DNA of 58,089 bases from contig JACNGQ010000168.1 in assembly GCA_014384025.1 (NCBI GenBank), positions 1 to 58,089 on the forward strand. Reading direction: 5' to 3'. A program made the position numbers and the translations under genes. Of this stretch, positions 1-58,089 are shown one piece after another. Within the stretch, counting starts at the first letter, position 1. The number at the start of each line of letters is the position of its first letter. The DNA comes from Planctomycetota bacterium. GTDB lineage: Bacteria; Planctomycetota; Phycisphaerae; Sedimentisphaerales; Anaerobacaceae. A model generated the notes under the pieces. The model saw only the letters and a list, made by a program, of their open reading frames with translations. It ran no database searches and had not been told where the DNA came from.

Positions 1-201
1 AACCGCCCCATCGTCTGCGGCGGCGTTTTGGTAGAGCCGGGAGATATCATTGTTGCAGATGGCAATGGTGTAATCGTGATCCCACGCAAACACGCCAAAG
101 AAGTGGCCGAATATGCCAAAGCAATAATTGAAGGCGATAAAGCCGGCCGACGAGGTTTATATAAACAACTCGGGCTTCCGCCAGACGATTCAGTCAAATA
201 A
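1..201 (+). CDS. RraA-like / HMG aldolase family protein, C-terminal fragment
   Basis: The window opens inside this gene; 66 codons remain before TAA at 199-201. The fragment carries VCGGVLVEPGDIIVADGNG followed by VIVIPRKHAKEVAEYA, the typical C-terminal part of the RraA/dimethylmenaquinone methyltransferase-like fold. Many stand-alone members are 4-hydroxy-4-methyl-2-oxoglutarate or oxaloacetate-type aldolases, but the catalytic part is outside the window, so the substrate cannot be assigned. It converges on pheS with about 75 bp between them. Confidence 0.8.
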   Translation, partial: NRPIVCGGVLVEPGDIIVADGNGVIVIPRKHAKEVAEYAKAIIEGDKAGRRGLYKQLGLPPDDSVK

Positions 202-275
202 CGCAAGCCGTTACTATAGCAATATGATGTGTAACGAAAGATTTGCGATTTGAAATATCTACTTAGCGCAAAGAG

Positions 276-1268
276 TTAGAACTGGCTCAGGAACCGCAGG
301 TCGTTTTCGAATAAAAGGCGGATATCGGTTATGCCGTACTTTCGCATTGCCAGGCGCTCTAATCCGAAACCGAAGGCCCAGCCGGTATATTTTTCGCTGT
401 CGATTCCGACGGCATCAAAAACATTTGGGTCAACCATCCCGCAACCGCCCATCTCCACCCAGCTTTCTTTGCCGCTCTTATCTTTCAGGAGCAAATCAAC
501 TTCGGCGCTTGGTTCGGTAAACGGGAAGAAACTCGGTCGAAACCGCCATTTTGTATCGGGGCCAAAAAAGGTATGGATGAACTGTTCGATGGTGGTCTTC
601 ATATCCACCATACTAACGCCCTCATCGATAACCAGGGCTTCAAGCTGGTGAAACATATACATATGTGTCGCATCGACTGTGTCAGGGCGATATACTCTTC
701 CCGGAGCCACAATCCGAATAGGCGGTTTGGTGCGCTCCATAACGCGTATCTGAATCGTGGATGTCTGGCTTCGCAATAAGGTGTTATCATCAATGTAAAA
801 ATTGTCCGAAGGGTCCCTTGCGGGATGCTCTGGACCAATATTTAAAGCTATGAAATTATGCCATTCGTCTTCGACCTCCGGGCCGTAGGCCACAGCAAAA
901 CCCATCCGGCCAAATATTTCCAGCAGCTCATTCAAGGTCTGTGTAATAACGTGCGTCTTGCCAATCCGTACAGGTATGCCCGGCAGAGTAACATCTACCA
1001 GCTCTTTCGATTGGCCCTGCTGGGATTTCAGCAGAGTGTTTTTTAGCTGCTCGAACGCATGCGTAACTTCTTTTTTTATTTTGTTCGCGAACTGGCCGGC
1101 CTGAGGTTTTTCTTCGGGGGGCAGCTTGCCTATCTGGCTGAGCATCTGGATAATCTGCCCTTTTCGAGACAGGTATTTTACCCGAAACTCTTCCAGAGCG
1201 GCCAGGTCGTTAACCTTTTTCAGGTCAGCAAGAGCTTCTTTGCCGGTTTTTTTAAATTGCTCAAGCAT
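276..1268 (-). CDS. pheS: Phenylalanine-tRNA ligase alpha subunit
   Basis: PheS charges tRNA-Phe as the catalytic half of the alpha2beta2 class II synthetase. The N-terminal coiled coil (LEEFRVKYLSRKGQI) is followed by the catalytic domain with motif 2 (HPARDPSDNFYI and the later MYMFHQLEALVIDEG) and motif 3 (GWAFGFGLERLAM). I place the start at the ATG at 1268 because the distance to the conserved RVKYL segment then matches E. coli PheS; a TTG at 1310 would add 14 residues. Neither has a strong ribosome binding site. It is the last gene of the thrS-infC-rpmI-rplT-pheS cluster. pheT does not follow: the next gene downstream is an unrelated one on the other strand. Confidence 0.95.
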   Translation of the reverse strand: MLEQFKKTGKEALADLKKVNDLAALEEFRVKYLSRKGQIIQMLSQIGKLPPEEKPQAGQFANKIKKEVTHAFEQLKNTLLKSQQGQSKELVDVTLPGIPVRIGKTHVITQTLNELLEIFGRMGFAVAYGPEVEDEWHNFIALNIGPEHPARDPSDNFYIDDNTLLRSQTSTIQIRVMERTKPPIRIVAPGRVYRPDTVDATHMYMFHQLEALVIDEGVSMVDMKTTIEQFIHTFFGPDTKWRFRPSFFPFTEPSAEVDLLLKDKSGKESWVEMGGCGMVDPNVFDAVGIDSEKYTGWAFGFGLERLAMRKYGITDIRLLFENDLRFLSQF

Positions 1269-1325
1269 TTTTCGTTCGTCGTATATCGTCGCTCGCGGTT
1301 TGCCAGTCAAGGCCTGTGCCGTAAC

Positions 1326-1685
1326 TTACGATTTTATTGCGGCCTGAGCAGCTTCAACAATAGCGTCGAAACCCTTTGGGTCGGCAATCGCAATTTCACT
1401 GAGCATTTTTCTGTTCAGGGCGATTTTGGCTCCCTTGCAGGCGTTGATGAACTGACTGTATCTTATTCCCCGCTGTTTGCAGGCTGCGCTTAAACGTGTA
1501 ATCCAGAGACCGCGGAAATCGCGTTTTCTGCGTCTGCGATCAGTATGAGCATTAACAGCCGCTCGTACAGTAGCTTCTTTCGCCAGGCGATACAACCGGC
1601 CTGCGGAGGCGCGATGACCCTTTACTGCTTTGAGGATTCGTTTCTTTGCTTGGTGCCTTGCCGCACCTTTTCTAACTCTTGGCAT
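1326..1685 (-). CDS. rplT: 50S ribosomal protein bL20
   Basis: This 119-residue basic protein matches the usual bL20 length. It begins MPRVRKGAARHQAKKRIL and has the conserved GHRASAGRLYRLAKEATVRA and RRRKRDFRGLWITRL segments. bL20 binds 23S rRNA early in 50S assembly and in several bacteria represses its own operon. A good Shine-Dalgarno sequence (AAAGGAAAG) lies 6 nt before the ATG. It sits about 100 bp after rpmI and about 60 bp before the chosen pheS start. Confidence 0.97.
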   Translation of the reverse strand: MPRVRKGAARHQAKKRILKAVKGHRASAGRLYRLAKEATVRAAVNAHTDRRRRKRDFRGLWITRLSAACKQRGIRYSQFINACKGAKIALNRKMLSEIAIADPKGFDAIVEAAQAAIKS

Positions 1686-1787
1686 ATCAGCTTTCCTTTG
1701 TTTTTTTTTGATTCTTTAAGCTTACTGGCGGCAGCTGAATGTGGGCCGAGAAGCAAGCATGATCAAATGATTATTGTTTTTGTCGAT

Positions 1788-1982
1788 TTACTTACACAGT
1801 GCAATCCTGGCTGTCTTAGCCAGCGTGCTTGTCATAGTAGATGCATTGCCGAGCCGCCTTCGACGTTTAGCGTTTTTACTGCTCATAAGATGGCCACTAC
1901 CGGCTTTTTTGTGCTTAACCTTGCCCTTAGCGGTAACCCTAACTCTTTTGCTCAACCCTTTATGGGTTTTCTGTTTTGGCAT
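1788..1982 (-). CDS. rpmI: 50S ribosomal protein bL35
   Basis: A 64-residue highly basic protein beginning MPKQKTHKGLSKRVRVTAKG and containing SSKNAKRRRRLG, diagnostic of bL35. An AAAGGA ribosome binding site lies 8 nt before the ATG. In most bacteria rpmI lies directly after infC; here about 600 bp separate them, so it may have its own promoter in that gap. Confidence 0.96.
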   Translation of the reverse strand: MPKQKTHKGLSKRVRVTAKGKVKHKKAGSGHLMSSKNAKRRRRLGNASTMTSTLAKTARIALCK

Positions 1983-2584
1983 TTAACTAATCCTTTTTAA
2001 ATATCTTTTCTAAAAAACCTGTATCAAAATGCTGTTTTACAGCAATCCGATTCGTACATAAAAATATTAAGATTGGTACTTTACGTTATTTGCCGGAGTT
2101 GGTCAATAACATAACGGGAAGTTTATCAAAAAAATCCCGAAAATCCTTCTGCGACCGTTTTCACTTCATTCGTCTAATTTAGAAAGCACCTCGTTGAAAA
2201 TTGGCTTTATTTGGCTTTGTTTTGGATAAAAGACCCTTAAAATTTCATAGTTTTGCCTTCGATTGACGTGCTTATTCATAATTTACCTATCTCTTCTGCA
2301 CTAAAAGTTTATGGCCGGGTATCCTGGTGTGGTTACATTGTAACCTCTTAAACTAAACGGTGATAAACTCCCCCGAAGTTTCTCTTTGTGAATTGCCCTC
2401 TTATGGCGAGATAGACAGGATAAGAGAGAGGAAATATCGAATATCCAATAAGGAATGTCGAACACCAAAGGGCAGGATCTTCGACAAGTGCGAAATGACC
2501 CATCCCTAACGGTCGGGGCTCTGTTTCAGCAATTAATAAATAGAATCGGTACAATCCGGCTTTTTAAGCTGCAGCGGATATGAG
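1983..2584. other. 600-bp gap between infC and rpmI with repeat-like fragments
   Basis: No convincing gene. A tract near 2427-2466 has a quasi-repetitive pattern (ATATCGAATATCC, then AAGGAATGTCGAA) typical of decayed intergenic repeats. On the minus strand at 2166-2279 a 37-codon reading frame contains YPKQSQIKPIFNEVLSKLDE but has no ribosome binding site; it looks like repeat-derived sequence rather than a gene. A promoter or an L20-type leader for rpmI-rplT-pheS could be here, but I cannot identify one. Confidence 0.4.
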
Positions 2585-3103
2585 CTATCTTGGCACGAGC
2601 AATAAAGTCATTCGTTTTCCGGCCATTCTGGCCGGACGTTCAATTTTCGCCAAATCCTGCATTAATTCGGTAATATTTTCGAGCATTTCATAGCCTCTTT
2701 CCCGGTGCAGCATCTGTCGTCCGCGGAAGAACATTGTGAATTGAACTTTGTGGCCCTTTTCAAGAAATTCGCGTCCGTGTTTGAGTTTAATCTCAAGGTC
2801 GCGTGTATCGGTTTCGGGTCTTAGCCTTATCTCCTTGAGGGAGACATTGTGGTGCTGGCTTTTCTTATGAGCCTCGCGAATCTTTCGTTTTTGCTCATAC
2901 TGCCACTTGCCGTAATCCATTATACGACATACCGGAGGGTCACTGGTAGGGGCTACTTCCACAAGGTCAAGTCCGATTTCGCGTGCCCTGTTGAGGGCTT
3001 CATATTTCGGTACGACACCCACCTGATTATTTGCCTCGTCAACGAGCCGGACTGTCTCGGCCCGAATTCCCCCATTTACCTTTAAACCTTGTTGTTTACT
3101 TAT
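2585..3103 (-). CDS. infC: Translation initiation factor IF-3, probable AUA start
   Basis: IF-3 binds the 30S subunit and enforces start-codon fidelity. The body is unmistakable: GLDLVEVAPTSDPPVCRIMD at the linker, then LKEIRLRPETDTRDLEIK and FRGRQMLHRERG in the C-domain. The first ATG/GTG in frame (GTG at 3022) would cut off the conserved N-terminus. Upstream codons in the same frame encode NGGIRAETVRLVDEANNQVG, the standard IF-3 start region. The only sensible initiator is the ATA at 3101-3103, with AAGGTG 8 nt upstream. This gives 172 residues (E. coli has 180). E. coli infC starts at AUU and is autoregulated through that rare codon, so the same control is likely here. Confidence 0.93.
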   Translation of the reverse strand: MSKQQGLKVNGGIRAETVRLVDEANNQVGVVPKYEALNRAREIGLDLVEVAPTSDPPVCRIMDYGKWQYEQKRKIREAHKKSQHHNVSLKEIRLRPETDTRDLEIKLKHGREFLEKGHKVQFTMFFRGRQMLHRERGYEMLENITELMQDLAKIERPARMAGKRMTLLLVPR

Positions 3104-3193
3104 TGTTTCGTCACCTTACCTTTCTATAAATGAACAAATCATTAATCTACTACTTTCCAGGTACTCTACAACCTATAATTATAACTTATATTC

Positions 3194-5110
3194 TTAGAAA
3201 TCCAAATCAATTTTTTTATCGGCAATTTTATCTATGGCCATTCTTAAAAACTCATCAATCCCAATCGTTTTATTCTCCCTGAATCCCCGGATTCTTACGT
3301 TGACATTAGCGGACTGTGCCTCTTTAGGACCAACTACCAGCATAAACGGAAGCTTTTCACTATGGGCTTTGGCAATTTTTGCATTTATTTTCTCGTTCGA
3401 AAAATCGCAACTGCAGCGCAGAGAAGCCTCTTTTAACTTATTTTCAACGGCTTTCGCATAATCATTGGTTTTCTCACTTATGGGCAATATCCTTACCTGT
3501 TCGGGCGAAAGCCAGAGTGGAAAACCGCCGCCGTAATGTTCTATAAGAATGCCGATAAAGCGCTCAAAAGAGCCGAGAACAGCCCTGTGAATCATGACGG
3601 GAGTTTTCTCTGTATTATCCTTGTCGGTATAAGCAAGTCCGAACCGCTGGGGCATGGAAAAATCCAGTTGAATCGTGCCTAATTGCCAGGACCTCTTGAG
3701 ACAGTCTCTTATATGAAAATCAATTTTAGGCCCGTAAAATGCGCCATCACCCTCGTTGATTTGGTATTCGATGGCTTTGTAGTTGAGAGCATCTTTGAGG
3801 GAGTTCGTAGCCGTCTCCCAAATCTCGTCCGAGCCGATGTGTTTTTCGGGTTTGGTGGATAATTCAATGTGGAAATCTTCGAATCCGAATGCCTTATATA
3901 TCTCGAAGGTAAGCTCGATTACGCCGATTATTTCAGCGGCTATCTGCTCGGGAACACAGAAAATATGGGCATCGTCCTGAGTGAATTGCCTTACTCTAAA
4001 AAGCCCGTGCATAACTCCACTGGCTTCGTGCCGATGAACCAGACCAAGCTCGGCGATCCGCATTGGAAATTCGCGATATGAGTGCTGGCGTGTCTTGTAA
4101 ACGAGACAGCCCCCCGGACAGTTCATGGGCTTTATCGCATAGTCGGCATTGTCAACATTCGTAAAGTACATATTCTCTTTATAATTGTCCCAGTGGCCGC
4201 TCTTGTGCCAAAGCTCCTCGTTGAGAATTATAGGAGTGCGGATTTCTTCGTATCCGTACTTATCGTGAACGCTACGCCAAAAGTCCACTATTGCATTCCA
4301 GATAATCATCCCTTTCGAATGAATGAATGCAAAGCCCGGCCCGGCTTCATTGAAGCTAAATAAATCAAGCTGTTTGCCTAAGACACGGTGGTCTCGTTTT
4401 TTCGCTTCCTCTAATCTTTGCAAGTAATCATCAAGCTCTTTCTTTTTCGGCCAGGTAGTACCATAAACCCGCTGAAGCATTTTTTGCGTAGGGTCACCGT
4501 GCCAATATGCGCCCGCTACTGACATGACTTTAAAACTTCCAGCTTTGGCTGTACTCGGTACATGGGGGCCGCGACACAGGTCTTCGAAATCATCGGAGTG
4601 TGAGTAAAAACTAATATTATCAGTATCGGCGCGGTTTATATTGTCGGTCTTGTATTTATCGCCAGCCAGTTTCGAGAGGGCATCGGCCTTAGTCATTTCT
4701 TTGCGAATAAACGGTTTGTCGGCTTTGACAATCTCAGCCATCTTATTCTCGATGCGCTCGAAATCGGTCGGTCGAATCGGCTCATCAAGGTCAATGTCAT
4801 AGTAAAATCCGTCTTCAACATTCGGGCCATAAACCAGCTTCGTATCCGGCCAAATACTGCATATAGCATCAGCCATTACGTGTGCGCAGCTATGGCGCAT
4901 CACTTCAAGACCTTCTTCATCTTTGAAAGTAATGATTTGAATCCCTGCATCGGCATTAATAGGCGTGGATAAATCTACGAGCTGTCCGTTAATTTTTGCT
5001 GCTATAGCCGCTTTTGCAAGTCCCGGCCCTATCTGCTGAGCTAATTGCTGTACCGTCGTTCCGTCAGTGACTTCTAATATGTTACCGTCCGGCAGTGTAA
5101 CTTTTGCCAT
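3194..5110 (-). CDS. thrS: Threonine-tRNA ligase
   Basis: Full-length ThrS (638 residues from the ATG at 5110; a TTG at 5131 would add seven). Order of domains: TGS (AKVTLPDGNILEV), the editing domain with HSCAHVMADA, then the class II catalytic core with the zinc ligands in MNCPGGC, LVHRHEASG and MIHRAVLGS, and the C-terminal anticodon-binding domain. It loads threonine onto tRNA-Thr and edits mischarged serine. It is the promoter-proximal gene of the leftward cluster, 90 bp before the infC start. Confidence 0.96.
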   Translation of the reverse strand: MAKVTLPDGNILEVTDGTTVQQLAQQIGPGLAKAAIAAKINGQLVDLSTPINADAGIQIITFKDEEGLEVMRHSCAHVMADAICSIWPDTKLVYGPNVEDGFYYDIDLDEPIRPTDFERIENKMAEIVKADKPFIRKEMTKADALSKLAGDKYKTDNINRADTDNISFYSHSDDFEDLCRGPHVPSTAKAGSFKVMSVAGAYWHGDPTQKMLQRVYGTTWPKKKELDDYLQRLEEAKKRDHRVLGKQLDLFSFNEAGPGFAFIHSKGMIIWNAIVDFWRSVHDKYGYEEIRTPIILNEELWHKSGHWDNYKENMYFTNVDNADYAIKPMNCPGGCLVYKTRQHSYREFPMRIAELGLVHRHEASGVMHGLFRVRQFTQDDAHIFCVPEQIAAEIIGVIELTFEIYKAFGFEDFHIELSTKPEKHIGSDEIWETATNSLKDALNYKAIEYQINEGDGAFYGPKIDFHIRDCLKRSWQLGTIQLDFSMPQRFGLAYTDKDNTEKTPVMIHRAVLGSFERFIGILIEHYGGGFPLWLSPEQVRILPISEKTNDYAKAVENKLKEASLRCSCDFSNEKINAKIAKAHSEKLPFMLVVGPKEAQSANVNVRIRGFRENKTIGIDEFLRMAIDKIADKKIDLDF

Positions 5111-5227
5111 GTATCTATCCGAAATTAGCAATCCTTTTCGTATCTACCTTCTATCTTACTGTTACTGCGTATAACTTTAATCCAAGGGGTGATTTCTGTC
5201 AATATTATTTATCGGTCGATTTATTTG

Positions 5228-5256
5228 TTGTTTTAAAGCGATTTTGCCTGTATAAT
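5228..5256 (+). promoter_or_regulatory. Sigma70-type promoter for the FHA gene
   Basis: TTGTTT at 5228-5233 and a perfect TATAAT at 5251-5256 are separated by 17 bp. They lie about 45 bp before the ATG of the FHA-domain gene, in the divergent region with thrS. Confidence 0.5.
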
Positions 5257-5301
5257 GAAAGTAGCTCTGGAAAAGTATAAACTAATAGCGAGGAAGGTAG
5301 A

Positions 5302-5781
5302 ATGGACGTTAATCTGGTCTTACTTAAAAAAGGCGGCTCACAAAAGTCTTTTTCTTTACCGGACAGTACTACGGTAATTGGTCGTCGGCACGATTGTGAT
5401 TTGTGTATCCCCCTTAAAAGCGTCTCCAGAAGACACTGCCAGTTGAATCAGAACAAAGAAACCATCAACATTCGTGACCTTGGCTCACGCAGCGGCACAT
5501 TTCTTAACGGTAAACGCATAAATGAGGCAGCGGTTAAGGCGGGTGATTATATCAGAATAGGCCCGCTTATCTTTGGGCTTCAGATTAACGGCCAGCCGGA
5601 AAAAATCATCCCCCCAAAGCCAGCCAAACCCAAACCGGCCAAACCCAAACCGCCTCAACCTAAGCCGGCTCCAAAAGCACCAAAAGGAAAAGCCCTGGCA
5701 GAAGAGCTGTCCGGCAGTTTCCCTGAGATAGAAATCGATGACTCCTCCGATTCTTTCCTCGATGAGCTTGAAGATCTTTAA
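5302..5781 (+). CDS. FHA-domain protein with Pro/Lys-rich linker and acidic tail
   Basis: Residues 1-95 form a forkhead-associated domain, which binds phosphothreonine: the key elements GRR (27-29), SRRH (42-45) and GTFLNG (65-70) are all present. A linker of KPAKPKP-type repeats (about 103-130) and a strongly acidic tail ending FLDELEDL follow. There is no signal peptide or membrane segment, so it is cytoplasmic. A GAGGAAGG ribosome binding site precedes the ATG. It lies 200 bp before a GspE-type ATPase gene on the same strand, suggesting it links Ser/Thr kinase signalling to that machine, which is inference. Confidence 0.85.
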   Translation: MDVNLVLLKKGGSQKSFSLPDSTTVIGRRHDCDLCIPLKSVSRRHCQLNQNKETINIRDLGSRSGTFLNGKRINEAAVKAGDYIRIGPLIFGLQINGQPEKIIPPKPAKPKPAKPKPPQPKPAPKAPKGKALAEELSGSFPEIEIDDSSDSFLDELEDL

Positions 5782-5980
5782 GCCGGCCCTTCATTTTGCC
5801 TGTATCGGAAATACATGCTAACAATCAGCGTCTAACACAAAAACAGTCACCGGTCCGGCCGATATCAGGGACATAAGCTTATGCTTTTTTGACAAGATTT
5901 TTGCTTGCTAATGACGATACAATATATTATCCTGATTATTGCGAGTTGTTTGTCTTCGTATTTGCTGAAAGAGAAATTAA

Positions 5981-7591
5981 ATGCAAATTTTGGATATTAT
6001 CCAGAATCTTTCACCAAGCTCGTTCTGCTTTCCGCCGGCAGATGTTGGCTTAGCCTCATTTATAACACCGTTGCCTTTTAATCCAATCAAGCTTATCTGT
6101 CTCGTAATCTGGGTTTACCTTTGCCTATTTTTCGTTCAGCGTATTCAGTTTAGTCCGCTTGTGCCTTATAAATATAAACCAGCCGCTTATATTATCACCC
6201 TCTTCACAGGGCCGATACTTATGCTTATTCTTCTGATAGTAGATACGGCAAAAAGGGCCTCTCAAAGTAATGTCAGTATCAGTGAAATAATAAAGCTACA
6301 TATACAACAAGCTATTACCAATATACGATCTGGAGACTCCAAACGTCGTCACAAAAAGTCGGCGATAAGACTGCTTGATTCGTCAGGCAGAAGTATCGAC
6401 GATATATACGGCCACGGTGACAAAAAGCGGCAGGACAGCCGTGTTCTTGATTTAACCGAAAAAGTCATCTCCGATGCTCTTGAGCGGCAGGCCAGCGACA
6501 TTCTTATCGACCCTAAGGATGAGGGTACATATACAATCAGGCTGCGAATAGACGGTGTCCTGCGGACAGTAGAAGAACTCAGGGCCGATACCTGCAAGGC
6601 AATTGTAAATAGTATTAAAGCCGTTTCGAGCATGGACATCTCTGAAAAAAGAAGACCTCAGGACGGCGCATTTATAGCCAAAAAGTCCGGTACAACAGCT
6701 TCTTTTAGGGTAGCGAGCGCCGGCGTCCTTAACGGAGAAAAGCTGTCGATAAGAGTTCTGAACCAGAATGCCGGCACATTCACGTTAGCAGACATAGGAC
6801 TGGCAAAAAAGCAGTATTCAATTATCAAAAATGCAATAAAGAAACCATCAGGTATGGTGCTGATATGCGGTCCCACCGGAAGCGGCAAAACCACAACTAT
6901 GTATTCGATGCTCAACGAAATAGACCGGTTTACGCACAACGTCATCACGGTAGAGGACCCAATCGAAGCAATGCTGCCGGAAGCCAGCCAGATTGAAATT
7001 AATCCTAAAGCCGATATCACCTTCGCAAAAACTCTGCGCAGTGTCCTCAGACAGGACCCTGATGTGATATGTGTCGGCGAAATACGCGACGAGGAGACAG
7101 CAGAGATTGCGCTTCGGGCATCACAGACCGGTCATCTTGTCCTGGCAACAATACACTGTGACAGCAACGCCACAGCTTTGGTCAGATTGCTGGATTTAGG
7201 AATATCGCCTCTTCTTTTATCATCGGGCCTGAGCCTTCTGCATTCTCAGAGACTGCTTCGGAGGCTTTGCACATACTGCAAACAGCCGGCCCAGCTAAGC
7301 CAGCATTTAATCAATAAATTCCAAAGTAAAGGCATAGAATATACAAATATTTTCGAGGCCACAGGCTGTCGGCGCTGCGAAGATACCGGTTATTCCGGAA
7401 GGACAGCGGTCTGCGACCTTCTGGTAATAACCGACCGTTTGAAGGCCGATATTGCCAATAGTAAAATCTCAATTGCCGAATTGAGAACCGAAGAGCATAA
7501 GAAAGACAAGTCACATATGAGGAAAGAGGGCCTGAAAAAGGTAGCAGCGGGGATAACAAGCCTCGAAGAACTCAAAAGAGTGGTAGGATAA
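5981..7591 (+). CDS. GspE/PilB-type secretion ATPase with N-terminal membrane segments
   Basis: The C-terminal two thirds is a type II secretion/type IV pilus assembly ATPase: Walker A GPTGSGKT (297-304), Asp box VEDPIE, Walker B DPDVICVGEIRDEETAEIAL, His box TGHLVLATIH, and the zinc-binding pair CTYC and CRRC. It would power pseudopilin assembly at the inner membrane. Unusually, the N-terminus has no MshEN/N1 domain. Instead there are two probable membrane helices (about 36-52 and 69-88) and a basic linker. It lies 5 bp before a CvpA-like membrane protein gene, probably co-transcribed. Pseudopilin genes are elsewhere in the window (19.1 kb), but no GspD or GspF is nearby. Confidence 0.88.
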   Translation: MQILDIIQNLSPSSFCFPPADVGLASFITPLPFNPIKLICLVIWVYLCLFFVQRIQFSPLVPYKYKPAAYIITLFTGPILMLILLIVDTAKRASQSNVSISEIIKLHIQQAITNIRSGDSKRRHKKSAIRLLDSSGRSIDDIYGHGDKKRQDSRVLDLTEKVISDALERQASDILIDPKDEGTYTIRLRIDGVLRTVEELRADTCKAIVNSIKAVSSMDISEKRRPQDGAFIAKKSGTTASFRVASAGVLNGEKLSIRVLNQNAGTFTLADIGLAKKQYSIIKNAIKKPSGMVLICGPTGSGKTTTMYSMLNEIDRFTHNVITVEDPIEAMLPEASQIEINPKADITFAKTLRSVLRQDPDVICVGEIRDEETAEIALRASQTGHLVLATIHCDSNATALVRLLDLGISPLLLSSGLSLLHSQRLLRRLCTYCKQPAQLSQHLINKFQSKGIEYTNIFEATGCRRCEDTGYSGRTAVCDLLVITDRLKADIANSKISIAELRTEEHKKDKSHMRKEGLKKVAAGITSLEELKRVVG

Positions 7592-7596
7592 AGTTT

Positions 7597-8229
7597 ATGG
7601 TATTTTGGCTCGGTATATTAACCGGCGGACTCTTCATCTGGTTCGCAATGAAAATAGGCTTCTACGAAATGTTGGCCATGTTTCTCAATATCGTAATTTC
7701 TATCTATGTAGCCATCTTCCTATCGCCGGTAATTTTAGATATTATCCCAGAGGCCGGTGATATACCCTGCAGTAACGCCTTAGCCTTAGCAGTTTTAGGA
7801 GCAGGTACTTTTTTTATTTTGTATGGAATTACATACGTTTTTCTTACAGGCCAATTTAAGGTCTCCTTTCCAAAATCATTTGACATTCTATTGGCAGGCG
7901 TCCTGGGTTTCCTGGTCGGCTTTCTTGTTCTAAGTTTCGCGGCTTTTGTAATCACTATTACCCCAATTTCTCAAAACCGCTTCGTAAGACATATAGGTTT
8001 GAATAGAAATTCTCAGCAGGCCAACATATCTTATATCTGTTTTTGGTGCGATTTGGTTAATTCGATAGTATCGGCGCCGGACAGCAAGATCACAAGTAAA
8101 CAAGCCGTTGAGCAGTTGCTCAGCGAGACGCAATCAAAAACACCTGAAAAAGAAGCCGGACAAAGTACCCTTAGTACGCCTGTTGAGCCTGACGGCTCAA
8201 ATGAAGAGCATCAGCCTGAACCACCGTAA
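7597..8229 (+). CDS. CvpA-like integral membrane protein
   Basis: This 210-residue protein has four predicted membrane helices in its first 135 residues (GLFIWFAMKIGFYEMLAMFLNIV onward) and a polar, Pro/Glu-rich cytoplasmic tail. Layout and length resemble the CvpA/colicin V production family, which is widespread and poorly understood, but the similarity is one of pattern, not a firm motif match. It starts 5 bp after the GspE-type ATPase gene with no strong ribosome binding site, consistent with translational coupling. Confidence 0.5.
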   Translation: MVFWLGILTGGLFIWFAMKIGFYEMLAMFLNIVISIYVAIFLSPVILDIIPEAGDIPCSNALALAVLGAGTFFILYGITYVFLTGQFKVSFPKSFDILLAGVLGFLVGFLVLSFAAFVITITPISQNRFVRHIGLNRNSQQANISYICFWCDLVNSIVSAPDSKITSKQAVEQLLSETQSKTPEKEAGQSTLSTPVEPDGSNEEHQPEPP

Positions 8230-8274
8230 TATGCCAAGTAAAAATATTTCCGGACCGGATTAATACTTTCATCA

Positions 8275-8511
8275 TCACGAACTATGGGGACAGGCTCCCA
8301 TTGAACAGGCACTCGTTGGAGACGGACCGCTCGGGCACGATTCGCAGGCCTGGACTGCTGCTTTGCTTTGCCCAACGGCAAAACCGCTTAAAAGCTTCTT
8401 CAAGTCGGAGCTGTTGCACTTTTGGCAGTTATGTTTTCGAGGAGTACTCGTTTTTTCCAAAAACTCCATCGTGTGACCACATTTGCTGCACTTGTATTCA
8501 AATATCGGCAT
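8275..8511 (-). CDS. FmdB-family zinc ribbon protein
   Basis: A 78-residue protein starting MPIFEYKCSKCGHTMEFL with a second CxxC (NCQKC), the classic FmdB/CxxC_CxxC_SSSS putative regulatory zinc ribbon. The C-terminal tail is rich in Cys, Ser and Pro (CESCPSGPSPTSACSMGACP) and could bind a second metal. The role of this family is mostly unknown. It lies just downstream of the PfkB-HAD gene on the same strand. Confidence 0.85.
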   Translation of the reverse strand: MPIFEYKCSKCGHTMEFLEKTSTPRKHNCQKCNSSDLKKLLSGFAVGQSKAAVQACESCPSGPSPTSACSMGACPHSS

Positions 8512-8564
8512 TTTTTAATCTCGTACTAAAAAACAGTGTAAATTCACTCACGGAAGTCCACCGC

Positions 8565-10466
8565 TCAGATGGAACCGAACAATAATTTTATAAGTATTTC
8601 ATGCTGAGAGAAATCGGGCACTATGACATGTGCGCCGGCTTTAATCAGACGGGTGCGTTTTTCTGCGCTTAAGCCATGACGGCGGATTTCATCGCTGGCG
8701 ATACCAACGGCAATACCGTCCCGTTTGCGGCATTCGCGGATCTCAACAGGACCATCGCCAAAGACAACAAGCTCAGAGCCCTGTAAATTGTTCTCAGCCA
8801 TTATTTTTTCTATGACCATTTTCTTGGAATATTTGGTGACATCACCTACCGAACCGTAAATGCCGCCGTCAAAAAGTTCCGCGTAACCGAGCGCTTCGCA
8901 CTCGGCGATAACATCGTGGCGGTCGGTGCCACTGGCAAGGTAAAGTTTTATACCTCTTTTTTTCAGGGCTTCTAAAAACTCCAACGCGCCTTTGATTGTA
9001 TAATCATTTATGTCGAGCTCGCCGCTTTTGAACTTTTCGATTCGCCTGTTAACAAGCTCCATCAGGGCATTATTATAAATTTTCTTATAGCCTAATTTAT
9101 CGAGGATTTTATCAGCTCTTACGATGCCAAACTCTTTGACCATCTCGACCAAGGCTTCCATCTGTATGATGGTCTGCATGCCCGTGGAGCTATCGATATA
9201 GTCGGCGATACGTGTTCTGGCCTTGTGATAAAGAGTTTCGTCAGCGGTTTCGTATTTATCACCGAGAACAGCCCTGACCATTACGGGAGCCATAATCTGC
9301 TCCCACCCCTGCCTTAAAGTGCTTATAGTCCCATCATTATCAAAGACGGCGTGCTTTATTCGACCAAACGGTATCGATTCATAGCAAAGTTCTATTTCGC
9401 TGTCTTTGAAATAACAAGCGCCTCGCCGGTCTGAAGCGAGTTCCGGCTGATAGATATAATCCGGGTCTTTTCCGATCTCGAGGATTTCGGGGCCTGAAGC
9501 CGTGCCGGTCTGGTATAATTTCTGAACGGTAACAGCGGCCGCTAAATTAGCAAACTCGGACGCCTCGGCCGGCGGGACACCTGCACCCAGACATAAAGCT
9601 AATGCGCTTGTCACCGTATCTCCGGCCCCGACAATATCGAGCTTTTTCAACAATTGAATACCCGGCACCTCGTGAATGCCATCCGAATCAACGGTTATGA
9701 TGCCGCGTGGGCCACGAGTAAGAAACACGGGCTTATTAAACTGCCGATAAAGATTCAGGGCGTATTTATTAACATCCGCCAATGTAAGAACATCATCCAA
9801 TTTGACTTCGGCTTTGTTCAACTGGGCCGCTTCCAAATCATTTGTCTTGCGGTAGATATTTTCGAACTTGCGGCCAAAGTGTCTCGAATCAAGCAACACT
9901 ATTTTGTCCGCATATTTCTTGAAAAGAGCATTGGCCTGGTCGATGAAAGATTCGTTTGTAATACTACCCGGGACCTGCTGGTTCACAATCAGGACATCCG
10001 CTTTCTCCAGAGCCTCGGTAATACCGTTCAGCATCGCCTGGTCGGTTTCTTCGGTTCGTTTGTTGAAAAAACCAAAGTCGATACGCGGCTGCTCTTTGTC
10101 CTCAAGATACGGCTTGCCGAAGGTAACAGTATCGAAATTTTCCTTTTGAATAACCAGATGTTTCGTATCGACATTAAGCTCGTGGAACTGGCGTCTTAGC
10201 TCTCTGCCGAAGATATCGTCTCCCACAACTCCTATTACCTGTATGACCGCCGGGGCGAGGGCGGCAATATTGGCAACGACATTCGATGCGCCACCAAGAG
10301 AATAATAATGTCTTCCTACGGCCTGGGCCTGAAGACCGGTTTCCAACGAAACTTCCGAGCCGCGAGCATCGAGCAACCAATATGCATCAATACAGAAATC
10401 ACCATAAACGGCTATATTAACGTTCTTAATCTGAGTCAGGATTTCATTGATGCGATTTTCTTTCAT
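8565..10466 (-). CDS. PfkB-type sugar kinase fused to a HAD phosphatase
   Basis: The 633-residue protein joins two enzymes. Residues 1-335 are a PfkB/ribokinase-fold kinase close in style to the heptose-7-phosphate kinase (HldE N-domain): GDFCIDAYW, the glycine motif SLGGASNVVANIAAL, and the catalytic GAGD (base Asp283). Residues 370-633 are a HAD hydrolase: nucleophile motif FDNDGT (Asp376, Asp378), LASGTD, a conserved Lys, and VVFGDGPVE. Kinase and phosphatase in one chain must act on different substrates or positions, or be regulated reciprocally. The ribosome binding site AAAGGTGG precedes the ATG. It is the last gene of the operon AGE epimerase, DHS-like protein, kinase-HAD; the substrate is unknown. 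Confidence 0.87.
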   Translation of the reverse strand: MKENRINEILTQIKNVNIAVYGDFCIDAYWLLDARGSEVSLETGLQAQAVGRHYYSLGGASNVVANIAALAPAVIQVIGVVGDDIFGRELRRQFHELNVDTKHLVIQKENFDTVTFGKPYLEDKEQPRIDFGFFNKRTEETDQAMLNGITEALEKADVLIVNQQVPGSITNESFIDQANALFKKYADKIVLLDSRHFGRKFENIYRKTNDLEAAQLNKAEVKLDDVLTLADVNKYALNLYRQFNKPVFLTRGPRGIITVDSDGIHEVPGIQLLKKLDIVGAGDTVTSALALCLGAGVPPAEASEFANLAAAVTVQKLYQTGTASGPEILEIGKDPDYIYQPELASDRRGACYFKDSEIELCYESIPFGRIKHAVFDNDGTISTLRQGWEQIMAPVMVRAVLGDKYETADETLYHKARTRIADYIDSSTGMQTIIQMEALVEMVKEFGIVRADKILDKLGYKKIYNNALMELVNRRIEKFKSGELDINDYTIKGALEFLEALKKRGIKLYLASGTDRHDVIAECEALGYAELFDGGIYGSVGDVTKYSKKMVIEKIMAENNLQGSELVVFGDGPVEIRECRKRDGIAVGIASDEIRRHGLSAEKRTRLIKAGAHVIVPDFSQHEILIKLLFGSI

Positions 10467-10483
10467 CGTTAACCACCTTTTAG

Positions 10484-11515
10484 TTATGACTGTTCTACAA
10501 TCTTTTTATACAGTAAAAGAAATGTTTGTTTCTGGTCGCCATGTATATAAAAGCCTTTGCCGCTAAATGCCTGTGGAATTCGTGTTATAATGCTTTTTTG
10601 GTCGCGAAAATAATAACCTTCTTTAGATTCATCGCTCATCGCCTTCGGCTCATGAGAGCGAAGGTCAAAGTCGGCAGTGATTATATTATTCGGGACAGTT
10701 CCTGCGTTGGCGGCCATTGAGACGGCTTTAAGCAGAACCTCCGGGCCTGTTACGGCGCTTCCAATATTAAGTATTACGCCGCCGCTCGTTAATTTGGCTA
10801 TTTCGTTTGTATAGATAAGAAAATCCCGGCCGGAACATCCGCCTTTTGCCTGACCGTTGAAGGATGGATGCTGGTCGATTACATCTGTGCCTATCCCAAC
10901 GTGAACGGTGAAGGGAATATTATTCTCATAACAGGCGGCAAGAACACTTACTTGCGGATAGCTAAAACTGCTCGGTGAATTGTCTTTTGCAACGGAATTA
11001 AGGACTTGGCTGCGGAAATCTTCATTACAGATTGTTTTGCCGAGTGATTCACCACAGCCCAGTTTGTTTTCATTGCCGACGGACAAAGCATTGTTGATAT
11101 AAGCAAATTCGTAAGCCATTCCAAATCGGCCCTTGCCGAGAGCATCGGGAACATTTTCGCTGGTTTGGCCTATCAGCGCCAGTTCAAAATCGTGTATTGC
11201 AGTAGCACAGTTACCGGCTACCAGGCTAACAAGGCCTCGCTTTACAAGGTCGGCAAGCAAAGGTCCGAGCCCGTTCTTTATCAAATGGGCACCTGTGAAA
11301 AGAACAACGGGCTTGTCTGATTTTCGGTAAGATATAATCGCCCGGGCAATGGTATCGATATCACTGCAAATTTTATCCGGCAAATCAATAACAACATTGT
11401 CAATGTCCCCGGGCTTGATAAGGTCATCAGACGTAACCTTATTGCTGCGGGTGCTCAAAGGGTACGTATTGATTTTATTAATGTCAAAAACTTTGTATTT
11501 TCCGTCGTACTGCAT
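10484..11515 (-). CDS. Deoxyhypusine-synthase-like protein of unknown function
   Basis: A soluble protein of 343 residues from the ATG at 11515, or 357 from a TTG at 11557 that would overlap the AGE epimerase gene; neither start has a clear ribosome binding site. It has a Rossmann-like pattern: VVLFTGAHLIKNGLGPLLAD, LVAGNCATAIHDFELALIG, FTVHVGIGTDVIDQHPSF and GGVILNIGSAVTGPEVLLKA. The arrangement recalls the NAD-dependent deoxyhypusine synthase family, but bacteria lack hypusine and the canonical catalytic lysine motif is not evident, so the resemblance is only suggestive. Position between a sugar epimerase and a sugar kinase-phosphatase points to carbohydrate metabolism. Confidence 0.6.
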   Translation of the reverse strand: MQYDGKYKVFDINKINTYPLSTRSNKVTSDDLIKPGDIDNVVIDLPDKICSDIDTIARAIISYRKSDKPVVLFTGAHLIKNGLGPLLADLVKRGLVSLVAGNCATAIHDFELALIGQTSENVPDALGKGRFGMAYEFAYINNALSVGNENKLGCGESLGKTICNEDFRSQVLNSVAKDNSPSSFSYPQVSVLAACYENNIPFTVHVGIGTDVIDQHPSFNGQAKGGCSGRDFLIYTNEIAKLTSGGVILNIGSAVTGPEVLLKAVSMAANAGTVPNNIITADFDLRSHEPKAMSDESKEGYYFRDQKSIITRIPQAFSGKGFYIHGDQKQTFLLLYKKIVEQS

Positions 11516-11528
11516 ATATAAATATCTG

Positions 11529-12809
11529 TTATTTAAGCTTTTCAAGTAACTTTTCAAGCCGCTTTATGGACTGTACCATACAGCGAACGGTATGATAATT
11601 AACCTTCCAGGAATGGCTCATATGCGTCCAGACAGGTTCGCCCTCTCTGGCAAGCAGCGGCCACCACTCACCTACGGGATGGTTTATCATCTTATCGAAA
11701 ACAAAACGGTGCACGTTTACGTAAGCGGGCCAGTATTTTTCAGGGTCGAACCGCAAGGCCCCTTCCAACATTCCAATCATAACCTCCGCCTGTTGCCAGA
11801 ACTCTTTTTCCCTGTCGTAAACACCGCCGGCATGCGGACCTTCGACATAAACACCGCCGTATTCGTCGTCGATACCATTGGTCATTCCGTGATCCATCGC
11901 CTTTATAATAATGTCACGGTATTCTTCAAAGCCTTCACCCATAATGTCCGTAGCATGGGCCAATAGCCAGGCAAATTCCACGTTGTGACCGGCGGAGGTA
12001 TTGTCCCCTGCATTGGGCTTTTCTCCGCCCTCGGCAAAACGGTCCCAGCCCCAAATGATATCAAACTTTATCTGCGGCGCTACCTTCCAGTCGGGTGTGA
12101 ACTGTGGTATTCCGGTGGCGTACTTTGGGTGGATGATTCTCTTTATCAGAATATCTATATCTTCGATTAATTTTCGGCGGTGTATGCTTTGGCCGCTGCA
12201 TTCATACAATGTGGTAAACGCCTCCATCAGGTGCATGTGGGCATCGAGGGTCTTTCTGTCACCCCCACCGCTTCCCGGCCCGCACAGGTCCCAGTTCCTC
12301 TCAAACATCTCGAAATAACCGCCGTACATCGTATCGGCACAGTACTTCTGCATAAGGTCGAAAACCTTCTCGGCATATTCCAGGCCTCTCGGGTCACCCG
12401 TTGCCAGGGTATATTCGCTGAGTGAATAAATCGCAAAGCTGAAGCCATAAATAATCTTCTTATCGATAGCGACATTGCCCTTGCGGTCCACCGTCCAGAA
12501 GAATCCGCCGTATTTGTTGTCCCACATCTTATCGATGAGAAAATCGACGCCGTGTTTGGCATACTCGGCACATTTGCCGTTGCCGTAACCGGCTCTATGG
12601 GCCGAAGCCATCGTATAAACGGTACGGCTCTGAGCGATTAATGATTTCTCGTCCTCACCGGTATCATTACCGTCCTTATCGAAGTGAGTAATAAAGCCGC
12701 CGTTCTTATCGTCCTTACATCGGTCCAGCCAGAAAGGCAGAAGTTCTGTGGTCAGATGTTTTTTGCATTCTTCGAGACAGGCCGATACCTGCTTAGCATC
12801 AACAGCCAT
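11529..12809 (-). CDS. AGE-family sugar 2-epimerase
   Basis: A 426-residue (alpha/alpha)6-barrel enzyme of the N-acylglucosamine 2-epimerase/cellobiose 2-epimerase family. Typical pieces are DKNGGFITHFDKDG near the N-terminus, YGFSFAIYSLSEY, TLDAHMHLMEAFTTLYE, AGHNVEFAWLLAHA and WTHMSHSWKVNYHTVRCM, which supply the conserved active-site histidines. Members interconvert C2 epimers or aldose/ketose pairs; the sugar cannot be read from sequence. No signal peptide, so it is cytoplasmic. A strong AAAGGAG ribosome binding site precedes the ATG. It is the first gene of the three-gene sugar operon. Confidence 0.9.
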   Translation of the reverse strand: MAVDAKQVSACLEECKKHLTTELLPFWLDRCKDDKNGGFITHFDKDGNDTGEDEKSLIAQSRTVYTMASAHRAGYGNGKCAEYAKHGVDFLIDKMWDNKYGGFFWTVDRKGNVAIDKKIIYGFSFAIYSLSEYTLATGDPRGLEYAEKVFDLMQKYCADTMYGGYFEMFERNWDLCGPGSGGGDRKTLDAHMHLMEAFTTLYECSGQSIHRRKLIEDIDILIKRIIHPKYATGIPQFTPDWKVAPQIKFDIIWGWDRFAEGGEKPNAGDNTSAGHNVEFAWLLAHATDIMGEGFEEYRDIIIKAMDHGMTNGIDDEYGGVYVEGPHAGGVYDREKEFWQQAEVMIGMLEGALRFDPEKYWPAYVNVHRFVFDKMINHPVGEWWPLLAREGEPVWTHMSHSWKVNYHTVRCMVQSIKRLEKLLEKLK

Positions 12810-12894
12810 TTTGCACTCCTTTCAATTAATCGTTAGATATCTTTTTTCAACAAGTCAAGTCAGCTTATCAATAGAATTGCCAAATAATAACAAA

Positions 12895-12920
12895 AATGCC
12901 CGCTGATAACAACGGGCATT
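12895..12920 (-). terminator. Rho-independent terminator of the HEAT-repeat gene
   Basis: An 8-bp perfect stem (AATGCCCG at 12895-12902 pairing with CGGGCATT at 12913-12920, 10-nt loop) is followed on the minus strand by a T-rich run. It lies about 80 bp after the stop of the leftward HEAT-repeat gene and separates it from the sugar operon. Confidence 0.75.
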
Positions 12921-12970
12921 ATATGTAAAATTGAATGCAGGAAATTTTCCTGGTATTTCGAAACCGGGTT

Positions 12971-12984
12971 CCTGCTTTCGCAGG
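12971..12984. repeat. Small REP-like hairpin CCTGC-TTTC-GCAGG
   Basis: CCTGC and GCAGG form a tight hairpin in the tail of the HEAT-repeat transcript. A near copy, CCTGC-AAAA-GCAGG, occurs before ftsH at 52157-52170. Two copies in 58 kb are weak evidence for a dispersed palindromic repeat. Confidence 0.3.
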
Positions 12985-12999
12985 GATTTCGGCTTTGCC

Positions 13000-14772
13000 T
13001 CAGCTTTTTGCCTGGTCGAGGATGAGGTCCTTTACTTTTTGGCTGGGCAGATTAAGCGCCCCGTAAGCGGCAGCCGCTGCGCTGCGAAGTTCGGGATCCG
13101 TTTCGTCTGAGCTGATAAGTGAATAAATCGCATCAACCATCGGATCGACCAGCATATTTGCATTTAACTTTGCTGAAGTAGCGAGGGAGTCAAACGCCGA
13201 TATTCTCACATCAGCATCATTGTTATTATCAAGGGCCATCCCCGTTATTGCCCGCTGTGCTCCGGGGCTGTCGAGATGAGCTAAAATCTGACCGGATAAA
13301 ATCTGGATTTGTTTTCGCTCGTCATTTACAGCATTTACAAGTGCATTCTGAGCGGCAGATAAATTGATAACAGGATTTCTGGACAGAGCCAACTTGAGCA
13401 TGGCCTGGGCTGCTCTGAGGGCATAGCTATCAGCTATCTGTTCGTCCAACTGGGTATTTGCTCCTAAAGCCGCTGCCAAATTCGCAACGACAAGCTTACT
13501 TTCGGCGAATGGCTCTTTGGGTCCTGCCGCAGCTACTGCTATAGCAGCACTGTATCTTACCTTTATGTCATCAAAAGACAGGGCCTCAAGCAGCGGCTGA
13601 GCCGGTCCAATGCGATAAAGCAAGGATTTTTCACCGGCGGTGGTACCCAACGCCTCAATAACACCAAGTGCGACATGTGCGTTCTTGTCTTTGACAGCCC
13701 TTGCAAGAGCCTGATGGAGATATTCAACTCCTGCGGTTGTGGCATAGACAAGTGCATCTGCGTGGCTCTCGCCAAAGTAACTGGGCATCGTCTCGATACC
13801 AGCGGACTCAGCTTTGAAAAAGGCAGCTATCCAAAGGCCTATAGCCGGACCGAATCCCGCGTCGGCTTTGAGCGCCCATTCGCAGCAGCGCATCGCCATA
13901 AGTTCATTAAAGTAACTGCCGGGAACTTCTACACGAGTTAATCGCCGCTGATTAGCATCCCAGAACCAAATATTGGCAGAATCGGTATCATTAGCAGGAG
14001 TTAATGATTGCGAATGATAATAGTATTTCTCTGCAAGCTCAAAAAACAACTGAGCCGCCGAAATTTTCAAAGTACCCGGATCAATTTTCATCAGGCTGAT
14101 TTTGGCCAGTTGACTAACTTCAGCCGAAGCATCGTTTTCAACAATATACTTCAGATAAGCCTGTGATTGGGGATAACCAATCTTACCTAATGCCTGTATT
14201 ATCTGGGCCTTGAGGGCCACATTATCAGTCTGCAATGCTGCGCCAAGAGGTCTTATTGCATCCCTGCCAATTTGTGGAAGTGCCCGTACGATATCCGGCA
14301 ATTCCGCATCGCGGGAATTGTCAGCTATAGCATCAAGCATAAATGGTATCGCATATTCACCCGCGTTGCGAAGCCGTTTAACTGCTGTAAACCAACCACG
14401 GTCGGTACTGCTTAGCCTCTTTATCTCTGTCACAATAATCCCCGGATCGGCCCGGCGTGTATAGCTACCCTGCTCGATAAGGTCGATGATTTTACCGCTC
14501 AATTCTTCCAGCTCAGGATCAGGAGCAAATTCGTTGACTCGTAATAAAATCGCGTAACCCTGGGGATTTTTTTTAGTTAGCTCAAGCAATTCTACAGGAT
14601 TCGGATTGCCTTGCAGGATCACCTGTGCATATCCCTTGGCTAAATCGGGTCGGCCAATCTTGGTATAATGCAGGAAATGATTCCAGTCCTCCTCAAGAGT
14701 CTGAGCAAAACCGGCACTAACTACAATAAGTGTCACTGCTAAAATTGCTACGGCAGTTTTTCCGTTGAACAT
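13000..14772 (-). CDS. Exported HEAT-repeat protein
   Basis: A protein of about 590 residues with a Sec signal peptide (FNGKTAVAILAVTLIVVSAGFAQ) and no membrane anchor, so probably periplasmic. The body is alpha-helical with several HEAT/PBS-lyase-like repeats, for example IVRALPQIGRDAIRPLGAAL and IIQALGKIGYPQSQAYLKYI, and more after residue 370. Such scaffolds bind other proteins; no catalytic motif is seen. The ATG at 14772 is preferred over 14778 because it puts AGGAGAA at the normal distance. It is probably monocistronic, with a terminator downstream. Confidence 0.75.
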   Translation of the reverse strand: MFNGKTAVAILAVTLIVVSAGFAQTLEEDWNHFLHYTKIGRPDLAKGYAQVILQGNPNPVELLELTKKNPQGYAILLRVNEFAPDPELEELSGKIIDLIEQGSYTRRADPGIIVTEIKRLSSTDRGWFTAVKRLRNAGEYAIPFMLDAIADNSRDAELPDIVRALPQIGRDAIRPLGAALQTDNVALKAQIIQALGKIGYPQSQAYLKYIVENDASAEVSQLAKISLMKIDPGTLKISAAQLFFELAEKYYYHSQSLTPANDTDSANIWFWDANQRRLTRVEVPGSYFNELMAMRCCEWALKADAGFGPAIGLWIAAFFKAESAGIETMPSYFGESHADALVYATTAGVEYLHQALARAVKDKNAHVALGVIEALGTTAGEKSLLYRIGPAQPLLEALSFDDIKVRYSAAIAVAAAGPKEPFAESKLVVANLAAALGANTQLDEQIADSYALRAAQAMLKLALSRNPVINLSAAQNALVNAVNDERKQIQILSGQILAHLDSPGAQRAITGMALDNNNDADVRISAFDSLATSAKLNANMLVDPMVDAIYSLISSDETDPELRSAAAAAYGALNLPSQKVKDLILDQAKS

Positions 14773-14995
14773 CGACATTTCTCCTAAAAACTCTCTGCTT
14801 TTTTATCACAAAAAGGGCTCAGCGGCCAAAAACCAAAACAGATAAAGAACCAGATTTGCCAGCCCTTACCTCCAAAAACACCTCTATTGAAGCGATTCTG
14901 CCATATTATATGTGGCCCAAAAACCATCTCTAATTATAATATACTACCAGTAAATAACTTTCTTGTCAATAAAAAACCGCTTTACTTGCCGGAAT

Positions 14996-15175
14996 AAGCG
15001 CTGATTAAGTAATTAATAATGACATTTCAGAGCAAACCGCACGATAATATCGGATATAACAGCTCAATTTGCCTAAAGTACCCTACTGGTTAAGCAAAGA
15101 ATATAATTAAGTAAAAATGCTATTATGCCCTAAAAAAGTGGCTTTACGCTTTTTGTACGTGCTGTTTTTATTTTG
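14996..15175 (+). pseudogene. Degenerate copy of a pseudopilin 5' region
   Basis: This stretch resembles 18996-19170, the upstream region and first codons of the intact pseudopilin gene. Shared exact blocks are CATTTCAGAGC (15023 and 19018), TAACAGCTCAATTTGC (15057 and 19052) and AAATGCTATTATGCC (15115 and 19112), in the same order and spacing. Past the ATG region, similarity continues weakly through the FTLIELLVV codons, but in-frame stops destroy the reading frame. It is the relic of a second pseudopilin gene, or one arm of an old duplication flanking the LamG gene. Confidence 0.6.
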
Positions 15176-15185
15176 CTAAAAATAA

Positions 15186-15220
15186 AGGGGCTTATACCAA
15201 ATCAATCAGTATAAGCCCCT
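15186..15220 (-). terminator. Terminator of the LamG gene
   Basis: A 12-bp perfect stem (AGGGGCTTATAC at 15186-15197 with GTATAAGCCCCT at 15209-15220, 11-nt loop) is followed on the minus strand by TTTATTTTT. It lies about 50 bp after the stop of the leftward LamG gene. Confidence 0.85.
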
Positions 15221-15267
15221 AATTAGTAAATAATCATTGGCTAATATCTTAGTTGTGTAGATGCTAA

Positions 15268-17991
15268 TTACATACCCTGCATAACTTCCAGTATTTCGTC
15301 CTGCGAAAGCGCCCGAGTGTACATGCGGAACTCATCCATAAGACCCGTGAAAGGCCTTCCGTCATCAATAGTCTTTCCTACGCGAGCACCCAGGTCCCAG
15401 TCTCCTGCTATATCCGCAGGATTTTCAACAACAATCTCTTCGATTAATTCGCCGTTGATATAAAGGGCCGCCTTGCCAGATTCTTTGTCGTATGTGCCTG
15501 CAAAATGCAACCATTGGTCCCACGTTACAGTACCTGCACGTATCTGGAAGATTGTAGTCCCGCCATAAGAGCGAAGCAGCCATCTAATATCGCCGCTGCT
15601 TTTTGGCTCAGGGTGAATAAGCCAGCTTTCATCAGATGCTCTGGCGCTGAATATCTCGTGATCTCCACCTGTATTGGCAATATTTATCCAGGCAGCAAGC
15701 GTCATAGCGGATGTCGGTATATCTTCGGCAGGAATACTTGGGCCGTCCAGGTCGAGGTAGCTGCCGGTTGCGAAATTGGCAGCTCCACCGATCTTGCCAT
15801 CGGCCTCGGCTGTGACCGCACCCATTACAACGCCGTCGTGGCCTTTGCCTGATTGATCCTTGACAATATCACCGACTTCGTCAAAGTCATAGTATATAAC
15901 CAGAGACGGATCTATTTCCGGCTCCGGTGCCCTAAAACCGGCAAGGTAACGAACCTCACCATCAGACAAAGCCCGGCCGTAGATTGCGACTTCATCAATT
16001 GCGCCAATCCAGTCGCTTCTCCATCCATCCGAGCCGATGAGGACAGGGGCGGGGCTGCTGGTAATTGCGCCCATTGGGGTCGAGTCGGTCTGCTCTCCAT
16101 CGAGATAGCATTTCAGCGTCGTCCCGTCATGCGAGCACGCGATGTGGGCCCACTCGTCGCGCTCCAGGTTTTTGCCGACGTAGGCCCAGGCCCTGGGCGA
16201 CGTATTGAACGTAAACGCCATGTAGGGCTGAGGGCTGTTCCACCCGTATCGAACCTGCCAGCTCCAACTCGGGCTTCCTGTACTGAGCGCCTTGGCCAAC
16301 GGGGCCGCCTCTGTGCCTTGTCCCTCCGGGTCATCGGCACCAGGTCTTATCCAGAGGGCAATGGAGATCGGACCGGTGACGTCCAGGCTGACATCATTAC
16401 CGACATCAACGTAGGACTCGCCGTCGAATTCCATCGCCATGCCGTAACCGGCCAGTCCATCGACGAATGTCGGGGCACCAACTATAGTACCATCGTTGCT
16501 GTTGCCGGAACCATCTAACACATCATTCTCCAGAGGGTAGAATGCAGCCAGACCATCAGTGCCGGGATCAACCGGCATCGGACGTTCACCGGCAAGGTAG
16601 CGAACCTCTTGCTCGGACAAAGCCCGGTTGTAGAGATTTAAATAATCGACCGAACCGGCCCACAACGGGTCAACACCATAGACGCCCTTGCCGATATGGG
16701 CGACGTCTGTACCGAGACCAGCGATTGAATTACCGGGCGGATCCAGAGCTGCAGTGCCAATCAGTACGCCGTCAATATAGAAGGCAAGCTCGGTGTCATC
16801 TACTGTGCAAACCATATGATGCGGAAGGCCGTCATCATGTTCGATAACGTCACTGACACCGGTTTCTTCGCTCCACGGGTCATTATCCATCGAAACGGTT
16901 TGAATCATCCCGCGACTTACATCATTACCTCGGGCAGGCGTAATACATACATACTTGTAACCGTATCCGGGATTATCACCCGTGCCTTCTTCACCAAACG
17001 CCGTGACCATGTGGTATCCTGTGTTTCCACCGGCAACTGATGTAAACATTATTTCGATAGTCAGCCCTTCGAATGTGTTCATCGCAATAACGTCGCCGGG
17101 CATGTCCATCCAGTCGCCATCACCGTCAAGTACGAGCTGTCCATCGACAACAGCCGCATCACCAATCAGAACACCTTCGGCGTCGCCAACAACATCGTCG
17201 GCCGTGCCATCATCGAACGTCCAGGAGTGAACCAGATTCCCAGCGCCGGGATTAACCGGCTCCGGCTCGGCTACAGAGTCGGCCGAGAGAACCATATGCC
17301 CAAATCCGAGACTCTGGTCATGAGCTTCACGGCCTGTCCAGGTCATCTGAAGTTCTCTATCAACATTGTCGGTGTCGTCGAATACAGGGTGGAATCCGAT
17401 GGTGTTGCCTGCTGAAAAGTCCAATGACGGCATCTGTGCGTATTCGATAGAGACTTCGCAGATGTATCCATCAGCAGTTTCAGTGGCGGCTATCTGCAGG
17501 TATTCAGGCTCGATCGAACCGGCACCGTCTATGTTGCACCAGTTCCATCTCTGATTACTGGCGGTAAAACCGTACTGGTAATGTTCAGAATGATCTGCAA
17601 CGGCGTTTAACGTAGAGAAAAATACTTCTACAGCGTCAGCATTCCAGATATCGCCACCGGTTTTATTCATGGATAACTTATCATCTTTCACCACCACGGC
17701 GATGTAGATGTTCACGTCATCCCATAGCAGATAGAATTCTCCGCTACAGTCCTCAGGGGCGGCCCAGCTATCCTGTCCAGAAAACAATTGCTCTGCCACA
17801 TCAAGAACGGCCGGGGTCATAGCTTCAAGATTCCAGTCGCTCAGATCTCCGTCAATTGTAACAGTACCTCTGAGACAATCTATTACCAGATCTTCTCCAG
17901 TCACTGGGTGTACAGCAGGTGGGGCCGCAATCACCAAACTCACGCTGAACAGAACATAAATTCCCACGAAATAACATTTCTTAGCTAACAT
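15268..17991 (-). CDS. Exported CBM9-like and triple LamG surface protein
   Basis: A protein of 907 residues from the ATG at 17991, chosen because AGGAGG lies 9 nt upstream; upstream in-frame codons lack such a site. A Sec signal (KKCYFVGIYVLFSVSLVIA) is followed by a CBM9-like domain (VTIDGDLSDWN, FYLLWDDVNIYIAVVVKDD). Three LamG/concanavalin-like domains follow, each ending in a related tail: YNRALSEQEVRYLAGERP, YGRALSDGEVRYLAGFR and YTRALSQDEILEVM. No enzyme motif is present. It probably binds polysaccharide outside the cell. It lies near a pseudopilin and a sulfatase, a setting common in planctomycetes. No C-terminal sorting signal was found. Confidence 0.87.
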   Translation of the reverse strand: MLAKKCYFVGIYVLFSVSLVIAAPPAVHPVTGEDLVIDCLRGTVTIDGDLSDWNLEAMTPAVLDVAEQLFSGQDSWAAPEDCSGEFYLLWDDVNIYIAVVVKDDKLSMNKTGGDIWNADAVEVFFSTLNAVADHSEHYQYGFTASNQRWNWCNIDGAGSIEPEYLQIAATETADGYICEVSIEYAQMPSLDFSAGNTIGFHPVFDDTDNVDRELQMTWTGREAHDQSLGFGHMVLSADSVAEPEPVNPGAGNLVHSWTFDDGTADDVVGDAEGVLIGDAAVVDGQLVLDGDGDWMDMPGDVIAMNTFEGLTIEIMFTSVAGGNTGYHMVTAFGEEGTGDNPGYGYKYVCITPARGNDVSRGMIQTVSMDNDPWSEETGVSDVIEHDDGLPHHMVCTVDDTELAFYIDGVLIGTAALDPPGNSIAGLGTDVAHIGKGVYGVDPLWAGSVDYLNLYNRALSEQEVRYLAGERPMPVDPGTDGLAAFYPLENDVLDGSGNSNDGTIVGAPTFVDGLAGYGMAMEFDGESYVDVGNDVSLDVTGPISIALWIRPGADDPEGQGTEAAPLAKALSTGSPSWSWQVRYGWNSPQPYMAFTFNTSPRAWAYVGKNLERDEWAHIACSHDGTTLKCYLDGEQTDSTPMGAITSSPAPVLIGSDGWRSDWIGAIDEVAIYGRALSDGEVRYLAGFRAPEPEIDPSLVIYYDFDEVGDIVKDQSGKGHDGVVMGAVTAEADGKIGGAANFATGSYLDLDGPSIPAEDIPTSAMTLAAWINIANTGGDHEIFSARASDESWLIHPEPKSSGDIRWLLRSYGGTTIFQIRAGTVTWDQWLHFAGTYDKESGKAALYINGELIEEIVVENPADIAGDWDLGARVGKTIDDGRPFTGLMDEFRMYTRALSQDEILEVMQGM

Positions 17992-18063
17992 TTTTGTTCC
18001 TCCTAATTTTAACTGAAAACTGATATGAAATTTTGCTCCGGTCACACACCGAAGTGTCAACAA

Positions 18064-18578
18064 GACAAATCAATTTTCTAAAAATAATAGTTCTCCTCAA
18101 AAAAAAAACAATTAATGATCGCGCTTTGGCAAATACCAAAGTACTCCTTGCCTTCGACAAGCATCAATAATCTTTTGTTTTTAGTTTGTGCCTGTCTCGA
18201 ACATGCTCAAATAAAACAACCGGTAATTATTTTCACCTTCACTGCATTTTCAATCTGCCCGGGATTATTTTCCCGATTTAAGATTACCTCCTTCCCTCAA
18301 GAAAAACCATTTTGAGCAGTTATTTTGAAATGCATACGTCTTAACTGCCAAGCAAAAAGTTTCCACTTAAAACCATGTGCCTCGCATAATACGCAGTAGC
18401 TCCTCCTTTATCGAAATACTAAAAGATTTTGCCTGCTTGATGATCTCAAAAGCCACAGATGCCCGACTGTGCAGGCACAAGTTCCACTAATATTGTCTAT
18501 ACAATATTACCTGCCTTCCAGTCAAGGAAAATATTTAAAACGACTGAAATTCAAAGGGGCCTCTGATAGTATAATACG
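18064..18578. promoter_or_regulatory. Intergenic region with 9-bp inverted repeat (candidate operator)
   Basis: This 500-bp gap lies between the divergent LamG and pseudopilin-relic genes. It holds a perfect inverted repeat, TAATATTGT at 18488-18496 and ACAATATTA at 18501-18509, with a 4-nt centre. The core TTGT-N4-ACAA resembles GntR-type operators. A TATAAT at 18570-18575 could serve rightward transcription but lacks a clear -35. No gene is evident in the gap. Confidence 0.4.
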
Positions 18579-18629
18579 TTGAAATGCACAGGCGAGCCTT
18601 CAAATCGCTCAAAAGGAGAACGTCAATCC

Positions 18630-19003
18630 ATGCAAAGAAACAGGGAGCATATCATGAAAACGGCAAGAGCTTTCACACTGATTGAATTGTTGGTTGTTAT
18701 CGCAGTTATTCCATGTCCTATGCTTTTGGCCCTCTTAGCGAAGGAAATCTACAGGGTCTTGGCGGATATCAATACTATAGAAAGATGCTCGATGTCAAAA
18801 ACGCCCCCCTCTATTATGTCTTCGTCGAGGAGGAGCACAACGGTAGTTCATATGGCGCAAACGAAGGAGGATGGCATTTACCTATGGGAGGCAGTATGAC
18901 TCGCCTCGCCAATCCCGCCAGCTGGGCCTTTTATGACCCCCCGGCTTCTTACCACATCAAGGTAAATCTTTGCATTATCTGGATTAAATTAAGTATCGAT
19001 TAA
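18630..19003 (+). pseudogene. Broken type II secretion pseudopilin
   Basis: A well-placed AAAGGAGA precedes the ATG at 18630. The first 27 codons encode a proper prepilin N-terminus (RAFTLIELLVVIAVI) lacking the rest of the helix. At about 18711 the sequence jumps to another frame, which encodes a normal internal and C-terminal pseudopilin segment (YYVFVEEEHNGSSYGANEGG, then FYDPPASYH) before running into unrelated sequence. This is best explained by an internal deletion with a frameshift, plus loss of the C-terminal end. It is unlikely to yield a functional pilin. Confidence 0.7.
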
Positions 19004-19097
19004 GTGCATTATAGTTGCATTTCAGAGCGGTTTACTCCATAATATCGCATGTAACAGCTCAATTTGCTTAAAGTCCGGCGCCTGTGAGACAAAGAAT

Positions 19098-19895
19098 ATG
19101 GTTGGTCAAAAAAATGCTATTATGCCTGCAGAAAAAGGTTTTACCCTGATAGAGCTTCTGGTTGTAATCGCTATTATTGCATTACTGATGGCGATATTGA
19201 TGCCGGCCTTAAATCGAGTTAAAAACCAAGCGAGAGCAGTTGCCTGCCAGACAAACCTGCGACAATGGGCACTTGTCTTTTCGATTTATATGGATAACAA
19301 CGATGGTTATTTTGCATACGGCGACAGCAGCGGCAGATGGAGGTGGGTCCTGCAAGAACACCACAGAGACCGGAAACTAAGTGTATGCTGTCCGGAAGCC
19401 TCGAATCCAAACAGGTCCGGAGGTACCTTTGGAACCTGGGGCGAAGGCTCTCTGGATAGCGACTACGTATCACAACAGGATTACGGCAGCTATGGTATAA
19501 ATCGCTGGGTCTATAACAGGAAAACGGACCAGTCTCATGACGGTTACTTCAAGACCCGTAATGTTGCAGGCACAAATCAAATCCCTTTGTTTCTGGATTG
19601 CTCATGGTATGGAGCAGGACCCCTTGACTATGATTTACCTGGGGAATATGAAGGCCACACCGAAAGCGGGACCGGCCACTGGAGAGGTGATAACATGAGG
19701 CGCTTCTGTCTTAACAGGCACAATGCAGCTACGAACGGCGCTTTTCTGGATTTCTCGGTGCGAAGGATAGGACTCAAGGAATTATGGACGTTGAAATGGA
19801 GCACCAATTACAAAATAAACAGCATATGGACAATTGCCGGTGGCGTCCTGCCGGGCGACTGGCCGCAATGGATGAACACTTTTAAGGACTACTAA
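19098..19895 (+). CDS. Type II secretion pseudopilin (prepilin-type N-terminus)
   Basis: This 265-residue protein carries the prepilin peptidase site and N-methylation motif KGFTLIELLVVIAIIALLMA; cleavage is expected after the Gly, with Phe methylated. The rest is a GspG-like globular domain with paired cysteines and an aromatic-rich tail. It is an orphan pseudopilin of the type abundant in Planctomycetes and Lentisphaerae. ATGs at 19098 and 19122 are both possible; both leave the motif intact. It lies 21 bp before a sulfatase gene and is probably co-transcribed with it. Confidence 0.88.
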   Translation: MVGQKNAIMPAEKGFTLIELLVVIAIIALLMAILMPALNRVKNQARAVACQTNLRQWALVFSIYMDNNDGYFAYGDSSGRWRWVLQEHHRDRKLSVCCPEASNPNRSGGTFGTWGEGSLDSDYVSQQDYGSYGINRWVYNRKTDQSHDGYFKTRNVAGTNQIPLFLDCSWYGAGPLDYDLPGEYEGHTESGTGHWRGDNMRRFCLNRHNAATNGAFLDFSVRRIGLKELWTLKWSTNYKINSIWTIAGGVLPGDWPQWMNTFKDY

Positions 19896-19916
19896 AGCTA
19901 AAGAAAGATAAAGAGT

Positions 19917-21287
19917 ATGAACAAACAAACAAGAAGAGACTTCCTGAAAGTATTGGGCCTTACCGCCGGTTCACTCATAATCACCGGCTCTGTATCCGGC
20001 AAACGACGAGCTGCGAGAAAACCCAATGTAATTCTGATATTCACCGACGACCAAGGCACAATAGACGTCAACTGTTACGGCTCGAAAGACCTCTACACAT
20101 CCAATCTTGACCGACTGGCCAAAGAAGGAACTCGCTTCACTCAATTCTATGTCGGTGCGCCTGTTTGTTCACCTTCCCGTGCAGCGTTAATGACCGGACG
20201 ATATCCCCAGGGAGCCGGCGTACCGGGCAATGTCTCCTCGCAGCCGGGCCACACCGGTATGCCCACAGAACAAATTACTATTGCAGAAATGATGAAATCA
20301 GCAGGCTACACAACCGGCCATGTGGGTAAATGGCACCTGGGATATACTCCCGAGACAATGCCCAATGGTCAGGGTTACGATTCTTCGTTCGGACATATGG
20401 GCGGGTGTATCGATAATTACTCACACTTTTTCTACTGGTCGGGTCCCAACCGGCATGACCTGTGGCGCAATGGGCGGGAAGTCTGGCATGATGGAGAGTT
20501 TTTCGGCGACCTTATGGTCGATGAGTGCAAAAAGTTCATCAATGAAAATAAGGAGCAGCCGTTCTTTCTCTATTGGGCCATTAATATGCCTCATTACCCC
20601 CTGCAGGGAAAAGAGAAGTGGCGAAAAAAATACCAGCACCTCGACACTCCCCGCCGTATGTATGCGGCCTTTATCTCCACAATGGATGAAATGGTCGGTA
20701 AGATTATCGACCATCTGGACGAATCAGGCCTGCGAGAAAATACACTTATAATTTATCTCAGCGACCATGGTCATTCCGTAGAAGAGCGAACCTTCTCCGG
20801 CGGTGGAAGCTCAGGAGACTTCCGTGGCCATAAATTTACACTCTGGGAAGGAGGCCTTCGTGTACCTTGTATCGTTTCCTGGCCCGGCCGTATCCCTCAA
20901 AACGCCGTTCGCAACCAGACAGCAGTCAGCATCGACTGGATGCCTACAATCGCTCAATACTGCGGACTCAAACCGCCTGAACATAAAATCGACGGCAAAA
21001 GTATCGTCTCAATTATAGATTCACCAGATGCCCCCTCGCCACACAAAGTCATTCACTGGCAGACTAACAGAGGTAAACACTGGGCTGTTCGAGAAGGTAA
21101 CTGGAAGCTGGTCCACAACGGCCCTGCTACCGATTATAAAGGACGCAAGCTCCCCAAAGCTGAAAATTTCTTATCTAATATCGCCCAGGATGCCACCGAA
21201 ACCAACAACATTGCCGGCTCCAATACAGATATAGTCAGGCGGCTGACAAACCTGCACGAGAACTGGCTAAGTCAAATACAGAAGTAA
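19917..21287 (+). CDS. Formylglycine-dependent sulfatase, Tat-exported
   Basis: A type I sulfatase of 456 residues. The N-terminus has the twin-arginine signal TRRDFLKVLGLTAGS. The alkaline phosphatase-like core starts with NVILIFTDDQG, and the activation motif CSPSR (Cys84) followed by AALMTGRYPQG is the site where Cys becomes formylglycine. GHVGKWHLGY and LSDHGHSVEE supply other active-site residues. It hydrolyses sulfate esters, probably on algal or host polysaccharides; the substrate cannot be deduced. It lacks the long C-terminal extension of some families. It directly follows a pseudopilin gene. Confidence 0.93.
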   Translation: MNKQTRRDFLKVLGLTAGSLIITGSVSGKRRAARKPNVILIFTDDQGTIDVNCYGSKDLYTSNLDRLAKEGTRFTQFYVGAPVCSPSRAALMTGRYPQGAGVPGNVSSQPGHTGMPTEQITIAEMMKSAGYTTGHVGKWHLGYTPETMPNGQGYDSSFGHMGGCIDNYSHFFYWSGPNRHDLWRNGREVWHDGEFFGDLMVDECKKFINENKEQPFFLYWAINMPHYPLQGKEKWRKKYQHLDTPRRMYAAFISTMDEMVGKIIDHLDESGLRENTLIIYLSDHGHSVEERTFSGGGSSGDFRGHKFTLWEGGLRVPCIVSWPGRIPQNAVRNQTAVSIDWMPTIAQYCGLKPPEHKIDGKSIVSIIDSPDAPSPHKVIHWQTNRGKHWAVREGNWKLVHNGPATDYKGRKLPKAENFLSNIAQDATETNNIAGSNTDIVRRLTNLHENWLSQIQK

Positions 21288-21318
21288 TAACAAAACCACT
21301 GGCGATTATGGATATTCT

Positions 21319-23811
21319 CTAAATTCCTATGGAAGCACTTTTTGTTCCGGCAAAGTCGTGTTCTTTACTACCTATCATAACTTTATTGATTGTGAATGTA
21401 ACCGTACTTCCTCTTGTTACCCATGGTGTATTAAAGCTGATTCCGCCACTTGCATTTGTTACGCCGGAGACAGTTCCACTGTAACCTCCGCTCCATGCTC
21501 CCTCTACAGTCGCTCCGGCGATGGGCAGTCCTGTCGAGTCATTATGTGTAACCGTAAGCCCTGCAGTTACTTCATACCAGCTCTGGAAGACGCCATTCTT
21601 TGACATGCCGATATTTACCCGAATTGGCGGAGTGTTCAAGTGGATGTACTTCGTTTTGGTTTCAGTGTCCGTACCGCCCAAGCCCGTTACACTTAAGCTG
21701 ACTGTGAAATCACCGGCATCCCTGAATGTGTAGGTGTGAATCGGGTTCTGCTCGGTTGACGTTGTTCCATCGCCAAAGTCCCACAACCGGCTGGAGACAT
21801 GCCCTGTGGAAGTGTCGGTGAATTGCACGACCAGAGGGCCGTTGCCGCTCCTTGGTTTTGCCGTAAAGTCCGCAACAGGGGCAGAAGGCATTGTCAATTG
21901 TATATAGCCCTTCCTTGATTCGGTATCCGAACCGCCGGGACCCACTACAGTTAAACTTACTGTGTAAGTACCGGCTTCCTGGTAGGTATGAACCGGATTC
22001 CACTCCGTTGATGTTGTTCCGTCACCGAAGTCCCATGTCCAGGTCGTAATACCTCCATCGGACGCAGATTCTATCGAAGTAAAGAAAAGAGTGCCATTTG
22101 TCACAATAACAAGAGTCGCCGGACAAGTGGATGTATCGGTGAATTGTACTGTCGTAGGCGCATTGATGCTTATTGGCTCTCTTGTAAAGTCAGCATCAGG
22201 AATCTCAGGTATGAACAGTTGAATATAACTTTCCTTAGTTTCGGTATCCGAACCATCCGGGCCCGTTACAGTCAAGCTTATGGTGTAAGTACGTGGATCT
22301 TTATATAGATGAGATGGATTCGGATCGATTGATGTTGTACCATCACCGAAATCCCATAGCCAACTGGTAATATTTCCTGTGGATTGATTGGTGAACTGTA
22401 TTGTAGTTTTATCAGGAGCGGTTGTTGGTTCGGCTGTAAACTCCGCTTTAAGAGGTTCCGGTACCGGCCCTGGTTTTGAAGCAGTCCATTGAAGAGCTGC
22501 AAAAGCATCTACAATACCCCAGCCGTATCTTATATCCCAGCCTGCTGCCCCCTTGTCTTCTGCGGTGGATTCCAAAGCGTGCCTGACTTCAGCAGGTGAG
22601 GCGGCATTTCCGTTGGCTATGAGCAAGGCTGCAATCCCGGAGACATGTGCAGCAGCCATTGAAGTGCCTTCCATAAAGCCGTAACCCCAGGATATTGTAC
22701 CGAATCCATCTACCTTATACACCTGCTGCAAAATCCCGTCCCGGTAGCTATCACCATTCTGGTCAATATTAAGGTCACCACCGGGAGCTACCAGGTCCAG
22801 GCTGAGTCCGAAGTTGGAGTAATTAGCTAAAGTTTCATCGTAACGAGTGGCACCGACGGCAATAACATAATCATCGTAAGCGGCAGGGTAAACCACACCA
22901 CCTATGCCGTCATTACCGGCCGCGGCTATTAATGTTACTCCCCGGTTATAAGAGTAAGCAATCGCTTCCTCTAAAGCCATTGAAGGTTCACTTCCTCCAA
23001 ATCCCAGATTAATCACATGAGCGCCGTTATCCGTTGCCCAGATAATACCTTCGGCTATATCGGCATAAGTCCCAGCTCCCCAGTTGTTCAATACCTTCAC
23101 CGGCATCAGGTAGGCATCGAAGGCAACTCCAGCCGTTCCGATACCGTTATTAGTATTTTGAGCAACGGTTCCGGCTATGTGAGTTCCGTGTCCGGAGGCT
23201 GAATCATCATTAGGGTGTTCATCACTATTAACAAAATCATAACCGGCCACAAAAAACGTGCCGGCTAAATCCGGGGCCTGCTGATAGCTGCTGTTGGAGC
23301 CTGCCTGATTTTTTTCGCTGTAATTTTCATAGGCAATACCGGTATCAAGAATTGCAACAACCACCCCTAAGCCGGTGGAAATATCCCATGCTGATTCGGC
23401 ATTAATTCCGCCATAGCTGGTATTTGAAAGGTGCCATTGGCGGGGATACAGTTCGTCGTTTGGTGCATTTAGAGCATAAGCGATATAGTTTGCTTCGGCA
23501 TATTCGACGTTGGCATTTGCCTGATAAATTTCGACCATGTCCGTGACTACCTCGCCTTCGGGCGTGCTCAATCTTCTAAAGCCGGCATATGGGCTCGTAT
23601 ATATAGTGGAAACACCATGAGTTGAATTTAAGGCGTTTATGGTTTTTTCCGAGACGTCGGGTCTGAATTTGACAAGAAATTCACCCGGAACGAACATTTG
23701 GCCCAAACTGGGTTTATCCTCTTCAAATATTTGACCTCTGGCAATCCTTCCCTGGGTGAAAACCGAAACAAGCAAAAGTATGACCAGAGCACTCAAATAT
23801 ATCTTTTTCAT
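21319..23811 (-). CDS. Secreted subtilisin-like serine protease with PKD domains
   Basis: An 830-residue S8 peptidase. A Sec signal (residues 1-26) leads to an I9-like propeptide (GEFLVKFRPDVSEKTINAL). The catalytic triad is Asp156 (AILDTG), His208 (GHGTHIAGT) and Ser384 (GTSMAAAHVSG), with the oxyanion Asn300 in AAAGND. Three PKD domains follow, each with a WDFGDGTTS motif; the middle one carries an unusual insert of about 25 residues before its motif. The C-terminus is an Ig-like segment (VEGAWSGGYSGTVSG). A GAGGAG ribosome binding site precedes the ATG. It converges on the sulfatase gene with 31 bp between. Confidence 0.94.
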   Translation of the reverse strand: MKKIYLSALVILLLVSVFTQGRIARGQIFEEDKPSLGQMFVPGEFLVKFRPDVSEKTINALNSTHGVSTIYTSPYAGFRRLSTPEGEVVTDMVEIYQANANVEYAEANYIAYALNAPNDELYPRQWHLSNTSYGGINAESAWDISTGLGVVVAILDTGIAYENYSEKNQAGSNSSYQQAPDLAGTFFVAGYDFVNSDEHPNDDSASGHGTHIAGTVAQNTNNGIGTAGVAFDAYLMPVKVLNNWGAGTYADIAEGIIWATDNGAHVINLGFGGSEPSMALEEAIAYSYNRGVTLIAAAGNDGIGGVVYPAAYDDYVIAVGATRYDETLANYSNFGLSLDLVAPGGDLNIDQNGDSYRDGILQQVYKVDGFGTISWGYGFMEGTSMAAAHVSGIAALLIANGNAASPAEVRHALESTAEDKGAAGWDIRYGWGIVDAFAALQWTASKPGPVPEPLKAEFTAEPTTAPDKTTIQFTNQSTGNITSWLWDFGDGTTSIDPNPSHLYKDPRTYTISLTVTGPDGSDTETKESYIQLFIPEIPDADFTREPISINAPTTVQFTDTSTCPATLVIVTNGTLFFTSIESASDGGITTWTWDFGDGTTSTEWNPVHTYQEAGTYTVSLTVVGPGGSDTESRKGYIQLTMPSAPVADFTAKPRSGNGPLVVQFTDTSTGHVSSRLWDFGDGTTSTEQNPIHTYTFRDAGDFTVSLSVTGLGGTDTETKTKYIHLNTPPIRVNIGMSKNGVFQSWYEVTAGLTVTHNDSTGLPIAGATVEGAWSGGYSGTVSGVTNASGGISFNTPWVTRGSTVTFTINKVMIGSKEHDFAGTKSASIGI

Positions 23812-24064
23812 AACTCACTCCTCACAAAAATTGTTTAAAAAATCCACTACTTCCTTCCCTGGAAAACCACTAAATTAGCAAAAACTATAGTTAAGTGCCA
23901 TCATGGATGCCAAAGGTAACGGTTTTTCTGTGTTTAACGTTTTCTGCATTTATTATCGGGCGGGCAAACAAAAACCTTCTACTGGAACCTAATATATAGA
24001 AGTACAGCTATCCCCTGTAACTTATAGCTGGAAAATACGGGATAAATAACAAAATGGATTATTG

Positions 24065-24655
24065 CTACCAGTCATTACCGGCAAGGTCGATATCGCCTGC
24101 GGGCAATTGCTTTGCATTTAGAGGATAGAACATAGTAATGTTCCTGGATGGTATCAAAGTTTTACCGTTTTTGTCATCAGTCAAATAAACAGAAGCATCG
24201 AGCTTTCTCCAACCCATACCGTTATACACCTTTTCGAGCTGCTCCCGGCAAAACAAAAGCCCGGCATCAAGGCTCCGTCTGCTCCCTTCGTCCATTGCTG
24301 CAGACATCATCTTATTTGAAAGGCCAGTGCACCGATAATCCTGTAAAACACAAAAACCCTGTATCCCTGCGACGCGTACTTTTAATAAGTCCGGGCCGAT
24401 GATTACATTTCGTTCCACTATTGCGGTGTGAGCGACTATCGAACTTTTATCATTTTTCCCAATAACTCGATAAACAGCAGGACTATGCCAGAAGCTTTGT
24501 CGCTGGAAATACTCACGATCGGCGGGAAAACAAACAACCAACATTTCACGGATGACCCTATCCAGTTGGGGAGTAATGTCTTGCTCTTTGATAACAAAAA
24601 GCGATATATCGTTATCTTTTGTTGCCATTCGAGTTTTAATAGAGTCACCAATCAC
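24065..24655 (-). CDS. GNAT-family acetyltransferase
   Basis: A 196-residue protein with the GNAT fold. The acetyl-CoA binding segment is GFCVLQDYRCTGLSNKMMSAA, and the C-terminal YNGMGWRK is also typical of the family. The GTG at 24655 has AAGGA 9 nt upstream and is preferred over the ATG at 24628, which has none. It starts 30 bp after the end of the Ser/Thr kinase gene, so the two are likely co-transcribed. The acceptor substrate is unknown. Confidence 0.8.
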   Translation of the reverse strand: MIGDSIKTRMATKDNDISLFVIKEQDITPQLDRVIREMLVVCFPADREYFQRQSFWHSPAVYRVIGKNDKSSIVAHTAIVERNVIIGPDLLKVRVAGIQGFCVLQDYRCTGLSNKMMSAAMDEGSRRSLDAGLLFCREQLEKVYNGMGWRKLDASVYLTDDKNGKTLIPSRNITMFYPLNAKQLPAGDIDLAGNDW

Positions 24656-24685
24656 ATTAATATGTCCTTGACGGCTTTGAACGAG

Positions 24686-26455
24686 TTAGCCCATCAGCAG
24701 TCTGATAGCAGAGATCAATGCGAAAAGAATTCCTGCTGCAGCAAATCCCGTTTCGACAAGATGTTTTCGATAATTCTTAATATTCTTGATTGCCGTTACT
24801 CCCAGAAGGCCGGCAATAAATATGAATGGGAAAACGACTAATTTTGCCGGGTGACTCGTGTTCATAGACAAAATGATGAAACTCACAAGCCCAAAGACAA
24901 AGGACACAATCCCTATTCCTAAACTCTTAGGCGGCCCAGCAACATTACTCTTTCGTGAATCTTGTGACTTTTGTGAATCCGGGCTCGTTTCCCGTATAAT
25001 CTTTTGCACCTCGGCCTTACCACGACCATATGCCATCCTCGCTTCCTTTACAGTCGAGACGGTAAACTCCCGGATTCTCGGTGGTATTACAACTTCGGTT
25101 TCCTCCTGGCCGAATGCGGCTTTAACTTCTTTTTTCGTCAGCAAGACCAGCGCCCATATTCCCATGGCCAGACCAAAAGGAAACGCTATGCTAATAATGC
25201 CAAAGATGCTGCCCGCTACAGCCCAGTGATATGACCTCAACTGCATCAGGTTCCAGGCACCTAAGATTATAACAAACGTTTGTACTGCCATCCAAAGCAC
25301 TAATAGCAGTCCTGCGTCTCCGGGCACAAGAGCACCCCATATGGCCCCAATAACACTCAGGCAATTAATCAATCCGGCAACCAGCAGCCCGATGGCCGGA
25401 ATCCAAACGCGGTGCCGAACGGATTCAACATCATCACCCACCTTCCGTCTCGGGGAGAATTTAGCATCGGCCTGCTTGTCCGAGCAAATCGTTTCGACAT
25501 CTACTCCAACCTCAGAGGCATGTTGATAACGGCGGTCCGGTTCCTTCTCCAAAGTCCGAAGCACAACATCGTCAAGCCTGACATCCACTTCCACCTTCTG
25601 CGACGGCGGGGAAAAACGGCCGAGGGGCAATTCGTTTGTAAGCATCTCGTAAAACACCACACCCAGTGAGAAAATATCCGCGCGGTGATCCACCTGGTCC
25701 GGGTGTTCGATTTGTTCCGGGGCCATGTAATGGGGCGTACCCATTCTCTGACCGGCCTGGGTAAGTGTATAGACAGTTGCGGGGCTGTCCAGCAGCTTGG
25801 CTAAGCCGAAGTCGGCTATTTTGACCCGACCCCTCTTGTCCAGAAGAATGTTTTCCGGCTTGATGTCCCGGTGTACGATACCCTCATCATGGGCAAACTG
25901 CAGAGCCTCGCAAATTTGAGGAACGATGGCAAGTGCTTCTTTAGGCAAAAGTTTGGCGCTTTGAATCACATGACGCAAGTCCGTCCCTTCCACAAATTCC
26001 ATAACGAAGAAATAAAGCCCTTCGGCTGTATGCCCAAAATCAAATACCGTGACAATGTGGGGATGGTTCAGCCTGGCAAGAGAGCGGGCCTCACGAGTGA
26101 AACGCTCAGCAAAAGCTGCTTGTTGTTCTACCTCCGGCGGTAATATCTTAAGTGCAACAAGGCGGTCGAGCTGTTTTTGACGAGCCTTATAAACAGCTCC
26201 CATTCCACCCTGACCCAAAAGCTCAATGATCTCAAGATGCGGAAACTGCCCGGCCAGTTCATCCGGCCTGGGAGGCATGAACTTACCCGGCGGAGTAGCA
26301 CTTGTGGGAACATCACTCGCCACCTCAGAATCGGCATTATAAGCCGACTTGGTCTCTTGTCTGGCGCTTTTCATAAGACATCTGGGGCAAAGACCTTCTG
26401 GCGCATTAGCCGGCAACTTAGCCCCGCATTCCGGACAGCTTCGTTTTTCGGCCAT
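24686..26455 (-). CDS. Membrane Ser/Thr protein kinase with zinc ribbon
   Basis: A 589-residue PknB-type kinase. It starts with a zinc ribbon (CPEC and CPRC, residues 7-26). The kinase domain has the glycine loop GQGGMGAVY (81-89), Lys103, HRDIKPEN (Asp197) and DFGLAK (Asp215). After residue 350 there are about six or seven hydrophobic helices in two groups, separated by a charged linker, so the kinase is anchored with the catalytic part in the cytoplasm. It lies 205 bp after an ECF sigma gene and before a GNAT gene on the same strand. Kinase-ECF pairs are a known planctomycete arrangement in which the kinase is thought to control the sigma factor. Confidence 0.93.
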   Translation of the reverse strand: MAEKRSCPECGAKLPANAPEGLCPRCLMKSARQETKSAYNADSEVASDVPTSATPPGKFMPPRPDELAGQFPHLEIIELLGQGGMGAVYKARQKQLDRLVALKILPPEVEQQAAFAERFTREARSLARLNHPHIVTVFDFGHTAEGLYFFVMEFVEGTDLRHVIQSAKLLPKEALAIVPQICEALQFAHDEGIVHRDIKPENILLDKRGRVKIADFGLAKLLDSPATVYTLTQAGQRMGTPHYMAPEQIEHPDQVDHRADIFSLGVVFYEMLTNELPLGRFSPPSQKVEVDVRLDDVVLRTLEKEPDRRYQHASEVGVDVETICSDKQADAKFSPRRKVGDDVESVRHRVWIPAIGLLVAGLINCLSVIGAIWGALVPGDAGLLLVLWMAVQTFVIILGAWNLMQLRSYHWAVAGSIFGIISIAFPFGLAMGIWALVLLTKKEVKAAFGQEETEVVIPPRIREFTVSTVKEARMAYGRGKAEVQKIIRETSPDSQKSQDSRKSNVAGPPKSLGIGIVSFVFGLVSFIILSMNTSHPAKLVVFPFIFIAGLLGVTAIKNIKNYRKHLVETGFAAAGILFALISAIRLLMG

Positions 26456-26660
26456 AGTATTATTTCCTTTCTTTCTAATGGTTACTCTTCGCCTATTACT
26501 TAGGCAAAACGACCTAAACGTTACACACAGTTTGCAAATTCTCTTCTCGATATACGCAATCGAGGGGATTCAATATAAACATTATCCGAATCATTAAAAC
26601 TCACGCGATGTAACGTTGGTCTAAAAAGGTAAACCATTGCAGAATGATACCTAAAAATAA

Positions 26661-27410
26661 TCAATACGCCAATGCATTAAAAAGGTCATCAATTTCCTCA
26701 TCAACCTGGTCTTCAGCGGCAACGGTTTGGGCGATTTCCTCCCTCAACAACTTGCGATAACGCCTCCGCAATCGATGTACTGCGGTCCTCACATTTCCTT
26801 CGGTCATATTCAGTTCAGCCGCTTTATCACAATAAGGAACGGAACCTTTCTCTACGGTCAAATAGATTTTTAGATGGTCAAAAAGCTCCTGCTTGTTCTG
26901 AGAGGCTAATTCTGTCTTCAGGTGGGCCATTGTTCTGTCCAGCACCGTTAATGCCCATGATTTGTCAAAGAGTTTTTCCGGCGACAGTTCATGGGCCGGT
27001 TCCAAAGCATATTGGTTTTCCGCATCCGTAAAGTCGATAGAAAAAATCTTGCGGTCTCCACCGCGTTTTTGAGCACGGGCACGATCATATTCGTCGGACA
27101 AAAAATGCTTCAGCGTACCCAGTAGAAAGGAGCGAAACTTCCCGCGTTTAGAGTCCGCCATACGCAGCACTTGTTTCTCCAATATCCGGCAGAAAAAGGC
27201 CTGCGTATGGTCCTCGGCCTGCTGGTTGTTATAACCATGCCGCCTGAGATAGGCGTAAAGCGGAAACCAATAACTCCGGCACAGCGTCTCTAAAGCCTGC
27301 TGATAACCCGGAGCTTTGGGTTGACCCGCCTGCAATACGACGCTCCAGTGTGTGGTTGCGAATCGGCCTGCGCCTGATATCGAGAAATTCTTTGCTGATT
27401 TACCCGACAT
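26661..27410 (-). CDS. Planctomycete-type ECF RNA polymerase sigma factor
   Basis: A 249-residue sigma factor. TTHWSVVLQAG at the N-terminus is typical of kinase-linked planctomycete ECF groups. Region 2 includes ALETLCRSYWFPLYAYLRR and the DNA-binding part of GKFRSFLLGTLKHFLSDEYDR. Region 4 is PYCDKAAELNMTEGNVRTAV, with the helix-turn-helix. No anti-sigma gene is adjacent; the kinase gene downstream is the likely partner. GGAG lies 13 nt before the ATG. Confidence 0.92.
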   Translation of the reverse strand: MSGKSAKNFSISGAGRFATTHWSVVLQAGQPKAPGYQQALETLCRSYWFPLYAYLRRHGYNNQQAEDHTQAFFCRILEKQVLRMADSKRGKFRSFLLGTLKHFLSDEYDRARAQKRGGDRKIFSIDFTDAENQYALEPAHELSPEKLFDKSWALTVLDRTMAHLKTELASQNKQELFDHLKIYLTVEKGSVPYCDKAAELNMTEGNVRTAVHRLRRRYRKLLREEIAQTVAAEDQVDEEIDDLFNALAY

Positions 27411-27651
27411 TTTTCATTCATATCTCCATCGGCTACTTTATTATAATTCACAACCATTATTATACCAGGATTCGCTGCCAAATGCTAATCTGTTTTGAAA
27501 GCAGATTTAAGCAACAGCATCTTATAGATTCCTTTCACTGAATGAGTATCGATTTGGTTTTGCCTGTGACATTTTCGTCACCGGACACGAGTTATGCCCT
27601 GCCAAGACAACTATACATCGCATAAATAACAAAATTCTGCTCGATGCCCCC

Positions 27652-28851
27652 CTACCGTGCGGCATTCTTGCTGTACTCATTGAAGAAAGCGACAAATTCC
27701 GGGAAAAAGGATTCGAACGTGGGGTATTTGTCCCTGTTTGCCTCGTACGTCAGGAGCAGGTTGCTCAGTTCTTTTGTCCAGATGAATCCACAACCGGCCT
27801 CACTATCAAGGTAGTTTTGCAAGTACTCAAGTTCAAATGAGTTTCGAATATAACTCGCTACACATGCCCTGACTACCGACTCGTACATCAAAGACTGCCA
27901 GTTTTGATAGCCTATCCGTTTCATTGCAGGGGCTTTAGCGGTATAGAGCTTTTCCCCAGCCGGTTGTAGCTGCTCCATATATTTATCGACGACAGGATTA
28001 GTGAAGGAATGACAGAACTCATGCGCAGTGGTCTCCAACTTCCTGGGGCGAAACACGGGATTACCGTCCGCATCGGGCAATGGCATGCCGATAATTGCAT
28101 ACTTCTCATGGGTTTGGCTGTCTGTGAATCTTGGCCCGTAATTACTGGGGCCGTTAAGAAAACCCAGCACAAGCCTCAAATCACCCATTTCTTCGATGCC
28201 GAAGAATTCACCGAGCCACGTTTGAAGATCGTATTGTGCCATTACAGCTCGGCAGGAACGAATGCCCGTTTCGTACAGCATGCTATGGGCCTTATAGAAT
28301 TCATTGAATTTCGTCTCGGCCGCAAATTGACGGAGCTGCTCAAGGAATTCTGCCGTTTCCTGTTTCTTCCATCGGCCATCGAGTCCCCAGGGCCATTGTT
28401 CAAAAGTCTTTCGCGGGCGGTAATCACGATCGATATACACCGACAGTGACATCGGGCCGTCACAACTCATCCGGCGCGTACTCCGAAGTCGGCCGGCAAG
28501 CTTTACCACCGGGTGGTTGTCAAAATCTCCGAACTGCCGCTCGATATCCCTCACATATGACCGTATTCGCCCCTGGTTGAATTCATAGTTGCCAGCCAGG
28601 CGGAAGACGATTCCGATCAACTCCACCCGGGGATCCACCTCGATTTTGATAGCGGCGACATTCGGCATGTTCTTTGGCAGTGAGTTGTCGATGGCACCGG
28701 CAGATGAAGGCAGGCCAATGCTATAGACCAGTATAATCGCCGGGACGACCAGCGCCTTGATGGTCCATGAAAACTTATCATTGTAGAAATCAACATTCTC
28801 TAAGGCAACTTGTGGTCTATCGGTTTCGTAGTTGGTAGTCTCTTTGTTCAT
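27652..28851 (-). CDS. DUF4932-type putative zinc metallopeptidase, copy 1
   Basis: A 399-residue exported protein. An N-terminal hydrophobic segment (IKALVVPAIILVYSIG) acts as signal or anchor. The body has VDPRVELIGIVFRLAGNYEF, typical of DUF4932, and TAHEFCHSFTNPVVDKYM, an HExxH zinc site (HEFCH). YESVVRACVASYIR may supply the third ligand, which is inference. The C-terminus YPTFESFFPEFV is shared with the two neighbours. This is the most diverged of three tandem paralogs on the same strand, 58 bp from copy 2. Substrate and role are unknown. Confidence 0.82.
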   Translation of the reverse strand: MNKETTNYETDRPQVALENVDFYNDKFSWTIKALVVPAIILVYSIGLPSSAGAIDNSLPKNMPNVAAIKIEVDPRVELIGIVFRLAGNYEFNQGRIRSYVRDIERQFGDFDNHPVVKLAGRLRSTRRMSCDGPMSLSVYIDRDYRPRKTFEQWPWGLDGRWKKQETAEFLEQLRQFAAETKFNEFYKAHSMLYETGIRSCRAVMAQYDLQTWLGEFFGIEEMGDLRLVLGFLNGPSNYGPRFTDSQTHEKYAIIGMPLPDADGNPVFRPRKLETTAHEFCHSFTNPVVDKYMEQLQPAGEKLYTAKAPAMKRIGYQNWQSLMYESVVRACVASYIRNSFELEYLQNYLDSEAGCGFIWTKELSNLLLTYEANRDKYPTFESFFPEFVAFFNEYSKNAAR

Positions 28852-28909
28852 TTGATTTGCCTTCGACTCGTCGTTTTTATTTTTCTGTTTCAGTTTTTCG
28901 ATACGTGCC

Positions 28910-30046
28910 TTACTGTGCGGCCTTCTTGCTGTACTCGTTTAGGAAATCGACGAATTCCGGGAAGAAGGATTCGAAGGTGGGGTATTTGTCCCGATTGCTC
29001 TCGTATGTCTTGAGAAAATTGCCCGCATCTTCGGTCCAGACGAATCCGGCCTTGACCTCGTCCTTCAGAAAATAGTCCAGATACATTAGTTCAAATGAGT
29101 GACGCACGAAACTCATGACACAGGCTCGAACAGCCGTCTCGTGCATTACCGACTCCCACTTCTGGTAGCCTCCCATTCGCATGGCCGGCCCGTGAACTGC
29201 AAACAGCCTCTCACCAGCCGGTTGCAGTCGGTCCATGTACTTTTCCACGACAGGATTGGCGAAAGAATGGCAAAACTCGTGGACAGTAGTACCCAATTGC
29301 TTGGGGCGAAATATCACGGTATTGGCCGCATCGAACGGACGCATGCCCACAATTGCATATTTCTCACTGGTTTGATCGTGTGTGAATCGTACTCCATAGT
29401 TGTAGAATCCGTTGACGAATCCCAGCACAAGCTTCAAATCGCCACAATCCTTGACTCCGAAGAAGTCGACCAGCCATTTCTCAAGATTGAGTGGGCCGAT
29501 CAAGTCTTTGCAGCTTTGGATCCCCGTCTCGTAGATGTCTCTTTGGGCCTTGAAGAACTCGTCGAACTTCGTCTCGGCGGCGAATTGCCTGAGTTTCTCC
29601 AGGAATTCGGCCGTCTCCTGTTTCTCCCATCGGTAGTCGAGTGTTGAAGGCCACTCTTCGTCGGTCTTCCGCAACCGGTAGTTACGGTCGATATGGACAG
29701 CCAGCGACATCGGGCCGTCGCAGCTCATCAGATGCGTCTTGCGGAGCTCGGTGGCCATCTTGATCACAGGATGATTGTCAAAGTCACCGAAGTGTTTCTC
29801 TATGGCCTTGACATAGGGCCGCAGAGTGCCATCGTTAAATTCAGGACTGCCCGCCAGGCGAAAGACGATTCCGATCAACTCGACCCGGGGATCTACCTCG
29901 ATTGTGATCCTGCCGATATTCGCTCTATACACAGCAGGTGGATTATCGACAGCAAGAGATGATGAAGACATACCTAAGCTGCAAGCCAGCATAACCATCG
30001 ATATGACAAACGCCTTGATAATCTGTGAAATTCTGTTTTTACTCAT
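28910..30046 (-). CDS. DUF4932-type putative zinc metallopeptidase, copy 2
   Basis: Second of three tandem paralogs, 378 residues from the ATG at 30046, which has AAGGAGAA upstream; the ATG at 30076 lacks one. It has a signal peptide (AFVISMVMLACSLGMSSSSLA), VDPRVELIGIVFRLAGSPEF, the zinc site VHEFCHSFANPVVEKYM, and the shared tail YPTFESFFPEFV. It is closer to copy 3 than to copy 1: long stretches such as AVHIDRNYRLRKTDEEWPST are identical between copies 2 and 3. Confidence 0.82.
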   Translation of the reverse strand: MSKNRISQIIKAFVISMVMLACSLGMSSSSLAVDNPPAVYRANIGRITIEVDPRVELIGIVFRLAGSPEFNDGTLRPYVKAIEKHFGDFDNHPVIKMATELRKTHLMSCDGPMSLAVHIDRNYRLRKTDEEWPSTLDYRWEKQETAEFLEKLRQFAAETKFDEFFKAQRDIYETGIQSCKDLIGPLNLEKWLVDFFGVKDCGDLKLVLGFVNGFYNYGVRFTHDQTSEKYAIVGMRPFDAANTVIFRPKQLGTTVHEFCHSFANPVVEKYMDRLQPAGERLFAVHGPAMRMGGYQKWESVMHETAVRACVMSFVRHSFELMYLDYFLKDEVKAGFVWTEDAGNFLKTYESNRDKYPTFESFFPEFVDFLNEYSKKAAQ

Positions 30047-30105
30047 TCGACTTCTCCTTGAACTTGTTGTTTTCAATTTTTCATTCCACTTTCTTAATAC
30101 TCTTC

Positions 30106-31320
30106 CTACAGCTTTGCTTTGATGCTGTAATTATTCAAAAACTTCACGAACTCCGGGAAGAAAGATTCGAAGGTGGGGTATTTGTCCCGCTGGTTCTCAT
30201 AGGTCTTGAGAAAATTACCCATGTCTTCGGTCCAGACGAATCCGTGTCCGACCTCGCTTTTCAGGTAATAGTCAAAAAATCTGAGGTCAGCAATTGAGTC
30301 GCGTATAAAACTTGCGACACAAGCCCGCACGGCCGTCTCATACATCACTGATTCCCACTTCTGATAGCCCCTATTCCGCATGGCCGGTTCTTGAACTGCA
30401 AAGAGCCTCTCACCAGCCGGTTGCAGTTGATCCATGTACTTGTCCACGACAGGATTGGTGAATGAATGACAAAACTCGTGCGCGACAAGCACTATTTGTT
30501 GCGGCAGAAATATGACAGTATTTGTCGGATCGAATGGACGCATGCCGACAATAGCATATTTCTCACTGATTTGGTCGGCTGCAAATCGTGCTCCATAGTT
30601 TGCAAATCCGTTGACGAATCCCAGCACCAGCCTCAAGTCGCCCGGATCCTTAACCCCGTAGAAACTACTCAGCCATTCTCCGAGGTCCGCACTCAGGAAT
30701 TTGACAAATTCCAAGCCGGATTGGTCTTTTGCAACTTCATTTTGCTCCAATATACTCTTGCAAGGGCGAATGCCTTGTTCGTAAATCGAACTCTGGGCCT
30801 TGAAAAACTCGTCGAACTTTGTCTCGATGGCGAATTGCCGGAGTTTCTCCAGGAACTCAGCCGTCTCCTCTTTCTCCCATCGGTAGTCGAGTGTTGAAGG
30901 CCATTCTTCGTCGGTCTTCCGCAATCGGTAATTACGGTCGATATGGACAGCCAGCGACATGGGGCCATCGGCACTCATCAAGCGCGTGTTACGAAGCTGG
31001 ACGGCCATCTTGACCACCGGGTGACCGTCGAAATCGCCGAAGTGCCGCTCGATGGCTTTGGCGTATGGTTTAAGAGTACCATCATTGTATTCAGGATTTC
31101 CCGCCAGGCGAAAGACGATTCCGATCAACTCGACCCGGGGATCTACCTCGATTGCGATCCTGCCGACATTAGCTCTGTACATCACAGGTTGATTGTTGAC
31201 GGCAAGAGCTGACGAAGACAGACCGATGCTGAAAACCAATAAGATGACCGTGCAGAAAGCAACATTCTTTACGGCAACCTGGGTTCTTTCAATTTTATTG
31301 TTGGTAGTGTATTTGTTCAT
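30106..31320 (-). CDS. DUF4932-type putative zinc metallopeptidase, copy 3
   Basis: Third tandem paralog, 404 residues from the ATG at 31320. The leader TTCAAGGAGAAGT before this ATG is the same as before copy 2, so the duplication included the ribosome binding site. It has a signal segment (TVILLVFSIGLSSSALA), VDPRVELIGIVFRLAGNPEY, AHEFCHSFTNPVVDKYM, and YPTFESFFPEFV. An insertion of about 17 residues (including AKDQSGLEFVKFL) before the GDLRLVLGFVNG segment distinguishes it from copies 1 and 2. It is first in the transcription direction. Confidence 0.82.
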   Translation of the reverse strand: MNKYTTNNKIERTQVAVKNVAFCTVILLVFSIGLSSSALAVNNQPVMYRANVGRIAIEVDPRVELIGIVFRLAGNPEYNDGTLKPYAKAIERHFGDFDGHPVVKMAVQLRNTRLMSADGPMSLAVHIDRNYRLRKTDEEWPSTLDYRWEKEETAEFLEKLRQFAIETKFDEFFKAQSSIYEQGIRPCKSILEQNEVAKDQSGLEFVKFLSADLGEWLSSFYGVKDPGDLRLVLGFVNGFANYGARFAADQISEKYAIVGMRPFDPTNTVIFLPQQIVLVAHEFCHSFTNPVVDKYMDQLQPAGERLFAVQEPAMRNRGYQKWESVMYETAVRACVASFIRDSIADLRFFDYYLKSEVGHGFVWTEDMGNFLKTYENQRDKYPTFESFFPEFVKFLNNYSIKAKL

Positions 31321-31439
31321 TTTACTTCTCCTTGAATCACTGTGTTTAATTTGCTGCTTCAGTTTTCGATTACACCTTTCATCTTCTTTTTCAATCAAAT
31401 TCCTGTTCTTCTGTTACCTCTTATTTGGTAAATCCGAAA

Positions 31440-31991
31440 TTACTTAATGAATCTCATCGTTAAAGGATAGCGATAGTGGTAACCATTATTGGCCTTAACC
31501 GCCGCAATCAGCAAAAACACAAAAAATACGATGATTGTAGCGATAATCAGGGGTACACCGATGCAAATAAAAGACAGAATGATCGATGCAATAAGGTATA
31601 TCGACATCGAAATTTGGAAGTTAACCGCTTCTTTGCCCTGCTCGTCTATGAACGGATTATTGTCTTTCTTAATCTGCCAGATAATCAAAGGCGCGACGAT
31701 ATTGCCGGATGCAGGCAAAATAATCCCGGCAAGCCCCGAAAGATGGCATATCATCGCCCACATACGAGCATCTTTGTTTATTTCTTTGCTTCCGGGACTT
31801 GTATTAACTGTCCCGGCTTTTTCGTTACAGACTTCTTGTTCGACGGGAGCTTCACTTTCGGGCTTTTCTGTGCTTACTTTCTCAGCAACAGGGATTTGGC
31901 CTTCGGACTTTACTTCACTTACTTTCTCCTGGGCAGGGATTTGGGCTTCGGGTTTTTCTACCGGCTGCGGGGTTTCTTCATTGTTTTCCAT
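31440..31991 (-). CDS. DUF4870-type small membrane protein with acidic N-terminal repeats
   Basis: The first 70 residues are hydrophilic and carry three imperfect repeats built on EKPE or EKVS. From residue 75 it matches the DUF4870 pattern: MWAMICHLSGLAGIILPASG, then NPFIDEQGKEAVNFQISM, then a hydrophobic helix pair and YPLTMRFIK at the end. The fold is related to Tic20-like membrane proteins; the function is not known. The ATG at 31991 lies 8 nt after AAAGGA; the upstream ATG at 31997 is too close to it. It is immediately upstream of the DUF4932 triplet. Confidence 0.8.
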   Translation of the reverse strand: MENNEETPQPVEKPEAQIPAQEKVSEVKSEGQIPVAEKVSTEKPESEAPVEQEVCNEKAGTVNTSPGSKEINKDARMWAMICHLSGLAGIILPASGNIVAPLIIWQIKKDNNPFIDEQGKEAVNFQISMSIYLIASIILSFICIGVPLIIATIIVFFVFLLIAAVKANNGYHYRYPLTMRFIK

Positions 31992-31997
31992 GGTCAT

Positions 31998-32378
31998 GTT
32001 CCTTTCTATCTATCTAATCTGAAATTTCACATTTAACACCAAATCTCATACCGCCATGCAAAGACCAACATTTCCGGCAATTCTGATTCAGTGCCTTCTA
32101 CACATTCAGTACTTAGGGTAAAATTTCGAAAAGGTTACACATCAATTTCAGTTTTTTTCTCACCCAAACTACGTCTATGTCGTAAAACAATTACTCATGA
32201 GAAGTAAATATTACTGATTTCGGTAGATTTTTCGGCAAGTCCGGCTATAATCAGAAATTCAAATACTATTGAGGGCGTAGTAAATACGGCAATGTCTCGG
32301 AACGGTGTTATTTTGCGAAATATTGCATATATTCGAACAGTAACAAATAGAGCAAACAAAAGCTGAAAGGAATAAAAT
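31998..32378. other. 380-bp intergenic region without a gene
   Basis: AT-rich DNA between the leftward DUF4870 gene and a short rightward gene. It presumably holds divergent promoters, but I cannot identify convincing -35/-10 pairs, and the reading frames in it have no ribosome binding sites. Confidence 0.5.
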
Positions 32379-32567
32379 ATGGAAATCTCAATTGAAAGCC
32401 CAACAAGGATCAAGATGATTCCGGAAACCGAACATGAGAAGGAAAGCCTCGAGGCACTGTGGAAGATTATTATACGCTGCGACCAGGACAGTAAAGTGCT
32501 CTGCCCAATAGGAGCCTACATAGCCTCGAAAGACGATGGAGCAAGTTTTGCAATACAGGACCAATGA
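32379..32567 (+). CDS. Short hypothetical protein
   Basis: A 62-residue protein beginning MEISIESPTRIKMIPETEHE, with charged and mixed content and no membrane segment or motif I recognise. The evidence that it is real is the ribosome binding site AAAGGA about 8 nt before the ATG. It lies 200 bp before the Rnf-associated membrane protein gene. Confidence 0.5.
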   Translation: MEISIESPTRIKMIPETEHEKESLEALWKIIIRCDQDSKVLCPIGAYIASKDDGASFAIQDQ

Positions 32568-32768
32568 TTCGGCTGCACTCTGCGACAAAGTATAGAAGCA
32601 TACGCACCTAATCTTCCTTTTGCTATTTGATATCAAACTTCTCGGTTTTCATCATCGATTACAGAAAACCTTGTCTCGATAATTCTCACAATTGGGAAGA
32701 ATTTTTTTTTGAAAATCTCAGCTATATCTATTATAAAGCTTTGTTTAACCTTTATGTTAGTGAAGACA

Positions 32769-33062
32769 ATGAATGAAAATGAATTCTGCGGCAACTGTAA
32801 TCAAAAGCACAACTGTGGCAGTATTTACCATCAGTTGGGAAATACTAATGGCCCTTCGGTGGTAGTTAAAGTTGTCATTGCTTTTTTGCTGCCTCTTGTG
32901 GTTTTTATTTTTTCGCTGGCAGTTTTTCAGGAAATCTTTACCAAAACTACAAGCAGCCAACTTATGCTGACAGCCCTAAGCCTGGTATCGGCTTTATTTG
33001 TAACATTTAGCTGCATATTAATTATAAGAGTGATAAATAAACGACTCGGTCAAGTTGGATAG
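32769..33062 (+). CDS. RseC-like Cys-motif membrane protein of the Rnf operon
   Basis: About 97 residues. A cytoplasmic N-terminus with CGNCNQKHNCG (CxxC-x5-C) precedes two membrane helices (VVIAFLLPLVVFIFSLAVF and MLTALSLVSALFVTFSCILI). This layout resembles the SoxR-reducing-system protein RseC, often encoded with rnf genes, where the cysteines probably bind a cluster or metal. The ATG at 32769 is the simplest start; upstream TTG and ATG codons exist but have no better support. It overlaps or abuts rnfC and is certainly in its operon. Assignment to RseC is by topology and context only. Confidence 0.6.
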   Translation: MNENEFCGNCNQKHNCGSIYHQLGNTNGPSVVVKVVIAFLLPLVVFIFSLAVFQEIFTKTTSSQLMLTALSLVSALFVTFSCILIIRVINKRLGQVG

Positions 33063-33078
33063 TCCCGGATTTTTTTGT

Positions 33079-34452
33079 ATGAAAGTTAGCACCAAAAGCA
33101 GAATATCTTTTCCCGGCGGAACACATCCTGCGGATAAAAAGGACCTTAGCGCCGGAAAAGAAATACAGCAGGGTCCGGAGGTAACAGAAGTAGCAGTGAT
33201 GCTTTGTCAGCATATTGGTGCCATTTGCCAGCCGTTGGTCAGAAAAGGAAATTCGGTTGAGGCAGGTCAAAAAATCGGCGATTGTGACGCTTTTGTTTCA
33301 GCTCCTGTTCATTCTCCCATCACAGGCAAAGTAAAGGAAGTCGCCTTGCGGTCCCATCCGGTTCTTGGTCGAAGCATGGCAATAGTTATTGAAGCCCTGG
33401 CTCATAGTCCGACAAAGCGGCCGTATTTTAACTTGCAGGATGATTTCGATGTAAACAAGTATTCAGCGGGACAGATATGTGAAGCTGTCCGCGAAGCCGG
33501 TATCGTCGGTATGGGCGGGGCGGGATTTCCCACGAGAGTCAAGATCGAACCTAATCCAAGGCTGCCAAAAGACGCACTGATTATTAACGGCTGCGAGTGT
33601 GAGCCTTATATCACCTGCGATTATCGTATTATGCTCGAGTGGACAAACAAAATCATCGCAGGTATTAAGCTTGCACAGAAAGCATCGGGCTGTTCAAGGG
33701 TTTTTATCGCGATTGAGGATAACAAACCCAAGGCGATAGAAGTCATGAAGACTGCATTGAAAATTGTCCCAAACTGCGGCCATATACAAGTTGTACCAGT
33801 TAGGACGAAATACCCACAGGGCGGCGAAAGGCAGCTAATAAAGGCAGTCCTCAAAAAAAATGTCCCAACAGGCGGTATCCCTCCAATGATAGGGGTGGTA
33901 GTGCTTAACGTAGCTACTACTGCGGCCATTGCCGAAGCGGTCATCTCCGATTTGCCCCTGACACACAGAGTGGTAACCGTATCGGGAGAGGCAATAGCCA
34001 AACCGGGCAATTATTATGTCCCTATAGGAATGTCTGTCGAGGATTTAATAGAATTTTGCGGAGGAGTTACTCAGAAATCCGCAAAGGTACTCCTCGGCGG
34101 ACCAATGATGGGCATAGCAATCGCAGATTTGAAAACGCCATTAACGAAGGCGTCCAACGCCGTAACAGTATTAACAAAAGAGCAGATAGGCAGAGCTAAA
34201 TTCGCAAGACGCCAAACCGCCTGTATCCGCTGCGGCAGGTGTCTGGAAGTTTGTCCTGAGAATTTGAATCCCACAAAAATAGCCCATGCCGTCAAACACA
34301 ACCTTTTAGACGTAGCGGAACAATACTATATGAGTGCTTGCATTGAGTGCGGCTGCTGCAGCTACATCTGCCCTGCTAATATAGAGATAACCGGTCATAT
34401 CAAAACAGGCAAAATCTTTATTGCCAGACAAAAAAAGAAAGTCCCGGGATAA
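33079..34452 (+). CDS. rnfC: Rnf complex subunit RnfC
   Basis: RnfC is the peripheral NADH/ferredoxin-side subunit of the Rnf complex, with NAD(H) and FMN sites and two [4Fe-4S] clusters. It begins with SFPGGTHPADKK, has a lipoyl-like segment (AGQKIGDCDAFVSAPVHSPI), the nucleotide site GIVGMGGAGFPTRVKI, and INGCECEPYITCD. The C-terminus has CIRCGRCLEVCP and CIECGCCSYICP, both complete. The ATG at 33079 is preferred; a TTG at 33055 would overlap the previous gene. It is first of the six core genes in the order rnfCDGEAB, the order known from acetogens and clostridia. Confidence 0.95.
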   Translation: MKVSTKSRISFPGGTHPADKKDLSAGKEIQQGPEVTEVAVMLCQHIGAICQPLVRKGNSVEAGQKIGDCDAFVSAPVHSPITGKVKEVALRSHPVLGRSMAIVIEALAHSPTKRPYFNLQDDFDVNKYSAGQICEAVREAGIVGMGGAGFPTRVKIEPNPRLPKDALIINGCECEPYITCDYRIMLEWTNKIIAGIKLAQKASGCSRVFIAIEDNKPKAIEVMKTALKIVPNCGHIQVVPVRTKYPQGGERQLIKAVLKKNVPTGGIPPMIGVVVLNVATTAAIAEAVISDLPLTHRVVTVSGEAIAKPGNYYVPIGMSVEDLIEFCGGVTQKSAKVLLGGPMMGIAIADLKTPLTKASNAVTVLTKEQIGRAKFARRQTACIRCGRCLEVCPENLNPTKIAHAVKHNLLDVAEQYYMSACIECGCCSYICPANIEITGHIKTGKIFIARQKKKVPG

Positions 34453-34503
34453 TAAAAGACAGCGTATGGTGTATATGTTGATTTTATAATTGGAAAAGAG
34501 TAA

Positions 34504-35532
34504 ATGCTAACAGATATAAGAGTTTCTTGTTCGCCGCATATAAGCAAGCATCTTTCGACGCGCAGCGTGATGATAGATGTCATAATAGCTTTGGCGCCGG
34601 CAATGCTTGCGGCAGGCTATTATTTCCGCGCTCATGCGCTTCTTCTTATTGGCACCTGCGTTATCTCATGTGTTGCGGCCGAATGGCTTTGCAACGTAAT
34701 CTGCAAAAAACCCAATTCGCTGGGTGACTTCAGCGCCGTCGTTACCGGTATAATACTTGCGTTGTCACTTCCGCCGAAGTTACCCATTTGGACGGCGGTA
34801 ATCGGAGGAGTTGTTTCTATCGCGATAGGAAAAATGGTCTTCGGCGGTCTCGGAGCGAATATTTTCAACCCGGCTATGGTGGGCAGAACATTCCTGACGG
34901 CCTCATTCGGTGTTATGATGACAACATGGGCTGTGCCGTACACCATGGATTTGAATATGTCGAAAATCGCCCCGGAGAATATTTCGGCTTCCAATCTGAG
35001 GGAATTCAGGACCCAGGCAACGCCTTTGGCCTGGAGTAAGCTGGCGATAAAAAACGAACTCGGAGCCGACATATACAGCGAAGAACAATTCAAGGCAACG
35101 TTCACAGGCGAGGTTGGCGGCTCTCTGGGTGAGACAAGTGTAATTGCGCTGTTAATCGGTGGTATATATTTATTGATAAGGCGAACGATAAGCTTTCATA
35201 TACCATTGGCCGTTATAACATCAGCTTTTATCTTTGCGACAATTGTGTACTTAAGAGATTCATATACCTACGTCCCACCTTTGTTTCACCTGAGCAGCGG
35301 CGGTTTAATGCTGTGCGCCTTTTTCATTGCCACCGACCCTGTTACCGCTCCATTGACACGAAGGGGAATGTGGATTTTCGGTATTGGCATAGGAGCGATA
35401 ACGATGCTTATAAGAATTGCCGGAGTATATCAGGAAGGCGTGATGTTTTCTGTGCTCCTGATGAACGCTGTAACGCCTTTGATTGACAAGCTCTGCAGGC
35501 GGATTCCGACAGGAGGTAAGCCCGGTGCTTAA
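34504..35532 (+). CDS. rnfD: Rnf complex subunit RnfD
   Basis: An integral membrane subunit of 342 residues with about nine or ten helices. Recognisable parts are LGDFSAVVTGIILALSLPP, NIFNPAMVGRTFL and FHLSSGGLMLCAFFIATDPV. It carries covalently bound FMN; the expected acceptor is Thr173 in the segment RTQATPLAW, where the usual SGAT/TGAT motif reads TQAT. GGAAAAGAG precedes the ATG. The gene overlaps rnfG by 8 bp. Confidence 0.94.
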   Translation: MLTDIRVSCSPHISKHLSTRSVMIDVIIALAPAMLAAGYYFRAHALLLIGTCVISCVAAEWLCNVICKKPNSLGDFSAVVTGIILALSLPPKLPIWTAVIGGVVSIAIGKMVFGGLGANIFNPAMVGRTFLTASFGVMMTTWAVPYTMDLNMSKIAPENISASNLREFRTQATPLAWSKLAIKNELGADIYSEEQFKATFTGEVGGSLGETSVIALLIGGIYLLIRRTISFHIPLAVITSAFIFATIVYLRDSYTYVPPLFHLSSGGLMLCAFFIATDPVTAPLTRRGMWIFGIGIGAITMLIRIAGVYQEGVMFSVLLMNAVTPLIDKLCRRIPTGGKPGA

Positions 35533-36151
35533 AATAAAACACTTTATCGAGCAAAGCTGGCTGCTGATTACGGCTTCGTTTTTCTTCGGATTGCTGATAG
35601 CCGTTACCAGCGCCGCCCTGTCGCCAAGGATAGAGCAGAATAAAATTAACAAACGTAACCGGCTGGTAGGTGCCCTGCTGCCGGAAGCCAAAGACTTTGT
35701 TCCCGTAGAGGGGGGAATCGAAATTGAGTCGATCCAGGGCAAAAAAGAGACCGTTGAAGTCTTCAGGGCCGTCTCGGCCGCCGGCGAATGTGTCGGCTGG
35801 AGTTTTAATGCCATCGGGCCGGGCTTTGCGGACAAGATTGAGGTGGTTGTGGCTGTGGATAAAAATTTCGAAAAGTTTGCGGGCTTCGATGTATTGGCAA
35901 GCAATGAAACACCCGGCTTCGGTAACCAGATAAAATTCGATTACTTCCGGGACCAGTTCAAAGGGGCCCCGGCTGAAGGTCTCACACTCGCAACTTCAGG
36001 TGACAATACAAAAATCGATTCGGAAATTATCGCGATAAGCGGTGCTACGATAAGCAGTGAGGCGGTCGTAGATATAATTAGTAATGCCATCAACCAGATT
36101 AAAAAGCAGACACAACAAAAAGGACTAATCGGCGATGACAGGCAAAAGTGA
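35525..36151 (+). CDS. rnfG: Rnf complex subunit RnfG
   Basis: A 208-residue protein with one N-terminal membrane helix (LLITASFFFGLLIAVTSAAL) and a periplasmic FMN-binding domain. The flavin acceptor motif is ISGATISSEAV, modified by ApbE. I place the start at GTG 35525 because AGGAGG sits 8 nt before it; this overlaps the rnfD stop and implies coupled translation. No better start exists downstream. Confidence 0.93.
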   Translation: MLKIKHFIEQSWLLITASFFFGLLIAVTSAALSPRIEQNKINKRNRLVGALLPEAKDFVPVEGGIEIESIQGKKETVEVFRAVSAAGECVGWSFNAIGPGFADKIEVVVAVDKNFEKFAGFDVLASNETPGFGNQIKFDYFRDQFKGAPAEGLTLATSGDNTKIDSEIIAISGATISSEAVVDIISNAINQIKKQTQQKGLIGDDRQK

Positions 36152-36755
36152 GGCCAAAACTACAGCCTACAGACAAACGCTGCTGGCCGGATTGTGGCGT
36201 GAAAATCCGGTCTTACGGTTGTTGTTAGGAATGTGTCCGACGCTGGCGGTTACCGCTGCGGTCAAGCCGGCCTTTACTATGGGCTGCTGTGTAATCTTCG
36301 TGCTTGTCTGCAGCAATATTATAGTCAGCCTGATGCGGGACCTTCTTAAACCGCATCTGCGAATACTCATGTTCACGCTGACAATAGCGACTTTTGTCAC
36401 AATCGCGGATTTATTCCTGAAGGCGTTTGTGCCCGCGATGAGCGAAACACTCGGGCCTTATGTCCCGCTGATTATTGTCAATTGTATCATAATTTGCCGT
36501 GCCGAGGCCTGTGCCAGTAAGAACAGAATTGTTATAAGCATAATCGATGCTGTCGGAATGGGAATAGGCTTTACGGTTACGCTGTGTATTTTGGCAGGCA
36601 TTCGCGAGTTGCTATCAACAGGCAAAATATTCGAAATGCAGTTGATGCCTGAGGCATTTGTGCCGTGGGCAGCGATGAGCATGCCAGTGGGAGCATTCAT
36701 AACTTTGGGGCTTATGCTTGGACTGGTAAACAAGGTGACCAATAAAGAAGCTTGA
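36135..36755 (+). CDS. rnfE: Rnf complex subunit RnfE
   Basis: A 206-residue, six-helix membrane subunit homologous to RnfA and NqrD. It has NPVLRLLLGMCPTLAVT, PYVPLIIVNCIIICRAEACA (with the conserved Cys near an inner-membrane iron-sulfur site) and GIGFTVTLCILAGIREL. It overlaps rnfG by 17 bp, with AAAGGA upstream of the ATG. Confidence 0.94.
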   Translation: MTGKSEAKTTAYRQTLLAGLWRENPVLRLLLGMCPTLAVTAAVKPAFTMGCCVIFVLVCSNIIVSLMRDLLKPHLRILMFTLTIATFVTIADLFLKAFVPAMSETLGPYVPLIIVNCIIICRAEACASKNRIVISIIDAVGMGIGFTVTLCILAGIRELLSTGKIFEMQLMPEAFVPWAAMSMPVGAFITLGLMLGLVNKVTNKEA

Positions 36756-36767
36756 TAGGAAAGTTTT

Positions 36768-37358
36768 ATGGATACGCTTAACGTTTTACTTATGGGCTTT
36801 ATATCCATCGTGATAGTCAATAACCTCGTCTTCACGAAGTTTCTCGGTATCTGTCCGTATCTCGGAGTTTCCGGAAGAATCGACATGGCCTTCGGTATGG
36901 GCATGGCGGTAACGTTCGTTGTTACCCTGAGCGGTACGTTGACCTGGCTGATTGACCATTTGATTCTGATTGGCACACCTCTGGAAGTTACGCGGTATGT
37001 CTGCTTCATATTGGTCATCGCCGGTGCTGTGCAATTAGTCGAAATGTATCTGCGGAAATTCTTCCCTTCTTTATATGAGAGCTTCGGTATATTTTTACCA
37101 TTGATTACAACAAACTGTGCGATATTAGGAATGTGTTTGTTTATAAACCTTTGGGGTACTGAAAGTTTGCTCGAAGCGGTTGTTCTTAGTTTCGGTGCCG
37201 GTATCGGTTTTACGATGGCGATTTGCATTATGGCCGGCATTCGTGAAAATCTGAATATGGCCGACGTACCGAAGTGTCTCAAAGGTGCGCCGATTACGTT
37301 GATTACTGCGGGTATCCTGGCTATGGCCTTTATGGGTTTTGCGGGAATGATAAGATGA
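36768..37358 (+). CDS. rnfA: Rnf complex subunit RnfA
   Basis: A 196-residue membrane subunit with the paired topology to RnfE. It has VIVNNLVFTKFLGICPYLGV, FGIFLPLITTNCAILGMCLF and GIGFTMAICIMAGIREN. The conserved cysteines (GICP and TNCA) with those of RnfE hold the intramembrane [2Fe-2S] centre in studied Rnf/NQR complexes. It overlaps rnfB as ATGA. Confidence 0.95.
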   Translation: MDTLNVLLMGFISIVIVNNLVFTKFLGICPYLGVSGRIDMAFGMGMAVTFVVTLSGTLTWLIDHLILIGTPLEVTRYVCFILVIAGAVQLVEMYLRKFFPSLYESFGIFLPLITTNCAILGMCLFINLWGTESLLEAVVLSFGAGIGFTMAICIMAGIRENLNMADVPKCLKGAPITLITAGILAMAFMGFAGMIR

Positions 37359-38230
37359 TTTTAGGCAGTGTGTTGGAATTGTGGAGCAGTGCCTGGCCGG
37401 CCGGGCTTACAATGCTCGGTCTGGGCGGCGGCTTTGCGCTGGTGTTGTTGATAGCAAGCGAAAAGCTCAAGGTCGAGGTGGACCCGAAGATAGAGCAAAT
37501 ACACGCGGCTCTACCCAACCTCGATTGCGGCGCCTGTGGATTCGCTGGCTGCGGTCAGTATGCCAAGGCCGTTTTGGAAAATCCCGAACTGTTAGGTCAA
37601 TGCGCACCCGGCGGACCGGAAACGTCCGCAAACATCGCAGAAGTTTTGAACCTGCAGGTCAGCGATTCAGGCCCCCAGCACAGACCGGTCGTACACTGTC
37701 GTGCCCACACAACAGAAAAGACCTATCATGCAATATATCAGGGAATACCAAGCTGCATCGCCGCCAACGCTTTGGCCAACGTGCAGGCCTGTGGATTCGG
37801 CTGTCTGGGAACCGGTGATTGTACGAGAGCGTGCAAGTTCAATGCCTTACACGTTGTTGACGGCCTGGCTACCGTTGATTATGAAAAATGCACCGGTTGT
37901 ACGGCCTGCGCAAAAACCTGCCCTCGCAGCCTGATTGAGATGGTTCCATTCACATCTGAGAATATAATGATTGTAGCCTGTAATAGTAAGGAAACGGGCA
38001 AGACAACCCGGTCAATCTGCAAGGTCGGCTGTATCGGCTGCGGCATCTGTGTCAAACAAACGGATATGTTCGCGGTCAAGGATAATCTGGCACGGATAGA
38101 CTACGCCAGATACGAGCTAAACGAGCAAACCGAAACCGCGATGAAAAAGTGCCCGACAAAGGTGATTACCTATCGCGGAAAGACCGCCGAAAGTCCTCGG
38201 CAGCCTGCTGCAACAGCCGCCGATTCATAG
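37355..38230 (+). CDS. rnfB: Rnf complex subunit RnfB, with a reduced C-terminal ferredoxin domain
   Basis: RnfB takes electrons from reduced ferredoxin. It has an N-terminal membrane helix, a Fes domain (Cys58, 61, 66, 83), then Cys-rich domains CGFGCLGTGDCTRAC and CTGCTACAKTCP, both complete. The last ferredoxin-like domain is altered: the first motif is CIGCGICVKQT (Thr236 in place of the fourth Cys), and the second keeps only Cys266 of its usual four, with Asn256, Thr259 and Ala262 where Cys is expected. The remaining ligands (226, 229, 232, 266) are exactly those of one cluster, so the domain probably holds one [4Fe-4S] instead of two. The start is the ATG that overlaps the rnfA stop. 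Confidence 0.94.
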   Translation: MILGSVLELWSSAWPAGLTMLGLGGGFALVLLIASEKLKVEVDPKIEQIHAALPNLDCGACGFAGCGQYAKAVLENPELLGQCAPGGPETSANIAEVLNLQVSDSGPQHRPVVHCRAHTTEKTYHAIYQGIPSCIAANALANVQACGFGCLGTGDCTRACKFNALHVVDGLATVDYEKCTGCTACAKTCPRSLIEMVPFTSENIMIVACNSKETGKTTRSICKVGCIGCGICVKQTDMFAVKDNLARIDYARYELNEQTETAMKKCPTKVITYRGKTAESPRQPAATAADS

Positions 38231-38245
38231 AAGCGGTTTCACAAC

Positions 38246-39310
38246 TCAATCCTTTTTAATAAACATTTCTGCGCCGCTGGTTTTTATGAGTTTAAACTCA
38301 GGCTGAGAAGTTATCAAAATCGCCTCAGTGCCGGGGGTATTCTCAATTAATTCAAGGCCGTTCTGATACCCCATTACACTTACAGCCGTAGCTAATGCAT
38401 CGGCATTAGTTGCGTTATCGGCAATGATGGTTACACTTGAGAGGCCTTCGGTACTTGTACCTGTTTTACGGTCTATTATATGACTGCGACGTTTGCCTTC
38501 GATTATAATGAACTGCTGGTAATCACCGCTTGTAGCTATCGCCCCGTTGGTCATTTTCAGCTTCAATAAAACTTCACGTCCGGCCGAATCTTGTACCATA
38601 TTCGGATTCTGCAGTCCGATTACCCAGTGGTCCCTGCCTTTTAACGGTGCGCCGAAGCATCGAATATCTCCCCCGAGATCGACCATACCGCCGATTGCCC
38701 CATGGGTTTGCATCGTCTCCACCGCCTTGTCAACGGCATAGCCTTTTGCAATACCGCCCAGGTCGAGCTGCATACCTTCGACGGTAAACTGCACCGTCTT
38801 GTTCTGACCGTCAAGCTTCAGCTTCTCAAAACCGACTTTCGATCTGGCATCGGCGATTTCATCCGGGCCTGGAAGGACTTGTTTGTTTTTGGCCTTACGA
38901 AACAATTCCACCAGAGGCCCAACGGTAACATCAAACGCACCATCGGTAAGTTTGCTGAATTCGATGCTTCTTTGCAAGACCTCGTAGGTTGACTGGCTGA
39001 GCTGGACCGCTCTTTTGAATCCGTCCCTGTTTACACTGCTTATTTCCGAATCGCTCTTGTAGTCACTCATCAAATCGTCAACTTTGTTGATCTGAGTAAA
39101 AGCGCTCTCGACACATTTTCTGGCCGCATCCGAATCTTTTGCTATTACAACAATGCGGGCAAATGTCCCCATAACCAGCCGATGCCCGCTGTCCAGCTCG
39201 ACTTGTTTTCCCGGGCCGGACGAAAAATAAATCGCCACAACAATTAAACAAGCGACAAAAACTACAATTATGACGCTGCCGATTTTTTTGCCTGTTGAAG
39301 AGGTTTTCAT
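38246..39310 (-). CDS. apbE: FAD:protein FMN transferase
   Basis: A 354-residue ApbE that attaches FMN to threonines of RnfD and RnfG from FAD. It has an N-terminal membrane anchor (GSVIIVVFVACLIVVAIYF). Typical motifs are HRLVMGTFARIVV, DGAFDVTVGPLVELF, LDLGGIAKGYAVDKAV, MVDLGGDIRCFG and a metal site in NATNADALATAVSVMG. No clear ribosome binding site is visible before the ATG. The gene faces the rnf operon, 15 bp from the rnfB stop. Its placement supports activity on this Rnf complex. Confidence 0.94.
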   Translation of the reverse strand: MKTSSTGKKIGSVIIVVFVACLIVVAIYFSSGPGKQVELDSGHRLVMGTFARIVVIAKDSDAARKCVESAFTQINKVDDLMSDYKSDSEISSVNRDGFKRAVQLSQSTYEVLQRSIEFSKLTDGAFDVTVGPLVELFRKAKNKQVLPGPDEIADARSKVGFEKLKLDGQNKTVQFTVEGMQLDLGGIAKGYAVDKAVETMQTHGAIGGMVDLGGDIRCFGAPLKGRDHWVIGLQNPNMVQDSAGREVLLKLKMTNGAIATSGDYQQFIIIEGKRRSHIIDRKTGTSTEGLSSVTIIADNATNADALATAVSVMGYQNGLELIENTPGTEAILITSQPEFKLIKTSGAEMFIKKD

Positions 39311-39382
39311 AAGAGAATTTCATAATTGATATTCGAGCGATAATCAATAGAAAATAATCAAGAATCAGCATATAATGCCGGT

Positions 39383-41176
39383 ATGGATAAAAAAGAAATG
39401 ACAATATTGGCCGAGCGTATTGAGCGGGAGTTTCTCCCCTTTGTTCGCAGCCCCTCCAGATATATAGGCGGCGAAGTAAACCAAATCAAAAAAGACCTCT
39501 CGCAATGTGAGCTGTCTGCAGCATTGTGCTTTCCTGATATTTATGAAGTAGGCATGAGTAACAGCGGAATAGCGATTATATATGAAGTACTTAACAGCCT
39601 TGATGGCGTGGCTGCCGAACGGGTTTTTACGCCTTGGATTGATGCTGAGAAGGTGCTGCGTGAGAAAGAAATCCCCCTCTTTAGCCTGGAATCCAAAGCA
39701 TCCCTGAAAAGCTTTGACATCGTGGGCTTTAGTTTGAGCAGCGAGCTTTGCTATACCAATGTGCTTAATATGCTCGACCTCGGCAGTATCGATGTCCGAA
39801 GCTGTAATAGAAGCGAGGACGACCCATTGATAATTGCCGGCGGTAGTATGGCGAGTTGCGGTGAATCCCTCGCTGAGTTTATAGATTTGTTTCTATTGGG
39901 TGATGGTGAAGAAGCGGTAGTTGAGCTTGTGCAACTGATTAGAACGCAAAAAAAGGCCGGTGCGGCAAAAGAACAAATCCTTCTCTGCGCCGCTGAGAAA
40001 TTCGACTTCGCCTATGTCCCGTCTCTTTATGAGTTCGAATATGAAGGGGCCAAAATAAAATCGTTTAAGGCCAATTCGCCAGGATTGCCCACGCAATTTA
40101 ATAGCGCTGTCGTAGAAGACTTTGAAAATGCCGCCGTTCCGCATCGCCCAATAGTGCCGTTTGTGCAGGCCGTCCACGAGAGAGTCAGTGTCGAGATTAT
40201 GCGCGGCTGTCCGGGCCGATGCAGGTTCTGCCAGGCGAGCTTTTGCAGAAGGCCCGTTCGCTATCGCAGCGTTGAAAAAATTATCGATATAGCCAAGACC
40301 TGTTATCACTCGACAGGATATGATACCGTCAGCTTGCTTAGTCTATCGAGCGCCGATTATCCTAAACTCGAAGAATTAGTCACCGGCCTTGGAGCGTATT
40401 TTCGGGATAAGCACGTGGGCTTATCACTGCCGAGCCTGCGCGTTGATAAGCAGTTGAAACTGCTTCCGAAATTGCTGACCTCGGTGAGGAAAGGCGGCCT
40501 TACTATAGCCGTCGAGGCGGCAAGTGAAAAGTTAAGACAGGTCGTAAATAAACCTCTCAAAGACGAAGATTTGTTCGCCGCCGTCGAAGCGGCATACAGG
40601 GCCGGCTGGCAGCGATTGAAATTATATTTCATGGTCGGCCTGCCCGGAGAAACCGCCGAGGACGTAAAACGGATTGTGCAGTTGTCATTCGAATTGGCAA
40701 AGCTGCGAAAAAATATAGACGGCAAAACCGGCCAGATTAATATTGCCGTAAGCTGGTTTGTACCTAAGCCTCATACGCCGTTCGCCTGGCTGGGGCAAAA
40801 GCCGCTAAGCTATTTCGAGCAGGCAAAAGAATTGATAATCGATGAGAAGATGAAACTTCGGGCCAAATTCCTTCAGTTTAAGTTCCACAATATAAGATGC
40901 AGTGTACTCGAATCGGTGATTGGCCGGGGCGATAGGCGATTAGGTGACGTTATCGAAGCGGCCTGGCGGGACGGCGCGAAGTTCGATCTGTGGAATGAAT
41001 GTTTTGACTTCGAGATATGGCAAAAAGCATTCGAAAAATTCGGGTTAGATTTGGAAAATCTCGCACAGAGGCAATTCGACACCGAGGAAATCCTGCCCTG
41101 GCAGCATTTAGGCGGCCCCGGCCAAAAGTATCTGCTCGGACACCTTGAAAAAGCAACTCAACAAGTGCATAAGTAA
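39383..41176 (+). CDS. B12-binding-type radical SAM protein (TIGR03960-like)
   Basis: A 597-residue protein. An N-terminal cobalamin-binding-like region (SAALCFPDIYEVGMSNSGIA and VGFSLSSELCYTNVLNMLDL) precedes a radical SAM core with MRGCPGRCRFCQASFCRRPV, holding the C-x3-C-x2-C cluster site. EAASEKLRQVVNK and YFMVGLPGETAEDV follow. Length and motif order match the TIGR03960 family. In many genomes this protein is next to or fused with a DUF2344 protein near ribonuclease G; neither is present here. The reaction is not established. Confidence 0.85.
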   Translation: MDKKEMTILAERIEREFLPFVRSPSRYIGGEVNQIKKDLSQCELSAALCFPDIYEVGMSNSGIAIIYEVLNSLDGVAAERVFTPWIDAEKVLREKEIPLFSLESKASLKSFDIVGFSLSSELCYTNVLNMLDLGSIDVRSCNRSEDDPLIIAGGSMASCGESLAEFIDLFLLGDGEEAVVELVQLIRTQKKAGAAKEQILLCAAEKFDFAYVPSLYEFEYEGAKIKSFKANSPGLPTQFNSAVVEDFENAAVPHRPIVPFVQAVHERVSVEIMRGCPGRCRFCQASFCRRPVRYRSVEKIIDIAKTCYHSTGYDTVSLLSLSSADYPKLEELVTGLGAYFRDKHVGLSLPSLRVDKQLKLLPKLLTSVRKGGLTIAVEAASEKLRQVVNKPLKDEDLFAAVEAAYRAGWQRLKLYFMVGLPGETAEDVKRIVQLSFELAKLRKNIDGKTGQINIAVSWFVPKPHTPFAWLGQKPLSYFEQAKELIIDEKMKLRAKFLQFKFHNIRCSVLESVIGRGDRRLGDVIEAAWRDGAKFDLWNECFDFEIWQKAFEKFGLDLENLAQRQFDTEEILPWQHLGGPGQKYLLGHLEKATQQVHK

Positions 41177-41376
41177 TTTCTCTTGTGCCCTTATACTTAT
41201 TTACTCTTATTTATTTTTCCCTTGAAAATCCGGCTTTTGCGTTGTATTTTCTCCTTTCGCGAGTTTTTTTGTTTTCAAACACCTTAGCCGGGCATTTTAA
41301 GCCTGTCTGGGTACTTATGATTTGTGTAAGCAGGAATTATAAAAGGAAGAAATATACAATCTTATGAGGAAGATAA

Positions 41377-41946
41377 ATGAATAGCACAATCGAGCAAAAT
41401 ACACTATATGAAGAACATAAAGTTGAAATAAACAAGGCGCTGCGCTCCCAGTGGATACTATGGATCGGAATAATTGGTACGCCTATAGTTTTAATTATCA
41501 TGTGCCAAGGCTTTGGCGACAGAATCCGTGAGGAGATCCCCCCAAGTCCGTCTTTCCCAATTCAGATATTTAGAACTATACTTATAATAGTCGGGATTTT
41601 CATGCTCGTTCTATCTTATGGCATTCGAAAGTATTTCTTTTCGGCCAGATTTAAGGGTTTCGACACAAAACGCTTGAGACCAAGAATGCGGAATCGGGAT
41701 CCGGAATACATTATAGCATTCAAGCAAAGAAATTATTTCCCAATGGTTATCCCATCGAGTCTTAGTATCTTCGGATTCCTGCTGTTCATACTTGGCGACA
41801 GCCTTGGCGTTTTTTATGCATTTGCTATTGTTTCATTACTCGGCTTATTGTATCAACGTCCACAAAAAAAAGATATCCTTGTACTCTGCCATCAATCTTT
41901 ACATAACAAAAATTCGGTAGAAATGAAAAACAATGAAATCTTATGA
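41377..41946 (+). CDS. Hypothetical four-helix membrane protein
   Basis: A 189-residue protein with four predicted membrane helices in two pairs (WILWIGIIGTPIVLIIMCQG, FRTILIIVGIFMLVLSYGI; then VIPSSLSIFGFLLFILG and YAFAIVSLLGLLY). A basic loop between the pairs contains KGFDTKRLRPRMRNRDPEY. AGGAAG precedes the ATG. I do not recognise the family. Confidence 0.65.
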   Translation: MNSTIEQNTLYEEHKVEINKALRSQWILWIGIIGTPIVLIIMCQGFGDRIREEIPPSPSFPIQIFRTILIIVGIFMLVLSYGIRKYFFSARFKGFDTKRLRPRMRNRDPEYIIAFKQRNYFPMVIPSSLSIFGFLLFILGDSLGVFYAFAIVSLLGLLYQRPQKKDILVLCHQSLHNKNSVEMKNNEIL

Positions 41947-42049
41947 TTCACTTCACCCAGATGCAGATTAACGTCTGAGACACTCGTGAAGTGTAGCTAT
42001 CAAACATAAAGGAATTACGAAATTTCAGGCTTAGAAAAGGAGAGAATAA

Positions 42050-42253
42050 ATGAAAGCAGGCAAAATAATTACTGAATTTATAATTGTATTTATTCTGGCT
42101 TTTGTAGTTTCCGCCATTGTTTCACTGCTCTGGAATCTCATTGCCCACGGCAGCACTATTGTTGACTGGGGCTCATCACTCAGACTGGGTATTATCCTTG
42201 GTATTATTGCTCCATGGATAATATCAAGAGGAAGTAAAAAAGAACAGGAATAA
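42050..42253 (+). CDS. Small two-helix membrane protein
   Basis: A 67-residue protein with two hydrophobic segments (FIIVFILAFVVSAIVSLLW and RLGIILGIIAPWIIS) and a charged C-terminus. It has a very good AAAGGAGA ribosome binding site, which supports it as real. Family unknown. Confidence 0.6.
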   Translation: MKAGKIITEFIIVFILAFVVSAIVSLLWNLIAHGSTIVDWGSSLRLGIILGIIAPWIISRGSKKEQE

Positions 42254-42310
42254 GGATTCAAAGGTTTGAGATATTATATGGAAACCATATAAATGTAATA
42301 AGGCGGAAAA

Positions 42311-42763
42311 ATGATTAAGGCAAAATACAAGCACACAAATATTGTAGCCCGCAACTGGCGGGAGCTTGCCGATTTCTACTGTCAGGTTCTCGGCTGTACG
42401 GAAGTTCCTCCGGAAAGGGCCGGTACCGGAGAATGGGTCGAACGATGTACGTCTGTCCCCGGTGCCGAGATTCACGGAATTCATTTGCGGCTGCCGGGTT
42501 ATGGTGAAGATGGGCCCACACTTGAGATATTCCAGTACAACAATGCAGAAAGCCGCCCGGAAACAGCTATCAATCGCCCGGGATTCGCGCATCTTGCCTT
42601 CGAGGTTGAAGATGTCGAATCAGCCAGAAATGAAGTAACAGCCGCAGGTGGTGCATGCATCGGCGAGCTGGTCACTGTGGATATCCCTGATGCCGGCTTA
42701 ATCACATTTCTCTATATGACCGACCCGGAAGGAAATATTATCGAGTTGCAAAAGTGGGAATAA
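42311..42763 (+). CDS. VOC/glyoxalase-superfamily protein
   Basis: A 150-residue protein with two betaalphabetabetabeta modules. The first starts KYKHTNIVARNWRELADFYCQVLGCTEV; the second has FAHLAFEVEDVESARNEVTAAGG and ends in MTDPEGNIIELQKW. The metal ligands expected for the superfamily are His9, Glu in LEIFQY, His in FAHLAF and Glu in NIIEL. Dioxygenases, lyases and resistance proteins share this fold, so no reaction is assigned. AAGGCGG precedes the ATG. Confidence 0.85.
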   Translation: MIKAKYKHTNIVARNWRELADFYCQVLGCTEVPPERAGTGEWVERCTSVPGAEIHGIHLRLPGYGEDGPTLEIFQYNNAESRPETAINRPGFAHLAFEVEDVESARNEVTAAGGACIGELVTVDIPDAGLITFLYMTDPEGNIIELQKWE

Positions 42764-42809
42764 TCCTGATAATCACGGGTATGCGCTTTTAGTTCAAGGG
42801 CAGTTTAAG

Positions 42810-43094
42810 ATGGAAGAATTCGTTGGAGAAAGTATAGAGGTGGAAAAGGCCGGGACTTCACCCCGGCCGGTACGTTTCAAATGGCGAGGCCAAATACACG
42901 AAGTCGCAGAAGTGCTGGACGAACACGTTGATACCGGCTACGGCAACCTACCGCCTAAAAGCCACAATTGGCGCACACGAAGGCACCGCCGCTATTATGT
43001 CGTGAAAGATTCACAAGGGAACGTTTTTAAGATTTATCTGGACTATGCGAACCGCAAAAAACCATCATGGTGGCTGGCGGAAAAAAGCACGTAG
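42810..43094 (+). CDS. DUF6504-like small protein
   Basis: A 94-residue soluble protein. The pattern of FVGESIEVEKAG, PVRFKWRGQIHEVAEVLDEH, HNWRTRRHRRYYVVKDSQGN and FKIYLDYANRKKPSWWLAE matches my recollection of the DUF6504 family. Basic and aromatic residues in the middle suggest nucleic-acid or nucleotide contact, which is inference. The ribosome binding site is weak. Confidence 0.6.
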   Translation: MEEFVGESIEVEKAGTSPRPVRFKWRGQIHEVAEVLDEHVDTGYGNLPPKSHNWRTRRHRRYYVVKDSQGNVFKIYLDYANRKKPSWWLAEKST

Positions 43095-43259
43095 AAAAAA
43101 AACGATGCTATCAAAAAGTAAAATAGTTAAATTATAATATGCAAAAGAGATTTCGAACTTGTTGAAGAGGCTTGCAAATTCAATCTCCGAAAAAATCGTT
43201 TTAATGACGTGTGATTAATGTTACTAATGAGCTTGTGGCTTAATGAGGTGATAAAAATT

Positions 43260-43790
43260 ATGAGAAAAACGATAATGAGTATTCTGATGTTATTTAATTT
43301 GGCCGGATGCAGCAATATTCCTTCCGGCACCGAAGCGGTTAAGGACTTTGATGTCAACCGGTATTTGGGCAAATGGTATGAAATAGCGAGGCTGGACCAC
43401 AGTTTTGAACGCGGGCTTACCGATGTTTATACAACTTATACCCTGAGGAAGGATGGCGGAATAAATGTTTTGAACAGGGGCTTCGATAAAGCCGGCGGAA
43501 AATGGAAACAAGTGCGTGGCCGGGCTTATTTTGTAAAGGGAAAGACGGTCGGCCGGCTGAAGGTTACTTTTTTTTGGCCGTTCTACGGTGGATACAATGT
43601 CATTTCGCTTGACCACGAAAACTATTCTTATTCATTGGTCTGCGGGCCAAAAAAGTCGTATCTTTGGATACTTGCCAGAGAAAAGACGCTGAGTAAACCC
43701 ACTCTCGACAAACTTATTAAGACGGCAGAAAATGCAGGCTTTGACGTTGAGGAACTGATTTTTGTCGAACAGGAGCGTTCAGATTCTTAA
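43260..43790 (+). CDS. blc: Bacterial lipocalin, lipoprotein
   Basis: A 176-residue Blc-type lipocalin. The signal peptide has the lipobox LAGC (MSILMLFNLAGCSN), so it should be lipid-anchored in an envelope membrane. Signature segments are DVNRYLGKWYEIARLDHSFERG, FWPFYGGYNVISLD, YSLVCGPKKSYLWILARE. Lipocalins of this type bind fatty acids or lysophospholipids. The ATG at 43260 is chosen because GAGGTGAT lies upstream and the signal sequence starts there. Confidence 0.92.
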   Translation: MRKTIMSILMLFNLAGCSNIPSGTEAVKDFDVNRYLGKWYEIARLDHSFERGLTDVYTTYTLRKDGGINVLNRGFDKAGGKWKQVRGRAYFVKGKTVGRLKVTFFWPFYGGYNVISLDHENYSYSLVCGPKKSYLWILAREKTLSKPTLDKLIKTAENAGFDVEELIFVEQERSDS

Positions 43791-43872
43791 TTTATCTGTC
43801 AGATTTCTCTGCATTATTCGCGTTGACTGCTCTCAGGGCTAAAACTATAACGTTGTAATTAAAAGCGAAAAT

Positions 43873-44334
43873 ATGCGAGAGGCAATGGACTTCGATTTCA
43901 AAAATTCTTTTGCGAGATGGTACTTTTATATCACCCCCCTGTTTATCCTGCTTGACCATTTTTTGGGTATAAATGTACGAGTTAGTGCCCTTGAGACAAT
44001 GCCCTTGTATAAGAACCTCTATTACGGATTCTGTATTCTTTGTGGCATCTGCATGTATATAATCCCCCGGTACTCGGCGGTAGTGGCTTTGTTCGAAAGC
44101 TCAATCAATATCATAATGCTTGTATTGGGCATATTTTTACCATACATCCGAACTATCACGGCGTTGATGGACGATGTGCTCGGCGCGGATTTTACGGCTT
44201 TGGAGGAATCATTAAAGGTTCAGCCGATGGTGAATCTTTTTATTGTGGGTTCCTGTTTGATACTCACTTTTAGAAAAAGCATTGAGACAATAGCAGAATC
44301 TTTCGGTTTCGATAAGCAGGCTTCCAAAGAATAG
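43873..44334 (+). CDS. Hypothetical membrane protein
   Basis: A 153-residue protein with four hydrophobic segments (YFYITPLFILLDHFLGI, LYYGFCILCGICMYIIP, INIIMLVLGIFLPYI, MVNLFIVGSCLILTF). Two in-frame ATGs, at 43873 and 43885, are possible. No recognised domain. Confidence 0.6.
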   Translation: MREAMDFDFKNSFARWYFYITPLFILLDHFLGINVRVSALETMPLYKNLYYGFCILCGICMYIIPRYSAVVALFESSINIIMLVLGIFLPYIRTITALMDDVLGADFTALEESLKVQPMVNLFIVGSCLILTFRKSIETIAESFGFDKQASKE

Positions 44335-44420
44335 CTGTCGAAAAAAAGTCTTCGAAGGTCGGAAATATTGCTATCAGCCGTTAGCTGTCAGGCTTTGGTT
44401 TTCCATTTGCTAAAAGCCTT

Positions 44421-44450
44421 ATAAGGTATAAAATGACAATAATACCTTAT
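44421..44450. repeat. 9-bp inverted repeat in an intergenic gap
   Basis: ATAAGGTAT at 44421-44429 and ATACCTTAT at 44442-44450, 12 nt apart, form a perfect inverted repeat about 65 bp before the Cys-rich protein gene. It is preceded by a short quasi-repeat, CTATCAGCC-G-TTAGCTGTCAGG, near 44371-44393. It may be an operator or a decayed repeat; it lacks a T-run and is not a good terminator. Confidence 0.35.
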
Positions 44451-44516
44451 TTAGAAATGTTACTAAAGATTAACAGGCCCCGGACTTAATGGGCAGCCTA
44501 AACAATCACTGACAAA

Positions 44517-44768
44517 ATGAAAGAAGAAGACAAAAAGAAAATCCAAGAAATCATTAGCGGAATGCAATGCCCGAAGAATTTCAGATGCGCAGAGGGTGGA
44601 TTTGAAAATCTGTGCAGAGCCAAAGACTTCGGAGATGAGCAGCGTCTGCACTGTCTCGAAAAAGCTTCCGAATCCTGTTCGTTTGCATTTTCGTATGAGT
44701 TGGGTATTAAGATTCGTTTCTGCCAGTGTCCTCTGCGGGTGTATTTGGCGAAGAATCTAAATAAGTAA
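44517..44768 (+). CDS. Small Cys-rich hypothetical protein
   Basis: An 83-residue protein with seven cysteines, in CPKNFRC, NLC, LHC, ESCSFA and FCQCPLRVYLAKNL. There is no signal peptide, so the cysteines probably bind a metal or cluster rather than form disulfides. I do not recognise a named domain. No strong ribosome binding site. Confidence 0.65.
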   Translation: MKEEDKKKIQEIISGMQCPKNFRCAEGGFENLCRAKDFGDEQRLHCLEKASESCSFAFSYELGIKIRFCQCPLRVYLAKNLNK

Positions 44769-44844
44769 TTCACAGTCACTTTCCGTTGCAGGATTTATAA
44801 GTGAAGAAGATTTGAAGGTTTCGACAATAAATTGAGGATAAAAT

Positions 44845-45036
44845 ATGAGTGTTCTATGGGAAATCGTACAGACAGGCCTGATGTATGGTCAGAAGCGAAA
44901 ATCCGACTCCGTTGAGGATCGGGTCCAGTTTCTCGAAAACCAGCTTATAAGAATGCAGGACACATTGTGTAAGCTGGTTAAAAAGATTGAGGAGATTCAC
45001 GGACTCGATATCGACGGGGACGGCAAAATCGGTTAG
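44845..45036 (+). CDS. Short coiled-coil protein ending in a Ca-loop-like motif
   Basis: A 63-residue protein. The middle is a heptad-rich helix (SVEDRVQFLENQLIRMQDTLCKLVKKI region). The end is DIDGDGKIG, the first half of an EF-hand or dockerin-type calcium loop, cut short by the stop codon. GAGGAT precedes the ATG at 6 nt. Function unknown. Confidence 0.6.
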   Translation: MSVLWEIVQTGLMYGQKRKSDSVEDRVQFLENQLIRMQDTLCKLVKKIEEIHGLDIDGDGKIG

Positions 45037-45146
45037 ATTTTATCCCTGCCGGGAAGTCTTAATATTACTTAATTGGAAACTTTGGCATTGTTACGCTCTG
45101 TCCTGAGCCGGTTGCCTTGTTAATAGACAAATAAAGGAGCAACTAA

Positions 45147-46595
45147 ATGCAAATGAAACGTCGTGATTTTTTGAAATTTGCCGGTGCCGGTGTATGTTTT
45201 GGGGCGGTGGGATGCGTATCGGATATGAGTGCCAGGTCTTCGAGAAAACCTAATATTGTTCTCTGTATGGCCGACGACCAGGGCTGGGGTGATATGGCGT
45301 ATAACGGACATCCTGTCCTCAAGACACCGAACTTCGATGCTATGGCTACCAGTGCTTTACGTTTCGACCGCTTCTACGCCGCTCATCCGGTTTGTTCGCC
45401 CACACGCGGCAGTGTAATGACAGGCCGGCATCCGAACCGCTTCGGATGCTTCAAGTGGGGCCACACGCTTCGACCTCAGGAAATCACCATCGCCGAGGCC
45501 CTCAAGACGGCCGGATACGTTACCGGCCATTTTGGAAAGTGGCATCTTGGTTCGGTCCGCAAGGGCAGCCCCGTCAATCCCGGCGCCAGCGGATTCGATG
45601 AATGGTTCTCGGCTCCGAATTTCTTCGACAATGACCCTATTCTCAGCCGGGAAGGAACCGCGGTCCAAACCAAAGGCGAAAGCTCAATGGTCACTGTCGA
45701 TGCCGCTCTGGAATTTATCGAAAAGCACGCAGAAGGTCCACGGCCGTTTTTGGCAGTAGTATGGTTTGGTTCTCCACACGGGCCGCACCAAGCGATAGAA
45801 GAGGACCGCGCAATATATTCCGACCAGCAGAAGAATTTTCAGCATTTCTATGGCGAGATTACCGGTATGGACCGCGCATTCGGCAAGCTTCGCAAGAGAC
45901 TGCAAACTCTCGGCATCGAAAAAGACACAATTCTCTGGTATTGCAGTGACAATGGCGGCCTTCCTAAAGTCGGCACAACAGGCGGGCGGGCAAACAAGGG
46001 TCAAGTCTATGAGGGGGGCCTTCGCGTCCCTGCCATCCTTGAGTGGCCCGCACGAATTCCGAATCCACGAGCAACCGAGGTGCCCTGCAATACATCGGAT
46101 ATCTACCCGACGCTTCTTGAAATCACAGGTGTACAAATGAAGAACCAGCCGCCACTGGATGGTATCAACCTGGTCCCGCTGATAGAGAGCAAAATGAAAA
46201 CTCGACCGAAACCAATGGGTTTCTGGGACCATCCTACCGGCGGCATCAGGACACCGAGCCTCGAATGGATGACTGAACTTCTTGAGGCGCAGAAAGCAGG
46301 CAAGGAGAGCAGCGAGACTTTCAGATTGCGTTTGGACGCAGGCGAAATAACTCAACAATATCCGCTGGACAGTTTCCCCGGTCACGCCGCCTGGCTCGAC
46401 TGGCCATGGAAGCTTCATCGGATACAATCAAAGAAAGGTGATGTGAAATTTGAGCTGTACAATCTTGCTGATGACCCAGCCGAGCAAAATGACCTGGTCA
46501 CCCGGGATACTGACCGGGTGAACTCAATGAAATCCCAGCTTGAAAGCTGGCTGGTATCCGTCGTTCACAGTCTTAACGGCAGGGATTATCGTTGA
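45147..46595 (+). CDS. Formylglycine-dependent sulfatase, exported
   Basis: A 482-residue type I sulfatase. The signal is of Tat type (KRRDFLKFAGAG) and is followed by a Cys in AVGCVS, which could be a lipobox. The catalytic motif is CSPTR (Cys83) followed by GSVMTGRHPNRFG; NIVLCMADDQGWGD, GHFGKWHLGS and WYCSDNGGLPKVG give other active-site residues. It is only distantly similar to the sulfatase at 19.9 kb, so the two probably act on different sulfated sugars. AAAGGAG precedes the ATG. It is not in an operon with other CAZyme genes here. Confidence 0.93.
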   Translation: MQMKRRDFLKFAGAGVCFGAVGCVSDMSARSSRKPNIVLCMADDQGWGDMAYNGHPVLKTPNFDAMATSALRFDRFYAAHPVCSPTRGSVMTGRHPNRFGCFKWGHTLRPQEITIAEALKTAGYVTGHFGKWHLGSVRKGSPVNPGASGFDEWFSAPNFFDNDPILSREGTAVQTKGESSMVTVDAALEFIEKHAEGPRPFLAVVWFGSPHGPHQAIEEDRAIYSDQQKNFQHFYGEITGMDRAFGKLRKRLQTLGIEKDTILWYCSDNGGLPKVGTTGGRANKGQVYEGGLRVPAILEWPARIPNPRATEVPCNTSDIYPTLLEITGVQMKNQPPLDGINLVPLIESKMKTRPKPMGFWDHPTGGIRTPSLEWMTELLEAQKAGKESSETFRLRLDAGEITQQYPLDSFPGHAAWLDWPWKLHRIQSKKGDVKFELYNLADDPAEQNDLVTRDTDRVNSMKSQLESWLVSVVHSLNGRDYR

Positions 46596-46663
46596 GCAGA
46601 CAACACGTGCCTTTTGCCGACAGTGCTGGCGAAATACAAATAAATTTGGAAGCTGAATAAAAA

Positions 46664-46687
46664 AGCCCCGCAATAAATTGCGAGGCT
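46664..46687 (-). terminator. Terminator of the LOG gene
   Basis: AGCC-C-CGCAAT (46664-46674) pairs with ATTGCG-A-GGCT (46677-46687) with one internal mismatch and a 2-nt loop. On the minus strand it is followed by a run of six T. It lies about 40 bp after the stop of the leftward LOG gene. Confidence 0.7.
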
Positions 46688-46727
46688 GAATATTTTGGCT
46701 TTTTGCCTGGGCGAGGATGAAAAGGGT

Positions 46728-47426
46728 TCAGCGATTATTTTGCTTTTTCATTCCCATGGGTAATTCTATACCGGCAGGTCTTTGCGCGTCCCTGAAGTCC
46801 ACGATAATCTTAACCGCATCATGTGGATCGTCAACTAACGTGAAAACATCCATATCTTCCGGATCGATATATCCGTGTTCTTGAAGCATCTTTTCCCTAA
46901 TCCAGTCGATCAATCCCTGCCAGTAGTCACTACCCACCAGAATGACCGGGAAAGACGCCTGCTTTAAGGTTTGAATCAATACCGATGATTCGAAAAACTC
47001 GTCCATAGTCCCATAGCCTCCGGGGAAAACTATAAAGCCATGGGCGTATTTAAGAAACATAACTTTTCTAACGAAGAAATATCGAAAATGCAGTGACAGA
47101 TTCTGGTAGTCGTTTGGAACCTGCTCCATAGGCAGTTCTATATTAAGGCCGATGCTTTGGCCTCCTGCCTTTACAGCCCCTTTATTTGCCGCCTCCATAA
47201 TACCGCCGCCCCCGCCGGTAATGACCGCAAAGCCGGAATTGACAATTTCCGAAGCGGTCCGCTCGGCAAGTTTATAGTATGGATCATCCGGCTGGGTACG
47301 GGCCGATCCGAAAATCGACACCGCAGGACCGACAGAGGCAAGCTCCTCGAAGCCTTCGGTAAACTCAGCCATTACTCTGAATATCCGCCAGAGGTCCTGC
47401 ACCGGATTTTCGATACTATCAATCAT
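46728..47426 (-). CDS. LOG-family protein (nucleotide 5'-monophosphate phosphoribohydrolase type)
   Basis: A 232-residue TIGR00730-type protein. The nucleotide-binding signature is VSIFGSARTQPDD and VITGGGGGIMEAANKGA, and the catalytic PGGYGTMDEFFE is complete. LOG enzymes remove ribose 5-phosphate from cytokinin nucleotides in plants; bacterial homologs act on AMP and related nucleotides or are uncharacterised. AAGGAGAA lies 9 nt before the ATG. It is separated by a 100-bp gap from nth upstream. Confidence 0.9.
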   Translation of the reverse strand: MIDSIENPVQDLWRIFRVMAEFTEGFEELASVGPAVSIFGSARTQPDDPYYKLAERTASEIVNSGFAVITGGGGGIMEAANKGAVKAGGQSIGLNIELPMEQVPNDYQNLSLHFRYFFVRKVMFLKYAHGFIVFPGGYGTMDEFFESSVLIQTLKQASFPVILVGSDYWQGLIDWIREKMLQEHGYIDPEDMDVFTLVDDPHDAVKIIVDFRDAQRPAGIELPMGMKKQNNR

Positions 47427-47524
47427 AAAAACAATTCTCCTTTATATTTCATATATCCTTGCTGCGCCATTGCCTCAGCCGAAGGCGGACATGAAGCTTT
47501 ATCTCGTATTTATCTTTGTTAATA

Positions 47525-48208
47525 CTACCATAAAGCCGGTTTATTTGCGGCAGGGCAATATTTGGCAATCGGACAATTCACACAGTCCGGCTTACGAGCT
47601 TTACATATACTTCGTCCATGAAAAATCAGTAAATCGCTGAATAAAAGCCAGTTCTTTCTCGGTACTATTTCGGCCAAATCAAATTCCAACTTAACCGGGT
47701 CCGAATTCGGCGAAAGCCCTAATCGGCGTGATAGTCTGATAACATGAGTATCACATACCACCCCCGGTACCCCGAAAGCGTTGCCTAATACACAATTTGC
47801 GGTTTTCCTGCCGACACCGGGCAGCGTTAAAATCTCATCCATCGTACCCGGGATTTTGCCGTCGAATTCCTCGATTACCTTCGTACAGGCCCCCTTGATA
47901 TTGGCCGCTTTATTGCGGAAAAAACCCGTGCTCTTTATGTCCGACTCGATTTCTTTTACGTCCGCTTTTGCCCAGTCTTTGGCCGAGGTGTACTTTTTGA
48001 AAAGGGTCTTTGTAACCATATTGACCCTCACATCCGTGCACTGTGCCGAGAGGATTGTAGAAACCAACAGCTCCAGAGGATTCGAATGTTTAAGTGCTAT
48101 CTTGGCTTCCGGATATGTCTTCCTTAATATCGGGAAGATTTTCCGAATTCTTTCGGCCGCCTTGGTCTTGTCTATTTTTATTTTTATAGTAGCTGTTTTT
48201 TTAGGCAT
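47525..48208 (-). CDS. nth: Endonuclease III
   Basis: A 227-residue DNA glycosylase/AP lyase for oxidised pyrimidines. It has the helix-hairpin-helix LPGVGRKTANCVLG with the catalytic Lys, the Asp in VVCDTHVIRLSRRLG, and the cluster loop C-x6-C-x2-C-x5-C (CKARKPDCVNCPIAKYC). The ATG at 48208 lies 2 bp after the dsbD stop; a GTG two codons upstream is also possible. It is the last gene of the tpr-lptE-ftsH-dsbD-nth series. Confidence 0.95.
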   Translation of the reverse strand: MPKKTATIKIKIDKTKAAERIRKIFPILRKTYPEAKIALKHSNPLELLVSTILSAQCTDVRVNMVTKTLFKKYTSAKDWAKADVKEIESDIKSTGFFRNKAANIKGACTKVIEEFDGKIPGTMDEILTLPGVGRKTANCVLGNAFGVPGVVCDTHVIRLSRRLGLSPNSDPVKLEFDLAEIVPRKNWLLFSDLLIFHGRSICKARKPDCVNCPIAKYCPAANKPALW

Positions 48209-48210
48209 AG

Positions 48211-50037
48211 TCACTTTTTCGAAGGGAGCTCCTGCAGGATTTCTTTCAGCCTGCCGGTAAAGAATATCTCATGCAATCTCAAAGGTTCTTCGACTCCGGG
48301 TAAAAATAATATTGTTACAGGCACTAATTCATTGTACTTGTTCTTCAATGCAAGTGTTGCAGGATTATCATTTGCTGTAGTATCGGCTTTGATTGCCAAG
48401 ACTTCTTTTGCTTCGATTAGCCCTGCAATGTCCTCGTTATGATAAACAACTTTATCCACTGCCTGGCAGCTCAGACACCAATCGGCGGTAAACTTGATTA
48501 ATACAGGTTTGCCTTCAGCTATGGCATTGTCAATAACAGCGTCGTCATAATCCTGCCAGGCAATTAGTTCTCCTGCTGGTGTCGGCAAAAACACCCAGCC
48601 ACCTGCGAACACGATGAGACCGGCACTGATTCTTATAAGCCACTTGCGCCCGGGTTTTGTATTGAAGCTCACCCATCCGCCCCACATCCATATACAAAAA
48701 CCAAGAATCACCGCAAAATATAACACATTCGTCCTGTAGGCTTGAGGCAAGGCACCAATGAGTTTCACGGCTATAATCAGCAGGACAAATCCGATGCCCT
48801 GTTTGAATAATTCCATCCACTGCCCCGGCTTTGGAAGCCGTTTCAGTAAGCCGGGTATTGAAGTTAGTATTGCATAGGGTACAGCCATACCCACACCTAT
48901 CACCATTATAACAACAGTAGCCACCAGCCAATGCTGGGCCTGTGCCCATCCGAAGGCAAACGCCAATATTCCGAATCCGCAGGGAGTGCTTAAAATGGCT
49001 GCAAGAAAGCCTGTGCCGACCGCGCCCGAATAGCCTTTACCACTCGATTTACCAGCTATCGAAGATGGCACACCAATATTAAAAACTCCGAACATCAGCA
49101 GGGCCAGCACCACCAGCAAAAGCACCATCCCCGCAACGAAGACCGGATTTCTATACTGATCGCCCCACTGTAATACTGTTCCATAGAAGATTTGCAGAAT
49201 AATATTTGCAATCGCAAGAGATGCAAAAAACAGTAATATCCCACAACAAAAAGCAAATCCCATCGCTTGGGATTGTTTTTTACCTGCTTTCGCCTGCTCG
49301 ACGATTCTCATTACGATAAGTGGAAGCACCGGCCATACACACGGCATAATATTCAAAGTCAGCCCCGCTAAAAAAGCCAAACCAAGGGCAAAGGGAATGG
49401 AATAACTCGGCGCTGTAATTGTCTCTTGCTTATCAGCGACTGCTTCAATATTGATACTTTTCCAGGAATCCCGCTCTGACCAATCAATCTTAGTTTGTAA
49501 AGTTTTTTCAAACGGCGGTAAGCATACTTTGCTCGTACAGGCAATACCGGTAATCTTGACCTCAATATCACCCTTATCAATCACAGTAGTCTGTCCGGAA
49601 ACTCGGGTTTCTTTGATTGGCACAAAGATAGTGAAATTACCTTCGTAAACTTCTATTTTACTACCCAGTGGGTCTGTGAAAAGATGCCATTGAGGGAAAA
49701 CGGCCTCGCCAAAAGAAAAAACGTCGGAGTGAGCTTGAATCTTCAACTCTAATCCTTCTGCAGGTGCAGTTTCAGACTTGGCGTAATAGTGAAGGTCATC
49801 GGTCCCTTCAAATAAAACTGCAATGCCGGCCTTTGAGTCCATCTGAACAGGCTCAATACGTACAGTTGAAACCTCTTGCCCTGAACTTGCCAGTTCAACA
49901 CCGGCTGCATTATCAGGTGCGATTATTGAGACTGGATCATTTGTGTTTTGTCCCGACGCAGAACAGGTAATTGCAAAAATATAAGCAGTCCATAATATGC
50001 TTAAAAGAAGTGTTTTTTTCGATTTCATAGCAGCCAT
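48211..50037 (-). CDS. dsbD: Thiol:disulfide interchange protein DsbD
   Basis: A protein of about 608 residues in the canonical three-part layout. The exported N-domain has a signal peptide (KKTLLLSILWTAYIFAITCS) and a CxxxxxC pair, ACTSKVC. The membrane core has eight helices with the active cysteines in NIMPCVWPVLPL and LSTPCGFGILAF. The C-terminal thioredoxin domain has the active site ADWCLSCQAVD. It moves reducing power from the cytoplasm to periplasmic proteins. The start is the ATG at 50037 (GGGGGA close upstream), with 50028 as an alternative. Between ftsH and nth. Confidence 0.93.
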   Translation of the reverse strand: MAAMKSKKTLLLSILWTAYIFAITCSASGQNTNDPVSIIAPDNAAGVELASSGQEVSTVRIEPVQMDSKAGIAVLFEGTDDLHYYAKSETAPAEGLELKIQAHSDVFSFGEAVFPQWHLFTDPLGSKIEVYEGNFTIFVPIKETRVSGQTTVIDKGDIEVKITGIACTSKVCLPPFEKTLQTKIDWSERDSWKSINIEAVADKQETITAPSYSIPFALGLAFLAGLTLNIMPCVWPVLPLIVMRIVEQAKAGKKQSQAMGFAFCCGILLFFASLAIANIILQIFYGTVLQWGDQYRNPVFVAGMVLLLVVLALLMFGVFNIGVPSSIAGKSSGKGYSGAVGTGFLAAILSTPCGFGILAFAFGWAQAQHWLVATVVIMVIGVGMAVPYAILTSIPGLLKRLPKPGQWMELFKQGIGFVLLIIAVKLIGALPQAYRTNVLYFAVILGFCIWMWGGWVSFNTKPGRKWLIRISAGLIVFAGGWVFLPTPAGELIAWQDYDDAVIDNAIAEGKPVLIKFTADWCLSCQAVDKVVYHNEDIAGLIEAKEVLAIKADTTANDNPATLALKNKYNELVPVTILFLPGVEEPLRLHEIFFTGRLKEILQELPSKK

Positions 50038-50080
50038 TTTCCCCCATAAAAACCTAAAATGACAGAATATAGAAAAGATA

Positions 50081-52111
50081 TCACTCAGCCGGCTGGTCAT
50101 GGGGTTCTTCGGGCTCGGATTCCGGCTGTTCGGTTTTATTATTAATGGCTTGTTCGTTGTTCTTGGCTTGCTCAGCCGCTAATAAATCGGCAACGGTCGG
50201 CTTGTCCAATCGACCGCCTTCTAAAATTATTTTCACATCAGCAGCATCAAGTGTTTCGTATTTCAGCAGGGCCCTTGCTATTTGCTCGAGGCTGTCTTTA
50301 TTTGTTCCAATTAATTCTTGTGCTTTTTCATAAGCCTCATTGGTAACTTTTTTTACCTCGCTGTCGATTGCTTCCGCTGTTTTATCCGAATACTCTTTCT
50401 CGCCCGGCATCATATACATCTGGTCGCTCATGCCCGTATCGGGAGTATAATTTATTGGCCCAAGATCGCTGCTCATACCCCAGATCAAAATCATCTGTTT
50501 TGCGATATTAGTGGCCGTTCGAATATCGTTCTGTGCACCGCTGGTTATATCATCACAAAACATTTCTTCAGCGACTCGCCCGCCGAAACACACCTGCAAA
50601 AGTGCCATACAATATTTTTTTGTAAATATCGTCCTGTCTTTTTCCGGCAGGGCAAAAGTGGCCCCGCCCATCGGCCCGCGGGGAATGATACTTACCTTAT
50701 GCAGCGGGTCGGCATCTTCTAAGAGTGATTGCACGAGAGTATGGCCGGCTTCGTGATAAGCAGTGATTTCTTTTTCCTTTTGGTCGATTACCCTGCTCTT
50801 TTTTGCTCTTCCCCATCGGACCTTGTCCCGGGCTTCTTCAAGGTCGGCCATTTCGACACTTTCTTTATTGGCCATAGTTGCCGCCAGGGCGGCCTCGTTG
50901 ATAATTGCCGCCAGGTCCGCTCCGCTGAACATAGGTGTCCCGCGTGCGAGTCTTTCCAGGCTGATATCCGGTCCCAATTTTACTTTTTTGACATGGACTT
51001 TCAGAATATCAACCCGCCCTTTCAGGTCTGGTAAGGGAATAAAGATTTGTCTGTCGAATCTGCCCGGCCTTGTCAAGGCATGGTCTAAAATATCGGCGCG
51101 GTTGGTCGCTGCAATCACAATAACCTGGTCGTTCGTATCAAAGCCGTCCATTTCAACGAGTATCGCATTTAGTGTTTGTTCGCGTTCATCGTGTCCCCCG
51201 CCGACATAGCCGGCCCCGCGTTTTCGGCCAATTGCGTCAACCTCGTCAAGGAAGATGATACAGGGAGAATTTTCCTTGGCCTGCTTGAACAAATCGCGTA
51301 CCCGGGATGCCCCGACACCAACAAACATTTCTACAAAATCGCTGCCGGATATACTAAAGAACGGCACATCGGCCTGGCCTGCCATGGCCTTTGCAAGCAA
51401 TGTCTTTCCACACCCGGGTGGGCCTACCAACAGAACGCCGCGAGGGATACGGCCGCCTAATCGCTGGAATTTCTTCGGATTTCTCAAAAACTCGATTATC
51501 TCCGCAACTTCTTCTTTTGCTTCTTCAATGCCGGCTACGTCCTCGAATGTTATTTTGACACGGTCTTTTCCCTGAAGCCGATGTTTGCTTCGGCCAAACG
51601 ACATCAGCATCCCGCCGGCACCGCCGCGAAGGTTGCGGGCAAAAAGAAAATAGAAAATAGCCACCAAAAGGATTATCGGTAGTAACATGCTTATTATATT
51701 CAGCAGCCACGTATGTTGCGGGGGGAAGTTGACCTCAATGCCCTTGTCCTTTAATTCTTTGAGAAATTCATCAGGGACCAAAACCGGGTTGTAATTCACC
51801 GTGAAAGTTTTCGGCGTTTTTTCGTCTGTGCCGGCGTCATCCGATTTGTATTTGCCTGTTATCTCAGTATCGTGGATTTCAACACTCTCGATTTTGCCGT
51901 CATTGGCATCTTCAATAAACTCAGACCACTTTTTCTCTTCACCACTCTGAAATTGTTGCAGCATCATCAATGATGTGAATATCACAATTGCGATTATCAG
52001 ATAGAAAAAAGGCCCGCGTTTATATCGAGGAGGTATCGGCTTTTTCCCGGGCTTGTTTTGTTGGCCTTGACGTTGTTGAAGATTTGGATTGTTGTCTTGA
52101 TTGTCAGTCAT
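50081..52111 (-). CDS. ftsH: ATP-dependent zinc metalloprotease FtsH
   Basis: A 676-residue membrane AAA+ protease. Two membrane helices ([17 protein letters not shown] and [22 protein letters not shown]) flank a periplasmic domain. The AAA module has Walker A GPPGCGKT, Walker [12 protein letters not shown], and the second region of homology [20 protein letters not shown]. The zinc site is HEAGH. The N-terminus has a Gln/Asn/Lys-rich stretch and the C-terminus an acidic Pro-rich tail. The ATG at 52111 is chosen over a TTG at 52180. It removes misfolded membrane proteins. Confidence 0.96.
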
Positions 52112-52127
52112 AATTTGCGTTTTTTGT

Positions 52128-52170
52128 ATCCCCTTTTTCCAGGGATGGATTTTCACCCTGCAAAAGCAGG
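52128..52170 (-). promoter_or_regulatory. Two small hairpins before ftsH
   Basis: In the 80 bp between lptE and ftsH, CCTGC (52157-52161) pairs with GCAGG (52166-52170), and ATCCC (52128-52132) pairs with GGGAT (42-46 of the same block). Neither has a T-run, so they are probably processing or attenuation elements or a repeat rather than terminators. No clear ribosome binding site lies close to the ftsH ATG. Confidence 0.35.
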
Positions 52171-52189
52171 ATTGATTCAAAATCGCGTT

Positions 52190-52750
52190 TTACCACTTTA
52201 CTTCCATTAGTTCTACGATTTTCCTCGCCAGATTGTTTGCCGCCAAATTCGAAGCATATTTAATATCCTGCTGCTGATATTCAGAATAGCTCGCAGTTGC
52301 GCTTAAAGAGAAGTTATCGATCAAAAGCTCTCCTGTCTTTAGATTTTTCCAGTCAACCAGGGCTGTCAACTCCACTTCTTTTTCAAGAACCAGGCCTGTT
52401 TCCCTTTCGGTGCTGAGCGCCGTCTCGCCTATTGATACTATTTGACCGCTCATAATCGTATCAGCACGGTCTCGGTTCGAGACTATTTTATACGGTGTCT
52501 CTACCTCAATTCGCTTCGACAAAGCATCGGAAAGTTCGTATTCGGCACCTCGTCGAAAGGTCTGGTTGTCGAACATTTCCAGATAGACGGTCTTGATATC
52601 CTGCGGAAACAGAGATTGGTTGGAATAGCCGTTCAACTCGGCGCATCCGCTTAGACCTAAAGTACAGAGCACAAGAATGCAAGAGCTCACCGGCACAAAT
52701 ATGCCTCGACCTGTACTTAAACGGTTGTCTTTAAGATTTTGTCTCTTCAT
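52190..52750 (-). CDS. lptE: LptE-like LPS assembly lipoprotein
   Basis: A 186-residue lipoprotein with the lipobox LSGC (LCTLGLSGCAEL). The pattern FPQDIKTVYLEMFDNQTFRRG, then RADTIMSGQIVSI and the conserved LALVDWKN-type strand with a C-terminal NNLARKIVELM, fits the LptE family, which plugs the LptD outer-membrane LPS translocon. The ATG at 52750 overlaps the end of the TPR gene by 20 bp; a GTG at 52762 would add four residues. Identification is by architecture; LptE is poorly conserved. Confidence 0.75.
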   Translation of the reverse strand: MKRQNLKDNRLSTGRGIFVPVSSCILVLCTLGLSGCAELNGYSNQSLFPQDIKTVYLEMFDNQTFRRGAEYELSDALSKRIEVETPYKIVSNRDRADTIMSGQIVSIGETALSTERETGLVLEKEVELTALVDWKNLKTGELLIDNFSLSATASYSEYQQQDIKYASNLAANNLARKIVELMEVKW

Positions 52751-54005
52751 TTTCTCTCTCACTGCCGCCCGAATTCATGGAAAGTATTTCTTTTGCCATC
52801 TCTGCCGCCTTTGTGCCGGGCCAGTCGTTAACCACCATGTCAAAATAGAGATTAGCCGACCGCTTGTTACCGGTCCTCTGATAATATTGGCCGATACTGA
52901 ATTGTTTGTAGGCTAATTGCTCGTTTATCTCTTTGAGCACCTCGTCAACATCTATTTCTTCGGTACCTGCCGGGTATAGCAGCTTGAATTTTTCATAGCA
53001 ACTTTTTGCAATACTCAGGCTCGATGCGTCATAAAACGGTCTCTTATGCTCAGGATGATTGTTATAGGCGGCATGTTTGCATCGAGCCATATTGAGCAGC
53101 GAGCCCCTGCCGGTTTTTCCTGTCTGGTATTGCGATGATATCTCCCACCATTTTAAATACGCGGCATTAAATTCTTTCTTTCTTTCGTAATGTTCGGCCA
53201 CCGCTATAGATGCGTTTAATCCCATCTGGGTGTCGAGGCCCGCCCGGTCGGTAATCTTTTCCATAATCCTGACGCCCTCGGAGTATCCTTTCAACTTGAC
53301 GACACGAAGCACCCGTTTCTTCTGGCCGCCTAAATAAGCCGTTGCTATGGCATATTGCCTGTCCATAACCTGATCACGAAAATCACTGTCGGGTTGTTCG
53401 GTAAGCAGCTTCTCATAGATTCTCAGTGCTTTGGTGAACTCGCCTTTTTCTTCGTATTGTTGTGCCATTGCAACAGTCGCCTCAGTGCCTATCGGCGTAT
53501 CAGGCGCTTGCTCGCTGATTCTTTCCATAATTGCCAGGCCCTCGGCATATCCTGTTACTTCGAAAATGCCAAGGACGGTTTTTTTCTGTCCGCCTAAAAA
53601 AGCCGTCGCTATCGAAAATTGCCTGTCTAAAGCCGCATCGCGAAGTTCGCTCTCGGGATATTTAGTGATAAGCTTTTCGTAATTATCGACCGCCTCGGTG
53701 AACTTGCCTATGCAAAAGAGCATCTCCGCCTTGATAAAAATGTCTAAATCAGGGCCTGCGATTTCGGGAAAGTCCTTTTTCAGTTTATCGAACGCCTGAC
53801 GGGCGGCCTTGGTTTGGCCGGTATTGACGAGCTTCTTCGTTTCCGTCACAGCCAGCAGAAATTTGTCCCTACCCTCAGCCGTAACGGGCTTCCAGTCCTG
53901 TTCCTTTCCCAAACGCCAGGTGTCCGCCGATACCATCGATATCGCAGACAGTACGACCGTCATTGCCGCCACCATTAATCGCATTCTATATTTTACCATA
54001 TCCAT
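52731..54005 (-). CDS. Exported TPR protein (BamD-like)
   Basis: About 424 residues. A signal peptide (LMVAAMTVVLSAISMVSA) is followed by TPR units such as AVDNYEKLITKYPESELRDAA and ALRIYEKLLTEQPDSDFRDQ. The two middle blocks are an internal duplication: DRQFSIATAFLGGQKK and DRQYAIATAYLGGQKK each start about 110 residues apart. The C-terminus has SIGQYYQRTGNKRSANLYF, resembling BamD/YfiO tetratricopeptide sequences. No lipobox is seen, unlike BamD. It heads a leftward envelope operon; starts at 54005 or 53999 are both possible. Confidence 0.78.
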   Translation of the reverse strand: MDMVKYRMRLMVAAMTVVLSAISMVSADTWRLGKEQDWKPVTAEGRDKFLLAVTETKKLVNTGQTKAARQAFDKLKKDFPEIAGPDLDIFIKAEMLFCIGKFTEAVDNYEKLITKYPESELRDAALDRQFSIATAFLGGQKKTVLGIFEVTGYAEGLAIMERISEQAPDTPIGTEATVAMAQQYEEKGEFTKALRIYEKLLTEQPDSDFRDQVMDRQYAIATAYLGGQKKRVLRVVKLKGYSEGVRIMEKITDRAGLDTQMGLNASIAVAEHYERKKEFNAAYLKWWEISSQYQTGKTGRGSLLNMARCKHAAYNNHPEHKRPFYDASSLSIAKSCYEKFKLLYPAGTEEIDVDEVLKEINEQLAYKQFSIGQYYQRTGNKRSANLYFDMVVNDWPGTKAAEMAKEILSMNSGGSERENEETKS

Positions 54006-54216
54006 GCCCCGCCAATTCTTCTTTATTTCGAAGGTTATTGGTAAATCGCTAAGCATTATACCTGTTCCCAAAGCTATTGCAAACCCGCTCTTTAAAATAT
54101 AATATGTTATAATCTTTCCACAATAATTGCAAGAAAGCTTGTTTTTTGTATATTTGCCGGTTATAAAGCTATTGAATTATCAACCATATTTTTTAAGAAG
54201 CTAATGGAGGTGCAAA

Positions 54217-55506
54217 ATGGCTAAAGGTTTTTGGACAGTTTTGTTAGCAATAGCGGCCATTGTAAGTTCGGTACTCGTTTTCGGCTGTCAGTACGATGCC
54301 CTGACGGATTTGTCTCTTGCAACCGGAAGCGCTCGCTCCATAACGGTTGCCGATTATGTGGACAAGATGAAGGCCGGCTGGGTCGGGCAGATGGCCGGCG
54401 TCGGTTGGGGCGGACCTACCGAGTTCAAGTACAAGGGCCAAATCATACCCGAAGATAAGATGCCCCAGTGGAAGCCTGAGTTGATTAACCAGTTCCAGCA
54501 GGATGACATTTATGTTGAGATGACTTTCATGCGGACACTTGAGCTGTACGGCTTTGATTGTTCTATCCGCCAGGCGGGGATTGATTTTGCCAACAGTGGT
54601 TATAATCTCTGGCATGCCAACAGACATGGTCGTGATAACCTGCGCAAAGGAATTGCACCGCCCGACTCCGGACATCCCCAGTTTAATACACATGCCGATG
54701 ATATAGATTATCAAATTGAGGCCGATTACGCAGGCCTGATTGCGCCGGGCATGCCAAACGTGGCTATCAAGCTGGGCGAAAAATTCGGACGGCTGATGAA
54801 CTACGGGGACGGCCTTTACGGAGGTCAGTTTGTCGGTGGAATGTACGCCGAGGCGTTCTTTGAAGATGACATGGTAAAGATTGTCCAGGCCGGCCTAAAG
54901 TGCATTCCAAAAAAGAGCCAGTTCGCCGAATGTATCCTGGATGTGCTTGCATGGTACAAAGAAAATCCCGACGACTGGGAAAAGACCTGGCAGCTCATTG
55001 AAGAAAAATACCAGGACAATCCCGACTATCGTAAATTCTCCTGCAATAAGGGCGACTTTAATATCGACGCCAAGATTAACGCCGCTTACATAGTAATGGG
55101 GCTGCTGTATGGCAAAGGCGACCCGGACAAGACAATCATCATCTCGACACGATGCGGCCAGGACTCCGACTGCAATCCGTCCAACGCTGGCGGCATATTG
55201 TTTACCACCATCGGATTCAACAATCTGCCCGACAAGTTTAAATCGGCCTTGAATCCCGAAGGCAAGTTCAGCCATACACCATACAACTTCCCGACCCTCG
55301 TGGAAGTAAGTAAGAAACTCGTCCGCCAGGCGGTTAAAAGGGAAGGTGGCAGGATGCTGAAGAACGCGGATGCTCAGGATGTCTTTATCATCCCTATTCG
55401 AAAACCCAAACCCACGAAGCTCGAACAGTGCTGGGAAGCCGGCCCTGTTGCAAACAGTAAATTCACGGAAGAAGAAATGGCACAGATAAAAGTTCCGGAA
55501 GAATAA
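54217..55506 (+). CDS. ADP-ribosylglycohydrolase-fold lipoprotein
   Basis: A 429-residue protein with a lipoprotein signal (IVSSVLVFGCQYD; lipobox VFGC). The fold is of the ADP-ribosylglycohydrolase/ARH type: GWVGQMAGVGWGGPTEFKYKG, QQDDIYVEMTFM and GQDSDCNPSNAGGILFTTIG are the positions that bind the dinuclear metal site. As an exported lipoprotein it is unlikely to act on intracellular ADP-ribosylated proteins; a role on an external substrate such as a sugar is possible. GGAGGTG precedes the ATG. Followed by a strong terminator. Confidence 0.87.
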   Translation: MAKGFWTVLLAIAAIVSSVLVFGCQYDALTDLSLATGSARSITVADYVDKMKAGWVGQMAGVGWGGPTEFKYKGQIIPEDKMPQWKPELINQFQQDDIYVEMTFMRTLELYGFDCSIRQAGIDFANSGYNLWHANRHGRDNLRKGIAPPDSGHPQFNTHADDIDYQIEADYAGLIAPGMPNVAIKLGEKFGRLMNYGDGLYGGQFVGGMYAEAFFEDDMVKIVQAGLKCIPKKSQFAECILDVLAWYKENPDDWEKTWQLIEEKYQDNPDYRKFSCNKGDFNIDAKINAAYIVMGLLYGKGDPDKTIIISTRCGQDSDCNPSNAGGILFTTIGFNNLPDKFKSALNPEGKFSHTPYNFPTLVEVSKKLVRQAVKREGGRMLKNADAQDVFIIPIRKPKPTKLEQCWEAGPVANSKFTEEEMAQIKVPEE

Positions 55507-55531
55507 GGCGTATCGGACTTGATATTTACAG

Positions 55532-55569
55532 GGCGGCTATCAGCGTTTCGCATCTTAGCCGCCTTTTTT
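55532..55569 (+). terminator. Rho-independent terminator
   Basis: GGCGGCTA (55532-55539) pairs perfectly with TAGCCGCC (55556-55563), 16-nt loop, followed by a run of six T. It lies about 25 bp after the ADP-ribosylglycohydrolase-like gene. Confidence 0.9.
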
Positions 55570-55656
55570 ATTTGGCGTTTCTTAGGTATCGTTATGGCGT
55601 GGTTTCATTGACAAGTTACTTTAATTCTGGTATTCTCTTTCGAGAGGTAACAGAAG

Positions 55657-57093
55657 ATGAAATCGATAAAAGCCCTCTGCTTGATTGTGGCGTTCGCACC
55701 TATTGTCGTTGAGTACGACAATGTACTTCCTTCAGATATAACACCTTTGCACCGGGCAGCCATGGATGGTGACATTGAACAGGTCGCAAAGCTGATTTCA
55801 GGCGGCTTCTATGTAAATTTGCAGAATATGGTCGGCAATGCCCCGCTGCACCTGGCTGCCCAGAACGGCCATAAGGATATTGTTGAGTTTCTTCTTGCCG
55901 GTGATGCCGATGTAAACATAAAAAATATGAGCGGCAGAACACCATTGCACTATGCCGCACAGCAGGGTCATATGGAAGTCTCTGAACTTCTGATTACAAA
56001 AGGCGCCCTGGTCGATGCGAGAAATAAATCCGGAGGTACTCCACTGCACTATGCTGCCAATGCCGGACATGGAGATATGGTTGAATTGCTTTTAGGCCAT
56101 GGTGCGGATATTAATGCACAGGGCGAATCCGGCGGAACACCCCTGCACGGAGCGGTCATAAATGGCTCCAAAGATGTCATTGAATTGCTCGTATTAAAAG
56201 GCGTTGATATCAACATCAAAGACAGAGGCGGCAATACCCCGCTGAGCGAGGCGGTACAACTGCACGATAAGGAAGCGGCTGAGTTCCTTGTCATCAATGG
56301 GGCCGTAGTCGAAGACGTAATAGATAACCTTCTTAAGACCGAGCTAAAACCGCTGCTCAAGGCCGCCAAAGATGGTGATTTCAGTACTGTTAAATCGCTC
56401 ATTTCAAAGGGTGCGGATGTAAATATAAGGGACTGGCAAAGCAAAACTCCGCTGCACCACGCCGTAGAAGCCGGGCATATAGAAATTGTTGATTTACTAT
56501 TGGCCAACGGAAGCTGGGTCGATGCCAAAGACGCCTGGAACTGTGAAACACCTTTACACATGGCTGTGCGAATGCACCGCATGGACATAGCGCGGCTTCT
56601 TCTCTCGAACGACGCCAACGTCAATGCAAAAAAACAGTTGGACGATACCCCCCTGCTAATGGCGGCACTCGCAGGTCCCGAACACCTGGAGAAACATTTG
56701 AATTCTGAAGGTGATGATGTCACAACGGATACGGCTGCATATCTTAGAGAACTGGAAAAATTCAAAAGCCTCCTGGAAAACGACACCAAAATCGATTCAA
56801 GAGATTTGACTGACGCAACACCCCTGCACCTGACAGCCTTGGATGGCAATATTGAGCTTACGGAATTGCTCATTGCTAATGGAGCTGATATAAATGCAAA
56901 GTGCAAATTCGGCGAAACCCCGCTGCACTTTGCCGCCGGAGGCGGACACAAGGAGATAGTTGAGCTTTTACTTTCAAAAGGCGCCGACGTTAACGCAACA
57001 GATTACCAGCGACAGAGCCCTCTATCGTGGGCAAAAGAGAAAGGCCACACAGAAATTGTCGAACTTTTAGTCAACCACGGTAGTAAAGAATAA
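55657..57093 (+). CDS. Exported ankyrin-repeat protein (long)
   Basis: A 478-residue protein with a short signal peptide (KSIKALCLIVAFAPIVV) and about twelve ankyrin repeats from residue 30 to the end, each of the form TPLHxAAxxGHxxIVELLLxxGADVN. One interruption at about residues 220-235 separates a first block from a second, and another at 340-375 carries a non-repeat segment. No enzymatic domain. The reading is at risk only from repeat-mediated recombination; the frame is open throughout. GAGAGGTAAC precedes the ATG. Confidence 0.88.
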   Translation: MKSIKALCLIVAFAPIVVEYDNVLPSDITPLHRAAMDGDIEQVAKLISGGFYVNLQNMVGNAPLHLAAQNGHKDIVEFLLAGDADVNIKNMSGRTPLHYAAQQGHMEVSELLITKGALVDARNKSGGTPLHYAANAGHGDMVELLLGHGADINAQGESGGTPLHGAVINGSKDVIELLVLKGVDINIKDRGGNTPLSEAVQLHDKEAAEFLVINGAVVEDVIDNLLKTELKPLLKAAKDGDFSTVKSLISKGADVNIRDWQSKTPLHHAVEAGHIEIVDLLLANGSWVDAKDAWNCETPLHMAVRMHRMDIARLLLSNDANVNAKKQLDDTPLLMAALAGPEHLEKHLNSEGDDVTTDTAAYLRELEKFKSLLENDTKIDSRDLTDATPLHLTALDGNIELTELLIANGADINAKCKFGETPLHFAAGGGHKEIVELLLSKGADVNATDYQRQSPLSWAKEKGHTEIVELLVNHGSKE

Positions 57094-57132
57094 TAAAGCA
57101 GGAGTATTGTATCTTTTAAGAGACAATAATAG

Positions 57133-57972
57133 ATGAAATCCATAAAAGCCCCCTTCTTGATTCTTCTCCTAATTATCGCTAATGAGGGGTGTAAAAAGAA
57201 AGAAAATCCACTCTGCGCTGCTGCGGTGGACTGTGACATTGAAAAGATACGAATACTAATCTCTGAAGGTGCTGATATCAACGGAACGGACGAGTACGGC
57301 CGGATGCCACTGCAATATGCGGTTGATACGCCTAAATCTGGTAACCACAAGGACGTGGCAGAGTTTCTTATTAACAATGGAGCCGATGCTAATGCCCAGG
57401 ACATATATGGTGGCACGCCTCTGCAAGGTGCCGCTATGAAGGGCAGAAAGGACTGCGTAGAACTGCTTATTGACAATGGTGCAGATGTCAACAAAGCTGA
57501 TAATACGGGCTGGACAGCTTTGGCTATGGCAAAAAATAAGGATGTAGCTGAACTACTTATTGCCAAGGGGGCAGACGTCAACGCTAATGCCCATAATGGC
57601 AGTTCACCCCTATACGTTGCATCCCTATTTAGACGCAAGGATGTGGTTGAGTTATTGATTGCCAATGGAGCCGATGTTAATGCAAAAGACAAAAATGGCA
57701 ATACGCTCCTGCACTCTTCTATAGGTGGTTATATGATGATGAAGATATTTATAGCCAATGGTGCAGATATCAATGCAAAGAATGCAAACGGCTGGATGCC
57801 GTTGCACACGGCAGCCTACCGTGGAAGGGACTGGAGTGTTGGTCTGCTTGTGGAGGAAGGAGCCGATGTTAACGCTAAGTCCAAACAAGGCCAGACACCC
57901 CTACAACTTGCTTTAGATGAAGGCCATACCGAAATCGTTGAAATATTGCGCATTAACGGGGGTAGGTTATAA
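57133..57972 (+). CDS. Exported ankyrin-repeat lipoprotein (short)
   Basis: A 279-residue protein. The N-terminus MKSIKAPFLILLLIIANEGCK resembles a lipoprotein signal, although Glu-Gly-Cys is an atypical lipobox. Seven or so ankyrin repeats follow. The first eight or so residues match those of the preceding ankyrin gene (MKSIKA), so the two probably arose by duplication. It lies 40 bp downstream of the first. Confidence 0.85.
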   Translation: MKSIKAPFLILLLIIANEGCKKKENPLCAAAVDCDIEKIRILISEGADINGTDEYGRMPLQYAVDTPKSGNHKDVAEFLINNGADANAQDIYGGTPLQGAAMKGRKDCVELLIDNGADVNKADNTGWTALAMAKNKDVAELLIAKGADVNANAHNGSSPLYVASLFRRKDVVELLIANGADVNAKDKNGNTLLHSSIGGYMMMKIFIANGADINAKNANGWMPLHTAAYRGRDWSVGLLVEEGADVNAKSKQGQTPLQLALDEGHTEIVEILRINGGRL

Positions 57973-58046
57973 TAATTTTATGGTTTTTTTGCAGATTGAA
58001 TGCTATAATGCGGTTTTAATGACGTAAAGACTTAGGAGTATAAAAA

Positions 58047-58089
58047 ATGTCGGAAAACCTGAATCGTCGCGATTTTTTCAAGAAGTCCA
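58047..58089 (+). CDS. Start of a Tat-exported protein, truncated by the window
   Basis: Fourteen codons are visible: MSENLNRRDFFKKS. The RRDFFK motif is a twin-arginine signal, seen in Tat-exported oxidoreductases and sulfatases. TTAGGAG lies 7-8 nt before the ATG. The protein identity cannot be told. Confidence 0.75.
   Translation, partial: MSENLNRRDFFKKS

Follow-up and report, generated by a model that had tools for sequence, protein, structure and literature searches.

A conserved planctomycete operon linking an AGE-family epimerase, a deoxyhypusine synthase-fold protein and a kinase–phosphatase fusion

Organization of the locus and its products

The window analyzed in this study (a 58,089-nt stretch of DNA of a Planctomycetota bacterium, contig JACNGQ010000168.1) carries three leftward ORFs, all on the minus strand within positions 8565–12809. 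The initial annotation had assigned them to an AGE-family epimerase, a deoxyhypusine synthase (DHS)-like protein and a PfkB–HAD fusion, and these assignments were confirmed by the ORFs and by profile searches. The operon is composed of (i) AGE (11529–12809; 426 aa), a member of the acylglucosamine 2-epimerase superfamily of the D-mannose/D-glucose 2-epimerase type, recognized by profile PF07221 and by identity with the protein of PDB 8h1k, (ii) MID (10484–11515; 343 aa from the ATG at 11515), a GSU2086-family protein with a DHS/ornithine cyclodeaminase (OCD) fold, recognized by profile NF052581 and by its AF2 fold, and (iii) KH (8565–10466; 633 aa), a fusion of an HldA-like PfkB kinase (K) and a C1-capped HAD phosphatase (H), recognized by PfkB and HAD profiles and by the HldA fold.

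The start codon of MID is probably the ATG at 11515, which the homologues and the alignment favour, and not the first TTG, at 11557, from which a protein of 357 aa (10484–11557) would be read. With the former start, AGE and MID are separated by 13 nt, whereas the latter would create a 29-nt overlap; the genes would then be closely packed without overlapping. The gap between MID and KH is 17 nt, and a well-formed ribosome-binding site of KH (AAGGTGG; 10473–10479, minus strand) precedes the latter gene. A terminator-like hairpin of 11 pairs (12895–12920, minus strand), situated upstream of AGE, between this gene and a HEAT-repeat gene, weakly suggests that a separate transcription unit begins at AGE, although shuffled sequence contains at least as many sites of this kind. 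Across positions 8000–15300, no Rfam element was found. Elsewhere in the window, two DUF4932 proteins are encoded on the minus strand (27652–28851 and 30106–31398), with an ORF (28910–30076) between them.

AGE matched the GlcNAc_2-epim profile (PF07221; E 3e-44) and is 66.4% identical over 417 aa to the Runella slithyformis protein of PDB 8h1k, which we take to be the D-mannose 2-epimerase of that bacterium; 16 of the 17 aligned His residues are conserved. The Runella protein is named as a D-mannose 2-epimerase in the titles of two papers (Saburi 2019; Wang 2023) as cited in PMC13363691. Given this likeness to a characterized enzyme, AGE is predicted to epimerize mannose and glucose.

In KH, the PfkB (E 7e-28) and HAD hydrolase (E 1.6e-13) domains lie on a single chain. 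Domain K (residues 1–335; 9462–10466, minus strand) contains a VGAGD motif at residues 279–283, while domain H (residues 361–633; 8565–9386, minus strand) contains D376xD378GT, S512, K548 and GDG (570–572). The HAD motifs and the GAGD motif are invariant across 20 KH fusions, and both halves therefore look active. The best structural neighbour of K is HldA (4e84; Z 34.7, 2.4 Å over 307 residues), the next family scoring Z about 30. KH thus shares the PfkB fold and the GAGD active site with the heptose-7-phosphate kinase HldA, but with 132.6 bits it fails the cut-off (345) of the HldA equivalog model TIGR02198. Moreover, the DYxKG and DPK motifs of the genomic HldE proteins are replaced in K by NQQ and DSR, so the substrate is probably other than heptose 7-phosphate. 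The comparisons with HldE and GmhA made here rest on the genomic sequences of loci L004, L072, L079 and L100.

MID was assigned to the NCBIfam GSU2086 family (NF052581; 319.3 bits over residues 24–351, cut-off 250), which has no named function in that database. Its matches to the Pfam DS family (PF01916; E 0.012, 15.4 bits, cut-off 27) and to ArgZ-like Pfam models were below threshold. The AF2 model of MID (pLDDT 95.8) matched the folds of AgrE, ArgZ, the archaeal LOR/SDH protein 3c2q and DHS with Z 19–21 (8put, Z 20.1; 1dhs, Z 19.6), and the modelled fold therefore appears to fit DHS and the cyanobacterial/archaeal ornithine cyclodeaminases equally (Z about 20). The description of the middle protein as DHS-like is in this sense justified, but its identity with DHS is 11–17% and a genuine DHS-family gene is present elsewhere in the host genome (contig C315). 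With AgrE, ArgZ and TIGR00300, MID shares 20% identity and the HDxE motif; unlike them, it has no N-terminal domains and its gene is surrounded by sugar genes, not by those of arginine/ornithine metabolism.

DHS and the OCD enzymes AgrE and ArgZ act by transient oxidation with bound NAD, and the modelled fold suggests that MID may add an NAD-linked step. Residues H77, H108, D109, E111, H205, K263, R304 and R312 are invariant in 51 MID homologues; they would suit redox chemistry and phosphate binding, for which the two Arg residues are candidate ligands. K263 is the sole all-Lys column of the 51-row alignment and, judged by alignment positions only, it lies far from the C-terminal site expected for the catalytic lysine of DHS. 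In the literature searched, we found neither a published function for GSU2086 nor a paper linking deoxyhypusine synthase with heptose.

Conservation of the operon and distribution of MID

In a tree of 51 MIDs, two clades (A and B) were fully supported and a third (C) was weaker (91/60). The window MID, although above the cut-off of the GSU2086 family (named after the Geobacter GSU2085–GSU2087 genes), falls within the well-supported clade A, which pairs with KH and often with AGE, rather than with HldE.

Among 41 related genomes, NF052581 scored over its cut-off in 14. AGE (at least 71% identity) and a type-A MID occurred together in 13 of the 41, AGE alone in one and MID alone in none (Fisher p 8e-10, merely indicative because the genomes are related). 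The order AGE-MID-KH recurs in each of the 12 other relatives that have a type-A MID, and is conserved far above chance. It was also found in 13 named Planctomycetota-type contig loci, which overlap the set of 41 relatives (some of the genomes are identical); two of these loci contain an insertion, namely a GmhA-like gene (L027) or a URO-D gene (L029). In L027, L052 and L089, MID and KH are separated by a GmhA-like gene. URO-D/MtaA-like methyltransferase genes recur beside clade-A MIDs (L029, 3494–4627; L044; L045; L047). The initial annotation had suggested a search for the three families as neighbours across Planctomycetes and Verrucomicrobia: the three genes are indeed neighbours in other genomes, mostly of Sedimentisphaerales/Phycisphaerae, while in the sampled Verrucomicrobia MID is accompanied by HldE, not by AGE and KH.

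Some loci depart from this arrangement. In genome G024 (74% complete), AGE abuts or overlaps KH and there is no MID (L203, contig C19 of that genome, 6134–9372); this natural MID-less operon suggests that the MID step may be dispensable. Conversely, the clade-A MIDs of L035, L040, L048 and L049 have no KH nearby.

The genes accompanying MID differ between the clades. Clade A occurs with the K-H fusion, joined by AGE in Planctomycetota or by a ROK kinase and a GmhA-like isomerase in Bacteroidota/Chlorobiota. Clade B is associated with HldE and either GmhA or Kdo-pathway genes (the latter named by eye) in Verrucomicrobiota, Omnitrophota and Thermodesulfobacteriota. In clade C, found in Chloroflexota, Planctomycetia, Clostridia and Acidobacteriota, the order is H-MID-K, encoded by separate genes, with a GmhA-like gene and often a ROK gene, and several of the loci adjoin ABC sugar transporters (calls made partly by eye). 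When aligned with GmhA, the GmhA-like proteins retain most of its His/Glu positions. Among the fetched loci we observed four types of fusion: K-H, MID-GmhA-like (11 Anaerolineae genomes), MID-H (L054) and GmhA-like-H (L081), which tie isomerase, kinase, phosphatase and MID into one pathway.

To our knowledge, the characterized members of the MID fold group all act on amines, and MID might do the same, its sugar neighbours then marking an amino-sugar step. A DegT aminotransferase gene is indeed present in L041 and in the related cluster L046, but no aminotransferase is seen at the majority of MID loci, and MID is tightly associated instead with the genes of a sugar kinase, isomerase and phosphatase, which makes this reading improbable.

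MID was absent from phages and present on two plasmids. One of these, the Solidesulfovibrio plasmid pDCAR1 (L201, 7453–10534), carries genes for a PfkB kinase, MID and a SIS protein inside a pseudaminic-acid-type locus.

Relation to ADP-heptose synthesis

The initial annotation knew of no pathway that this gene set fits, a view that is not supported, since the set copies the logic of GmhA-HldA-GmhB and the family of the middle protein is known from the heptose loci of Geobacter (GSU2086). In the ADP-heptose pathway a SIS isomerase (GmhA), a PfkB kinase (HldA/HldE) and a HAD phosphatase (GmhB) likewise follow one another, the fold of K is that of HldA, and clade-B MIDs stand within operons of the GmhA-HldE-GmhB type. 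The operon of the window differs in the extra DHS-fold enzyme, the lack of an adenylyltransferase, the different substrate motifs of the kinase, the replacement of GmhB by a C1-capped HAD and that of GmhA by AGE. In Geobacter, Tn-seq revealed similar electrode-growth defects for GSU2085 (hldE; −3.1), GSU2086 (−3.2) and GSU2087 (gmhA; −3.7) (PMC5585712).

The host genome (G000) has a canonical HldE-GmhA-GmhB operon on contig C80 (HldE and GmhA identified by tblastn, GmhB and the neighbours by eye), accompanied by what reads, by eye, as LpxK and a heptosyltransferase. The possibility that AGE-MID-KH is the sole heptose pathway of the genome was therefore rejected; it represents a parallel module and not the LPS heptose pathway of the host.

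Comparison of this LPS operon with its syntenic counterparts (gene names partly by eye) revealed HldE-GmhA-GmhB in G000 as against MID-HldE-GmhB in G028 (99% complete). In both G028 and G037 the gene order is that of the host, and MID adjoins HldE where G000 has GmhA. Classical GmhA was not found in G028 or G037, and HldD scored over its cut-off in just three of the 25 clade-B genomes (the only ones counted for this enzyme). These observations could mean that MID stands in for a known heptose step, that of the sedoheptulose-7-phosphate isomerase GmhA or of the 6-epimerase HldD, but we consider this unlikely. Both G028 and G037 encode elsewhere a divergent, insert-bearing GmhA-like protein, and GmhA-like proteins occur alongside MID in 23 of the 25 clade-B genomes and fused to it in 11 others, so MID and GmhA are not isofunctional; a plain replacement of GmhA is weakened accordingly. 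A replacement of HldD was set aside as well, since the three of the 25 clade-B genomes with HldD over its cut-off also contain MID. The divergent GmhA-like gene itself lies among what reads, by eye, as ManA, RluB and a tRNA-queuosine-mannosyltransferase-like gene (regions L193, 5025–8716, and L194, 750–5829). Taken with the Geobacter loci, these arrangements are best read as MID contributing to heptose-type pathways a step that is additional or alternative and not universal.

Proposed reaction sequence and the role of MID

The operon is a real and conserved unit that can be partly explained, as a variation on heptose activation, whose isomerase-kinase-phosphatase logic it combines with an uncharacterized DHS-fold enzyme. 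A short sugar conversion, as proposed in the initial annotation, is implied by the presence of a kinase, a phosphatase and a C1/C2 sugar enzyme. We give a probability of about 0.5 to the reading that a sugar-phosphate module of wide distribution takes its planctomycete form in this operon, and that MID epimerizes or isomerizes a sugar or sugar phosphate within it by hidden redox. Besides MID, the module would comprise an HldA-like kinase, a HAD phosphatase and a C1/C2 sugar enzyme, either a GmhA-like isomerase or AGE. From the observed genes, folds, gene order, fusions and genomic links we infer the following course: AGE would reversibly epimerize a free aldose at C2 (Glc/Man type), and K would add a phosphate to the sugar, which homology places at the anomeric carbon. 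MID, with its DHS/OCD-type NAD fold, would transiently oxidize one carbinol and return the hydride, so altering a stereocentre or the position of a carbonyl. Removal of one phosphate by H would make the sequence irreversible. We tentatively place the MID step after the C1/C2 enzyme, whether AGE or a GmhA-like protein, and ahead of the kinase and phosphatase. The hidden-redox role appears to be the most economical reading of the DHS/OCD fold combined with the invariant His, Asp, Glu and Lys residues and two Arg residues.

Several observations count against this reading. Among them are the MID-less operon of G024, the altered substrate motifs of K and the clade-A MIDs that lack a nearby KH, all described above. 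Many clade A and C loci also encode transporters or regulators for sugars, or glycosidases (GH92, GH38 or GH2), and such a catabolic setting is not predicted by a pathway producing a sugar 1-phosphate; these neighbourhoods suggest that MID often acts on a sugar taken up from outside. They could instead point to a mannose-utilization operon, in which AGE turns mannose into glucose, while KH and MID deal with another constituent sugar of the polysaccharide concerned. The 66% identity of AGE with mannose 2-epimerase is in keeping with this, as are the neighbours of clade-A MIDs (GH92, GH38-like and GH2 enzymes, SSS/MFS transporters, ROK kinases and LacI/DeoR/GntR regulators). However, no transporter or glycosidase adjoins the operon in the window, the GH2 enzyme of L041 is nearest to an exo-beta-glucosaminidase, and neither MID nor the phosphatase is required for mannose use; we regard this alternative as doubtful, if less so than those discussed above.

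Returning to the hidden-redox reading, we suggest more tentatively, and with less than even confidence, its extension to the whole GSU2086 family, which would then be the first sugar-acting branch of the DHS/OCD fold, comprising NAD-dependent hidden-redox epimerases or isomerases of sugar phosphates (perhaps using the nickel-pincer nucleotide in some lineages) that supply a new stereochemical step in heptose-type pathways. MID proteins occur in many phyla without an assigned reaction, and the Geobacter member is tied to heptose genes by transposon data. What is new here lies in the uncharacterized MID reaction and in a network of fusions that shows where to look: the fusions and operons name the partners of MID (isomerase, kinase and phosphatase), and hence its likely substrates, making its function directly testable. 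If hidden-redox editing of sugar stereocentres were true, DHS/OCD chemistry would reach carbohydrates, and the LPS or cell-wall heptose pathways of many bacteria would require revision.

The nickel-pincer nucleotide (NPN) also enters into a further alternative, that MID is a non-LarA NPN enzyme acting on a sugar carbinol. It is suggested by an Anaerolineae locus (L084, 1417–9116) with the order H-MID-K-LarC2-ROK-LarB-LarE-LarC1 and no LarA, by the NCBIfam description of the related TIGR00300 as an NPN-dependent ornithine cyclodeaminase, and by the distribution of LarC within the class of L084 (21 of 25 MID-positive versus 50 of 95 MID-negative genomes; p 0.006, uncorrected for kinship). According to PMC11796402, some 15% of genomes produce NPN but have no LarA, which is in line with the idea. 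Nevertheless, no LarC was found either in the host genome, which is 95% complete, or in 10 of the 14 MID-positive relatives, and among the relatives of the host an association of LarC with MID is absent (4/14 versus 9/27; p 1). We accordingly rejected NPN as the cofactor of the window MID, and hold the alternative as a whole to be very unlikely; the link is hinted at for part of the MID family, as a lead, and not for this operon. LarB, present in 42 of 50 MID-positive genomes, carries little meaning, since it occurs in 33 of the 41 relatives with or without MID. In G000, the LarB gene is flanked by those for TsaD and NAD(P)H-hydrate dehydratase (L158, contig C112, 1305–4081) and lies apart from LarE/LarC.
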